Assembly: GCF_022539665.2 (NCBI RefSeq)
Contig: NC_081333.1
Span: forward strand, 5,640,971-5,704,970
Origin: Daphnia carinata
Taxonomy: Eukaryota > Arthropoda > Branchiopoda > Diplostraca > Daphniidae
Reading direction: 5' to 3'
Length of the DNA: 64,000 nucleotides
The position numbers and the translations under genes were made by a program. Shown piece after piece: positions 1 to 64,000 of the stretch. The number at the start of each line of letters is the position of its first letter. The first letter of the stretch is position 1. Under the pieces are notes generated by a model. That model was not told the origin of the DNA and searched no databases. It saw only the letters and a program-made list of their open reading frames with translations.

Positions 1-25
1 GGTGGCAAATTAGGGTAGACGTCAA

Positions 26-1173
26 TTACGGGTGGAAGAATGGAAAGGGTGGAAAGATTGTGAAAGGGTTGAGAAGTAAAGGACGACATAGTTGCGGAAT
101 ATGGAAGATATTTTCTGACATTTCAAGGATTTCTTTTGTTACCTTTGTTTCTTTCTGAAGTTGTTTGTTTGTTTCCAAGGCTGCTTTTATGTGTTGCTCG
201 GCGGTTTCTAACCTCATAACCAGTTGTCTTATTTCACCTGCAAGCTTGCTAATTATTTCTTGCACTTCTCTCTCAACGGCTATGTTGTTTTCTTCTCTTT
301 TCCTTAAAAGGTTTTACGATTGGCTTTCTGTTACTGTGGTGGTTTCAAAACTGCGTTCTAATTCGTTGATTCGGTTGTTATCTTTTTCAACAGAGTCCTT
401 GAGTGCTTCGTTACTTTCTTGGAGTTGCTCGAGGAAACGGTCTATTATGTATGTATTCGTAAAAAAATGTATTTGGAACTCTTTGCCTTTTTCTTGTTGC
501 TATCTAGCTGTTTTCGCAAGCTCTGTAACTCGGAGTTGAGGTCAGACGAATATCTTTCCTCTGCAATCTGCGCAAGTACTACTTCCTTTTGAAAACCTCT
601 GATGGTACCGAATAGGAATTCCTTTTCTTTAACATGCACGATGTTAATCTGCTGTAATAGACTGTCAAGGTTTTCGGTGTTGCCACCGAGGGATACTTCG
701 TGGTCTTTAAGTGTCTTTGTGGTATTTGTAATAGTTTCTGCTGTTATATCACTTGGTACTTGCAACGTTTGTTCTAACAATGAATATGATTACAATTGCA
801 ATGCATTGTCTGTCTCTTTGCTAACTTCTTGCTTCTTTGATTCTATTTGTTGGATATTCGTCCACGAGAGTTTTCCAGTGGTCCAAAAAAATTTGACAGT
901 TGGGATTTTGCCTGGTTGTGTCTGATTTGGGGAGTACAGGGTACAAAGGTGGGGATAGTTCGTCGACAACGTTTGGATACAAGGTATTCTCTTTACGGGT
1001 AGTCTCTGGTGCAATATGATCAAGCGGCATTCGCTTACCTTTGATGGTGTTTCCTTGGTCTGGTAAAGTTGTTGGAGACTCGTCAGGGAAGTGTAGAGTA
1101 CAACACTAAAATAAGGTACGGGTGAGAAACTTTTTACTGGACAAGAAGTTTTAATCTCGTTGGGACCTCCAAT
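26..1173 (-). pseudogene. Coiled-coil reading frame behind a 5' LTR (gag position), degraded
   Basis: Minus-strand open frames (790-1188, 821-1030, 445-780, 26-265) follow one another just downstream of the LTR at 1174-1376. The stretch from about 780 down to 100 is rich in E, K, Q, L and R with heptad-like spacing, e.g. SDLNSELQSLRKQL near 500 and EIISKLAGEIRQLVMRLE near 230, so a coiled coil is likely. At least two frame changes and an in-frame stop near 320 interrupt it. Its position right after a primer-binding-like site suggests a gag or leader protein of an LTR retroelement, but I recognise no capsid signature or zinc knuckle. The frame continues beyond the left edge of the window. It could instead be a host coiled-coil gene next to a solo LTR. 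Confidence 0.4.
1154..1171 (-). promoter_or_regulatory. Putative primer-binding site of retroelement G1
   Basis: On the minus strand, TGGAGGTCCCAACGAGAT begins two bases after the LTR end. It starts with TGG, as expected for pairing with a tRNA 3' CCA end. I did not assign the tRNA species. Confidence 0.45.
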
Positions 1174-1376
1174 TGTCCAAAGTTTCAAACCTGGTGTATT
1201 TTCAGTGAGTTGTCAAAACAACTCCAAATTACAAGTTACAAACATGCGGTATTTATACCACGGTAGGACACAAATATCAAGGTAAAGTAGCAGGGGCTAC
1301 ATTCATTTTCACTTGTTAAACACTTGAGGAATGTAAAAGGTGTGGCTTTCTTTGGTTAGCCTTTGGGCTCGTTACA
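1174..1376 (-). repeat. LTR-like repeat of retroelement G1 (5' LTR in minus orientation)
   Basis: This 203-bp block is related (roughly three quarters identity by eye) to the 204-bp block at 25818-26021. On the minus strand it begins TGTAACGAGCCC and ends GGACA, giving TG...CA ends. A TGG-starting primer site follows it on the minus strand, while the partner at 25818 is preceded on the minus strand by a polypurine tract. That fits a 5' LTR here and a 3' LTR there. The two copies are too diverged to be the pair of one recent insertion. Confidence 0.55.
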
Positions 1377-1404
1377 TTAAGTTTAAACATAACGATGGTC
1401 CATT

Positions 1405-1674
1405 GTGCAAAACTTCAAGGATTACAATCAATTTAAACAAATTAATTTTAAAGCTTACAGTGTAACAAACAAGACAGGAGATCATTGCGTTTTTAATAGC
1501 AAAGACGTTGTAATAATGGAGAATGTTCTTGAAAGATATGGAGAAGATTTTGTGATTGGCAAGCATTTTCTTTCGTTAGCAAATTTCTTTCCTGATACGT
1601 TTGATTCCACTGATTTCGATATTTTCAAATGGCAAAATTTTTCACATTTTATGCAATGCTGGCCCATCAACTAA
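1405..1674 (+). CDS. Partial open frame of unknown family, transposon-protein-like
   Basis: An 89-codon plus-strand frame with ordinary amino-acid composition, containing DVVIMENVLERYGEDFVIGK and then FLSLANFFPDTFDSTDFDIF. Arrangements such as 'V-I-E-N-I ... F-I/L-V/I-G-K-F ... F-F' recur in C-terminal parts of uncharacterised invertebrate transposon-associated proteins. That resemblance is from memory and weak. The frame starts about 30 bp to the right of the LTR at 1174-1376, so the retroelement may have inserted into it and removed its N-terminus. No promoter or splice sites were identified. Confidence 0.3.
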   Translation: MQNFKDYNQFKQINFKAYSVTNKTGDHCVFNSKDVVIMENVLERYGEDFVIGKHFLSLANFFPDTFDSTDFDIFKWQNFSHFMQCWPIN

Positions 1675-1676
1675 AT

Positions 1677-1965
1677 AGCATCTAAATTGTATCTGATGTC
1701 CATTCCAACCAGCAATAATCTTGTAGCATTTTCCCTTGAAAACTTGTGAATATATGTCAGATATCAAAATTTTTCAACGAGCTGCTTAGATGTACTTACT
1801 TTCTTACCTAGTCTTTCTTTTCTCAACTAATCTAAATACTCTACGGTATCTAATTTTATTTTTTTATTTTTTTTTTCCTTGTAAGTTACAAAATGATTGA
1901 AAAGGAAAGATGTGCAGGGGGCCCAGTAAGGTCAAGTTACCGTAGTCGTCAAGCAAAATAACTCG
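1677..1965. other. Intergenic, T-rich
   Basis: About 290 bp of AT-rich sequence with a poly-T run near 1860. No gene or structured repeat was seen. Confidence 0.5.
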
Positions 1966-2157
1966 ATGACCACGTCGATGCTAGAGAATGAAATTTCAAC
2001 ATTATTAAGCATTCCGAAAAGGCCAAGTGTGAAATGTGAAAATATTCAGATTCAGAAAAGAAAGAGTGCTAAATGTAAGGAAGGGTCTTCTGTGGTTAAG
2101 GAGAGAATACGGAAACATATTTGGAGACAAGCAATGAAAATGATGAAAGAGAAGTGA
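1966..2157 (+). CDS. Small basic open frame, unknown
   Basis: A 63-codon frame rich in K, R, S and E, containing KRPSVKCENIQIQKRKSAKC, with no recognised domain. It lies 46 bp upstream of an RGG-rich frame in another phase. Together they could be exons or frame-shifted parts of one nucleic-acid-binding protein. This is a weak call based only on openness and composition. Confidence 0.2.
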   Translation: MTTSMLENEISTLLSIPKRPSVKCENIQIQKRKSAKCKEGSSVVKERIRKHIWRQAMKMMKEK

Positions 2158-2203
2158 TTATCGAAATTGCCTAATTAAAGATAATACTAATAGCGGCAAG
2201 TAA

Positions 2204-2491
2204 GGTCAAAGTATAGTTGGACGTGTAAATCGAGGACGGGGCGGAATTGGAAGCAACGGTGTAAGCGGAAGTTGTGGACGTGGTGGTAGAGGAAATCGTG
2301 GACGCGGAGGTAGTGGAAGTCGTGGAAGTGCTGATATGAAAAATCAAGAAAGAGTAGATAGCGGAAGTCAAGAACAAACTAAAAACGGACATCGTGTTGC
2401 AGGTGGAAGTGAGTATCATGGACGGAAAGGAAGTGGAAATGTGTTTTATATGAATGGGAATGAAAAAAGGGGTAATAGTATTTGTTACTGA
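2204..2491 (+). CDS. RGG/SRG-repeat open frame
   Basis: A 95-codon frame, open from the stop at 2201 to the stop at 2489, whose first half is Gly/Arg/Ser-rich: GRVNRGRGG, then CGRGGRGNRGRGGSGSRGS. RGG/GRG boxes are typical of RNA-binding and arginine-methylated proteins. There is no ATG before the RGG block; the first is at the DMKNQE segment near 2337, so an upstream exon or non-ATG origin is needed. The repeated GGA-AGT-CGT/GGA-CGT codons could also simply be a purine-rich minisatellite. Confidence 0.25.
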   Translation, partial: GQSIVGRVNRGRGGIGSNGVSGSCGRGGRGNRGRGGSGSRGSADMKNQERVDSGSQEQTKNGHRVAGGSEYHGRKGSGNVFYMNGNEKRGNSICY

Positions 2492-2638
2492 CTCCCCGTG
2501 CTGGGAGAGTAACAGGGAAAGATGAGAGAGATGGATGATGAAAGCGAATGAATGGAGAGATTATTCGGGGAACTGACAGACACTTTATTTCTGATTGAGT
2601 GAGGGACAAAGGATTGAAATACAAAAGCAATTGACAAT

Positions 2639-3600
2639 CTACTGCTGGAAAAAAGCGAGACGACTGTTTCTGGATGTATACTTAAAGCCACTGAACTCAA
2701 CCCTCAAAACACGGAACAAAGAAAACAAATAAAAACAAGCCTCACTAACATGTAGACCCGTGCCCCCTACAGCCCTGCCCGCGCCGTAGGTGACAGTGGG
2801 ACCCAACGTGACAATAGATGTAATAGAAAACAAGGAGACAAATAACTTCAAAGGCAACTGACAACTTAACTTGTACAAAGAAGAAGCATATGAAGAATAT
2901 GTAGTTTCCGTTTTCCCCTTGTGAGGGACCGTCTTCAATGATTTGGGAGTTCCTTATACGCCTTCATCGGCCGACTCAGAATTTGATGGTGATTCTGCGT
3001 GTTACACAGCGTTAAACGTCGGGGGTGAGGGCAGTCGGTGATTATTGTTTGTCTTGCGACCGCAGTCGGTACAAAACTCCCAAAACAATTGCGCTGTTGA
3101 AAAAAGAGCTCCAAACGATCCTGATTGGTGAGGAGCATAAAGTCCTCACAGTCGGAAATTCTCTTCTTATATGAGGCTGCTCCCGTGACGTGCGACCTCA
3201 GAAAGCACGTGATCACGGGCGTATGAAGAGGAATTATGTACGTAGGGCGATCCGGGGTGGCGATCGACTTGGGTACTTGAGTGTCGGCCGCCGCCTCTCG
3301 AGCCTTACGTGGGAGAGACCCGATGTACTCACTCGTCAGGGTCTGTCAGATGTCTACCAGATCCTGAGAAATTTTGTCCAATTCTTCATCCAGATGGAGG
3401 ATGGCCCGCTGATAAGCGTACACGTTGTCGAAAACTTCTTTTGTGGCATGCACTATATTTCCAAATGTATCCTTCATATTGGCGACACACTCCTCTTCAC
3501 GTTCCCTACTCACTTTTACTTTTCCTTCACTGGTGCTGCTGATGGTGGCGGATATTCAGCCATTTTGCTCACGTTTCACGTAGAAGTTCACAAGGGACGT
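2639..3600 (-). pseudogene. Degraded minus-strand frame of unknown protein
   Basis: Minus-strand frames from about 3480 down to 2640 give protein-like text: TFGNIVHATKEVFDNVYAYQ near 3440, then DFMLLTNQDRLELFFQQRN near 3120. They are interrupted by stops near 3345 and 2935. A short ATG-led segment starts near 3560 (AEYPPPSAAP). I do not recognise the family. It lies beyond the 3' end of the BEL-B pol, so it may be flanking element sequence or an old host gene. Confidence 0.25.
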
Positions 3601-3609
3601 TTTCACTAG

Positions 3610-3929
3610 ACGAAGTCAGGTCAACTGAATATCGTCTGCTAAAAGGGTAGGCTAAACGGTGTCCAGTTTTTTCGTAATACTAAACAGCAGGTGATCTGAC
3701 TTTTGCCCTTTGCCCTATATTTAAACCTGAATATAGGTGGCGCTGAGCTTAGTGAATCCTCCACCAGGCTTAAGTTACGAATTTCTACGTTGGTTACATT
3801 TATATTTTACACTTCAGGATTGCACTTGCTGCATTTACAATTGATTTTGCGCTTTGAGCCTATTGATTTTATCTCTAGTACAAATAAGTATTTACGCGTT
3901 TCAAATACCAAATTAAAAGTTTACGTTAT
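3610..3929. other. Region beyond BEL-B pol stop
   Basis: This should hold the 3' untranslated region and possibly the 3' LTR of minus-oriented BEL-B. No second LTR copy exists in the window to define it. No other feature was seen. Confidence 0.35.
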
Positions 3930-4397
3930 TTAAGATTCCGTTTTTTCTTCCTTGGCATAAACTTCTTGATCTTTTGCCGCAACCATAATACATAATTTAG
4001 CCACCGGACGAATGCATGGTCATGGGTGGTTACTGAGCTTCACTTTCACTACGCGAACCACATTGTCAGTAGGGCTGGGAATAACTTCCAGCACTTAGCC
4101 CAACGGCAACTGTCCGCGCAATGTGTTTGGTTCGATTACAAGCACCAAGTCTTCCACGGTGACGTTAGGTCTTTCTTGCCATTTTCTTCTTTCTGTCAAA
4201 TGGGGAACGTATTTACGTAGTCATCTATTCCAGAAGTTTTGGAGGATGGCTTGGCTTTGCAGAAACTGTTTGGTAATACGTACATATTTCTCACGTCGGC
4301 CAGCTGGAGGGGCAAGTACGGCCGAGCTCTACCGTATAGGAAGTGATTTGGCGTTAACGGCCCAGCGTTAACAGTGCTGCCACTTCAACAACGACGG
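3930..4397 (-). pseudogene. BEL-B pol, C-terminal domain
   Basis: On the minus strand this reads as the C-terminal domain that closes BEL/Pao pol proteins (DUF5641 type). It has the order LVLVIEPNTLRGQLPLG, then VVRVVKVKL, then RPVAKLCIM, ending at a TAA at 3930. It is the 3' end of a pol whose other pieces lie at 7889-8779 and 18312-19310 on the same strand. A hAT transposon (4406-7880) and BEL-A (8780-18311) separate the pieces. The coding is decayed, with frame changes. Confidence 0.6.
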
Positions 4398-4405
4398 TTC
4401 GTAAT
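4398..4405 (+). repeat. Left target-site duplication of hAT element (TTCGTAAT)
   Basis: The 8-mer TTCGTAAT stands directly before the CAGGGTTGGG terminus and is repeated exactly at 7881-7888 directly after the other terminus. An 8-bp duplication is diagnostic of hAT-type insertion. Confidence 0.9.
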
Positions 4406-5126
4406 CAGGGTTGGGTTCGCTCGCCCAAAACGTGAGAGCTCTCGCGGCTCGGGGATTTTTTGAAAAGAGCGTACGCGCTCGCGCTCGCACTCCATCATAC
4501 TCAATTATTATTAAAGAACAAAAAAATTATTAGTAAATTATAGGAATACATTATAGGAAAAAATGAAAAATGTTTAATGAAAAATCTTTTGGTACCTTTG
4601 CCGATAGCATGAAATAGATGGTTGAGAGAGAGGAGTCTTGCTTCGACTTCGTTCGCTTTTATTTCAAACTCTTCTCTTAGTAAGAACTCAAAACTTTTGG
4701 CATCCTCGCTACAGATCCATTTCAATTTAAACATTGGGTGGACCATGGCAGCAATTTGCAATTCGCGATCCTCAAAATTGGGATTGAACCGCCAATTCAG
4801 TCCGGAAAGCAGAGCTGCAACCGACGGTTTACCATGTTTAATTGGAGAATCGTTTTCTAGTTCGCTTAGCTTGGATTAAAAATGTGAAGAGTTGTCAGCA
4901 AGAATCCAGCAGAGACATTTTTATCCCCTTTAAGGATATCAAGGGCTTCCGTGATAGGGTATTAATTTTCACGTATTCACGGATCAGCTCTTCTTCTGCA
5001 GGTCGCAGAGTAGGAACGTTCAACTCAGCGTAAATCTTTTGTAAGGCTGATTCTTTAAACGCAAAAGTCTTTAATCTTGTAAAGCATCTCCTTCTGAATA
5101 GTAACTTTACAGATTCAAAACGTTTA

Positions 5127-5153
5127 AAATAATAATAATAATAATAATAATAG
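5127..5153 (+). repeat. (AAT)n microsatellite
   Basis: An uninterrupted AAT/ATA run that marks one edge of unexplained DNA within the hAT transposase. A similar short run lies at 5938-5950. Confidence 0.8.
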
Positions 5154-5937
5154 GACTCGGAGGCGATTTTTCCCACACGACGATTATATTTGTCTAAGTA
5201 AGACACAACAGTACAGAAAAGAGTTGGAATAAGACATAAGTAGTCGGCAAAGGGAGAGAGAGAGAGAGAGAGACCGAAGTGTAATATGACACCTAGTGTA
5301 AGCTTACCGCAGGGACTCGTGTGAAGCACGGACGTGGATATCAGAGAAGGCGGCGGGTAACAGAAGCTCGTCGGCACGTGGTTAAAACAATACAGATGAA
5401 ATTGACACACTTCAGTACGCGACACCGATCAGATTGTTAGTATAGAGTTACCATTGGGAAGTCACTAGCCGAACTTGAACTCCGCCTGTGAGAGTCAGAT
5501 GCACACCGACAGCCGACTTCAACCTGACTGCTGAAGTAGAATACCCGTCGATAACTGAACTCTCTCAGGTCTTTAGTTCACCACGAAACCTCGCATATTG
5601 CACCACAATTAACTGATGCGCAATTACATGTTGCAACTAATGAAATTTGATACAGCATGTTGATGGTGCAATACTGATCAGCCCATAAGTCGCCAATCAC
5701 AGTTGTTGTTAAGCGGCGTAGTGCCGATGTAATATGATACGGTATGCGGCGTAATTTATATTGCGCCGTTATAATTGCGCAGTTATGCTATTGCGAAATA
5801 CATAGGTATACATATGAGTCAACAATAAAGGCACAAGGAAAGGCATATTGAATAAAAGTATTTATTGGCTTCGTTACACTCTGTTCATAGCGTCATAAAA
5901 AGAATTCCACCTAGGAAAGGTCCAATAGATATACAGT
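5154..5937. mobile_element. Possible insertion inside the hAT element
   Basis: About 780 bp with no transposase similarity separates two parts of the hAT coding region and is bracketed by AAT runs. It includes a (GA)n run at 5253-5273. Near the right side there is an AATAAA and the string TTCGTTACA, so a solo LTR is conceivable, but no target duplication can be separated from the microsatellite. It could instead be a large intron. Confidence 0.3.
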
Positions 5938-7880
5938 AATAATAATAAACATCATACCTCGTTTCATTTGGAAGAACAAATAGTCCTCCCAAAATTTCAT
6001 TGATCAAATCTGACGCTTTCGTACTTCTGGACTGCTTATTCCAGACACTTTTCAGCTTACTCTCAACACTTCCATACAGTTTTAGGAAAGCTCTGTTCTT
6101 GATCTTTTGTGAATCTTGAGTGGTTACGAGGTTGAGCGTATGGCAAGCGCATCTGTTTCGGCAGGCTATAAGTTTCCATCTCGAAAACGTCGTTCTCCAT
6201 TTTTTTATTAAAGGTAAGATGATCCCTAATTTCAACGAAGTCCAAATCTTCCTTAGCAATATCTTCGCCGCTGTTTAATTTTTCGGAAAGTTCGCTTTGG
6301 AACTACTCTTTCTCTGGATCACTGTCCTCTAAGAAAACTGATTCTTCGTCACTGTCTGACTTTTCCGTTTCTTTCAAATTTTCTAACGGAGTTACGTCAT
6401 CCTTTGTTGTTGAACTGCTGGCATGGAAAGCAGATGGTATTAAATCGTAAGCACAACGGGTGTTTCCGAACAACGAGAACGCTTTCAAGAAGTTGCTCCC
6501 GCTGTCCGTTACAGTTGCAGTTAGTTTCTTCGTGATTCCAAATTCATTGTGGATGTCGTCTAGCAACTTGGCTAATATATCGTAAGAATGTTTGCCTTTG
6601 ATACGGCGAATTGCCAGGCACCCTTTCTGTCGCTCTAAATCAGCTGTATTCCAATTTGCTGTTACAGCTAAAAAGGACTTACTCTGGTGCTCCAGCAGTC
6701 GGCAGTCGTACTGATAAATGAGGCGTCATCTAACTTTTTCTTCATTTTAAGATTTGCGATCGACAAACCTCAAATGCAATTTTTTACCGAAGAACTTCCT
6801 CGTACGGATTTTGATTTTGGGTGAGAAAAATTGCTGTTATTTCCGAAACCTTTTTTCTCAACCGTGTATAATGGAAGTACATCTTCAACCAAGTATTCCT
6901 AAAGCGTATTAGCCGAAATTGTCATAAGTTCTTTCGTTACGTGACATACCAATATAGCTTCATCCGGGAATTCTTGAGTAATCATTTTACGCCCTTCTTC
7001 ACCAAAAAGGATTTTAGTTTGCTTCAAACAGGACAGTTTTGCTGTCATTAAGCAAGGAAAGTTCACGATCAAACTCTGCCAATCGTAGAGGGTGTTTGCT
7101 ATTTAAATAAAAACAAATAAGAAAACAGTTCACGGAAAGAAAACGTCTTCAATACAAATTTCCTTTTCCCACCTTAACGTGTTGGCGAATGTTGTAGCAT
7201 GAGTTGCCTTTCCACCACAATTATCTTTAAAGCACTTATAGTCTAACATCAGTGCTGCACCTTTTCTTCCTTTACCAGTGTACTGAAACATTTGCCCTGG
7301 AAATTTGAGATCGGTCATGTAAGAATCTTCACCAGCCACAATGTTCCTTGGAGATCTAAATAATGTTAAGAAGATAAGTTTTTCAATAAAAAGTCTTTGA
7401 ATACAATGCTTACCTTCTGGGAGTAGAATTTGGAATAATTTGAAGATCACTGTCATCAGCTGCTGTTGAGGTCCTGGGACGCACAGAATCGTTTTCAAAC
7501 GAGTCTGCCTCTTTGTTAGGGGACTTCAATTTACTACCAATTTCACGATGAATACTGAGAAATATGTCTATAGGAACAAGGATTATAAAATTTATTTACG
7601 TATTTCTTCGCGGAGGCATTGTTTTATCCTAAGGAACAGATCATCTGTCTTAACACTTGTCCAGAGATGTGTCTGTTCCGCTATTGCCATAACAACCGAT
7701 TCGTAAAGTCACTAATAGTTGATCTGATGACTGACCGATGGCGCAAACGAGCGCAAAAAAGAGCGCACATTTTTGTGCTTGCGCTCGGGCTCGGACTCGC
7801 CAAAAAAATTGGAGCGCACTCGCGCCATACCGAGCGCGGTATTCGAGCGCACTCTTTTTTCGAGCGTTTGACTTACCCTG

Positions 7881-7888
7881 TTCGTAAT
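7881..7888 (+). repeat. Right target-site duplication of hAT element (TTCGTAAT)
   Basis: Exact partner of 4398-4405. Confidence 0.9.
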
Positions 7889-8779
7889 ACTAGGTCTGTG
7901 ACTAGGCAATTACCTATGCTGGTCTTCATTGCCCGTTTACAAGACTGTACAATTCTTTCCCAAGCACCACAAAAATGAGGTCCGTGGGGTGGGGAAAAGT
8001 GCTACTCTATTTGTTGGCAAGCCATACCGTCTGAAGTTCTTCGTGTTTAGTGACAAGTTCTTCTAAGGCTTGTCGAAGCTCCTGTTCGGCGGCAATAAAA
8101 TTCGTTCCATCGCCACTGTAAACAACCTTCGGCTTTCCTCACAGGCTGATAAAGCGAGAGAAACAGAGTAGACATTCCTCCATACAAAATCCGTTGGCTA
8201 TTTCCAGGTGGAAGGCTCGTGTCGTCAGGCACGTGAACAACTAACCCAGCATTTTTCATGTAGTCTACCTCTTTCACCAACTCGTACCGTTAAAGGCCCG
8301 AAGTAATCGATCCAAGTGTACGTGAACGCTGGTAGATGAGACGTTAAACGGTGTGCTGGTAGAGAAGCCATCAATGGAGGGCTTGGCGTCGACGACGTGC
8401 GCTTGCGAGGCCAGCAGTTGTTGCTTAAGCGAGAACGTAGGTCAGTCAGCAACCTCTCGGTCCTGACGTGAAGATGTCTAATGGGATAATCCCAAACTAT
8501 CCTTTGCGTTAAAAGTTGAGTCGCTGGCAGGAGTATGGGATGTATAGTTACGTAGTCTATTGGTGCGTGAAGTATACGTCCACCTACTCGCAACTGTCCG
8601 ACTTCATCCAAGAAGGGCCTGAAGATGCGAACCTTGGATCTGAGTCGAAATTCCAGATTCTTGCAAAGGGCGTAGAGTTCTTCAGTAAAGGCCATTTCCT
8701 GTGCACGTTTGATGCATATTACCAGGGACGTCACCATTGCTTCTGCCGTTAGCTCTCCGACCATGGGTTTCTCGCAACG
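7889..8779 (-). pseudogene. BEL-B pol, integrase region
   Basis: The minus strand reads, from 8779, an inter-domain segment (KPMVGELTAEAM), then the integrase zinc-binding region (VGGRILHAPIDYVTIHPILL; the BEL form of 'R.GGRL......PI.LP'), then IDYFGPLTVR at the start of the catalytic core (near 8300). Further on come core fragments resembling '...G.NF..A..EL..AL' (8040-8110) and 'HF.PP..PHF.G.WER.V' (7940-8010). Several frame changes are present. It joins upstream to 18312-19310 across BEL-A and downstream to 3930-4397 across the hAT element. Confidence 0.65.
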
Positions 8780-9085
8780 TGGGAATATATTAGATTCCCA
8801 ACAGCAGACGACGCGGTCTGGACGCCGCACGAGGCTGCCCAGCTGTTTTAATGCTTTTGAATTGGGTGGTACTCGATAGAGGGCCACCATTGTACATTTT
8901 TCTTGTATGTAAGCCCCGCCCTAGGCCTATTGGCCGTCTCGCAAGAGAGGGCAAGGGGCAGTCAGTCGTGAAATACATCTCCCACAGTTAACAACTAGTT
9001 CCAACCAGTGTTCCCGTGTTTTCATCTTTAAAACTTCTTCAACTTATCAAAGGTAAGGTCAGGCACGGGCTGACTATTCCCTTCA
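8780..9085 (+). repeat. BEL-A 5' LTR
   Basis: 306 bp, TGGGAATATATTAG...CCCTTCA, matching 18006-18311. It opens with an inverted repeat, GGGAATATATTAGATTCCC. In this copy the TATATAAG of the 3' LTR is TATGTAAG. Confidence 0.9.
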
Positions 9086-9101
9086 TGGTCCTTCGTAACC
9101 G
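9086..9101 (+). promoter_or_regulatory. BEL-A primer-binding site
   Basis: TGGTCCTTCGTAACCG begins immediately after the LTR and starts with the TGG required to pair with a tRNA CCA end. The tRNA was not assigned. Confidence 0.5.
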
Positions 9102-9854
9102 TTTAAGTATTTTTAATCTAAGTTAAAAATTTCTTACTTTAAGTATTTACTTGTTGTGTTCTGTGGGGGAGATTTCTGGGCTCACCCCTTTTAGTCCCTA
9201 GACACCGCGTGGGAATTTTCCTTTTTTGAACATGTGTTAGCTTAAGCGTGTGAAACTTTTTTTGCTGTTTCACCACGCGATTAGTTAAGCTTGTGAATTT
9301 TTTTCTTTTTCGCCTTTCACCACTCGTTGAACTACCGTGTGAAAATTTTTTTTTCTTTTCACCACGTGTGGAGTGTGTAGGCACCTAAGAAAACTTTTTT
9401 TTTTCCCTTTTGCCTTTCAACTGTTAGGGCAAACACGTGATCGGCGGCCATTAATTTGGTCGTCCCTTTTTCAAATTTTGAATTTTTTGGTAAAATTTTT
9501 TTTTTCTTTCTCCCTTTGAGAAACATTTTGCTTTTTTTTCCTTGTTCATCTCCCTTTCCATTTACTTCAAGTAGGGTTAGTGTTGAGTAGGGTGGAAAAT
9601 TTTTCTTTTTTTTTTTCCTTTTTGCAATTTCGGTCGCGTGGCCGGCGGTCATTGAAAACTCCACCTCCAATTTTTTTTTCTTTTTCAATTTTCTCTTTTT
9701 CAAATACACTGCTTCGCCTTGCTGCGTGTAGCGGCCATCTTCGTTGCTTCACATTTAGGGGGCCAATTTTCTCTTTTTTTTACTTTTTTTGGAATACTCT
9801 CTTTTTGGAGGATATTTATATCCTCCACTACTACTCTTTTCTTCTCCGCTTTAG
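9102..9854 (+). other. BEL-A T-rich leader with degenerate ~60-bp repeats
   Basis: Non-coding leader dominated by poly-T and poly-C/T runs. Between about 9225 and 9365 three loose units recur, each built from GTGTGAA, a T run and TTTCACCAC. No convincing gene; frames on the opposite strand are low-complexity K/R/F text. Confidence 0.5.
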
Positions 9855-10937
9855 CGGAGCACCTGTAAGGTCTCCAACACCACTTCAAGAATTCGTGACG
9901 CCGAAAAGATAAGAAGGGCCAAGAGGAGGGCCGAGGGATTGGAGAGGCCGTGGACGGTTCCACAACAGCCGAGGCAATTTAGGAACACCCCGGAAGGAAG
10001 GCGGCAAATTAGTCTCTTTAACCGCCTTGCAGCAGCCGCACCTGAAACTGGACAAGCTGCCTCACCGCTGAACTCCATACTCCTGATTGCCATCCGTCAC
10101 ATGCCCTTAGCGGCCATTAAAGAAGCGCTTGAGCCGAAGTATTGCGGAGACATCAGGTATTGCCCGGTCAACCAGGTGGTGGAGAGAGAAGCTTTCGGGA
10201 GCCATCGCTTTCCAACTCCAAGTGGGTTGAGTAACCCCCCGACAACAACATCGAAGCCAGAATTTTCACGTGGGCGTGGTCAGCGATTCCCAATAATTTT
10301 TGTCCAGAGGGAAGTGCCCCAAATTGCAGCACGTGGTCGTGGTCGGCGATTCCCCACATTTTCTAGCCAGAGTGAGGAGCCCCAGGTCGGAGCAGGAGCG
10401 TCAGGAGGTAATCTGCAAATCTCTCCAGCTGATAGCCAGTGTGAAGTGTCCCAGATTGCAGCACGGCGAGCACGCGGACGTGGTTGGCGACTCCTCTCCA
10501 CATCTACTAGCCAGAGCGAGGAGCCCCAAGTCGGAGCAATAGCCGCAAGTGGAGTTGATCGACCAATCTCTCCAGTCGCCAGTGTTCCTGAGCAGCCCAA
10601 AATCGAACTTGGTAGAGCACGCGGTCGTGGTGGACAAATTTTCACTGTTTTCAACCACCTCGAGCCATTTGATCAGCTGTTACCCACCCCAGGCGGGGGG
10701 TGTAGCAACGCGTTGCTGACTAAACTTGCCCTTTACAAGTCAGGGCCAGGTAGCACACGTGGACGCGGTCGGCCATTACTCAAGGAAAACCCTCTGGATG
10801 CTCCAATTCAAGACCCAACCCCGGCGTTGGCACCAGCCAGAGTAGTGGAGCGCGCAGCTAGAGAAGAGGAAGAAGAAGACATCCTGCAAATTGATGCCGA
10901 TCCAAGGGATCTTATTGATCTTTATAAAAAGTTGTAA
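9855..10937 (+). CDS. BEL-A accessory frame, RGRG-repeat protein
   Basis: A plus-strand frame is open from just after the stop at 9852 to the TAA ending at 10937 (about 360 codons). It has no in-frame ATG in its first part, so it needs a spliced leader exon, a non-ATG start or fusion from upstream. The middle has about five modules, each with an ARGRGRRFP-like box followed by SQSEEPQVGA-like text, at about 10270, 10330, 10480, 10620 and 10760. The C-terminus is acidic (REEEEEDILQIDADPRDLID near 10860). RGRG boxes suggest RNA binding. I know no canonical BEL protein of this kind before gag; it may be an element accessory protein or a captured host segment. Confidence 0.5.
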   Translation, partial: RSTCKVSNTTSRIRDAEKIRRAKRRAEGLERPWTVPQQPRQFRNTPEGRRQISLFNRLAAAAPETGQAASPLNSILLIAIRHMPLAAIKEALEPKYCGDIRYCPVNQVVEREAFGSHRFPTPSGLSNPPTTTSKPEFSRGRGQRFPIIFVQREVPQIAARGRGRRFPTFSSQSEEPQVGAGASGGNLQISPADSQCEVSQIAARRARGRGWRLLSTSTSQSEEPQVGAIAASGVDRPISPVASVPEQPKIELGRARGRGGQIFTVFNHLEPFDQLLPTPGGGCSNALLTKLALYKSGPGSTRGRGRPLLKENPLDAPIQDPTPALAPARVVERAAREEEEEDILQIDADPRDLIDLYKKL

Positions 10938-11109
10938 TTCCCCATGTTACAATGAAATAATTGATCACTAACCCTTTTTTCACTCACCTTAAAGCAGGAG
11001 GAAACGGTTCAACCGTGCTCCACCAAAAGAAAAAACTTTCTTACATTTTTTGGAGTTGGGCTCAAAACCTAAACTCCCACTAATTAATTTCTCTTTTTTT
11101 TCTTCCTTT
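10938..11109 (+). other. BEL-A spacer
   Basis: Short non-coding stretch between the RGRG frame and the 78-bp repeat array. No feature seen. Confidence 0.4.
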
Positions 11110-11495
11110 AGAAAACTAGCGCCATCTAACAAAAAACTTATTTCTTTTCAGAACTGCAAGCTTACGCCATCTAGCGGTCATAAGCAAACTAAAAATCCAA
11201 AAAATTTCAATATTCTTTTTTTTTTCAAAAACTAAAGGCCTGCGCCAAGTAGCGGTCAAATTAAGAGACTTTTCTGTTACTTTCAATTTTCTTGATTTTC
11301 GTTCAGAAACTGGAGGCCCGCTCCATCTAGCGGTCAGAAAAACAGACTTCTCTATTATTTTCATTTTTCTCGATTTTTTTTCAGAAACTGAACACAAACA
11401 CCGTCTGGCGGTCAAAAACCAAAGGATGGTAAAACTTTTTCTAATTTTACTCATTTCTTCTAAAACTGAAAGCTTATGCAGCCTAACGGCTAAAT
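11110..11495 (+). repeat. 78-bp tandem repeat with CTCF-like motifs
   Basis: Five to six degenerate units. A core fitting GCCATCTAGCGG sits at 11121 (GCCATCTAACAA, diverged), 11166 (exact), 11244 (GCCAAGTAGCGG), 11322 (TCCATCTAGCGG), 11400 (ACCGTCTGGCGG) and near 11479 (weak). The last five are spaced 78-79 bp. The core's complement CCGCTAGATGGC fits the published CTCF core CCRSYAGRKGGC. The core is the best conserved part of each unit; the rest is T-rich filler ending in GAAACT before the core. It is non-coding. Confidence 0.75.
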
Positions 11496-11958
11496 AAGCA
11501 ACTTTATTTTCCAACTCATCGAAAAATAGTCCTTTCCCATTCCTACCCATTGAGCATCGTGCTAGCAACTAAACAAATCTTGACATTTTTCTTATTTTTA
11601 CTGACAACAAGGTCGGTTTTTTTCGCTCGAAAGTTACCGAAAGCTAACCAAGAGCAACAAATTTAGGCTTCAACTTTTCAAAAAATTGTCTGACATAGCA
11701 AGGAGGAGAAACCTCAACCAGTGGAGTTCAAAAAATACGCCCACTGATTGGAGCACTGCGTCAGCGCTGCTCCCTTTCCATTCACTCACAATTTAGTGGA
11801 AGCACTAAAAGTAAAACTGTTGGGGCGTTGGAATCCCTAGAACTAATGTTAGTCACTGGGGAATAGAATTACAGTTTATTGCATGTGGCAATAAGACTTA
11901 ATGGGAAAATCGAGGCGACGACTCTTGGGGGACGTAATTAATACGTTGCCTCCGATAT
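11496..11958 (+). other. BEL-A spacer upstream of the internal promoter-like site
   Basis: Non-coding, AT-rich. No ORF or repeat recognised apart from a short palindromic CAATTTAGTGGAAGCAC stretch near 11790. Confidence 0.35.
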
Positions 11959-11959
11959 C

Positions 11960-11995
11960 TATAAAAAAAACCAAAGTCCAAGCCCGGAGTCAGTT
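11960..11995 (+). promoter_or_regulatory. Putative internal TATA/Inr core promoter of BEL-A gag-pol
   Basis: TATAAAA begins at 11960 and TCAGTT, the arthropod initiator (TCAKTY), is at 11990-11995. Taking the A at 11992 as +1 puts the TATA box at -32, a standard spacing. It lies about 210 bp upstream of the gag ATG. A possible leader intron follows (donor GTAAGT at about 12023, acceptor TTCCAG ending at about 12191). LTR elements normally start in the LTR, so this would be an extra promoter. Confidence 0.4.
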
Positions 11996-12202
11996 AGTAA
12001 CTTAGATCTTCTCGAAGTGTTTGTAAGTCTAATTATTCATTTGTGTCAGTGAAATAAAAGTCCTTTAACCACGGTCACAACAGAAACTTTTTTTCCAAGT
12101 TTTCCTTTTTCTTTTTTTTTCACTCCTTCAAGGGAAATCCAGAAGTGAACCCCGCTGAGTATTCCAAAGAATTCTAACTTTCCAATTCCAGCAAAACAAA
12201 AA

Positions 12203-15200
12203 ATGTCACGATCGGTTGCAACAACACGAGCGGGCCTGAAAGGCCACCTTACTAGGACAATGGAGAAGATCAAGGGCTACAAGGATCTCACGATGACCGC
12301 GGAACTGGATAACGACATTGCAACGGATTCAGAACTCCTCAAGCAACGTTACCAAAAATTTATTAAAGCAAGTGACCAAGTACGTTGGGCCTTGCAAACT
12401 ACGAACGCTACTGAGGAGCAAATTGAACAAGATTACTCCACAGTAGCCGAAGTAGAAGAAGAAATGAGCAGCATACTTGCCTTCGTTAAAAATAAACGAG
12501 ACGAGTATAAAAGACAACAAGACTTGGAATTTCATGAGCTGAAGAGAAAAAAACAGCGCCAGATTGAGGAGGACAGAAACAGATTGCTTCAAGACCTGCT
12601 TACTCAACAGCAGCAACTCTTCGCAAATCAGATTCTCCAACAACAAGAAGCCTACGCCGTACAAATTCAACAACTTATGGCGCAAAACCAGGCTCCAGTA
12701 GCAGCAGCAGCAGCCCCAGTCCAACAAGCAACACGTCTTCCCCAAAGACAAATCAAACATTTTAAAGGAGATATTCTTGAGTGGACATCATTCTGGGAGA
12801 GCTTTAATGCCTCCATTCACTCGTCTACAATGTCGGATGTTCAAAAATTCGACTACTTAAAAGAATACTTGAAAGGGGAAGCGTACTTGTGCGTTGAAAA
12901 TCTGGAACTTACCGCAGCAAACTACAACATTGCCATAGCAGAGCTTAAAAGAGTCTACGCAAAACCAAAGGCTCTTATTCAAACCCATTTATGCAAGTTT
13001 GACAACCTCGCTCCTGTTAAAACAATGGCAGATGTATCGGCGCTGAGAAAACTGCAGCTCACAGTCCATTCGCATATTAACGCCTCGGAAACCCTCGGGG
13101 TTCGAAAAGAAACGTTTGGAGGACTCCTAGGCACAAAATTAATGAAATTGGTTCCTGCAGAATTGCAGAAAGAGTGGTCGAGCTCTGAAGAAAACGACAT
13201 TACAGACATCTCATCCCTACTGGATTTCATCAGGGATGAAGTTTTCGCAGCGGAGAGGTATAGCCGATGGAAATCGGAAACCACAAAAACGCCACAGCAG
13301 TCAACACCGCCAAGTCCAGCGAAACAGCTACACGCTGCCACAGAATCACAGTTGCCGATTGGAGCCAGATCACAACCAGCTCCACACATCAACAAAAATT
13401 CCAGACAATTTGTGCCCCCGTCGAACACCCCTTTTAGGAGACAGGACAATTTTATCATGCGAGAATACACAAGACCATGCATTTTTTGCGGGGAGGTTCA
13501 CTACCCCATGGTTTGTCCAGTGAACCTAAAAGAGAAAAAGGCCATCATTGCTAAGCAGAAAAGGTGCGTCAGATGCTTCAGTGCAAATCACGAAACTCTG
13601 AACTGCACCACAAACTACACCTGCAAAAATTGCCAAGCTATCCACCACACGGCTCTCTGCGATAAAAAGCAGACACGCTTCGCGCACCAAACTGTTAATG
13701 GCAACAGTGCCATCACAAATGTTACGGCGTCTGCTGCAAGCGCAACCGCCCCCGGCGATCTCGTGGTGAAGACAGCTACAGTAAATGTAGTAGGCCCAAA
13801 TGGCAAACAAACAAGAGCCATTTTATTTATCGAGGACGGCAGCCATAGATCTTTGGTTACAAGATCTATCTCTAAATTGTTGGACCTCAAGGTGGTAGCA
13901 GTGGAAAATATTGGTACCAGAGTTTTCAAGCAACGAAAACCCAATCCAGTGGAGAAGACCAATTCAGTCGAGTTGACATTTAGGGGCACTTGGCATGGTG
14001 CCCCACTCGTCAAAATTACAGCACTGGAGACGGACTACATTGAAGACACTGGTCCATATGCCCACACAGCATTTGCACGAAAATTGTGGCTGGACAATGA
14101 AAAAATGGCTGACGACAGGTTCGAAACAAACAGCCAAGAAAAGGATGTCGGAATTTTAATAGGAGTCGACCAGATGTTTGAAATCATCCCTAACGAAGCA
14201 GCTATCCAAAGCCCGTGTGGCCTAAGGGCCTACAACACAAAGCTTGGGCGGATGATAGTTGGACCTTCAATGGAAAAAAATTCGAAAAAAGGCAAAGCAT
14301 TGATCCAGCAAATGCTGCAATGCAGTAGTTTCTCAGCCCAAACAGTAGCATCATATGCAGCCGGCTGCCTCAATTCAAACTACACTTTTACAAACCTTCC
14401 AGAAGAAAAGGAGAAAACGCCGGATGTAAAGGAGAAAAAGGAATCTTCATCTGCCCACCCGACGTCTATGGAAAAAATTTCCATAGAGAACTCCACAAAT
14501 AAAAAAGAAAAAAAGAAGATTGTGAAAGAAGAATTAAAGCGGCAGACGGACTTTGATCTATCCTTGTTTTGGAAGCTGGAACACTTTGCCATCTTAGACG
14601 ATTGCGATGCAGTGGAGCCAGACGATCCTCTAGGCTCCTTTGGAGACAAAATCACCCGTCAAGAAGATGGGGGATACTGCACCCCAATCCCCTGGAAAAC
14701 GGATAAGTGGAGGTTGGAAAAGAATTTCCTGATGGCTAAAGGAAGACTGGAGAGTCTTTTAAACAGACTCAAGAAAACACCAGCGCTTCTATCTGCTTAC
14801 CACCAGGAGATCGAACAACTTAGAGTCCAAAACTTCGTAGAAAAGGCAGACCTAAACTACGATGGACTCCACACTTATCTGCCACATCATCCTGTCATTC
14901 GACAGGACAAAACTACCACAAAGATCCGACCGGTCTTTGACGGAGCGGCTAAGTCCAAATTTGGACCAAGCCTCAACGACGTCCTAGAAACCGGTCCTAA
15001 CCTGAATCCTGACCTGCTAGCCGTTCTAATGCGATTCCAGTTAAATCGGATCGCATGGATAGCAGATATCGAACAAGCTTTTTTAAACATCACCCTGCAT
15101 CCTGAAGACTCAGAAGCAGTACGATTTCTGTGGGTAACGGAGCCAGAAACACCTGGCTCCCCTTTAGTTGCTTACAAATGGAAACGAGTTCCATTTAGAC

Positions 15201-15661
15201 TCAGTTCCAGCCCATTCTTGCTTAGAGTTACCCTCAACAAGCATTTGGATGGAATGGAGCCGCTGTACTCTACTACAGTTAAACAACTAAAAGAACAAAT
15301 TTACGTCGACGACTACCTAGGTGGCGCCGACAGCATCCCCACAGCAAAAAACAGGATTCAGGAAACAAAGGCCATCTTCCAGGAGGCCAAACTCAACATG
15401 CGAAGCTGGGTGACAAACGACAAAACACTTCGCAAATTTCTCAGTGAGAAGGGGCTTATCTACCCCATTGTAAAAATCTTCACTCAGAAACTGGAAGAGG
15501 GCCAACCAAAGGTCCTAGGCATTCGGTGGGACACCGAATCCGACACGTTCCAATTCGACCCCGCTTCTATCATTGAAGCCGCTACAGAATTGGGGGACCG
15601 AGTAACAAAAAAAATATCCTACGGATATCTGCGAGAGTGTTTGATCCAATTGGGTTCTTAG
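12203..15661 (+). pseudogene. BEL-A Gag-protease-RT reading frame
   Basis: A 1,152-codon frame starting at ATG 12203, just after an AG acceptor-like site. The N-terminal ~170 residues include a long charged coiled coil (KRKKQRQIEEDRNRLLQDL). Next is a BEL gag domain of the DUF1759 type (KHFKGDILEWTSFWESF, residue ~195). CCHC/CCHH-type knuckles lie around residue 425-495 (CIFCGEVHYPMVCP, RCVRCFSANHETLNC). The A17-like protease region has IEDGSHRSLV (residue ~550) where family members usually have an L-D-S/G-G-S motif, so the catalytic Asp appears changed or shifted. RT follows with FDGAAKSKFGPSLNDVLETG, WIADIEQAFLNI and IYVDDYLGG (residue ~1035). A single-base frame change near 15640-15660 ends it early. 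Confidence 0.85.
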
Positions 15662-17028
15662 CACCCACTACACTCCTGCTAAAAATCATCTACCAGAAGC
15701 TTTGGGAAGCGGAAATTGACTGGGACGTCGAAGCGCCGCCGGAAATAAAACAAACATGGATAGCTGCAATGACTGGGTTGAATGAGTTTGCCAAATTGAA
15801 AATCCCTCGCTGGATAGGCTACTCGAAAAGGGTCATACAATCAGCAGAAATTCACGTCTTCGGCGATGCGTCTGAGGCAGCGTATGGAGCCGTTGCTTAC
15901 GCAAAGCTCCAAACCAAAAACAACGAAACCAGTATCCACTTTCTCGGCAGTAAAACAAAAGTGGCACCTCTCCCAAAGAAAAAAGTTACCCTACCATGAC
16001 TGGAGTTATTGAGCTCGCTTTTAGCCGCACGGCTAGGAGAAAAACTGAAAAACTTTCTCCACATAGAGTCTTGGCGAACCATATTTTTGGCAGACTCTTT
16101 GGTAGCACTTGGGTGGATCAGAGGAGATCCTAACAGATGGAAACCATTTGTTAGGAACCAAGTGGAAGCTATCAGGAAGCTGTCTGGAGTAAGTTGGTGG
16201 CGGCACTGCCCGGGCATACACAATTCTGCGGATCTTCCCTCGCGTGGAGCGCCAGCGTCAGCACTGGTACACTCCGAGCTATGGTGGAATGGTCCACCAT
16301 GGCTAAAGGACGAAACAGAATGGCCGGATTCAACACCCGAAGCAGGGGAGACGAGCATCTACGAAAAGATCGAAGCGGAAGCCAAAGGAAAAACCGTCAT
16401 CATGTCGGTGGCTACCGTGGAACCAGCTACCCCAATGGAATGGCAGCTGGAACGAATTCCATCATGGAATCGCCCACTTCGAAGAACCGCCGGGATGCTT
16501 AGGTTCATCTCCAAGAATCGCCCCACCAACAGAACGCAGATACAAACTCCAATCAAGATAGGAGACGAAAAAGAAATACTGGTAGACCATCTTACAGTAG
16601 AGGAACTGACGAAGGCGGAGCTACTTATCTACAGGCAGCTCCAAAAAGAAGCATTTCCAAAGACGTTTCAAGACCTACAAGAGGGAAGACAACCACACCA
16701 CAAGGAGAAAATTGCCAAACTCCGACCCGTGTGGGATGAAAGAGACAAGGTGATCAGAGTGACCGGAAGGGTCGAGTTGGCACTAAGAGACAGGGACATT
16801 GAACCTGCCATACTGCTGCCCACTCAACACTCAGTTGTCAAATTGCTCATCGCGGACAGGCACGTCTCACTTAAACACGCCGGAGAGAAAACTACCCTCT
16901 CCGATTTAAGAGAACGTTTTTGGATTATTAAAGGACGTCAGCAGACTAAGTCAGTTTGGCATGCCTGCGTCAAGTGCCAACGGCTAACTTCATCGCCATT
17001 CACAGAAGTAGCTGCACTCTACCACTGA
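15640..17028 (+). pseudogene. BEL-A RNase H and integrase N-terminal region
   Basis: Continues pol in a new frame from FDPIGFLAPTTLLLK. The RNase H-like region has VFGDASEAAYGAVAY (15855). An in-frame TGA at 15997-15999 stands where relatives have Arg (usual 'LPRLEL'), a CGA-to-TGA type change. After it come the WRTIFLADSLVALGWI and ISRGAP-like segments, then the integrase zinc-binding motif with HVSLKHAGEKTTL and CVKCQRL (16860-16990). The frame stops at 17028, where it shifts again into the segment starting PLNRLKQTKAFEI. Confidence 0.8.
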
Positions 17029-18105
17029 ATCGCTTGAAACAAACGAAAGCCTTCGAAATCACGGGTGTGGATTTCGCAGGGCCATTGTATTACAAACACC
17101 CAATATCACGTAAGAAACGCAAGCAAGCGGAACTTACGACCTCCGTGGATCCCCCACAAACGGATGATCCAAGTATGGAGACTCCAGCAGAGCCTCCAGC
17201 CATGGAACAAACGGAGGAAAAAGAAAACATCCAACCGGACGACTCAGGCAAGAAGAAAAAGGGTACAATCAAGCAACTCCGCCAGCCTAGCCCCATGGTG
17301 GGGAGGCTTTTGGGAACGCATGGTTAGGACAATGAAAGACCTACTACGGCGTTCCAATGGCCGTGCGTGTCTAGAATACGACGAATTGGAAGTCAGTTTG
17401 ATCGAGACAGAAAGCGTAGTGAACGCAAGGCCACTCACTTATGTGGCAGAGGGGAGTGATGATCCACTTCCCATCACTCCAAATCAATTTCTGAACAACA
17501 GACGATCTAATTGCACTCCGCCGGAGCCAGCAATTAACCTACTGACTCCCGACCCAACCAACGCACGACTTATCGAGATGAACCGTCTACGCAGAGACTA
17601 CGCCAAGGACACTTGCGAGCGATTCGTGAATGACTACTTGCTCCAAGTAGACAATTTTCACTGCAAAGGAGGGCCTGGACGCAAGATCCGAGTAGGCGAA
17701 GTTGTCATCATCCACGATGACAACACGAAACGACTTATGTGGACAGTCGGTGTAGTGAAGGAGCTGATTTCCAGCCGAGACGGGCTGATTCGATCGGTAA
17801 CGGTCAAGACCCCTAACGGGAACTTGATTAACCGAGCGATTCAGTCCCTTCACCCCCTGGAATTACGCGAGGACCAGCCCGACGACGATGAAGCACTACC
17901 CGCGCCGGAGATGGAGCCGGAAGAAGACACAACTCCATCCGTGTCAACCGCCAGCCCGGTCGAAGAGAGCGAGCCGTGGTGCACGGGCTCTGGTGGGGAG
18001 TGTGTTGGGAATATATTAGATTCCCAACAGCAGATGACGCGGTCTGGACGCCGCACGAGGCTGCCCAGCCGTTTTAATGCTTTTGAATTGGGTGGTCCTC
18101 GATAG
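17029..18105 (+). pseudogene. BEL-A integrase core remnant and C-terminal domain
   Basis: Opens with GVDFAGPLYYK, the start of the catalytic core and its first Asp. About 170 bp of lysine- and proline-rich text (17100-17285) then replaces the middle of the core, including the usual second Asp. Reading resumes at PWWGGFWERMVRTMKDLLRR with the Glu-proximal part (17295 on). The terminal DUF5641-like domain follows: KIRVGEVVIIHDDNTKRLMW and VKTPNGNLINRAIQSLHPLE, ending with an acidic tail and TAG near 18105, inside the start of the 3' LTR. Without the second Asp region the integrase cannot be active. Confidence 0.8.
17992..18004 (+). promoter_or_regulatory. BEL-A polypurine tract
   Basis: GGTGGGGAGTGTG lies directly before the 3' LTR start at 18006, the expected plus-strand priming site. 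Confidence 0.5.
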
Positions 18106-18311
18106 AGGGCCACCATTGTACATTTTTCTTGTATATAAGCCCCGCCCTAGGCCTATTGGCCGTCTCGCAAGAGAAGGCAAGGGGCAGTCAGTCGTGAAAT
18201 ATATCTCCCACAGTTAACAACTAGTTCCAACCAGTGTTCCCGTGTTTTCATCTTTAAAACTTCTTCAACTTATCAAAGGTAAAGTCAGGCACGGGCTGGC
18301 TATTCCCTTCA
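18006..18311 (+). repeat. BEL-A 3' LTR
   Basis: 306 bp, partner of 8780-9085. It keeps TATATAAG (18132) and TCAGTC (18188), which could be promoter parts, though their 58-bp spacing is longer than usual for a TATA/Inr pair. Confidence 0.9.
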
Positions 18312-19310
18312 ATAGTTTCGCCCGAGCGATTGTAATAAATCTTTTACTCCAAGCTAGAACTCGTTGGAGTTTCAACAAACTGGAAAAACGGGTTACACAT
18401 GGATCGATGACGTGGTCTTCATGTTCCGTTCTGACAGCAAGGATACGAATCACGTTTAATCCCGTTCTTCTGGCTCCGTAATTTCTTCCCAAGTATACCA
18501 TTCTGATGGGTCCAGACTCAGGAACTGAGGTCCTTAATGAAAGTTGACTAACTCGTTGACTTCTTTTGGGTAGATAACCCAGCTGCATAGGTCCGCGGGG
18601 TTTGAGTCTCCAGCAACATGACGCCATTGTCGACAACCCGTGTTCCGGAGTATTTTGCCGATGCGGTTGTTGACGGAAACTTCAAATCACCAGGTCTTCG
18701 AATGGAGTCCGTATGAAACATTACTTGACGCAGGTCGATGTCTAGTTCACGATAAATCATGAGGGCGATGTTGAGACCTTCTACTGCGGCTTGCTCCTCT
18801 AAACGTGGAGTCGTGAGACCTTTCAACGGCGTAACATGTGTTTTTGACATAACAACCGACACTTTCATCGACTGGTTCTCGAATACGTCCACATTTGAGT
18901 CGGAAACATCTCGGGACCGAAAGAGACTCCAGATTTTCAAGGTGGTCATACCAACAATAGAAACGTTGGCCTAATGCTTCAGGTAACGCTTCGTCCCACC
19001 CAATTCGTTTCTCATATGTCCAGATATCTTGAAGCAAAGACTTCAAGAGGAAGACAACGGGTGCTACGAGTCCGAGCGCGTCGTAGACACTAGAGATAAT
19101 GCTAAAACTTAAGAGGTAAGACTCTCTTCGTGAGGATCTTGTTGTTCGACGGCTTTCGAATCTTGAACGTCATCTTGAACGCAGTCTTTCTCGCTGTCCC
19201 ACATCACCCCGAGCGTTCTTTCAACTTGGAGTCTTTCCAAGTCTAGGTCCAGAGTTCGTGAAGCTAGGCCGAATTCCCGTAACACTGCTATCACCATCAA
19301 GAAACGCTAG
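18312..19310 (-). pseudogene. BEL-B pol, RT end and RNase H region
   Basis: Reading the minus strand from 19310: ERTLGVMWDSEKDC (post-RT conserved block), then a W-D-E region (RIGWDEALPEALGQ near 18990) and the RNase H stretch SVVMSKTHVTPLKGLTTPRL near 18830, with FHTDSIR near 18715. It ends at ITIARAKL where BEL-A begins at 18311. Several frame changes. The upstream RT and gag parts are absent; the fragment stops near 19310 next to P-element DNA. Confidence 0.65.
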
Positions 19311-19679
19311 AGTAAAATCAGCAGATTAATAATTATATTAACGGATGCAAAAAGAATACGGTAATGCAATCTTGGTTAAATTTTCAATTTTAAATCAAAA
19401 TTGACTTCGTCCGATAACAGATATGTGGTCAATTCTATAGTGATAAAGATAGTAACACGCAATGCCTCTAGCGTTGTTTGAGAAACGAATGGCGGTATGT
19501 TTGACGTATCATAGGCAATTTCCGTTTCCCACAAAGCCTCCAAAACTGATTCCAATATCTACCGGAAAGGAAACAACGTACGAGTTAATTACAGACGACT
19601 ATGTGAAACTTCTGGCACACTTAAGTTGGTTCAGGGCGTATGAAAAACTATACAAACATATATATTGATCTACCTGTTT
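19311..19679. other. Between BEL-B and the P-type transposase
   Basis: AT-rich. A 68-codon plus-strand frame (19462-19668, with FPFPTKPPKLIPIS) is open but unrecognised. This is where the 3' terminal inverted repeat of the P element should be; I could not define it. Confidence 0.3.
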
Positions 19680-22669
19680 GTCCTTATCCCAAGCGTTCTT
19701 TCCTTTTTTAATAGCCTGTTTGTAGCACCTGCCATTCATGACGTCAAACGCTTTATTTATGAGACTGGTCATCTCTTCCGTTCCTTTTGTGTCTATTTTA
19801 ACATGGAATGAAATTAGCGAAAGTTAAAATTACTTGAAGTTTACCTTTGAACGCCTCTTTAGTGCTTTCTCTGTTACGAAAAAATCAAAAACCTATGGCG
19901 ACCGAATTTGACAGTAACTGAGCTGCCCTCCTGACGTTCATTCTTTCAAATGAAGTTGGTTTTAAATGCGCATCTTTTAATTTTGAAAGGGCACTAAGCG
20001 GTGTTTTATTAATCTGGCTTGTTTTGTACAACAATTCAAAATCACTATATTTTACGGGGATCCCCCTAAACTGAAAGGTAATAGATATGATTGTTAAGTA
20101 TCATTATGGCTTACATAAAAATAACTACCTGGACGTTTTTTACGTTGAATATGTTATTCCGTATACATTTGATGAGATGTGGAACGTCAATGAAAAATAG
20201 ATCAACTCTTCTTCTAATGTAGGGTGGTCGAATGATGTTGCGCTTTCTTTTTCGCCGATATATGAGTTGCCGGATTGATTTTCGAGAACCGCAGAACGGC
20301 TTTCTTGATCCATTTTTTTTGCAGATCTAGCGATATCGAATTCATGTTTTTTGCAATGCCAACATTGCGTCCGCTCATTTTTGAGTCACTGAAGGTGTCG
20401 TGATTGAGTGGTATTTCCCGGAAACACCACAGAGTTGCATTACTGTTTTGTTGCTTTGTGCACCATCACAAACAACGTTTTTCACTATTGCCTCATTTTG
20501 TTCTAGAATGGTTATAGCTCGAGCCATCAGTTAATGAATTGCACCTCTTGGACAGTCCCTCTTTGTTTCATAACGAGCTATCGGCTGTATCCATGGATAG
20601 CGATAGGGCGAAAAATGAATACAAGAACGTGATCCGCTAATTCGCCCTCATGGCTCTTTAGATTGATCGAATGTTCTAAGCCATCATCCTGCCCATAGTC
20701 CACAAACCCCTCAAAAATAAGCTTTTTCGAATCAAACGTGAGGTCTTCGGCTATGGTCATCTCATCCCAAACCAAGATGCCGTAACGCATTTCCTTTGGT
20801 TTCGCTGAGAGAAAACTCCTAATCGATGTTAATGCAAAACTGTTCAGCCCAAAAGTACATGGCATGCAGCTCAGTAATCGACGAATGGTCTCCGGTGAAG
20901 GAAGAGGAAGAAGATTTTGTTTTCGCAAATGATCATAGGCAGCTTTGCTTTTGATACGTAGTAGTACGCATTCCAGAACAAATTCAGGGTCGTAGCGCAT
21001 TGATTTACTGTTTCTGAATTCAGCTTTTTTCAAAATCACTTTAACAACCAATATTTCCTGAAATCATAAAAAAACGTTGTTAGTGATGAACTTGCAACAG
21101 TTTCAACACGTCAAATGCAATGAATTGGTTTATATTTTTATAAACTCCGTTGACAGCAGCATTGTTTGCATACAAGGAAAGTCTAATAAGGCATCAAATT
21201 TGGTCAAGTAGTCAACCTCTTTCCAAGGAGAATTCAAATAAACAAAATAGTCTTGCTTCGTAAATTGGTTGCAGTACCGCATTTAAAGTCACTTTATACA
21301 CAGTGAATAGTCAATAGCTAATTCTAATTTTTGATAAAATTTTTGATAAATCTAATTCATGATTTTCCATTAGGCAAATTCTAAACGTAACCAGCGTCAA
21401 CCACACGATTACCTGTAACAACCATTACCTTAGAAGACAAAGTGCTTAATTTCTCTCGAAGAAGTAGTTCACCTGTGGTAGTTAACTTATTCCTAAGATA
21501 TCTTAACTCTTCCCGTATTTTCTGCAATAAAGAGATTATGTAGCGTTAAACATAGCCAATGAAAAATATTCCAATAAATACCTTAACAAGTATTTCTTTG
21601 CGCTTAAGTTTGCGTTGTAAAAGCTTTTTCTTCAGTTGGCATTTTTGGCGTTCCATGAGCCTCGTCATTTTGCTTGCCTTTACCTTCCCTTCCATTATTT
21701 TCTTGTAGCCGTCATACTTGTAGCACATGTCCCCTTTCTCCAAAATTCGTGAACAGAGCCGTGATCGTCGTGTAAAGTTCGAATCGATCTTGGCTCTTTC
21801 AGAACAACTTGTCAGATGGCTGCTCGAAGAGAAATTGAAACCACGGCAAATGGAAGCTGCCTCAGAACGCGACGCAAGGTCGGTAATTTCATCCACATTT
21901 TGGATGAATTGAGATAGGAAATCCGGTGTTCTGACCACTACTCCTAAAACACTATAAAAAACTTCATTCCCCACTACTGTAATAGACTTGGTAATGATTG
22001 TAGCATCGTCCACAGATTCAATTCGTATGGCAATCTTCTTTCGAACAGTGGGGTCATCATGTTCATAAACATCGCAGTCAGGCAACCAACGCCATGATGG
22101 TGGAAACTTAGCTTCTGTTGGATCGAACATGAGGTTGGAAACAGGCTAGTGAGATCTGCAGGTTCATCTATTACTTCATGATCAACGTTTCCACCTGTTG
22201 CTTCTGTTTGAATAGCAATATTTTCAATATCTTCAGGAGTGTTGGTCAACTCTGCTACGTCAGGTGTCTTTCTAATCTCTAATACACTTTTCCTACTTGG
22301 AACCTTTCTAGTGGGTTTTTCTTCTTTCTGTGGCAAGCCTAGAATAGTTAATATTAGTTAAACCATTTAAGAGAAAAACCGTATACCCAATTTATTACCT
22401 AGATTGATACTTGGTACAGCCCTCGGTGCCAACTTCCAACGATGCAAAGGATATGCTTGATTAAGAATATACTTTGCCTTGATTATGTGTTCTTCCTTAA
22501 AATGTTTAGCACGAACATGATCTTTTTTTGATAACTTCCTGTCTTTCCTTGGTATGGTTTTTCTCCATATCAATAGCTGTCTGTCGTCTTTGGGTGTCTT
22601 GAAACATGGAATTTTCTCAGTGGTGCACTTATATCCAATTTTACATCCAACAACAAAGCATTTCACCAT
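19680..22669 (-). pseudogene. P-element (THAP9-like) transposase, multi-exon, decayed
   Basis: Starts at ATG 22669 with a THAP domain: C-X4-C (CFVVGC), tryptophan in LLIWRKTIP, basic middle, H-F of VRAKHF, and AVPSI near the end (THAP AVPTF-like box). The third zinc Cys, normally before A-K-H-F, is Arg. Downstream are a K-rich coiled coil (LMERQKCQLKKKLLQRKLKR near 21620) and the RNase H-like catalytic domain with LVWDEMTIAEDLTFDS near 20770, then VKNVVCDGAQSNK near 20490. Later come FFIDVPHLIKCIRNN near 20180, the family-typical MNVRRAAQLLSNSVA near 19930 and NKAFDVMNGRC near 19750. Short introns and scattered stops and frameshifts are present. Terminal repeats were not found. Confidence 0.8.
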
Positions 22670-23039
22670 GATGCCGACGACTTGAAAAGGACGAAAACAC
22701 TGGTAAAAGTTATTGGTTATTTAAAATTATAATTAAAAATAGTACTTTTTGTCAGAAAGCCCACTGAGAGGACTAGGAAGCATCGTAAACAAGGGAAACT
22801 GAACAGGTGGCGCTCGTAGCGGATTTTCCGGGTACCAAAACAGAAAACGGGTACATTTGGATTCTATGGCGTGTGGGTACCTCTCCTGTTAGACCGTGAT
22901 TCTACTAAGAAGACGAAGACGTCCCAGGCTCGCTGCAACTATAAAAATGGAACAGGCTTCCATTCGGACTCACATGTAGCCCGGCAGTGCTAAGGGCCGT
23001 CTTGAAAAAACACTTGCAGTCCTATCAAGGCGATCTATC
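22670..23039. other. Junction of P element and BEL-E
   Basis: Non-coding by eye. It should contain the 5' end of the P element. GGTGGCGCTCGTAGCGG near 22807 is a GC-rich inverted-repeat-like string of unknown meaning. Confidence 0.3.
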
Positions 23040-25560
23040 GCGATCCATCTAGCAGTAGACAAATCCTACGCCACCTATTTGTAGACGACTATTTGTCAAA
23101 TGCGTATACAGTAAAAGAAGCAATGGCCGTAATCGGAACTGTACTGAAACTTTTTCCAGACGCAAAAATGGACTTAAGAAAATAGTTGACCAACAACAGT
23201 GAGCTGCGTGGATATCTACAAAAACAAAATTTAACAGAAGACTCAGCCAATTCACACTCGTGTCTTAATTTAGACCCGCAGAAAGTACTTGGTGTAAGAT
23301 AGAATACAAGCACGAATTGCTTTTATTTCAAGCCTGATGTAATTGTAGACGCAGCTGCAAAAGTCAAAATTTTAACGAAGAGATCTTTCGCCAAAATTTC
23401 AACGAAACTGTTCGACCCACTTGGATTAATTGGACCCGTCATGTTACAATTCAAGCTGCTATTTCAAGAATTGTGGCAAGCCAAAATTGAATGGGACGAT
23501 GAAGTTCCCAAAGATACGGAGATCCTATTTAGGACGATGGTTGAAGACCTCAAAGCAATTGAGAAAATACAAGTACCAAGAATGATTTCTTTGGTACCAA
23601 ACAAGCACATGCAAGAGCTGCACATATTTTGTGACGCTTCGACAAAAGCATATGGTGCAGTGGCTTACGCGAAATCGCATTAGCCAGATTTCATCCGCCT
23701 AATTTGATGCAACACAAGAGCAGCGTCGCCTCTGAAAAATGAAGTATCGCTACCGAGACTAGAATTGCTTATCGCCGAACTCGGTAGTGTATTAGCTGAG
23801 AGAATCGTCAATGCAATTGACAAGGTCCAACGGAAACTACATCTATGGACAGATTCAATGGCAACTTTAGGGTGGATAAAAGGTGAGCCAACTCGTTGGA
23901 AGCTGTTTGTCAGAAACAGAGTTGAGGCAATTAGAAGAAGGTCCAAACCAGAACAGTGGAAACACTGCCCTGGGAAAGACAATCCAGCAGACTACGCATC
24001 AAGAGGAACCACGGTAAAAAAGCTGATTGAGGCTTATTTTTGGTGGGGAGGTCCATCCTGGCTGATATACGACGAAAAAGAATGGCCGCAACAAGGAAAT
24101 CTGACATCAGAAGAAATGCAGTCGATGAAGATTGAGGCAAGATCCAAGACAAGAATCGAAAGTCTTGCAGTTAGCAGTACCCTGGATTGGTTTGATGCAT
24201 TGGCATCAAGAGCAAGCAATTATCTGCGGTTTCTACGAAGAATTGCTTGGATGTTTAGGCTTTTTAGAAAGGATTCTCTCGGCAAGGCAATTGAAACGGT
24301 CAGAGGAACAGAAATACAATGTGTATCTATCCACGAAATCGCCACCGCCGAAAACTTTATTTTTAAGTCAATTCAGAAAGGGGCATTTCTAGAAATCTAT
24401 GACTCCCTTCAATATGGAAAACCACTTGGTAGACTGCTATGTAACCTGGAAACTTTAAGACCGATTTGGGATACGCAAGAAAAACTGATTCGAATGACTG
24501 GAAGAGTATGTCCAGCCTTAAAGGAATTGCTGATCGACCCGCCGATTCTTCTCCCAGCAACCGAGAAGATTGCGGACATGATGATTCAATATCGTCATGT
24601 CAAACGGAAACATGCCGGTGTCCAAAACACTCTGACGTTTTTACGAAATTGTTTTTGGATCATTCGTGCCCGCCAACGGATAAAAAGTGCCATCAAACAG
24701 TGTGTGAAGTGTCAACGAGTGCAATCGCGTCCCTTAAATGAAGAAACGGATTCAATGCCCTTGGATCGTACCAAGAGAGCACAACCCTTTGAAGTCATCG
24801 GGAACTTGTGACTGACTTAACTGCCCAAACGTTTTTACACGCGTTAAGAAGAATGGTGTCACGCAGAGAAGATTGCAAAGTTATCTACAGTGACAACGCG
24901 TCAACATTTACTTTTGTGGCAAAACTGATTTCAGAAGACCCTACCCTAGCCAACTGGTTGTCAAGCAAGGGTATTAAGTGGAAATTCTCCCCCAGTCTAG
25001 CTCTCTGATGGTGCAGGTTCTAGGAGAGAATGGTGCACTCCGTTAAAGAACCGTTAAGGAAAGTGTTGGGGAAAATGAAAGTGAGCTACGACCAACTTCA
25101 TACTATTTTGGTCAAAATCGAAGCCATCGTGAACTCACGGCCCCTCACTTATGTGTCTGGAGACGCACAATCATTCAAAGTTTTATCTCCGCAAAGCTGC
25201 TGACTGGAAGGCAACCTGGTGCCACAAAAGAGTCACCCGATTCTACGAAAATGAGCCGCGACGAGCTTATCGAACCGGATAAGCAGAGAAGGGAGCACGC
25301 AGTAACACGCTGGAGGCTTTGGCAAGACTCGTACTTGTCCGACCTTAAGCGATTTTACTGTCGCAAGGGCAAGGGTCCGAGAATTCCACGTGTTGGCCAA
25401 GTCGTCTTGTTGAAAGAGCCAAACATCAAACGAGTTTCATGGCCGACGGCCATTGTTACTGAATTGGTCCCTGGCTACGACGGCAAGGTGAGAGCTGTTA
25501 CCAAACGGCTACGATCGGGAAAGGAAACCACCCGAGACATCTAGACTGTCTACCCTGTAG
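23040..25560 (+). pseudogene. BEL-E pol fragment (RT end to C-terminal domain)
   Basis: Plus-strand BEL/Pao pol lacking gag and most of RT. It begins around the RT catalytic strand (LFVDDYLSNAY near 23075), then STKLFDPLGLIGPVMLQF (23400) and the RNase H start ELHIFCDASTKAYGAVAYAK (23620), LWTDSMATLGWI (23843), HCPGKDNPADYASRG (23960), the integrase zinc domain KRKHAGVQN...CVKCQRVQ (24605-24725), a core piece with VIYSDNASTF (24885) and the C-terminal VGQVVLLKEPNIKRVSW (25390). There are multiple stops and frame changes. The segment with the first integrase Asp is missing between 24810 and 24815. Confidence 0.8.
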
Positions 25561-25817
25561 AAGTACAAGCCGATATCGACACACCAGTCGACGACGCTGA
25601 AGCCGGCGAAAAGGAGAAAACTACGCCCAAGAAGAAAAAGAAGAATCCACTCCGTAAGAAGAAATTGAAATCGCAGGAGGGAACTGGCGATTCCGGCGGG
25701 TAGGATGTTGCGGATTCTCAAAAGAAGAACGACCTGGGGATTTCCAGGTTCGGAAGGCCCGTACGACGACCTGCTGTTTTTTATATTAATTTTTCTATTA
25801 TTATTATATTATTCTTG
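25561..25817 (+). other. 3' flank of BEL-E
   Basis: K-rich pol tail remnant to about 25703, then TGTTGCGGATTC at about 25707, which could be the start of a truncated BEL 3' LTR. No second copy is available to confirm it. AT-rich after 25780. Confidence 0.3.
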
Positions 25818-26021
25818 TGTAAAGTTTCCAAATCCCGTGTATTTGCAGTGAGTTGCCGAAACAACTCCGAATTACAAGCTACAAAATATGCAGTATTTAT
25901 ACTACTACAGAACACAAATGTTGAAGGTAAAGTGGAGGAGATACGTTCACTTTCACTTCTGAAACGCTTGAGGGATGTAAGAAGGTGTGGCTCCTTTTGG
26001 TTAGCCTTTGGGCTTGTTATA
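25818..26021 (-). repeat. LTR-like repeat of retroelement G2 (3' LTR in minus orientation)
   Basis: 204 bp related to 1174-1376. On the minus strand it begins TATAACAAGCCC (TGTAAC in the other copy) and ends CTTTACA. A polypurine run lies immediately upstream on that strand, which marks it as a 3' LTR. Confidence 0.55.
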
Positions 26022-26035
26022 TTTCTTCCCCTCTT
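26022..26035 (-). promoter_or_regulatory. Polypurine tract of G2
   Basis: On the minus strand GAAGAGGGGAAGAA directly precedes the LTR. Position and composition fit a plus-strand primer. Confidence 0.5.
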
Positions 26036-26159
26036 CGATAATAAGAATTGGTCCTCCAATTTGCATTTTCCGTCACCGACTACAGTTGTTGCTATGGTTG
26101 AAACATAAAACTTGTTCCTTCACCTAAAATTTAAGAAAAAGCGTTCAATGTGATTTTAA

Positions 26160-27356
26160 AAAGATTGTTGGCGTATTATCTTTTTTCTTTTCTTCTTTTA
26201 TTCTTGCTTTTCTTTCTGCCTGGTATTTCGGCTATGTTGATTATGGCTTGTTCATTTTCCTCGCGACTGTATTGTTGGTGTTCTTTCCTTTTAATTTTAG
26301 TCAGGGGACTACTGTTATGTTTTAGTTCCCATTTTTGGAATATGGTTTACGCTCTTGTGCTGCATGTTTCTGATCCAGCTGCGTGTCCATGGGAGTCTTT
26401 TATCCCTGCGTCTGCTCCGTGTAGCAGTAAAATCTCGATCATGTCGATTCGATTGAATACGCTTGCTACGTGTAAGGCGGTTTCGCCTGAATCGTCTTGT
26501 TGGTTGATATTGATGAATCTCTCTGCGCAAATTTCGGTGGCCAGGTCTTCTAGGCCATACATGGCTAAATAATGCAGAACGGTTCTGCCGTCAGGTGTTG
26601 CAATGTTGATGTTAGTTGGTGTCCATATTAACTTTGCACATTCTTGGTTTTTGTGTGAGATTGCCAACATTAAGGGAGTTTCTCCGTTGTAGTTGCGAGC
26701 TGTAAATTCACAGTTGTTATGTTTTAGGATCCTCAAAGTAACAGTAGATCATTTTCGGCTGCTGCGATAAGACCAATTGTTTTGCCGTGATAGAGTATCT
26801 CTGGGTCTGCTCCGAAGGATAGTAGAAGATCGGTGATGTCGTACCTACATCTTCGTACGCTGGTGTGGAGTAATGTCTGTTCCTCTTCGAATCTTTCATT
26901 GAGGAATGTGGCCATCTTCTGTCTTGGCCAACCCTGTTGAGTTTTGAATTTGTTTTGGATGCACCTTCTTACTACCTGCATTGGAGCTCCCGTCATTGTC
27001 AATGAAAGTTTTCCGTTTTCTAAGTCTATCATGGCTTGTTTTCGTAGTTGGATTTTTTCTGCTCGCTCCGCTGATATGGATGCCATTGTTTTAATCCGAC
27101 AGTTTTTGCATGATTCCATTTCCCTCTGTTGGTCGTCCCGCTTGTTCCTTTTTTGGGGAGGCTCACATTGAAGGTAGGTGTCACGGTCATATCCTAATAT
27201 AAAATCAACACTGTGTTCACTTTCCATATCGGGTTCCATTCCACTATACGCCGTTAATCCCTCGTTTTCATCATCACCTGATTCACTGCTGTTATTCACT
27301 TCCTCTTTGTTTCCGTAAAAGTCGTTCTTTTCCGTTTCTATTCCATTCCATCCCAT
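26160..27356 (-). pseudogene. Ankyrin-repeat protein, IkB/Bcl3-like layout
   Basis: From ATG 27356 on the minus strand: an acidic N-terminal region (SSESGDDENEGL), a charged middle with CKNCRIK, then about four ankyrin repeats. Repeat hallmarks are EEQTLLHTSVRRCRYDITDL with LLLSFGADPEI, NYNGETPLMLAISHKNQECA, DGRTVLHYLAMYGLEDLA, and SGETALHVASVFNRIDMIEI with LLLHGADAGIKD. The tail (26160-26340) is very basic and could be a nuclear localisation signal. The frame shifts once near 26734 and a TAA near 26346 precedes the tail, so it looks pseudogenised unless spliced. The acidic N-terminus and repeat block resemble nuclear IkB-like proteins; that is inference. Its stop lies about 130 bp before the polypurine tract of G2, so it may be an accessory gene of that retroelement. 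Confidence 0.6.
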
Positions 27357-27978
27357 GTATTGTACTAATTGCTTGTTTTCATCCGTACTTTTCGGACTTT
27401 CTTTTGCTCTGCAGTCCGGTTGGCTATCCTCACTTTTGGTGTCCTCGATGGTGATCAGTTCGTGTACTTTTTCATTTTCCTGGGATGATGGTACCTTTAC
27501 AGTCGTAAATTTTGGCGATGAAATTGTTTGCCATTTTGAGATGAGTTAATGTGATGCACACTCTGAATTGTAAAACAATGTTGGATTTATGCCGTTGAAA
27601 CACTGGGAAGAATTTCGCATTTTTGCAAACCTTTCAAAGTTTGTCGCGTTGCTTTTCCTTTTCCCTTAAGTTCTTGTTTCTATGTTCTTAATTTAATAAC
27701 AAGTTTTCGTGCATTTAATTATGTTCTATTTTCTGTTTTATCCCCTTTTTTGGGTGAGTTTGTTTCTACGTCTTGTGTTGCGTTGACATTTGGATTTATC
27801 GTAGTGCGAGTCGACGAAAATCCTGTTTGTATTTGAACTTTCTTTATTCCTTTTTTAGTCATTGTCGTTTCTTATAGAGATTTTATTGTACTTCTTGAGT
27901 TAGTTTTCTTCGTTCTTTCGTAGAGATTACTGCTTGTTTCTGTTGCTCTTGTTTTGAGTTTTTTTTTTTTTCTTTTCG
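27357..27978. other. Shared upstream region of two divergent genes
   Basis: Minus-strand frame text continues open to about 27540 (ENEKVHELITIEDTKSED) without an ATG. The rest is T-rich and probably holds divergent promoters for the ankyrin frame (minus) and the small gene starting at 27979 (plus). No clear TATA/Inr pair was identified. Confidence 0.35.
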
Positions 27979-27998
27979 ATGGAGCCATTCGAATATAG

Positions 27999-28002
27999 AT
28001 AT
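27999..28002 (+). repeat. Left TSD of Gypsy-C (ATAT)
   Basis: ATAT before 28003 is repeated at 36397-36400, the 4-bp duplication expected for Gypsy-type integrases. Confidence 0.8.
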
Positions 28003-28248
28003 TGTAACAGTTTCACTGGATTTATTTATTCGTAGACAGGTTACAGCTTTACACGACAGCACTACACGACAACAGCACTAACACAGCTTACAGCTACACA
28101 GACTTACTACACTGGACTGCCTCTTTAGCCAGCCGCAGACGGGCTCTTAAGGCCTCTGACATCCGGCCAGATTGGCAAAGTCCATTGACATCGCACATTT
28201 AGGCCACTTAGCATTTGATGCTAAGCGCCAAAGTACATTGGCGCTAAA
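28003..28248 (-). repeat. Gypsy-C 3' LTR
   Basis: 246 bp, partner of 36151-36396. The outer terminal CA beside the polypurine tract is changed here (CTAAA instead of CTACA on the plus strand). Confidence 0.9.
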
Positions 28249-28262
28249 TCCCCCCCCCCTAC
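28249..28262 (-). promoter_or_regulatory. Gypsy-C polypurine tract
   Basis: On the minus strand TAGGGGGGGGGGA directly precedes the 3' LTR. Confidence 0.7.
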
Positions 28263-28396
28263 CTACAGAAACGGGTTCCCAGGGAATGACATAAAGAATG
28301 CCCATGCTTCACTAATAGATTCTAAATGGCTAACACATACAGGCCATACTCACTACTTTAACACAGGGCAAAATAACTGAAATTTAACGGAGACAA

Positions 28397-28900
28397 TCAC
28401 TCCACTGCATGCGGGCCGGGCTCGCCTTGATCTTCATCTCTTGACTCCCGCACCTGCCTAAGACGATCCACCAATAGGGTATCCACGTGACTGCTCAGCC
28501 TTCGATACTCGAACCATAGGTACACCAGCAGCGGCACCGGGAACAGGCATCCAATTAACCATTCGAAAGGATAGCGCTTGGCGTTCCCTTCTTCTTCCCA
28601 CTGGCGCCGCAGACGTTCCACTGCTTTCAGATGTGAGCTCGCTCCTGCTAGGTCTATCCGCGTAGGCGTTCGAAGGGCGGCTGGCGCTTCCTCCATGATG
28701 GGGCTCTTTACCACCGGTTGCGATTGCACCAGGACTGGTGCTAGTAGGCCGCTCAGCATCCCGGCGGCCTCCTCATCGATGACACTCGTCACATTCACCG
28801 GTAACATTTGTCTAAAGCTTGCTTGTAGGACCCAATCGTCCGACGTTGCCGAACACAATCTTGCGGTAGGCCTATTCCCCCTATTCTTTTCCCAGGACAC
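28397..28900 (-). pseudogene. Gypsy-C envelope C-terminus with membrane anchor
   Basis: A 167-codon frame overlapping the end of the long pol-env frame in another phase. It carries the final envelope part: a Pro/Val-rich stem, then a hydrophobic segment FEWLIGCLFPVPLLVYLWF (near 28530) flanked by charged residues, then a short basic/acidic tail. This is a single-pass anchor with a cytoplasmic tail. The change of phase near 28850 means the envelope is frame-broken in this copy. Confidence 0.65.
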
Positions 28901-31900
28901 TGAAGCACTATGGTTACATTATTTTTTCCTGCGTAACCCCATTTTCTTCCTCCAATGTAAAACAGGTCAATACCGGTCCACTTTTTACTGTCTAAACGGC
29001 AGTTCCTCTGAATCCCTTCCGGCTCCTGCAGAAAGACTGCCGCTGCGCAGCTCTTCATCCTCCCTTTCCGATCGATAGGCTTTAGGAAAGGGCATACACT
29101 GCCCATGTAGGGTGCACATTTTCGGGCCTCGTCGACGTTGAACTCGGCGGACAGTTGACGGTCTGGCGATACTCCCAAGTATGGAGCCAAACCTTCGTAG
29201 GAGTGGGATACTGACTCCTCTTTGCTGGATGCTACTGGCATGGGAAACACACTGTAGATCTGCAAGCCGTAATTGAATTCGAACACCGGCAGATGAATAA
29301 ACAATCGAACGTCCCCACTCACAAGCGCCGCCTCCACCCTGGCTTCCTGGTACGCTCTCCAGCCATTTCCTCCTTGTAATGCTGGTGTTAGTCCCCAGCC
29401 TTGGGGCAAAGCTTGTCGAACCGAATCCAGCGCTTGAGCTAGTACGTTTGGAGGACAAAGGAGTGGTGACAATCTCCCTATAGCTGCATCCGCTAGGCCG
29501 GTTTGCCAACCGTGTAGGACTTCGGCCGTCCAGTCCAGCGCTCTATTTGCTTTCTCCACAGACCTTGTTACTTTTTGCAGGAACAGTAACTCTCGAGCCA
29601 GGTGAGTCCAGCTATCATTGAAGACCTTCCTCAGCTGTGCCTGTTCTCGACGCATCTGCCCCGCCACTGCCATGAGAGCACTGATTTCCGACTCATGCTC
29701 CGCCAGGTGTCCAATAGTCACATTTAACAAGGTCGCTTGCTCCTGGAGCAGGTGCACCACCTCCAGACCCCTCTTGTCGAATGACTCGAGCTTCGAGTGC
29801 ACGGCTTCCAAGTCCTTCGTCATGGCGGTTCCAAAGAGCCAGTTAAGAAGCTGGCCGCCCCCGTCGATCAATCCGCGCTTCCGCCGGGCTCCGTCGCCTT
29901 TCAAAGCTCGTTCTAGTTCTCGGAATTCCCGCCTCCGACGCTCCGCTCTTGCCTTGATTTCAGCCAAATCAAGCGCCGGACCTTCCAAAAACGGTTTTAC
30001 TTCCATAGGGAAATTCCCCGTTACCGCTTTGCCGAAGGCACTCGACATATCGTCTATCCAAGCGGTAACCAATTTAATTACCTGCTCCGCCCGCTTGGTG
30101 GGCACGTCGTAAATGACAACCCATTCTGAGTCGCCCAGTGCCAAAGTACCCTCGGGGTGAAACACTGCACCCTCGGTAACAACGAATTTTCTCTTCATTT
30201 CGTTCCCTTGAACCAATTGGCCTACGACACAGACCAATGTAAAGAACAGCATGTTCTTCATCCATCCGGGTGCCCGTTTCTTCCTGGTAGGATGACCCGT
30301 CGGTGCTTCCGCCGCCGAGTCCATTGCGGAACCTCCTTCGTCTTGTAGGCCTTCGTCCAGTTCGGCGATCGGCTCCCATGGACGGCGCCTCACTCTCCCC
30401 CTTTCTCTTTTCGCTGGCTGTTCCACAGCTACTCCAATAGGGTCGGTGTCAGGTGTCACTTCACTGTCAGCTTCGGGTATCGGCCCCGTGTCATTATCGG
30501 CACGCGCCCCACCCGCTTCCATTTCGGCACGTGCCTCTCCCGAGCCGGTGTCAACACACTCGACACCCGACTCGGTTTCGGCATCCACTACCTTCTCACT
30601 TTCCTCTTCGCTATCGGACTCGTCGTCCGATTCCACTACAAACTTCTTCATTTGAGACACATGCACTACAATAGTTTTTTTCCCACTTGGTTTCCGAAAT
30701 TCATAGTTTAGTTCAGTAACTTGTCTGACCACTTTATAAGGACCCACGTATTGATGCAGCAACTTCTCCGCGAGCCCCTTCTTTCGCTGTGGACGAAAGA
30801 TTAACACTAAATCACCAGGTTCGTACACTGGTGGCACACTCGCTCTGGCATCATATTGCGTCTTTTGCCGTTGCTGTACTATGGCCAGCCGGTCCTTGAC
30901 GTCCTCTCTCAGCTCCATCATTGCCTTCATCAGGTCTTCTGCGTCGACGAGTTTTGGCTGGTTTGGTCCTGTCTCCGCCATAAGATCCGCCGGAATCACT
31001 GCCTCTCTTCCATACACCATCATCAAAGGCGTATGGTTGGTGCTTTCCTGTCGGGCAGTGTTGTAGGCAAAGGTTACAAATCCGAGGAATTTGTCCCAAT
31101 CTTCGTGGCTCTCATCCACGTACATCGCTAGCATAGTCGCTAGCGTCTTGTTCTGTCTCTCCACCAGGCCGTTTGCTTGTTGATGGTAAGGCACCGTTAT
31201 GCGATGCGACAGTCGCAGCAATGCCAACACTTCGCGGGTGACTTCGGCTGTAAAACACTTCCCTTGATCTGAAGTCAACTCCCGTGGAAATCCATGTCGA
31301 AGCACGACATCCTCGACGAAGAATTTTGCGATTTGCCGGGCCGTGGCATCCGGCAAAGCCCGTGCTTCCACCCATTTTGTAAGGTAGTCTACTGCAACCA
31401 CAATGTTTGTGTTCCCACTGCGGGATCGTGTAAATGGGCCTAGGACATCAATTCCGATCCTCTCGAAAGGTCCTCCCACCTGTGTGATCTCCATCAGACC
31501 CTTCGTCTTTCCCTGATCCGGCTTCCGCGTCTGGCAGCTTTTGCAGCTCTGGACATACCGGGTAACAGCTCTGTCCATTTTAGGCCAATAAAATCTTTGC
31601 CTAGCCTTTTCCAGGGTCTTTCCTTGCCCCAGATGCCCTGCCGTAGGTTCATCATGAACCCACGACAACGCTTCCTTCCGCCGCTCCGGAGGCACACAAA
31701 GGCGGTCAAATTCCTGACCGAATCTGATCGTCTTCAGGTACAGCAAGCCTTCCTTCAGCATAAAATTTCCGTACTGCGTGGCCCCGTTCTTGCCCATCAC
31801 TTGTTTGATCCATCGCCACTGCTTCACACGGTCTTGGCCTTCCACCCAAGATCCTATATCCAAGCCTATAGCGTACCGCGATAGGGCGTCAGCGTCTTCG

Positions 31901-32730
31901 TGTAAACTTCCTTTCTTGTAGCGGATGGAGATGTCGTATTCCTGTAACGCCAGACTCCACCTCTCCAACCGGCCACTGAGTTCCTGCTTGGTCATCAGCC
32001 AACACAAGGCATGATGGTCGGTTTTCACTACCACTTTTGTACCCCAAATGTATGGCCGAAACTTCTTTACAGCCCATACAATGGCGAGGCACTCCTTTTC
32101 CGTTATCGTGTAGTTTCTCTCCGACCTGTTCAACACTCTGCTCACGAAGCAAATTGGCATGGGGTTCCCGTCTCTTTCTTGCATAAGCGCCGCCCCTATG
32201 CCATAGTCACAGGCGTCGGGATGCACTTCAAAGTTCTTCGAATAGTCTGGATGAGCAAGCTTTGCTGCCTTCACCAGCGCAGCTTTCAACTCGGCGAAAC
32301 TGTTTCGTTCCGGTTCTCCCCAACGAAACACACCCTTCCCCTCCATTGTCGTAAGCGGGTACGCCACCTGGGCGAAATTTGGCACGAACTTCCGGTAGAA
32401 CGAACAAAGGCCTACAAAGCTTTTGACCCACTTTCTCTTTGCCTTCTCATTGGCATTGAGGTTTGGCCCCGGGAACATTTCAATGGCCTTACAGTGGTCC
32501 GGATCCGGCTCTATTCCGGCCTTGCTTACCACGTGGCCCAGCATTCTCACACGCTTGTTCCCAAAGGCACACTTTTCTATCTTCAACTTCAAATTGGCCT
32601 TCCGGAAGCAGGACAAGACTTTTCCCAGTCTCTCCAAATGCTCCCCTGCGTCTTTTCCAAAGATGACCACGTCATCCATGTACACCAAACAATCGGTCCA
32701 CTTTAATCCTGCCAACACCATGTCCATCAC
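28795..32730 (-). pseudogene. Gypsy-C RT (C-terminal part), RNase H, integrase and envelope ectodomain in one frame
   Basis: A 1,311-codon frame. Residues 15-25 hold the RT catalytic YMDD (LVYMDDVVIFG). RNase H follows with HPDACDYGIGAALM and KTDHHALCWL (residues ~170-250). The integrase zinc domain has HDEPTAGHLGQG and CKSCQTRK (~360-410). The core has GIDVLGPF, LTSDQGKCF and HQQANGLVERQN (D, D, E; ~425-530). A chromatin-binding C-terminal part follows (YEPGDLVLIF). From about residue 760 a second protein begins, with a hydrophobic leader (MLFFTLVCVVGQLVQG), a furin-like RRKRG cleavage site and after it GGGQLLNWLFGTAMTKDLEA. That is the layout of baculovirus F-like (Baculo_F) envelope proteins of errantiviruses. 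Pol and env being fused without a stop is odd; a spliced env mRNA is expected. Confidence 0.85.
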
Positions 32731-34468
32731 TCATTGGAAAGTGCTCGGAGCTGAGCATAACCCAAACGGCATCACTCGGAACTGGTAGAGGCCGTCAAGT
32801 GTAACAAATGCTGTCAATATCCTGCTGCCAATATCCGCTTTGTAGGTCTACCACACTAAACAAAGCTGCTCCCTCCAGTTTGGATAGAGCATCGTCTATA
32901 CGTGGGAGTGGGTACACATCCTTCGTTGTCACCTCATTTAGCCGCCTGTAATCAATGCAGAATCGCCACTTTCCGTCCTTTTTCCGTACTAGGACGACTG
33001 GTGACGACCAGGGGCTTTGGGCCGGCTCTATAACTCCCTGTTTGAGCATTTTGCTGACTTCTTCCTTAATCAATTCTCGCTCCCTCCATGCCCGTCTCCT
33101 TGGCAGCTGTTTAATCGGCGCTGCCCCACCTGTTGGAATCGCATGCTCGAGCACATTACACTGGCCCAAGCACTCCCCACTGTCCGCAAACACATCCTGA
33201 AACTGTGTGAGCAGATCAATTAGGTCGTTCCGATCCTGCGCCGCCAGAGTTGACGCTACACACTGATCAAACGCCGCTGGTTTCCGCGGTTTTCCCGACC
33301 GGCCCCCGACCTCTTTAGCTGCATCCCTCTCCTCGCTTTCTTCCAACGAGAGATTGCTCGCCTGGTCAATCGGCATTAGGTGACCGATGGAAGTTCCCTC
33401 GACGATCACGTGATCCACATGGTCAACATTCATCACGTGAACCACTGCTTCTGGCTTCGAGCAGTCGATGAGAGCATGGCCCGCCGAAAGTCCACTATTT
33501 TGCAACAGCTTCTTCGATGGTCTCAGTAACATAATAGCGTCATTTCCCACTTCAGGGATGGACACTTTTACTGGCACCGCACTTCTCTTCGGCACCGTCA
33601 CACCCACCGTCACTGTCACTTCCTTCACGGTTTCCTTCCCACCGCTTGCCTCCATATGGATGGCTCCTAGTTCCACTATTGGCGGGTTACTAAAACAGAT
33701 TTTCAGCTCTCGGAACAGCTTCAGTAAGTTTCTCCCCATGATAAATTCTGGTCCAAATGTCTTCAGGACCAAGGCTTCACCCTCCACGGACGCGTTTTTA
33801 TTCGTGACCGTGAGGGAGACCTTCCCCCTCGGATTCATCGGCTGTCCATCGGCCGTCACGACCATCGGTCCTTCCAACGGGACTATTTTCAATTTCAATC
33901 TACTCGCCAACGATGGTGAGATAACTGAAATCACCGCTCCCGTGTCGACCAAAGCATCGACCGGCCGTCCACCAATCCAAATTTCTTCGGTCGGCTGACG
34001 ATCGCCATTGGTCATTTCCGAAGACTGGTCTCCGCCAATCACCGCACAGGCTGCCTTAGGCTCCTCCCCCTCGGGCCTCTTGGGTTTCACCGCAGTCTCC
34101 CTCTTCTTTTCCTTCTGACAGTTTCTCGCGATGTGCCCTTCTTCATCGCAATTAAAACAGCGAAATGGGTTCTTCTTCTTTGGCTTTTTGTTCCAATCGC
34201 TTTTCCCTCCTTCTTTTTCCTTTTTCTTCGAGGGATCCTTTGCCCGGGCTAGCTCGTCCCGCAACTCCTGGATCTGGCGCCGTAGGTCTTGCATTTGGTC
34301 AAGGTCTACTGCTCCCACGGCAGGCTTCTCCCGCTCTCTACGCCTATCCTCATAGCCCCTCTCGTAGGCTGTTTTGACGGCATCCGCGTGAAGCCTCGCC
34401 TCTTCCAAGAAATCTTCACGCGTCTTGATGCCCAACACGTAAAGTCTCTCATAAAGGGTTGGGCTCAA
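32731..34468 (-). pseudogene. Gypsy-C nucleocapsid, protease and RT N-terminal half
   Basis: The frame at 32795-34468 begins with the end of the capsid ([20 protein letters not shown]), a long charged helix, then a CCHC knuckle ([14 protein letters not shown]). The retropepsin motif [14 protein letters not shown] follows, then RT fingers/palm with [20 protein letters not shown] and [13 protein letters not shown]. It ends early near 32795, where a short non-triplet deletion changes phase. A further in-frame TGA near 32728 separates it from the YMDD-containing frame. These are at least two independent lesions in RT. Confidence 0.8.
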
Positions 34469-35973
34469 CCCCCTGAACAGGTGATCTTGCGCACTTCCTC
34501 AGCCATATCCGGCTGGACAATGCGGCACATGTCCAGGACATCATGGTAGTACTCCGTGACGTCCTCGTCCTTGCCTTGGACCCTCATCCGCAGCTTCCTT
34601 TCCGTCTGCCGCTTCAGATTTACCGCCACGAATTGTTTGAGGAACAATGTCTTGAGCCCTCGCACTTCTCTGTAGTGCTCCGGTTCGTCATCCGTTTCGG
34701 CTATGCGAATCTGCTGGTCCTCCCAGTTATCTGGTCGGGCGTTTCTCGCCTCAAGGCCTACAATCCATTTGTAGGCAGGCCCCTCGAGCGAGACGTCAAT
34801 GGCCCTTGCTAGATCGTTATTGGACCAGCGATTATGGCGGCCGATCCTTTCAAATCGGTCTATCCACTCAATCGCATTCTCTTTCGGCGTGCCCCGGAAC
34901 TTTTCGGGCTCCTTGTAGTGGAACATTGGACGTTCCGCCATGTCTTCCTCTTCTCCCAAGAATGGATCCCAATCTAGTTCGGGCTCCTCCAGAGACTGTC
35001 GGCTCGGCGATCCTCCGACGCTGAATCCGCTTAGTCCCTGTCTCACTGTTGTCGCTTCCTGCGGAGTACTGAACGCTCTAGGTCGTAGGCCTTCGCGCGG
35101 GTTTCTTCCTCCCAAGCCTCTCGCCTCCACCGGCTGGCTACTATGGGTACCCGACGAACGGTTGATGACCCCAGTGGTATCAGCTTCCACGCCAACTGCG
35201 CTTCTTCCGCCGGTCACGTCTTCCGCTCGTGCCGACGACCGCCGCACGTCCTGGCTCCCGGTCAGTAACCCCTTCGTTCCACTGGAATTTGGGTCGCCCG
35301 ACTTCCTCCGCTGCGACTGGGATACTTGATCGCCTTCGACCGTTTCCGCCTCCGCTGAGACGGCCTTTACACCGGTACCTTCCTGGACACTGGAGACTGT
35401 CACCTGCTGAATGAGCGACTCGCGGTCGTCAAACTCTGCTTGACGTGATCGTGATCCCTGATCACGATCAATGACCCGCCCTACTTGTCGCTCTTCGGCT
35501 TCCGCCCTGGTCCGTGCTTTTACTCCTCCTTTGTTCCCTACCTCCCGAGCCTCTTCGTACTGCCTACGTGCAGCTATCGGCCCGACTGCCCCTTCCGACG
35601 CACCACTCCCTGCTTCCGGATTCCCAGAATCCTGGTAGCCCTGAGCGTCTTCAAATTCCTCGCCCTGTGGCTCAGAATCTGACTGGAATTGCGCCTGATC
35701 TGGGACTTCCCGCGGTAGGGACTCTTCACTGAGCACACACGTACCTTTTTGTCCCAAAGTGAGCTCACTCACTCCTCCAGGAGGGCCTCTTGAGCGGCCC
35801 TTTGCCCGCACCGGTGCTTCGTTTGCTCCCTGCAATCCCGCTGTCGACCGTGCTAGGGGTGTTGCCGCCCTCAAACCCGAGTAATAGGTTTGAATCTCCT
35901 TGGCTGCCTCTTCTGCCGCCCGTCTACGGCTTCTTTCTCCAGCGGCTGTGACCACACTTCTCCCGTGTGACAT
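34465..35973 (-). CDS. Gypsy-C Gag
   Basis: A 502-codon frame from ATG 35973. The first ~320 residues are disordered, rich in S, R, G, E and Q. The capsid-type domain follows: [47 protein letters not shown] and [20 protein letters not shown], as in Ty3/Gypsy gag ('F.G....A..W...FE'). It ends at 34465 just as the next frame, with the rest of capsid plus knuckle, begins. The switch may be a 1-nt loss or a programmed frameshift; the sequence alone does not decide. Confidence 0.75.
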
Positions 35974-36134
35974 TCACACGAGGATCCTCTGCGATCCCAC
36001 TGCCAAATCCACGCTTTCCCCAGACCGTTGCTGTGGCCTCGTGCCTGGCAATAAATTGCCGAGTTCGACTTCCAGAGACCCCTCACAGCCAACGCCTACC
36101 CGACTTAAAACGTGTATCTTAGCAGTGAAAAAAC

Positions 36135-36150
36135 AGTAGCATCTCCACCA
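36135..36150 (-). promoter_or_regulatory. Gypsy-C primer-binding site
   Basis: On the minus strand TGGTGGAGATGCTACT starts immediately after the 5' LTR. Confidence 0.65.
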
Positions 36151-36396
36151 TGTAACAGTTTCACTGGATTTATTTATTCGTAGACAGGTTACAGCTTTAC
36201 ACGACAGCACTACACGACAACAGCACTAACACAGCTTACAGCTACACAGACTTACTACACTGGACTGCCTCTTTAGCCAGCCGCAGACGGGCTCTTAAGG
36301 CCTCTGACATCCGGCCAGATTGGCAAAGTCCATTGACATCGCACATTTAGGCCACTTAGCATCTGATGCTAAGCGCCAAAGTACATTGGCGCTACA
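36151..36396 (-). repeat. Gypsy-C 5' LTR
   Basis: 246 bp. On the minus strand it begins TGTAGCGCC and ends GTTACA. It contains a perfect 17-bp palindrome, TTAGCATC-TGATGCTAA (plus strand 36357 on), and AATAAATAAA near its 3' end, a probable polyadenylation signal. Confidence 0.9.
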
Positions 36397-36400
36397 ATAT
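36397..36400 (+). repeat. Right TSD of Gypsy-C (ATAT)
   Basis: Partner of 27999-28002. Confidence 0.8.
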
Positions 36401-36908
36401 GTTTTTAAGTATCGCTCTCTGGTTGATATAGCACTGTGGTGTGTTGATCATTCCATTTTTTCTTCTCCCGAAAGCCTTTTCCGGAGGTTCCGTTCGGAAG
36501 ATCAGAGCTTTTTTCTCAGCATTTTTCGAATGGCCTTTGATATGCCGGATGCTCCACCACGTGATTTCGGGTATAAGCGCCGTTGAATTAATGATTATTA
36601 TTATCTGTAAGTTTTTTTGTTTTTTTTTAATTTTGTTTGTTCGTTGTAATAATAATCTGATTTCTTTCAGCAACCATCTTGGGTACGCACGTTACCGCGA
36701 TGTCTATCCTTTGAGGTTAGCCCGGTTTCTTTGGTGGCTGGAGTCTGGGGATGATATTTATCACCCTACTCCAACGTCTTCTCGGTTGATGCGGGAGCAT
36801 CTCCAAGAAGAACATGAAGATCGGTTGGCGATAACACATGTTGCGCACATTTACAATTATCTACTCTATGGCGATCCTCTTCCCAAACGTGATTCCGCGG
36901 ACGGATGA

Positions 36909-37219
36909 TTATATTTTCCTTTGTTTGTGTTATTATTTGTTTTTGTTTGTTATTTTGTAGTTAAGGTGTTAGGTGGAAATACAAAATTGTTATTGTGTTT
37001 GTTTGTTTTTACTGTAAAGTTTTTGAAGTATTGGATAGTTGTACGTGATGGGAAATTTTTTTTTTTTTAGATTTAACATGATAATCAACTTAATTGTTAA
37101 AGTTTTTAAATTCTGGTAAGTGCGATATTTACTTGGAAGGTGCTACTTTATTATGGAATTGCCTAACTTGTTAGCGGATGATTGTTAATGGACTTTCACT
37201 TTCCATGACCTTGGGGATT
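36909..37219. other. Non-coding, T-rich
   Basis: Between the stop of the small plus-strand gene and the stop of the minus-strand env-like frame. A poly-T run at 37060. If Gypsy-D had its own 3' LTR it should start here, but there is no second copy in the window and no clear polypurine tract. Confidence 0.35.
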
Positions 37220-39640
37220 TTATTTTTTGGCTGAATTACTGCTGTATGTTTCTGGCATGCAACGACATAGGTCTTCCCAGACCATGCCATACCCGACGAC
37301 ATAAGTGCACGTGGTGTGTTTTCCTGTACACCGTTTGGGTGTGTCAGTATCTTCGATAGATGGGTAGATTAATGAATTTGGTGCGCTTGGCCGTGGAGAG
37401 CGCATTTGTCCTTGTCTTTCTGTTGTCAGTTGTGCTGGGGCGGACTTTCTTATGAACGGTTGTTCGATTGCTAAGTCTGAATGGTAATTTGCTTCTCGTG
37501 CTGGTAGCATTGATGCGAGTTCGTGTTCTTCCTCTATGCCATCGTCGTAATTTCTTGAAAGTTTCTGGTTTCTGCGGATATGATTTTTAATCTTTGAGAT
37601 AGGGTTGCAAATGATGAAGATCCGTAAGCATACGAGAAATAGTAGGAATCCAATTGCTGAAAGACCTATTATTTTCAATTTGTCGAACCATGAGAACATA
37701 TGATCTATCTGATTATCTTGTTGTTCTGACATCACCATATCTCCAACAGAATTGGAATTTCCCTCTTGCATTCTGCCTTCTAGGTCATTCAGGATATTTA
37801 ATTGTTCCATCTCCATCGTCTCGTGTGCTGAATGACTTTTCAGCGCGAAATCGAAATCATTGAGATGTAGTTCTTCAAATTCCGTAACGAGGTCTAAATT
37901 TGGCATGTGAATGCTTGGTTTCTGGCGTATCCAATCTCCTGTAGTAGCGTTGTGTTCCCAGGTGTGTGGATTTCCATTTAAATTTACTAATGGTGTTTTC
38001 CAGAAACAATCGGAATATGCGTGAATTGACCATCCATCTGTTCCGATCGTACAATTCTTTCCTTCGTAAGTAAAGAACGGTTGGAATCCGCATTTTGTTT
38101 CATTTGCTGATATAAAAATTCTTTTGGCTTCGCATTGTTGAAGTGTCATTGCTTGACCAAAGCCTTGTAATCTCGTACAGATAGGTAAACCTATTGCTGC
38201 TGCTGCCAAAATTCTGTTGGTTTGAGCTAAGATAACGGCCTGTGTTCTTTTGATTGCTGATAGTTGACAATAAGCATCTCGAATTTCTTTTGCGAGTTTG
38301 TTCTCGTGTTCTGTTTCAACGTTGATTTTATATTGGTCGTGCATCTTACTTATTTCGTATTTAATCTTGTCGTCGAATTCTTCGATGTTTTTAGGTAGAC
38401 CGCTTTCCACATTATCATTAATTAATGACTCTTCAGTTTTCTGATCCATTAACAGGGACTCTGCAGACGGTAAAGTTGGAAAGTTTTCCTCGATGGCCCG
38501 AATTTGATTTTCTTCTGTTGTAGTTGTGGTTTCTGTTGTAGTTAATGGGGTCATTCTGACTGTCTGTGTTGACGATTGTGGGGTCATTGGACTCTCTTTT
38601 ACTGTCGTCGTACTTTGCGTAGTTGTGCTTGGTTGGGGCGTTGTTGTTGTTGCTGTTGTGGAGCTTGTCGTAGTAGCCGTTGTTGTTGTTGACGTATGTT
38701 TCGTGGTTGTAGTGGTTGTTGAAGTTGAAGATATTTTAATAGTTGTCGTAGGCCTAGTAGTAGTGGTAGGTTTAGTGCTTGTTGACGTGATTATTGGTTT
38801 TGTAGTTGTGGATGGTTTTGTTGATGTTGTTGTTATACTTGGTTTTGCTGTTATTTTATGTGGTATTGTCGGTTTATTGGCTGCTGTGCTTGTAGCTGGC
38901 TTAATTTTTGTCGTGGTTTTTACCGTTGTTTTTGTCGTTGTTCCCAAGGTTGTTTTTATTGTGGGCTTTGTAGTCGTCGTAGCGCTTGTCGTTGTTGTGG
39001 ATTTTTCTGTTGTGGGCGTGGCAGGGGGAGTAGCCAAAGTTTTGTTCTTTTCTGATTGGTTGTTGATCTCCCTTTGCATTAGAGGCGGTATAGATGGGAT
39101 TGCTTTCCCGTCCAATGGCTGTTGAGTATGTAGCGCTATAATGGCTGCCGCTGAAAGTGTCCATATTTTATGTGGGTTGCGATATTCAAAGCTAAAGTAT
39201 TGTTTTTTACTGAAGCTGTGACAATGTCCCAGGCTCACACGTCCTACTCTTTGTGTTAGACACTTCCTATCTGATGAAGGTGAGTATAATCCAGTTCTAT
39301 CTGTTGCCATGAGTTGTCCTGTGTGTTCGTATGTGCCCCAGATTGAGCTTGTGTTGGCGCATACCTGAAGGACGAGCATTGTTGTGTTGGCTTTTGAACA
39401 GTTGTTTGTGTTGAACGGTCTGATGGTGAAATCAGAGGTATATTCGAAAGCTTGCCCTCGTTCTGTTGTTCTGCTCCAGTTAGCAACTCTAGTTTGTGAT
39501 CGCACCAATGGGTCATTACTGGTTACCAGTGTTCTTAGTTCGTCTTGACATTTGGTCCAATCCGCGTCGCATTCTTCTAGTGTCATCTGTTTGTTTATTC
39601 CGTGATGAGTCAGACACTTTTCACTTGGTGTGTTTCCCAT
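37220..39640 (-). CDS. Gypsy-D envelope-like glycoprotein, C-terminal frame (lectin-like repeats, Thr-rich stalk, membrane anchor)
   Basis: An 806-codon frame. Its first ~170 residues have repeated Cys-centred blocks (KCLTHHGINKQMTLEEC; KCLTQRVGRVSLGHC followed by aromatic-rich FSFEYRN) that resemble ricin-type beta-trefoil repeats, with possible N-glycosylation sites. Residues ~195-370 are almost pure T with S, K and P, a mucin-like stalk. A helical, charged region follows (AKEIRDAYCQLSAIKRTQAV), then Cys-rich text, then a hydrophobic anchor IIGLSAIGFLLFLVCLRIFI near residue 665 and a basic cytoplasmic tail. A surface glycoprotein is the best reading; it is downstream of pol, where env belongs. 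It is continued upstream by 39621-41263 in other frames. I do not assign it to a known env family. Confidence 0.6.
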   Translation of the reverse strand: MGNTPSEKCLTHHGINKQMTLEECDADWTKCQDELRTLVTSNDPLVRSQTRVANWSRTTERGQAFEYTSDFTIRPFNTNNCSKANTTMLVLQVCANTSSIWGTYEHTGQLMATDRTGLYSPSSDRKCLTQRVGRVSLGHCHSFSKKQYFSFEYRNPHKIWTLSAAAIIALHTQQPLDGKAIPSIPPLMQREINNQSEKNKTLATPPATPTTEKSTTTTSATTTTKPTIKTTLGTTTKTTVKTTTKIKPATSTAANKPTIPHKITAKPSITTTSTKPSTTTKPIITSTSTKPTTTTRPTTTIKISSTSTTTTTTKHTSTTTTATTTSSTTATTTTPQPSTTTQSTTTVKESPMTPQSSTQTVRMTPLTTTETTTTTEENQIRAIEENFPTLPSAESLLMDQKTEESLINDNVESGLPKNIEEFDDKIKYEISKMHDQYKINVETEHENKLAKEIRDAYCQLSAIKRTQAVILAQTNRILAAAAIGLPICTRLQGFGQAMTLQQCEAKRIFISANETKCGFQPFFTYEGKNCTIGTDGWSIHAYSDCFWKTPLVNLNGNPHTWEHNATTGDWIRQKPSIHMPNLDLVTEFEELHLNDFDFALKSHSAHETMEMEQLNILNDLEGRMQEGNSNSVGDMVMSEQQDNQIDHMFSWFDKLKIIGLSAIGFLLFLVCLRIFIICNPISKIKNHIRRNQKLSRNYDDGIEEEHELASMLPAREANYHSDLAIEQPFIRKSAPAQLTTERQGQMRSPRPSAPNSLIYPSIEDTDTPKRCTGKHTTCTYVVGYGMVWEDLCRCMPETYSSNSAKK

Positions 39641-40094
39641 TTTTCAACAATCCCCAGGCAATCATGTCCCAGATTATATTTCCGCTGCCGTGATTAGTTT
39701 TTAAAATTCCTCCGAATATCGGCGAATTAATCGTTGTTGTGATCGCTCTTCGCTGTTCTTGTTGTATCTCCTGCATTTCCGCTAACGTTGTATCCGGGAA
39801 GTTTTCTTGGATTTCCGGATTAGTTTTCACAGTTTCAAAAATCCATTGTTGTGTGGCACCATTTTCATCATCCTTAAATTCTGTTAGAATGATGTTTTGG
39901 GATGATCCAAGCGTTATGCAAAGATGTGATTCCTGTGCGATTAATTGGTAATTTTGCTGGTCTAATATCCACCGTGTAGAATATTCGGAACAAGTGGCTG
40001 CAACCAGTCGATTTGTTTCTCCTTCGGTGATGCAAATATCGCTGTTTTGCATTCGTATTGTTTGGTCAACGATGTATTCAAATTCTGACCCCAA
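39621..40094 (-). pseudogene. Gypsy-D envelope-like, lectin-like segment
   Basis: A 157-codon frame with CITEGETNRLVAATCSE, then RWILDQQNYQLIAQESHLCI and QQWIFE. The spacing of C, W and Q-x-W recalls ricin B-type lectin repeats. It overlaps the start of the 37220-39640 frame in another phase, so one frame change separates them. Confidence 0.5.
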
Positions 40095-40304
40095 TGGAAG
40101 TGGGTCATCGTTTTTAAAACGAAAGTGAGCTTTAATCGGGTTGCTCTCTCCGGGTTTGTAGATTATATGTATTGTGGCGTTATAAATTGTACTGTCCTTT
40201 TTCGTCTTTTTTGATTGGTTGTTGACGTCTCATTTTTATTGGTCCCCAGGCGTACGAAATGCTGTATAGACGTTTACCGATATCTGAATCTTCGAGAGGT
40301 GTGT

Positions 40305-41263
40305 TTAACAAGAACGTAACTTCTTGTTGAATCGATCGTTCCGCTTGGATCGTGGAAGTTCTCTATAATCCTTGCACACTGGTGTATCTAGGTGAGTATT
40401 CTGCAGGCATGTATTTATAGTGGTTTTAAACATCTCGTAGAGTTTTCTTGTAGTTTCCGTTGGAAAAATTAAGTATGTTAGTGGTATACCGACAACTTTG
40501 TAGCCTAGTGGAGTGATGTCCCGATCTGGTTTGTTGAGGAATGATATCTCGATTTGTCGGTTCCTGTCATAGAGACGGCTGGTGTTTTCGTGTTCCGGCA
40601 TTCTTGGAAGTTCCAGATATCCGCTTCCTTTAATTAACGCTTGTGAGTATGAGTTATTTGTTGTCCTATCTCCCCATACTATTGTGGTTTGATTTTGGAT
40701 GAAGTGTCCTTCCTGCTGGGTGGTATTTAAAGGTCCAAACGGGCTTTCAATTGGGTCGTCCTGTTTTTCCTGCCGTAGAGTGATTTGTTCTGCTACACAG
40801 TTGAGGGTGTGGTATTGTTTTATGGCATACCATTGCCCTTCACCTGTTGGGGTGGCTGTAAAGCTCAGTCCCGCTGGTCTGGTCTGCATGTTGTTATCGC
40901 CACACTTCTTGTCGTTCACCATTTTCCAGCATTCCAGTGGGGTTATAGTTTAGTCTCTTGTGAGTATATTGTGTTGAAAAATCCAACCCAAAATGATCCT
41001 GTTATTTTCTTCGCTTTTATCCATTGTTTGCATGTCCAGCCTTTCCAAGAAGCTGCTGGTTTCTGCGTTGTTTTTAGCGTGTACAGTGTGGGTATTCTGG
41101 GTAAGGGTGCTGTATCTGTTTCCTTGTTGTTGCAGTAATATGGTGCTTCTATATCTAAAATTCCTCTGGTCTTTAAGTTGTTACAGTCGCATACGGTTGA
41201 ATAGATGGGATACGTTGATGGAATGATTGTTAGTAAGTGGATGAATATTATTATCAGTTCCAT
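40305..41263 (-). pseudogene. Gypsy-D envelope-like, N-terminal part with signal peptide
   Basis: Two frames (40943-41263 and 40305-40922) in sequence. The first starts with a hydrophobic leader (MELIIIFIHLLTIIPSTYPI) suited to a signal peptide, followed by Cys pairs (VCDCNN, PYYCNN) and WKGWTCKQWIKAKKITGSFW. The second continues with ECWKMVNDKKCGDNNM and ILGDR-like text, then QIEISFLNKPDRDITPLGYK. The W/C pattern recalls arthropod virus class III-type glycoproteins, but that is a weak impression from memory. A break near 40925-40945 separates the two frames. Confidence 0.5.
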
Positions 41264-41289
41264 CTGTGAAATAAAAATTTGAAGGTTTT

Positions 41290-42188
41290 TTAGAATCTTG
41301 ATACTTCATTACGTTGCCGTAAGTTGTATCGTGGATTCGTCATTCTAGTAGGCGCAGGATGATTTGGTATAGGACCGGGGATATTTGGTGTTGTAATGTT
41401 GCGACACTCTTCTTCTGTCGCTCGATATATACGCTTTTTAGGGGGAGGCTTTCTTTCGTTGTTACTGATGTGTTTTCTTGGCCTTCCTGGGCCTCTTCGT
41501 ACCGCCTCATTACTCGGTTGGTTGAACTCACACGATGTTCCCTCTGTTCCTTGATTTCCTGCGACGTACAATTTTAGGCGGTTGACGTGTACTATTGATT
41601 TTAGTTTTTCATTGTCGGCGTTTTGAATCTCGTAAGTGAGCTCTGAGTAATTTTTGGTAATTTTGAATGGTCCTTTCCACAGGTTGATGAATTTTCCGGC
41701 AGTTGGTGGGGCTTTTAGTAACACGAAGTCACCAATGTTGTATTTAATTGCTTTTGTTCCTTCGTCGTAATATCTTTTTTGTCTTGTCTGCGCCCGAAAT
41801 AGGTGTTCCTTCGCTAGTTTCTGAGCCTTCTTCCATTGATGTGAGTACATTACACTGGTGTCTTCGTATGTCTCGTATCGTCTGTCTATTTTGATGTTGT
41901 TTGGGATCACGGGGTGTCTTCCAAAGAATAGGAAGAATGGGGTTTGTTGTAGTGTTGATTGCTTTGCTGTGTTGTAAGCAAATGTAACGAACGGGAGATA
42001 TTTGTCCCATTTTCAAGGTTCACTTCCCACGTAGCAAGCTAACATGTCACACAGGGTTCTGTTAAATCGTTCTACTAATCCGTCCGTTTGGGGGTGATAT
42101 GCTGTTGTTCTTATTTGTTTGATCTTGAACATTTTGCAAATTTCTTGGATTAAGTACGACAGGAAGTTAGTCCCTTGATCTGTTAGGA
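41290..42188 (-). pseudogene. Gypsy-D integrase C-terminal half
   Basis: Frames following the main pol frame: TDQGTNF near 42180 (second core Asp), HPQTDGLVERFNRTL near 42090 (core Glu), FVTFAYNTAKQST near 41985, then PNNIKIDRRYETYED and the C-terminal barrel YNIGDFVLLKAPPTAGKFIN (41730). It ends with a basic, PRKH-rich tail (RRGPGRPRKHISNN). Phase changes occur near 42189 and 42017. Confidence 0.75.
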
Positions 42189-44489
42189 CTACTTCGGGGG
42201 ATCCATATTTTGTGTAATATCATAAAATTGAATAATATCATAAACCAAGATTGTAGCAATTGTTTGGGCAGTCTGATCTTTCATCGGCACTGAAAAAATG
42301 AAACGACTGGCGTAATCTGATAGGACTAAAATGTACCTATGTCCCTTTTCGCTTATTGGAACTGGACCCACAATATCCATCGCAAGTCTTTCCCACACCC
42401 TTTCAGCTGGGGGCATAGGTTGCAATGGTGCTTTACTTCCTCCCATAGCCTTGCGTTTTGCGCATTTTAAGCAATTTTTGATGTATTCGGTTACGTTTTG
42501 TCGCATGTGTGTAATGTAGTATTGCTCTCGTAGTCTGGCTATTGTTTTAGCTATACCTAAGTGTCCCGCTAACATGTGATCGTGATTTGCTTGTAAGATC
42601 CTTCCGACTAACTCCCTTGGGACTACTAACCTTCCTTGCCTATCTGTTAATAAACCTTTCTCGTTGATTATAAAGTTGCTTCTAGATCTGTTACTTTTCT
42701 GATCTTCTTGTATCTTTATCATTAGTTTTTGGCAATATTTATCTGCTTGCTGCCCTTCTAGCCATTTGTCTTCTCGCCAAGACCTTTTACTTTCACTTCC
42801 AATTTCTGTTTCAAAACCTTTGTTTTCCGTTTCGAATCTTTCGCTTTCTGTCTGACTACTTTCGCTTTCTCTCTCCAGTTTCCTTAAACTTTCCATTTGT
42901 AGTTTGATTTTTAATCTTTCAATTTCTTTTCGATCTCTTTCATGCTCTTTTATGACAATTTCTTTTTCCTTTGCCCTTGTTTCTACTCTTGCTAGTGGCA
43001 CTATAGGAATACGGCTTAGGGTGTCAGCATCTTGGTGCGATTTCCCAGGTCGGTATCCAATGACGATGTCGAATTCTTGTAGTTTGAGTGCCCATCTAGC
43101 TAATCTTCCTGCGGGTTCTGTCTTGCTCATTAACCATTCTAAAGGTCTATGGTCGGTAAATACGGTAAATCTACGTCCGTATAGATATGTCCTAAATACG
43201 TCAATTGCATGGTTGATTGCGTAAGCCTCTTTCTCTGTGGTTGACCACTTGGCCTCGCGATCATTCAGATGTTTAGAGCTATGCGCGATGGCGACTTCCG
43301 CGCCGTCTGATTCATGGGGTTCCTGTACGTCGGACTCCGCTGAATCCGCTGATTGAGGTAGAGTCTGCATCTGAGCCAAGACTGCTCCTATTCCATATCC
43401 TGAAGCATCTGTGTAGATGATAAATTCGAGCGTGAAATCTGGATACCCAAGGATAGGTCTAGTTGTGAGACAGTTTTTGATGCAGTCAAAAGCGTCCTTT
43501 TGTTCCTCTCCCCATTTCCACTCGGCTGATTTTCTCGTTAGCGCTGTCAGTGGGTGGGCTTTATCAGCAAAAGCCCGGATGAATTTTCTATAATAGCTAG
43601 CCAGACCTAAAAATGAGCTCAATTCCTTCACGTTTTTGGGAGCGGGGTATTCGATGATTACTTCTAATTTTTTCGTATTCGGTGTTATTCCTTTTTTCAA
43701 AACAATGTATCCTAAATAATCTAATTCTTCCTTGAAAAATTCGCATTTCTTCCGTTTTAATTTTAGTCCTGCGTCTTCAAGAAGCTTAAACACCGTTTCT
43801 AGATGTGTCACATGTTCAGTAATATTATTACTGAACACTATGATGTCATCCAGATAAACCAATGCGAACCTGAACAATACTGATTTCAAGATGTTATTCA
43901 TCGCACGTTGAAAAGTGCTTGACGCATTTGTTAATCCAAATGGCATTCTATTAAATTCGTATTGTCCAAGTTCACAGATGAAAGCGGTTTGGTGTTTGTC
44001 GCTTTCCTCTATCTCGATCTGCCAGTAGCCGCTCAGTAAGTCCAATGTTGAGAAGTAAACCGATCCACTCAATGCTTCAATGGTGTCATCAATTCTTGGT
44101 AATGGATATTTGTCTTTTACGGTTATTTTGTTTAGTGCCCTATAATCAATACACATACGCATTTCTCCATCTTTTTTGGGTACCATTACAATGGCTGCTG
44201 CAAATGGGCTGTGACTTTCTCTAATAATTTTGTTACTCAACATTACTTCGATTTTTGTCTTTACAATAAGTTTTAATGCTTCTGGAGTTCTGCGCAGTCG
44301 TTGAGTAATTGGGGCGTTATATCCTATGTTAATGAAATGTTTTACATCGGTTGCTAAACCCAAATCTGATTCTTTTTCTGCAAATAGAGCTTCGTGTTTT
44401 TTCAATAAAATTTCTATTTTAATGCGTATCTCTTCAGAGATGTTGGTTGTTTCGCCTTCGCGGCTTTGTTTAATTCGTTTGGATTTCAT
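42189..44489 (-). pseudogene. Gypsy-D RT, RNase H and integrase N-terminal half
   Basis: A 766-codon frame. RT has MRMCIDYRALNKITVKDKYP, YFSTLDLLSGYWQIEI, FGLTNASSTFQRAMN and the catalytic ALVYLDDIIVFSNN (residue ~215). RNase H has IYTDASGYGIGAVLAQ (~365) and FTDHRPLEWL (~450). A charged spacer rich in E, K, R and S (residues 500-570) is unusually long. The integrase zinc domain has NHDHMLAGHLGIAKTIARL and CLKCAKRK (~645-685), and the core starts with AMDIVGPVPI. It ends at 42189 where a small local duplication of a TTTTATGATATTA-like string breaks the frame before the second core Asp. Confidence 0.85.
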
Positions 44490-44697
44490 GTTATTGTCTG
44501 ATTGGGAAAAAGATTCTGAGCTGCGATAATCTGCTTCAGTAAGGTCATTGTTATCGTCTTTTTCTGGTGATTGGTTGGGGAGGAGTGGAATGTGAATGCC
44601 TACTTTGCCAAACGTTAAGCTATATATTGGGTGTATATTTGTTCCAAAGTTTTGTTACACCCCAAAATGGTCGTAATTTATCTGTCTGTTTCTAGTA
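44490..44697 (-). other. Protease-RT linker of Gypsy-D
   Basis: Decayed coding between protease and RT frames. No separate feature seen. Confidence 0.4.
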
Positions 44698-45003
44698 TTA
44701 ATTTTTACATTGGTGCTTGATAAGAAGTCTAAACCCCAGGATACAGGTTTCACTTAAGTTTTCCATGATAAAGAAATGATGATTAATAACGTGATTGTCG
44801 TTAATGACAATTGAAAATTCAAATTTTCCCATTGATTTTAGTATTTCTCCTGAAACCGTTCTGAATATTGGCGAGGGGGTGTTTTTAATTTCTTTAAGTT
44901 CTTCCCTCTTCTTTAGGTTAAAAAATATGCTGTCTGAAATTAAACTGGCTGCGGCTCCTGTATCTACCAAAGCGTTAATTTCTTTTCCAAAAATTCTAAC
45001 GGG
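44698..45003 (-). pseudogene. Gypsy-D protease, cut by FB1
   Basis: The minus strand reads IRIFGKEINALVDTGAAASL with the retropepsin D-T-G, then FEFSIVINDNHVINHHFFI and ETCILGFRLL with the family's second conserved block (I-L-G). FB1 enters immediately upstream of this segment; the rest of the gag-protease frame resumes at 51619. Because FB1 is flanked by an exact target duplication, the interruption is a simple insertion. Confidence 0.8.
44996..45003 (+). repeat. Left TSD of FB1 (CTAACGGG)
   Basis: Exact 8-bp match to 51619-51626. Confidence 0.85.
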
Positions 45004-45011
45004 GATTGGCG

Positions 45012-45152
45012 GAGAAAAAGGCCCAGACGAAAAAGGCCCAGACGAAAAAGGCCCGCGAAAAAGGCCCAGACGAAAAAGGCCCATACGAAAAAGGCCCACT
45101 TTTTTCCAAATTCAAAAGTGGGCCTTTTTCTCCATTGGACTGGGCCTTTTTC
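45012..45152 (+). repeat. FB1 left terminal motif cluster
   Basis: Iterated AAAAAGGCCCAGACG units, then a spacer containing a CACTTTT...AAAAGTG hairpin, then inverted CCTTTTTCTCC units. Mirrored at 51473-51612. Confidence 0.85.
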
Positions 45153-48100
45153 TCCGTTTAATTTCCATGTTCCCACAAACTTTATATTTATTTTCAAAAT
45201 ATATTTCCAACCTCCTATTCCGTGGAAAGTGGAATGTACATAGGTTGCTGAAACCGTTACCTTCTATAAGGTTTGCCGAGATCAAACAATGTTAGCGTAT
45301 GTACGTTAGTTAATCTTTGATTATTTATTCGTTAGCAATCTGATTTCGGATTATGTTAGTATTGATATATTGCTAATATCCCGTTAAATAAAGTTCATTT
45401 TTCACAATTTTTGTTTATTGAACTACTATCGGCTTTTTTTAATATAATACAAGAAATTAATGTTTTTCGCACTTAGCCTTGTTCTGTCTACCCTCTTTGA
45501 TTATTCCCCCAACCCCCAGTCCATCTCCCTTATAACTTCCCTTTGTCGATACTTATGCCATAAGTAAAGACCACTGATTCGTTGTGAATAAGGAAACTGA
45601 ATGAGTTCCGCGGGGCTTTTGTGGTTGCTGGGAACAAAAATATATGTTACCACGAAGACTAGTTTATTATTATTAACATTTGATAAATAATGTTTATAGG
45701 AATAATAGTACAAACTTGAACTATCGTCTGAGGCAAGGACCAAAACAAAGACTATTGTAATTCAATATTGATTCTAATACTATTTATTCTTTATACATTT
45801 TCCATTCTTTTAACAATTACAAAGAGCCCAATAAATATATTAAAATCATAACCTACTGCTATAAATGATTTTGTTCGTTCTTCGTGTCCTGTTTTCACCT
45901 TTTGTACATTTTCAAGCGGCTATTGATTACCTAATTACACATCACATACTACATTGAGATATAAGGAAGCTTTACACTTTACGTTAGCAAAGCTACTAAT
46001 AATGACAAACCAATTTTCTACTACGACGGATTTTTTTTTATGAGTCTCTTATTTGTGAAGACACTAAACCTTTTAAATTGAATCTAAGATTTTTTTTCTT
46101 CAAATTTTCCACGATCATGGAAGGCATATCAGTGTATTTTTCTAAAAAACTATCACGACATGGCTGCACATGAAAGAACACAAGTTTAGCTGATCCATCA
46201 GTCAGTATCAGTTTTTCATGCGATAAATTTGCCTTTTTTCTTTAGTTTATTCACTTTATGTTCTTTCTTTTCAGTTTTCTTTTTCTTAATGTTGGCTTTT
46301 CTCCTTTTCTGTTGTTATTCCCTTCTCTTTTCCTATTCTTCGATTCGTTCAGCGCAATTTTTGTTACTCTCTGATTTGATTTGATCTCGTTCATTAATTG
46401 GTTTGGCAAGCAATTCCACATAGTCTTTTACCTATTGCAATACAGAAAGGTTAAAAGTTTTCAAGATCTTACAAATATTTTTGTCAAATTGAAAGTTTAC
46501 CTGAAAACCTTCAGCTATTTGCAGAGCACCATTTCGTGCCTGTTTCTCTTCAATACTTCTTGCATTTTCAACTTCAGCTTGGCCTACCAAGATTTTCATT
46601 TTTGGTTTAAGTTTTATTTTCTTTCATTTTAATCGTTGCCACTTCTGGATCTAAAGTGGTCTTATTCAGAATGGGTGAGGAATTAGATAGTTCTCCAAAG
46701 TCAAATTTGCCGGAAACTAGGCAGCCTCCACTGTTAAAAATTGGTGTTGGCAGTGTACTTGCTAGTCTTGCTTCAGGAATTTCTGTTTTAACAAACTCTG
46801 AAAGACCAGAGGTTGATGACACAGATGCTGCCTTGGTGGCTCGAGCATGTTTGGCAATTCAGGACCTCTTCTTCTTACTTTTCCTTTTTAATTTCTTCTT
46901 CATTCCCTCTAACTTCCGTTAAAGTTTGATTTTCGTTGTCTTATCAGACAATTCCAGCTTTTTCTCTGAAAATCAATGGAATAAACTGGCCGGTCTTCCT
47001 TAAATGTAAATGTTAGACATACCTGTTAAGTGTGCGGTGTTCATTCGGTTTATGTTCTTTCTTTTCAGTTTTCTTTTTCTTAATGTTGGCTTTTCTCGTT
47101 TTCTGTTGTTATTCCTTTCTCTTTTCCTATTCTTCGATGCGTTCAGCCAACTTCTTTTACAATTTGATTTGATTTCATCTTGTTTCTTAATAGATTTAGC
47201 AAGCAATTCCACATTGTTTTTCACCTATTGCAATACAGAAAGGTTAAATTATTTAAAATCTTAAAAATATGTTTGTCAAATTGAAAGTTTACCTGAAAAC
47301 CTTCTGCTCTTTGCAGAGCACCTTTTCATGCCTGTTTCTCTTCAATACTTCTCGCATTCAACTTCAGTTTGGCCATCCAAGATTTTCACTTTGGCTTTGA
47401 GTTTTTTTTTTTATCGTTGCCACTTTTGAATCTAAAGTGGTCTTGTTCAGAATGGGTGAGGGATAAGATAGTTCTCCTAAATCAAATTAGCTGAATACTA
47501 GGCAGCCTTCACTGTTGAAAATTTGTGTTAGCAGTGTACTTGTTGGTCTTGGTTCAGGAATACCTGTTTTGACAAACTCTGTCGGATCAGAGGTTGATGA
47601 CACTGATGCTGCCTCGGTGGCTTGTGCAAGTTTAGCAATTCAGGACCACTTCTTGTTATTTTTCTTTTTTAATTTCTTCTTCTTCTATTCTTCTAATTTT
47701 TTTAAAGTTTGGTTTTCATTGTCCTATTAGACAAATCCTGCCTTTTCCCTGAAAATAGATGGAATAAGCTGGCCAGTCTTCCTTAAACGTAAAGATTAAC
47801 ACATACCTGTTAAGTGTGAGGTGTTAGCTGCTAGACATTCTACTTGTTCAACACCAACCTTATTGCTATTGAGATCGTCAACTGTAGATACACTTTCAGT
47901 TGGAATGTTGGTCAATAAGCTAGCAATGAAAAACTCTTCAGGAGAGAGTTGCTTTTTAAGAGCGACGATGTCAATGGACCCTCGCGTTTTATAAGGCTCT
48001 TGATTTTTAGGGTCCTCATTTCCTACAAATTTTGTTTAGACGTCACTTTCAAGTTCTTGTTTTCTCTTTTTCTATTTACAAAAACTGCCTCTCATATTAT

Positions 48101-48423
48101 AACCTTTAAACTTTATTATTATTTACCTTGATCTCTCAACATTATCACTGATCACTCCATAGATCAAACTATACGAAACAATAAGTCTATTGTTATTTTC
48201 TTTATGGAACGGCATTTAGAAGCCAAATCTAGCGTCAGGACGCCACAAACAATGGCGGACGGTGGAAAGCTGTTATTAAAACTTTTAGCTAAAGCTTTAT
48301 TAAATTCAACAAAATTTAGTTCCTTTGTTATTGTTCTATTATTATAATTCATTATTATTGTTGTACAAAGGAACTAAATTTTGTTGAATTTGTAATAAAA
48401 GAATTAAAAATTTTTAAAATTTT

Positions 48424-50400
48424 ATGTTAAAAACCGTCCGCCATTGTTTGTGGCGTCCTGACGCTAGATTTGACTTGAAAATGCCGTTCCCTGAAGAAAA
48501 TAACAATAGACTTGTTTCGTATAGTTTGATCTATGGAGTGATCAGTGATAATGTTGAGAAATTAAGGTATATAATAATAAAGTTTAAAGGTTATAATATG
48601 AGAGGCAGTTTTTGTAAATGGAAAAAGAGAAAACAAGAACTTGAAAGTGTCGTCTAAACAAAATTTATAGGAAATGAGGACCCAAAAAATCATGATTTCT
48701 AGCTTATTGACCAACATTGCAATTGAAAGTGTATCTACAGTTGACGATCTCAATAGCAATAAGGTTGGTGTTGAACAGGAAGAATGTCTAGCAGCTAACA
48801 CCTCACACTTAACAGGTATGTGTTAATCTTTACGTTTAAGGAAGACGGGCCAGCTTATTCCATCTATTTTCAGGGAAAAGGCTGGATTTGTCTGATAGAA
48901 CAATGAAAACCAAACTTAAAAGGAGTTAGAAAAATTGAAGAAGAAGAAATTAAAAAAGAAAAATAACAAGAAGTGGTCCTGAATTGCCCAACTTGCACAA
49001 GCCACCGAGGCAGCATCAGTGTCATCAACCTCTGATCCCACAGAGTTTGTCAAAACAGGTATTCCTGAACCAAGACCAACAAGTACACCGCTAACACCAA
49101 TTTTCAACAGCGAAGGCTGCCTAGTATTTAGCAAATTTGATTTAGGAGAACTATCTAATCCCTCACCCATTCTGAACAAGAACACTTTAGATTGAAAAGT
49201 AGCAACGATAAAAAAAAACTCAAAGCCAAAGTGAAAATCTTGGATGGCCAAGCTGAAGTTGGAATGTGAGAAGTATTGAAGAGAAACAGGCATGAAAAGG
49301 TGCTTTGCAAAGAGCTGAAGGTTTTCAGGTAACCTTTCAATTTGACATACATATTTGTAAGATCTTAAATAATTTTAACCTTTCTGTATTGCAATAGGTA
49401 AAAAACAATGTGGAATGGCTTGCTAAATCTATTATGAAACAAGATGAAATCAAATCAGATAGTAAAAAGAAGTTGGCTGAACGCATCGAAGAATAGGAAA
49501 AGAGAAAGGAATAACAACAGAAAACGAGAAAAGCCAACATTAAGAAAAAGAAAACTGAGAAGAAAGAACATAAACTGAATGAACGCCTCACACTTAACAG
49601 GTATGTGTTAACATTTACATTTAAGGAAGACCGGCCAGTTTATTCCATTGATTTTCAGAGGAAAAGCTGGAATTGTCTGATAAGACAACGAAAATCCAAT
49701 TTAAACGGAAGTTAGAGGGAATGAAGAAGAAATTAAAAAGAAAAAGTAAGAAGAAGAGGTCCTGAATTGCCAAACATGCTCGAGCCACCAAGGCAGTATC
49801 TGTGTCATCAACCTCTGGTCTTTCAGAGTTTGTTAAAACAGACATTCCTGAACCAAGACTAGCAAGTACACTGGCAACACCAATTTTTAACAGTGAAGGC
49901 TGCCTAGTTTCCAGCAAATTTGATTTTGGAGAATTATCTAATTCCTCACCCATTCTGAAAAAGACCACTTTATATCCAGAAGTGGCAACGATTAAAATGA
50001 AAGAAAAAAAAACTTAAACCAAAAATGAATATCTTGGTAGGCCAAGCTGAAGCTGAGAATGCAAGAAGCATTGAAGAGAAACAGGCATGAAATGGTGCTC
50101 TGCAAATAGCTGAAGGTTTTCAGGTAAACTTTCAATTTTCAAAAATATTTGTAAGATCTTCAAAACTTTTAACCTTTCTGTATTGCAATAGGTAAAAGAC
50201 TATGTGGAATTGCTTGCCAAATCAATTAATGAACGAGATCAAATCATAAAGTAACATAAATTGCGCTGAACGAATCGAAGAAAAGAAAAAGAGAAAGGAA
50301 TAAAAACAGAAAAAGAGAAAAGCCAACATTAAGAAAAATAAAACTGAAAAGAAAGAACATAAAGTGAATAAACTAAAGAAAAAAGGCAAATTTACCGTAT
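48424..50400 (+). pseudogene. FB1 internal multi-exon gene remnant, mirrored in the left arm
   Basis: Right-arm copy, reading outward from the palindrome centre. A short first exon has MPFPEENNNRLVSYSLIYGV. The next has SVSTVDDLNSNKVGVEQEEC and ends at an AG/GTATGT donor near 48818. A Lys-rich exon follows, then a Ser/Pro-rich stretch (SSTSDPTEFVKTGIPEPRPT), then coiled-coil text. The last exons occur twice in tandem (about 48800-49580 and 49590-50350). Stops make it non-functional. The left arm holds the inverted copy (about 46250-48270). Part of this gene also occurs in FB2 (53640-54170), so it is family-specific. The K-rich coiled coil after a short N-terminus recalls the segment following the THAP domain in P-type transposases, but no THAP or catalytic motif is visible. 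Confidence 0.45.
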
Positions 50401-51472
50401 GAAAGACTGATACTGACTCATGGATGAGCTAAACTCTTGTTCTTTCATGTGCAGCCATGTCGTGATAGTTTTATAGAAAAATACACTGGCATGCCTTCCA
50501 TGATCGTGGAAAATTTGAAGAAAAAATATCTTAGATTCATTTAAAAAGGTTTAGTGTCTTCACTAATAACAGACTCTCATTTAAAAAAAAAGTCCGTCAT
50601 GGTAGAAAATTGATTTGTCATTATTAGTAGCTTTGTTAACGTAAAGTGTAAAGCTTCCTCATATCTCAATGTATTATGTGATGTGTAATTAGGTAATCAA
50701 TAGCTGCTTGAAAATGTGCAAAAGGTGAAAACAGGACACGAAGAACGAACAGAATCATTTATAGCAGTAGGTTATGATTTTAATATATTTATTGGGCTCT
50801 TTGTAATTGTTAAAAGAATTGAAAATGTATAAGGAATAAATGGTATTAGAATCAATATTGAATTACATAATCTTTGTTTTGGTCCTTGCCTCAGACGATA
50901 ATTTAAGTTTGTAATATTATTCCTATAAACATTATTTATCAAATGTTAATGATAATAAACTAGTCTTCGTGGTAACATATATTTTTGTTCCCAGCAACCA
51001 CAAAAGCCCCGCGGAACTCATTCAGTTTCCGTATTCCCAACGAATCAGTGGTCTTTACCTATGGCATAAGTATCGACAAAAAGAAGCTATATGGGAGATG
51101 GACTGGGGGTTGGGGGAATAATGAAAGAGGGTGGACAGAACAAGGCTAAGTGCGAAAAACATTTATTTTTTGTATTATATTTAAAAAAGCGATGGTAGTT
51201 CAATAAACAAAAATTGTGAAAAATGAACTTTATTAAACGGGATATTAGCAATATATAAATACTAATATAATCCGAAATTAGATTGCAACCGAATAAATAA
51301 TCAAAGATTAATTAGCGTTTGTACGCTAACATTGTTTGATCTCTGCAAACCTTAAAGAAAATCACGGTTTCAGCAACCTTTGTACATTCCAAATTCCACG
51401 GAATAGGAGGTGGGAAATACAATTTTCGAAACAAACATAAAGTTTGTAAGAAAATGGAAATTGAGCGGAGAA

Positions 51473-51612
51473 AAAGGCCCAGTCCAATGGAGAAAAAGGC
51501 CCACTTTTGAATTTGGAAAAAAGTGGGCCTTTTTCGTATGGGCCTTTTTCGTCTGGGCCTTTTTCGCGGGCCTTTTTCGTCTGGGCCTTTTTCGTCTGGG
51601 CCTTTTTCTCCG
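51473..51612 (-). repeat. FB1 right terminal motif cluster
   Basis: Inverted partner of 45012-45152, with the same order of direct units, hairpin spacer and opposing units. Confidence 0.85.
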
Positions 51613-51618
51613 ACCTCC

Positions 51619-51626
51619 CTAACGGG
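51619..51626 (+). repeat. Right TSD of FB1 (CTAACGGG)
   Basis: Partner of 44996-45003. Confidence 0.85.
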
Positions 51627-52895
51627 TATACGTATTAGTTTGGGTATCGCTAATTATAAATTATCTGTTGGGGAATTATTTGGTAAGGATATCGTGTTTA
51701 CTGCATTGGACGGCGGTTTGGATTGTTGATACGTGCCATATCTGTCCAACATTCTCGTGCAATGTGTTCTCTTTTATTGCACTTGTAACAGATAATAATT
51801 TTATTCCCAAAGGTGTCGGGGGTGTTTGGTTGGTTTTGTCGTTGCTGTGGGTATTGTTGAGGATAACCCAGGTTTTTATGATACACTTGTTGATTGTTGT
51901 GTGGTTGGAAGTTATGTTGATTGTAATGTATCTGTCCGTTGCTGTACGGGGGTCTCTGCGTTTGTTGGTAGGAAGGGTAATTGGGTTGCCTATACCCCGG
52001 AGGGGTACCTTACCTTACCTTACCCTCTTCGTGGTGAAGTATAGGTGTTGCGGTATGGGCTGTTCTCTCTGCTACGATTGAAGTTTCGGTCACTACTGGG
52101 ACCTGTGCTATTCGGTCTCTCGTTGAATCGAACTCGCGAATTCTGTGATCTGGAGTATCGATCACTTGATCGTGGAGATCTTGGCTCGTATCGATCTGCT
52201 GCTACTATGGTTATATCGGTATCCTGTGACAATTCACGATTCTTATTAGTGTTTTCCAGTTCCCGAATTTTTTGTTTTAAGAATTCAATTTCTGTCTTTT
52301 GTTGTGAAAGTTCGTTGTCTTGTTGTTTCTCGTGATGCGTTATTCCTGCGATTACTGCGTTTCTTTCTTTGTCTTCTGCAGTCTCCTTGCTATATAGGTT
52401 GCCTTAGGATATGATTAGTTGTTTACATAGCTGGTCAAAATCTTCAGGGTCTTCGGGCATTCTAAAATAGAGTTCAGCTCGGAATTTTGGTAGTATGCCT
52501 TGCATCAAAATTTTGATTTTGGTATGATCTCTCATCCTCTTGACTGTGTTGATGAGTCGGCCTTCGACGATGGTTTGGTTTTGGTCTGATTTTTCTTCCT
52601 TGCCTTCAATGGCCTCGTAGAGACTGTTGATTCTTGAGATAAAGGCTTTGCATTTTTCTTCGGGTTTTTGTTTTAGTGTGGATAACTTTTTTCTTTGGAC
52701 TGCTAAGTCGTATGCATCCTGGAATCTTGTAATGATGGCGGTTTTCCACTCGTCATAACTTAACTCATCACCTTGCCCTTCTACGTAGTTTCCATGCCAT
52801 TCTAGGGCATCACTTTTAAGTCTGTCGGAGAAGAATCTTATTTTTTGGTTGTCGTCCCAGTTGTTGTTGCTTGCTACATGTTCTGCGTTCTTTAG
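51627..52895 (-). pseudogene. Gypsy-D Gag (capsid end, coiled coil, nucleocapsid), truncated
   Basis: The minus strand reads from 52895 a Ty3/Gypsy-type capsid: NNWDDNQKIRFFSDRLKSDA, WHGNYVEGQGDELSYDEWK, FQDAYDLAVQRKKLSTLKQK and PEDPEDFDQLCKQL. A Q/E/K coiled coil follows (near 52290), then an R/S/N-rich linker (SPRSSDRYSRSQNSRVRFNE), then a CCHC knuckle CYKCNKREHIAREC near 51760 leading towards the protease. There are several frame changes, and a repeated CCTTA run lies at 52010-52025. The capsid N-terminus is missing because FB2 sequence starts at 52896 and no gag is found beyond it. Confidence 0.7.
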
Positions 52896-53060
52896 GATTG
52901 CCGGAGAAATAGGACCTGGAGAAATAGGACCCGGATATTTAGGACCTCAGAATAGGACCTGGAGAATTAGGACTCGGAGAAATAGGACTCAATTTCCAAA
53001 AATTTTTTGGAGGGTCTTATTTCTCCTAGCTAATGGTCCTATTTCTCCTTTTTAGGTATC
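52896..53060 (+). repeat. FB2 left terminal motif cluster
   Basis: Five to six GGAGAAATAGGACC-like units (some decayed), a short TTTCCAAAAATTTTTTGGA hairpin, then opposing CCTATTTCTCC units. Confidence 0.8.
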
Positions 53061-53640
53061 CTAAATGCACGCTGTCGGAGAAGAAGAACCGGTTGGCTTA
53101 TGTAGTCTTCCGCACTCCAAACAGCGTTATCAATTGCTCGTGTAATCATTCCATCATAACTTTTTTGTTTGAATTCATATTTGTATTTTTTTTGCACGAT
53201 TACACGCATTATCTATTGCTTTACATAGCTCATGTATAAAAGTTAGATTTATTGTTACACAGTGTTTGATTTTTTGCCCTTGACCTTTCGTTAGTGGCGT
53301 TTCCAGTCCTAGTATCGCCCTCCCCCCTGGCTGATATCCTTATTCCATGCGAATTCCCGGAGACGAGGGGCATGCTTTCCCCTAAGTACTCCTTAATGCA
53401 CTGATAAATAAGTAAAAAATTATATATATATAATTTAAGACAAGCACATTTTTTAATAAAAAAAAACTATTTGCCGCAAAACCATAAATAGAGACCTACG
53501 TGGCAAGAACGAAAATAATGAGTTCCGCTCGGCTTTTGGTGGTTGCTGGAAACGAATATGTTAATATTAATAATAAATCCAAGATTTTTTTTTTTAATTT
53601 TCAACGATCATGGAAGGCATGCCAGTGTATTGTTATACAA
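53061..53640. other. FB2 subterminal region
   Basis: Non-coding. 53515-53575 (ATGAGTTCCGC...GGTTGCTGG) matches FB1 near 45600 and 51000. A TA run at 53422-53442. TCGTGTAATCATTCC near 53138 and TGCACGATTACACGC near 53196 form a loose inverted pair. Confidence 0.5.
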
Positions 53641-53645
53641 AACTA

Positions 53646-54170
53646 TCATGGCACGGCTTGTAAATAATGGAACACGAGGCAACTCATCCATGTCAATATC
53701 GGCAGTTCATACGATAAGTTTGTTTTTTTCGCTAGTTTATTCAGTTTATGCTTTCCTTTCATTTTTCGTTTTCTTAATGTTGATTTATCCCTTTTCTGTT
53801 GTTGTTCCTTTCTCTTTTCTTGTTCTTCGATGCGTTCAACCAACTTCTTTCTCGTTTGTGATGTTGATTTTATTCTCTTTCTTAATTGGTTTATCAAGCT
53901 CGCAATCAATTCCACATTTTTTTTGAACCTATTGCTCTTAGTATTCTTTTATCTGTTATAATACAGAAAAGTAAAATTAGTTGAAGGTCTATTTTTTTTT
54001 TGTCGAAATCAAAGTTTACCTTAGCATCTGTTATTTTTCCTTTGTTTGTTTAGTTTCTTCTTCTCCAACTTATCTAACTTCCGTTTAAGTTGAGTTTTCA
54101 TTTTATCAGAGTCCTGCTTTTCCCCTGAAATTGGATGGCATATGCTGGCTTGCCTTCCTTAAACAAAAAG
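53646..54170 (-). pseudogene. FB2 copy of the fold-back family internal gene
   Basis: A minus-strand K/R/E-rich frame (RKKLVERIEEQEKRKEQQQK) flanked by sequence matching FB1 exons. It shares with FB1 the CTTAATGTTG...CTTTTCTGTTGTT stretch and the TCCTTAAA...GGCATATGCTGGCTTGCC region near 54140. A likely coiled-coil tail. It shows that FB2 belongs to the same family as FB1 inside as well as at the ends. Confidence 0.55.
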
Positions 54171-54189
54171 ATTATAGCACATACATACC

Positions 54190-54475
54190 CTACTAGCCTT
54201 TGTCCGTCCCAGGGGCATCCCATCTACGTCCTGGCTGGCCGATCGGGACGTCCCATTCTGACGGCAGATGTACGTCACCAGGATGTCCTAATGTCCGGTT
54301 TTAGGGACGTCCACTGGAGGACGTCCTACGGACGTAATTAATTGGAAGTCCTGGTAACGTCCTTATTTGGGAGTACTACGGACGTCCTTAGTTGGACGTC
54401 TGCAGGATGGCAAATCCGTACGTTCAGTGAACGTACGTATTGGAACATCCGCGGAATGTCCGGATCGCGGCAGCC
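54190..54475. repeat. ACGTCC/GGACGT-rich repeat cluster
   Basis: About a dozen copies of ACGTCC or its complement in 290 bp, many as GGACGTCC palindromes at irregular spacing of about 15-30 bp. A non-coding satellite-like or MITE-like piece. Confidence 0.6.
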
Positions 54476-54599
54476 AAAGGACGCAAGAAAATTTGTTTAA
54501 ATTAAAATAAAACCATAAATTTTTGGTAATTGATTTACATTTATTTTTACAAAATACAAACAATTAAACAAAAATTTAGCAGGTAACATCAAAAGCCTA

Positions 54600-55895
54600 A
54601 AATGTCCCGCTTCTTCTTCACTGTCGGTGTAAATGAACTTGCCAGCTCTATCACTAGTTTTCGAACCGGCTTTTTTGGAACCAAGCTGTGTAATGGCTAC
54701 ATCGAAATCGCTGTCGACCGAGGTAATTGATGTTTGCGAAGGTGTTCTCACCTGGACGGAAAGAATAAAAAATGGGAAATTGTGATCGGCGTAGAAACTC
54801 GAACAGGAAGATGATTTGAAATACCGGTCTCTTCCATCTACTGTTTGTTTCAGTATCAGAGGCAGCCGATTCGGCACTGATGGAAGATAGCGAGCGGAAT
54901 CAACGACTTTCGCCCCCATTCATGTACGTGCGTTTGTATGGGTTGTCTTCCTTTAAATGATTGGGACGACCAACGATTCCATTTTTATCCTGCAACCAAA
55001 TAAATTCAACGCACACAGATTTAGAACTGTTTTCTTGTCATCGATAATTACGGCAAAGCCAAACCTTTTTCATTGCGGGGATGTTCGACTGTACGCCTGC
55101 TATGAGTTGAATGACTTGTTCAAAGCCTTCTTTTTTGATCGTTTCCCCACGTAAATATACAAGGTCATAGACATTGGAGCCATGATTGGCGTCAGTTCTG
55201 CTGGGGTGATAGTTTTTTGGAGATCAGACAGAGACAAAATCGCTGTTGCTTGTGGAAGGTTTGTTCTCGCAATCGAAAATACGATCGTGATAATTTCTCT
55301 CTTCGGCTGACCATGTAACACAAATTTCGAACCTACAGCGAAGAACAGTTTTTACTGACAACTCTGCATTTAACGAGATAAAAATAATAAAGTTAATGAG
55401 AAGTATGTTCATACCCTCTCTAGGTCTTGTCGTAGCTGTACAAACAATTTCATACGTTCCATATCTTGCTGTTGTTGCTGACTTAATCTTTTCGTTTCAG
55501 TGGTTTTGGGCGGTAGCAATGGTCTGTCTCGGTTGGACTGGAAATTTTAAAAAAGAAAATTGATTGCTTGTAGTAGAGACACATGAATTTGGGAGCACAC
55601 ACCTTTCGTTTACGAACCCAAAAGTTGAAAATTTGATCAACGACAACGACATCGAGATCAAGATCTAGCGTCCGCGCCGTTTCATTAATGCTGGCATGCT
55701 TATAAAAGTCCGATTCGATGAGTTGTAGCCTTTTCACACACAAGTAACTCTAAATAATTAAACGCAAAACGTAAAAATGTTTATGTATCCTATACTTTTG
55801 GGCACGGATTAAGTGCCTTTCTTCGACGGTCATTTCTTTTTTCAGCTTTCTAACGGATTGGGTGTTCTCCTCCCCCTCGCCTTCAACATGAGATC
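54600..55895 (-). pseudogene. Captured fragment of a Jade/Rhinoceros-type PHD gene (introns retained)
   Basis: Exons in order on the minus strand. About 55895-55800 has SVRKLKKEMTVEERHLIRAQ. 55740-55600 has RLQLIESDFYKHASINETAR, then FNFWVRKRK. 55540-55388 has RPLLPPKTTETKRLSQQQQ, then LFVQLRQDLERV. 55330-55150 has NLCYMVSRREKLSRS, then RLREQTFHKQ, the hallmark block of Jade/Rno proteins C-terminal to the PHD fingers. 54995-54885 has NPYKRTYMNGGES, and 54750-54600 a Ser/Asp-rich segment with FIYTDSEEE. Introns are short with GT-AG ends. The PHD fingers and the real 5' and 3' ends are absent. One direct duplication-like 'VVVVD' and stops suggest decay. The match relies on recalled family motifs. 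Confidence 0.7.
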
Positions 55896-55899
55896 CCGT

Positions 55900-57661
55900 G
55901 ATCCATATCCAATATTGATATCATGGAAATCAATAATACGGAATAGTGTTACGTGCTCCTGGACATTTTCTGGGGCACTGCTCAGCGATGGTACCGATTT
56001 CGGTTTGCCACCTAAGACGATAATAAATTAATGTAGTTACTAGTTGAAAATGCATCTAAGTGAAATGATAATTAAAGAATGGCTCTCAGATACTATCTAG
56101 CAGGAAGATTATGAAAGTTTTTCAACATTCCAAAAAGTTTTAATCATCGAGTACTTAAAATTTTAGATAAATACGAAAGAAATTCACCTGTGGCAATAAG
56201 GCACTTGTCGTAGGTGATGGTATGGCCGTCATCTAACTCAGCTTTGCGACCAACAATGTCCAGTTTAACTACAAGATGTCCTCACACAACTGAAACGCCA
56301 CCATTTTCTTTGGCAACTAATTCCACGGGATTGCAGTAGAATTCATCCTGTTCGAAGAACAAACTGGATACGAAAATAGGTCACATGCGTTAAAATAACA
56401 CAATATAAAATTATAACTTTAGACAATCACCTTCACTCTTTTCTGTTCCACTGCTTAAACTTTAGTTTGTTTGACACTTCGGGATCGTCACTGAACCACA
56501 GTTCTTTCGATAGTGGTGGCTTCATGTAAGGCAAGTGGTTTTCTTCACCAATGACTAAGACCTAGAAAAAATGATTCAATTAAAAATGGCGAGATAAAAT
56601 GAATTACTTTTCTACCTTTGCTTTAGGGTCACGGGATTTTATGGCACGGAAGGCGGCAAATGAAGAAGTACCGGCTCAGGTTAGTCAAACATAATTGAAA
56701 ACATTACTTACCGAATAAATAAGGGACTGTAAAAAAAAAGCTTGTATTTCATTTTAAATGTTTAACAATCAATATTTTTCTGTAAATATTAACTAAGCAA
56801 TAAACCAAGTAAAATTTAAGTTCTCGTAAACGAAACAAAATGCATCACCTTATTTTTCTTCTTTAACAGTTGTTTATTGGGATAGGTGACTCTTCTTTCG
56901 AGTTGTAGTTGTACGCGATGAAATTTCTAACAACGTATGGGATTTTATAAACACCTACAAAAGAAAAAAATTAATGGAAGAACGAAAAGCCTTTAAACCA
57001 TAAAAATAAAATTAATTTTGATTCAATTACACATATGTGTCCATTCATAGCTGGGTGTGTAGTTGGTTTTCTCCTCAACAACAGAATTGGATGTCTTGCT
57101 TCTGTAAATTGAAATCCGTTAAAGTGCAGTACTTGCATCTTGAGATTAATGTCTTGACGTAACTAACAGCTGTAATGCTGTTATTTCATCTGGACGATAA
57201 GAAAAATGATTACATAAATTTCACGAACAAAAAATCTGTGAACATCTAGATTACCAGAAGGATGATAGTTATAAGGCAGCTACCAAGTTGGTTCCCAAAT
57301 GGTTCATGGTAAATTATACTCTAGTTTCATGATTCTCCTTGAAAGTAACCACCCAAGAAACATTTCAGATTAGTAATCTGTGTCAAATTTCCAACTGCAA
57401 TTAATAAAATTATGTCTACACTTTAAATACCTTTCCTTCCAAGTAAATTTTTTTCTTCTGTGGTGCTAATGCCAACATGAATTTGAAATGTACCAAAACT
57501 GCCAAACCTAGGAAATAGAAAATTTTTAATTTTACTGAAACTAGCCACTTACCTGTCAAACAAACACCGCTTACAACAAGCAACTTCAACGATTCATAGA
57601 ATTGTAGGATGTTGACACTTCGAGCTTGCAACAGTCGTCTGCTTGTAGTAACCGTTGCCAT
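55900..57661 (-). pseudogene. AIFM1: Captured 5' part of AIFM1 (apoptosis-inducing factor), introns retained
   Basis: Starts with ATG at 57661 and a basic, mitochondrial-presequence-like exon (TTSRRLLQARSVNILQF) ending at a GTAAGT donor at 57552. A linker exon (SNSVVEEKTNYTPSYEWTH) lies near 57070. The FAD-binding region follows: TSSFAAFRAIKSRDPKAK (56650), [20 protein letters not shown] and [10 protein letters not shown] (56460-56560), FFEQDEFYCNP, ENGGVSVV, VVKLDIVGRKAELDDGHTIT and DKCLIATG (56190-56360), then GKPKSVPSLSSA and VTLFRIIDFHD (55930-56010). A TGA sits after GGVSVV near 56288, and the GGG of the Rossmann loop exon is damaged. The C-terminal two thirds of AIFM1 is absent; Jade-like sequence follows directly. 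Loss of the rest makes it non-functional as AIF. Confidence 0.8.
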
Positions 57662-58138
57662 ATATATCGTAAAAAACAATATTTTGCGCAAGGGCAAACA
57701 GTGTTTTATTATGAAATTAACGTTTCTTAAATTATTTTTATATAATAATTTTCTTAGTTATCTGTGTATTAAGAGGTACTTATGCGCCCTCCCAAGAATC
57801 CTCATTGAGGCACGAAGAAAAAAAAAGTGAATAGTGACACTATAAAAGGGCGGGTGATGGTTGACCTGAAAACACCAGTAAGAAAATGTAAAATGCGAAA
57901 ATCCAAATACTTTGTAAACAAAATTACTTTTCTATTAAATGAGCTCTAAAAAGCAATAGAAAAAGCATATAATCCTGCAAAAATATTATGAATGTAAATT
58001 TTTTTTTTTAAAGTTATAATGCAGTGAAAAGGCGTCATATTGATAACGCTGTTTGAAGTGCAAAAACCAATATAAGCCGTTCGTTTTTTTTTAAACATAT
58101 CGGACAAATGATAACCATTACACATTTAATTTTTTTAT
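57662..58138. other. FB2 right subterminal region
   Basis: AT-rich, no gene. TATAAAAGGGCGGG at 57842 on the plus strand looks like a TATA box but faces away from the captured genes. Confidence 0.4.
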
Positions 58139-58316
58139 GATGGAGAAATAGGACCTCAAGGCTGGAGAAATAGGACCCTCAATGTGGAGAAATAGTACCC
58201 TTCAAAAAATGTTTGAAGATTGGTTCCTATTCCTCCAGGTCCTATTTCTCCAGGTCCTATTTGTAGGTCCTAAATCTCCGGGTCGTATTTCTCCAGGTCC
58301 TATTTCTCCGGCTACC
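58139..58316 (-). repeat. FB2 right terminal motif cluster
   Basis: Three GGAGAAATAGGACC-like units, a spacer, then about six opposing GGTCCTATTTCTCC-like units ending in GGCTACC. Mirror organisation of 52896-53060. Confidence 0.8.
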
Positions 58317-58320
58317 CTAT

Positions 58321-58460
58321 ATTCACATTTAATACACGTATATTTGATACTGTTTGAATTTAGATCATGAAACTGATTCTATAACACTTTATTCACATTG
58401 AATACACGTATATTTGATGCTGTTTAAATGTAGATCATGAAACTGATTTTATAACACTAC
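58321..58460 (+). repeat. Two-copy 70-bp tandem duplication
   Basis: ATTCACATTTAATACACG at 58321 and ATTCACATTGAATACACG at 58391 head near-identical 70-bp units containing GATCATGAAACTGATT. Confidence 0.85.
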
Positions 58461-59602
58461 TAGTATATGGCGGCCCGTCCCAGGACGGTAATAGGTGAAG
58501 TCTAGTATTAAGTGTCTGCTTTCGTTTTCTCCCTGCCTGCAGCTTCCCCCCCTTCTTCACCCTCGGCTCACGATTTGCCATCCGTCTGCTTTTTCATACT
58601 GACTGCAATTTTATTCCAGTCCTTTTAAGTTCGAAAAATAAATGTTGAACTCTTGCCGGTGGCAGTTGGAAATATAGTTGAGGTTTTCGAACCTTACTCC
58701 AAGTATTTGAATGTCATGCGGTTCCTATTCGACCAATGGTAAGAGGTACGGAAAAGGAGAAGCAAAATGTTAAGCCTAGCCAGAGTCAGATGAAGTTTTT
58801 ACTTCTTTTCTGTAATAAATTCTTACACAACTTGTTCTTTGTTATCTGATGATGGGTCAAGAACGAATCGGCAAACGAACGATCAGTCGTCAGTTGGACA
58901 ACCACGTTGATTTAGCATTACGCTGATGAAATTGCAAAAGCTTCTGTTTAGAAATCGTACTTACTGAAGTTTAACATGTCCCCTTCTCGTAGGTGAACAA
59001 TTTCCGAAATCCACTGTAAAATGCCAATTGGGTCGGGAGCGTAAACGTTACCTGAAGCAATACTGCAATAATCGAAAATAAAATGAGAATACTGGATGTT
59101 GTCACTTGCTCGATTGTGAACCCTGTTAAAAGAAATGTTGACAGTCAAGAGCTTGCAGCTAAATGTTTAACTCGTTGACTGCTGATATGCACCTCAAACG
59201 TAAGACATCGTTGCTCTAGAAGGCATAATAGTTCCAGAAGATTTAATTTCTCTGCCGTGTAATTGAAAACAAAGCGTGATTGTAAAATTTTCAGCGAGCA
59301 CATGAATGTAACGTGTCACTTGTTGATATGAATTTGTAAGTGAGTTTGCAAATTTCAGATATTCGCCATTAGTTTTGAAATATAGGCAGTGTCCTATTAT
59401 GGAACTACAACATCATTGTTAAAATGGAATGGATCTGGAGATGCAGCTAGTTTTTTTTTTTTTTTTTTTTTAAATTTGTTTTTAATTTATTTTTTATCAA
59501 TTTCCATTCAATAAGGTACCTGTTGAATAATAAATATTGCAAGCTTTAAGTCAAATGTGATTTGTTGAGTGCTTCGAAACTGCGAGTTAGACATTTCTTT
59601 TG
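58461..59602. other. Mostly non-coding; one weak exon-like segment
   Basis: GGCGGCCCGTCCCAGGACGG near 58468 is a GC-rich imperfect inverted repeat, possibly a MITE end. On the minus strand at 58948-59148, NVYAPDPIGILQWISEIVHL reads protein-like between AG and GT sites, but I cannot name it. A 20-bp poly-T lies at 59451-59471. The sequence gradually becomes similar to the array that follows. Confidence 0.35.
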
Positions 59603-61512
59603 GTTGATCAGCAGTCCATCCTCGCGCAGCTTTTCACTTTGAAAGTAGCGAATGAAAGTATGCTTCAGAAATTTGCAGGATGCAACTCAAACATATGCTT
59701 CTTTTGTTCACCTGTAAACAGGAGAAAATTTGTGATCTTCAGATTAAGCCACCGTCTTCTTTTTAATCTTAACAACAGTCACATAGAGAATGAAAACAAT
59801 AACGCATGTTAAAATAGAACTGAAGTGATAAATGCAGATCCCCTTCATCTGGGGGACGTTAAAAAACGGAATGCTGTTGGTTAAGAGCACTTGTTGAGTG
59901 GTATGCTGTGCATGTTTAAATGAGCTATTTGTTGACATAAGCACTGAAAGCTTTATGTCATATGTGACTGGTTGAATGCTTTGTACGTATGACTTTCAAA
60001 TTTCTTGCAGTTTAGTGGTGGTTTAGCTTAGCTTAGTTTAGGCATCCTTTTGGGCGAGCGCAGAAGTCAAAGAAAACTGCTGTCCCTGGTTGAAACGCAG
60101 ATCCTTATGTGTTGGTTACGTGGCAGTCACACTTGTCACCCGGAAGTTCAACCAATTCTGTACAAATGTAATTGAGGCCTTCGATGAAATGGCATACACA
60201 GTTTGCTGAGGAGTGCACTGCAGAATAGAGATCTAGCCGCCGAATGCTATCAGCTGTTCCAGTGAAAAACTTCGGTGAAAAACAGAAATACAAAAAATAT
60301 GTGGTAAAAAACGTTTAACACAACCAGTTAATAGCTATAGTGAAAATGCACAGTGCCTTCGCCAGCAAGGTTTGAAAAAATTGAACGTTGTTGGTTGAGG
60401 TTGGTGGAACTTGTTGAATGCTAAAATCTGGACGTTTTAATGAGGCAACTGTTGACAAATGAACACAGAAAGCTTTAAATCAAAGGTGATTTGTCTAGTG
60501 CTTTGCACCTTTGAGTTTGAAATTTGTATTCATTAATCATCAGTCTGAACTGGAACGGAAATGGAGAGCCCTATCCCATGTACTGGTTTGACAAAGTTGA
60601 ACGCCGTTGTTTGATTTAGCGGAAGTTGTCAAATGCCAACCTCTCCACGTTTCAGTGAGGCAGCTATTAGCAAATAACCGGAGGTAGCTATAAATAAAAT
60701 GTCACTTGTTGAGTGCTTGACACCTGTGAATTTGGTATTTCTTTTAGTTGATCAACAGTCCGTCCTCGCGTAGCTCTTCCCTTCGAAAATTGCAAATGGA
60801 GTGTGCCTGTGAAAATTGCAGTATGCAACTCAACGAATTCTTCATCTGTAAACATGAGAACATGTGTGATCTTCAAATTAAAAAAACGATTTTTTGAAAA
60901 CGTAAACAACAGCCAAAGGGTAAACCAAAACCACAAAGTATGTTGAGAAAGAACTGAAGCGGAAGTGTATATCCTTTACCTGGATGGGTTGGCAAAGTTA
61001 AACTCTGTTGATTGAGGATGGTGGAACTCACTGCATGCCAACATCTGCACGTTTCAATGAGGCGCCTGTTAATAAGTAACTACTGAAAGCTTGAAATGAA
61101 ACGTGACTTGTTGAATTCTTGACACCTGTGAGTTTGTTGTTTCTTGTAGTCGATCAGCAGTCCATTCTGGCGTAGATCTTCACTTTCAATGTTGCAAATG
61201 AACTTGGCCAGTGAAATTTGCAGAATGCAAATCCATGAATGCCTCATCTGTAAACGTGAGAAAATTTGTGATCTTCAAAGAAGTCACTATGTCTTTGTGT
61301 AAACGCATACAACAGCCAATTGAAACAGAAGCACCACAACACTTTAAAATGGAACTGATGTGGAAATGCACAGCCCTTTACCTGAAATGTGTCGAAAAAG
61401 TTGCACACCATAGGTTGAGAATGGTAGTACTTGTTGAACCTCAATATCTGCCCGTATCAATGAGGTTTCTAATTACAAATGAACATTGAAAGGCTTACGT
61501 CAAACGTGACTA

Positions 61513-61520
61513 ATTGATGC
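61513..61520 (+). repeat. Left TSD of FB3 (ATTGATGC)
   Basis: Exact 8-bp match to 62478-62485. Confidence 0.9.
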
Positions 61521-62477
61521 GATTGGCGGTGAAATAGGACTGAAACGAAATAGGACTGGAGAAATAGGACTGAAAATTTCCAGCCCTATTTCTACCGGAG
61601 AAATAGGACTGGGAGAAATAGGACTTTATTAAACTTTTAGGACAGTCCTATTTCTCCATGGTATCAGTCCTATTTCTCCTCGGCATCAGTCCTATTTCTC
61701 CTTAGAAATAGTCCTATTTCATTTATCTTGTTCCAAGGGGAACGATGAGCCTCTAATCCGAAGAGCGCCGGCTTATATCCATTTCCCTTTTTAAAAAACC
61801 GATGGCGTTTACTCATTAGATAAATAGTTCACAAATTTTTTATCTCTTATCCTATTTTAATTTTAATTGCGGGGGAACATAAATTATTTTGAATCTAATA
61901 GAGTTCATTTAATAAAATACTATTAGAGCAAAATCAGATTATGTAAGAGCTGTATATAACGATAGATGTATGAAATAGTAAAACATTAGTTCAATTGGAA
62001 AAGTTGGTTATGACCACATAATGTGCAATATAATATTTCTGTAGTTTGTCTAATAGTATTTTGTTAAATGAACTCTATTAAATACAATATAGTTCATGTT
62101 CTCCTGCAATTTAAATTAAAATAGGATAAGAAAAAAAAGTTTTGTGAACCATTTATCTAATGAATAAACGCCATCGGTTTTTTAAAAAGGGAAATGGATA
62201 TAAGCCGGCGCTCTTTCGCAATACATTGCCTACCGGATTAGAGGCTCATCGTTCCCCTTGGAACAACGTAAATGAAATAGGACTATTTCTAAGGAGAAAT
62301 AGGACTGATGCTGAGGAGAAATAGGACTGATGTATTGGAGAAATAGGACTGTCCTAAAAGTTTTTAAAAGTCAGTCCTATTTCTCCCAGTCCTATTTCTC
62401 CGGTAGAAATAGGACTGGAAATTTTCAGTCCTATTTCTCCAGTCCTATTTCGTTTCAGTCCTATTTCACCGGCTACC
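61521..62477. mobile_element. FB3: 957-bp palindromic fold-back transposon
   Basis: Left end GATTGGCGGTGAAATAGGAC, right end (complemented) GGTAGCCGGTGAAATAGGAC, with an exact 8-bp TSD. The arms, 61521 to about 61927 and about 62047 to 62477, are near-perfect inverted copies around a loop of about 120 bp. The outer 210 bp of each arm is built from GGAGAAATAGGACTG units in both directions, so each arm can itself form several hairpins. The inner arm includes AAAAAACCGATGGCGTTTA. There is no coding capacity. Confidence 0.92.
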
Positions 62478-62485
62478 ATTGATGC
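62478..62485 (+). repeat. Right TSD of FB3 (ATTGATGC)
   Basis: Partner of 61513-61520. Confidence 0.9.
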
Positions 62486-64000
62486 TGCTATCTACCTATG
62501 CCGATAACATTTCTTTTAGTGGACCAGCAATCCATCCTAATATTGCTTTTCCCTCTCGGAGTTGCAAATGATGCGTGTCTCCTAAATTTGCAGATTGCAA
62601 TTCAAGGGAATGCTTCACCCATAAACGGGAAAATTTGAGGATTTTAGATTAAGCCACTGTCTGTTGGTAAATTAAAACAGCAAAGCAGTGGAAGAAAACA
62701 TAAACGCACGTTAAAATAGAACTGAAGGTAAAAATGCTCAGCCCTTTCATCTGGAAGGTGTTGGAAAAGACTGAATTCTGTTGGTTTATTAGGGTATTAC
62801 TTGTTGATTGCTTAAACGTGCATGTTTGAATCAGCTACCTGTTGACGAATAAACCCTGAGAGCTTCAAGTCATACGTAACTGGTTTAGTGCTTTGCACCT
62901 GTGAGTCTCACGGGTTTGTTGTAGTTTAGTAGGAGTTTAGTTTAGTTTTGGCACCCTTTTCGCAAGCCCAGACGTCAAGGAAAACCCATAACTGTTATCA
63001 CCTGGTTAAAAACTGTTACCTGGTTGTAAACGCGTTCTAAAAAATTGGCTTAAAGAAATCGGTTACCCTGGTCAGTTAACAGCTGAGAATACCGTGCTCT
63101 TTCGCCTGGAAGATATTGAAAAAGTTGAGCGCAGTTGGTTTAGTGTGGCGGAATTTGTTGAATGCCCGCTTCAATGAGGCACCTGTTGACAAAAAACCAC
63201 TGAAAGCTTTCAATAAAACTTGACTTGTTTGAATGTTTAATACCTGTGCGTTTGGCATATCTTTTGATCGGACAACAATCCATCCTTGCGTATTACTTCA
63301 CTTTCAAAGTTGCAAATGAAGTGGGCCTGAGAAATGTGCAAAATGCAACTCAAGTAATACTTCACCTGTAATTAGAAAATTTGTGTGATTCAGATGAAGC
63401 CACACTATCTTTTTGTGAACGTAAACAGTAGTGTATTGCTTACCATACCATACCAACACCTGTTGAAGGAGAACTGAAGTGGAAGTGCAGAGCTCGTTCA
63501 CCTGAAATGGGTTGACAAAGTTCAACACTGTTCGTTGAGGACAGTGGTTCCTTTTGAATGCTTATCTGTGCAGGTTTGAGGTACCTGTTGAAAAATAAAT
63601 GTTGAATACCTTAAGCCAAACATGTCTTGTTAAACTTTATGTAAAAGATTACTATCGTGCACCAGTAGTGCTGTACACCTATAAGGTGGCATTGCCTTTT
63701 GTTGATCAAATGTGAGCGAAAAAAAATTGTAATCTTCAGGTGATGCCACTGCCGTTCTGGAATGTACGCAACAGTCAATTAGTCAACACAAACATTGACC
63801 CATCTAAAAATTAAACTGAATTAGAAATGCCAAGCCCGTTCAACTGGACAATGTTGAAAAAGTTGAACAACGTTAACTTGAGGGTAATGGAACTTGTTGC
63901 AAGCTAATATCTGCAAATAAGTTATACAAATTTGAATGTAGGATGTTACCTGTTTAAATGAGCAGGGAAAAAAACATTTTCTAGTACAACACATCCAATG

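Follow-up and report, generated by a model that had tools for sequence, protein, structure and literature searches.

The window analysed here, a stretch of 64,000 nucleotides (G000:C3:5640971-5704970), holds what is very probably a non-autonomous Mutator-like DNA transposon (an animal Pack-MULE), belonging to a family that took host gene fragments successively. Between the long inverted ends of this element lie fragments of two host genes, one of Jade/Rhinoceros type and the other AIFM1, arranged head-to-tail on the minus strand, and the fused unit was amplified after the fusion. The original prediction had pictured a mobile element that, like a plant Pack-MULE, had captured two unrelated host genes and fused them, and that picture holds: the element carries internal host gene fragments, their parents are found elsewhere in the genome surveyed (108 Mb, 106 contigs), and introns are kept. 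In plants, Mutator-like elements are known to generate new gene structures by capturing genes; here, one small genome combines pieces of four host genes with a nested junction from which an order of capture can be read and with relatives that bear a transposase, and gene acquisition by such elements becomes testable in an animal from readable intermediates.

Boundaries and mobility of the element

The ends of the element were fixed at 52896 and 58316 (Table 1) through the comparison of 20 fetched copies, which show the same ends wherever an end exists; the genome contains 52 + 49 occurrences of a 16-base terminal piece and 0 of the reversed control. The terminal inverted repeats are long and degenerate (52900-53475 against the inverse of 57693-58312, 66.5% over ~600 bp) and share 15-bp end units at 52903-52988 and 58225-58309. 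A jump from 53532 to 53606, which corresponds to 73 missing bp, is seen in the alignment of copies L015-L032.

Exact target duplications of 9 bp, each of them different, flank 13 of the 20 fetched copies; in L020 the 9-bp duplication is displaced by one base, and exact 9-bp duplications are also found at the transposase-bearing element on contig C59 and at L052 (both described below). No target duplication is present at the window copy (L013), where 6 of the 9 positions differ, or at L016, L017, L022, L024 and L026, several of which have a missing end, or at L048. Because the duplications at 13 copies are all different, the unit 52896-58316 transposes as a whole. Its class had originally been given as fold-back. 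Long, internally repetitive inverted ends are indeed a feature of Drosophila FB/Foldback and are present here, as judged by shape alone, so that the description stands for the form of the ends; the duplication length of 9 bp, inside the 8-11 bp range of MULEs, together with the MULE transposase of the C59 relative, makes the element Mutator-like instead.

The family is a high-copy one. With 40 of 87 candidates scored, the 86 matches of the Jade part include a minimum of 24 non-host places, counting the window, where its length is at least 0.8 kb, and 21 of those places hold the commonest form, in which 867 bp (56112-56978) are lost; one such copy, on C56, is cut short. These counts bear upon the suggestion that an ordinary segmental duplication of a host region containing AIFM1 and Jade had been flanked by chance by two fold-back insertions. 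The window copy, with no target duplication and with left and right flanks that differ in kind, would fit that account, but the parents reside on different contigs (C9 and C8), and the fused unit recurs at all of these non-host places with the same ends and, at 13 of the 20 fetched copies, with a different exact duplication. Such a history is extremely improbable, and for the family as a whole it is refuted by the target duplications; independent insertion of the two ends, which the original prediction had named as a possible refutation, fails in the same way, the unit being present at many loci with 9-bp duplications of its own.

Table 1. Coordinates of features within and beside the element, in window positions
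Feature	Position	Strand	Remarks
Left terminal inverted repeat	52896..53475	+	Start GATTGCCGGAGAAATAGGAC; includes 15-bp minisatellite units; left end common to fetched copies
73-bp segment	53533..53605	.	In window copy and L014; absent from 18 other fetched copies
Left subterminal element sequence	53606..54187	+	54028-54187 86% to transposase-bearing C59 element
Repeat	54361..54578	.	Between AKT and AIFM1 in L048 and L045; at other loci too
Captured Jade/Rhinoceros fragment, exons and introns	54604..55904	-	91.6% BLAST identity to host L044 851-2188
Filler between fragments	55905..55938	.	24 bp to AIFM1 BLAST edge; by eye, as much as 34 bp
Captured AIFM1 fragment, FAD/NAD-binding region, exons and introns	55929..56677	-	90.1% to host L043 3140-3883
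AIFM1 block edge	56678..56739	.	Common to L003, L045 and L048; 56739/56740 would mark the missing transposase-bearing interior
Element-borne exons, inward from right end, MATVTTSRR...	56740..57661	-	85.7% to C59 element through right end
Right terminal inverted repeat	57693..58316	-	Ends ...CTCCGGCTACC
70-bp satellite, two units	58317..58459	.	Right flank of window element only

Five of the 20 fetched copies (L014, L015, L016, L025 and L026) have the 70-bp satellite on both sides, and L017, like the window copy, has it on one; satellite DNA may be a preferred target of the family, or a place where its copies persist. Other repeats were recorded in passing. Window positions 61527-62471 form a 945-bp near-palindrome (84% self-inverse) that has the same 15-bp end units and is bordered by ATTGATGC on both flanks; it is probably a miniature relative of the element family. 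A further pair of inverted minisatellite arrays at 45014-51608, with units GAAAAAGGCCCAGAC, is probably a second fold-back-like element. TTAGG is the arthropod type of telomere repeat, and (TTAGG)6 gives 4378 + 781 exact overlapping matches in this genome (reversed control, 0); one (TTAGG)n array lies at G000:C4:4795789-4796435, far from the contig ends.

Captured genes, their parents and the order of capture

The two fragments had been expected on one strand and within tens of bases of one another, and they are separated by 24-34 bp on the minus strand. Their introns align to both host loci; because the alignments continue through the introns, the claim of capture at the level of DNA is likewise upheld. 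The AIFM1 fragment of the window finds AIFM1 in the PDB (1.3e-35). Neither fragment is the only copy of its gene, whereas a sole copy was to have spoken against capture: the host AIFM1 locus (L043, contig C9) holds the AIF C-terminal domain, and the host Jade locus (L044, contig C8) holds Jade-type PHD fingers, nearest in the PDB to those of Jade-1 and Jade-3 (3.4e-49), and both of these domains are missing from the cargo.

Two further host genes have contributed to the family. In a second subfamily, represented by L052 and L053, a piece of ABAT (4-aminobutyrate aminotransferase; PDB 3.3e-47) adjoins AIFM1 in the place of Jade, and 41 bp of Jade serve as filler at another junction; this 41-bp match occurs at a minimum of 12 places among the matches listed, and for ABAT itself all 24 of 24 candidates were scored and gave 26 matches, which cover 20 non-host places. 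Also in L052, positions 2771-3017 match G000:C9:2103032-2103281 (250 bp, 89%). In L048 and L045 AIFM1 is accompanied by an AKT piece (PDB RAC-beta, 1e-42), and AKT is present at no fewer than 16 non-host places, one short edge excluded (40 of 66 candidates scored; two elements read). The host copy of ABAT is L054 on contig C6 and that of AKT is L055 on contig C3, where a PH-like stretch and a kinase were recognised by eye; the parents of the four cargo pieces are thus spread over four contigs (C8, C9, C6 and C3). All four of the AKT- or ABAT-bearing elements examined also hold AIFM1.

The order in which the pieces arrived is recorded in part by a copy on contig C3 (L003), in which sequences from the host loci succeed one another as AIFM1 3883-3140, Jade 2188-549 and AIFM1 2359-2246. 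Since AIFM1 sequence encloses Jade on both sides, Jade was captured after AIFM1. Divergence from the host in non-coding positions is.126 for AKT,.119 for AIFM1,.1005 for ABAT and.0665 for Jade (.0468 for the Jade of L003, over more sites). Jade is less diverged than AIFM1 (24/361 vs 105/880, Fisher p 0.006), which together with the nesting argues for serial capture, and less diverged than AKT (p 0.025); among AKT, AIFM1 and ABAT no significant difference was found (p 0.38-0.81). The family would have acquired AIFM1, with or after AKT, before Jade, and ABAT in a separate lineage. That AKT came first of all is a guess, prompted by listings that show an AKT match and no AIFM1 match; candidates with AKT only are C7:400657-403819 and C7:667813-670965. 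L048 has its two end types the other way round with respect to the cargo, and an exchange of arms must be assumed for that reason.

Were the capture of AIFM1 a matter of a recurrent hot spot and not of descent, each subfamily might have picked up an AIFM1 piece of its own. The AIFM1 tree, with a single host sequence and with low deeper supports (0.18-0.88), is unable to discriminate single from multiple capture, and its inability to show a cargo clade leaves room for such independent events; against them, different elements share the BLAST edges of their AIFM1 pieces (host positions 1886 and 3883), and L003 and L048 have one and the same repeat next to AIFM1. On these grounds repeated capture is very unlikely, and descent from a shared AIFM1-bearing ancestor is the reading retained here. 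As to the mechanism, template switching is suggested by the short fillers at the junctions and by the parents that remain in place: the fragments would have entered as copies while the element was being repaired or replicated.

The changes shared by both cargo copies, relative to the host, were counted. For Jade they are nearly all silent and amount to 4/619 at codon positions 1+2 and to 37/671 at third and non-coding positions; at positions 1+2, under a clock of local capture, at least 12.1 would be expected for the 4 observed. The corresponding figures (observed vs expected) are 5 vs 11.7 for ABAT, 11 vs 17.9 for AIFM1 (p 0.06 alone) and, in the opposite direction, 17 vs 12.3 for AKT; over the four genes they are 37 vs 54.0 (p 0.009; combined p 0.003). 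Such a deficit might indicate that the source of the Jade, AIFM1 and ABAT pieces was not the alleles of this lineage but those of a diverged donor, either a different species or a population long separated, and that the loaded element arrived through introgression or horizontal transfer, a reading that we regard as unlikely; slower mutation in the cargo than in the hosts would also explain it, and high polymorphism could suffice.

Transposase-bearing relatives and the fate of the cargo

No transposase was seen in the window copy, and a search of the genome with PF10551 gave 19 matches, 0 of them inside the listed paired ends. A relative at C59:11420-19373 has exon-like frames with a MULE match and a FLYWCH match that is weak (0.0056; 17.3 bits, short of the cut-off of 23.6). 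The pairing of a FLYWCH zinc finger with a MULE domain is a mark of the Phantom clade, for which the C59 relative is a candidate. As a single piece the MULE match is below the cut-off (0.011); on three manually joined exon translations it reaches 3.3e-6 (PF10551, 27.9 bits vs a cut-off of 27.6). Judged by this match, barely above the cut-off and on joined exons only, the C59 relative is one that encodes a MULE-type transposase. Near relatives of its transposase region are found at C5:7692777 (99%) and C3:5631595 (96%). Retrotransposon pol-like frames, recognised by eye, adjoin the C59 element in its flanks (L046/L047). The ABAT-bearing L052 and L053 were considered as autonomous elements and rejected: by eye, L053 consists largely of a nested LINE-like element, and a nested repetitive stretch lies in L052.

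The C59 element also clarifies the exons at the right end of the window copy. The ATG exon at 57661 had been taken for the AIFM1 start codon, and this part of the original prediction was not borne out: 56740-57661 has no match in the host AIFM1 locus as fetched (6.5 kb, which may stop short of the first host exon), and the same exons stand beside the right end of the C59 element, which is free of AIFM1 and matches neither host locus. Their identification as the start of AIFM1 was rejected accordingly. So was a third captured host gene, since no homologue was found in Pfam, the PDB (best 0.45, equivalent to chance) or a protein collection, and the exons travel with the AIFM1-free C59 element; they are element sequence. 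In that element they are convergent to the transposase exons on the other strand, an arrangement of convergent genes that is reminiscent of maize MuDR.

The C3 copy that includes L003 is 31.7 kb long, with end pieces at 5884843 and 5916545, and presents in one orientation Jade and AIFM1 (L003), then L049, then L050. L049 corresponds to C59-based positions 3629-5694 at 92.4%, and L050 to 5691-8585, through the right end, at 91.0%; that they meet at 5694 and 5691 is consistent with one insertion of ~20 kb into one element. The comparison spans both sides of 5888501-5907399 (~19 kb unread), which are joined by collinearity, without an established target duplication, and by that collinearity the C3 copy is apparently a transposase-bearing element with cargo aboard. 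On that view the window type would have arisen by deletion, with the join at 56739/56740, from a copy with both cargo and transposase: a C3-type copy would have lost its transposase interior, and the type so formed, after losing another 867 bp, would have reached ~20 loci by means of a transposase acting in trans.

The cargo itself appears to have decayed. The Jade exons of the window copy show a 1-bp deletion, a 13-bp deletion, a 6-bp insertion and one in-frame stop, and its AIFM1 fragment shows two such stops. Of 12 cargo copies compared across the four genes, 11 contain a stop or a frame-breaking indel, the exception being the AIFM1 of L003, unbroken over the 130 codons compared. Between the window and L003, Jade differs at 11, 6 and 8 sites of codon positions 1, 2 and 3 (~310 sites each) and at 10/361 non-coding sites, and this equal change at all codon positions indicates the absence of coding constraint on the Jade cargo. 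AIFM1 departs from the pattern: between L045 and L048 third positions differ more often (28/275) than non-coding ones (35/949), which neutral drift does not explain. The longest stop-free frame among those listed over the stretch of the original prediction has 140 codons and extends past the Jade edge. A coding fusion gene was rejected on the stops and indels, the drift of Jade and the shortness of that frame; judged by the broken copies and the Jade drift, the cargo is a non-coding passenger.

It has also to be considered that the cargo is selected, whether as a chimeric gene or as a source of regulatory RNA, through sense chimeras that begin in the right-end exons or through antisense or small RNAs against the parents. 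AIFM1, Jade, ABAT and AKT all face one way, which in the window is also the direction of the exons that read inward, and passages of Tan et al. (PMC8277862) report that some animal Pack-TIRs are transcribed as chimeras. However, a common facing of four pieces would arise by chance about 1 time in 8, and the breakage and even drift just described count against selection, which makes such a role quite unlikely; any effect on host AIFM1 or Jade, by way of chimeric RNA or small RNA, is putative.

Comparison with known systems

Animal Pack-MULEs are already known; the capture of host gene pieces by such elements is familiar from plants, with few reports in animals. In the open-access literature searched, no nested multi-gene cargo at high copy, and no cargo together with transposase, was found for an animal, and a search of the same literature with Daphnia returned no paper. 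The comparisons that follow draw on portions of the papers cited. A survey of animal reference genomes recovered no Pack-MULE, according to the portion of PMC8277862 that deals with it, and in the relevant portion of PMC8074501 Pack-MULEs are merely cited. The Phantom group of MULEs has Crustacea among its hosts, with duplications of 8-10 bp and one or two reading frames (PMC6446971).

The nearest precedents are found in insects. Muta1 of Aedes aegypti is an active Phantom-type MULE, ~20% of whose derivatives contain host gene fragments, as in Muta1NA3 with its 276-bp fragment of a serine/threonine kinase (PMC5225508). The family described here resembles it as an animal MULE with Pack-MULE-like derivatives that bear host gene fragments; unlike the single short fragment of Muta1NA3, its pieces are longer and of exon-intron structure, with two genes fused and nested, and one and the same fusion is amplified at ~20 loci. 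Ssk-FB4, from Drosophila melanogaster populations and termed Pack-MULEs by Tan et al. in 2021, likewise has fold-back-like long inverted ends and became multicopy by transposition, with target duplications of 9-10 bp (PMC8277862); it involves one gene at three loci and has, in the portion concerned, no transposase assigned, whereas here pieces of four genes and transposase-bearing relatives are present.

Other animal cases share single features. Tm1 of root-knot nematodes, a Mutator/Foldback family whose transposase, with FLYWCH and MULE domains, belongs to the Phantom subclass, is similar in its composite fold-back-like ends, 9-bp target duplications and non-autonomous derivatives; it differs in its low copy number and in that what it may have acquired from its host is a histone hairpin motif (PMC3169594). 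Turmoil-1 of C. elegans, too, unites two host coding fragments in one animal transposon, but they lie within its inverted repeats (PMC2572040). At the Nv1 locus of Nematostella, an insertion of ~15 kb with MULEs at either end, present at several loci, has been called suggestive of a pack-MULE; the passage in PMC9842752 gives neither the origin of the cargo nor the order of its capture.

Plant Pack-MULEs agree with the present family in their Mutator-like ends, in host fragments drawn from other chromosomes, in being multicopy in part and in their distinct target duplications (PMC8277862). What sets the present family apart from them is its animal host and the presence of one copy in which cargo and transposase apparently occur together.
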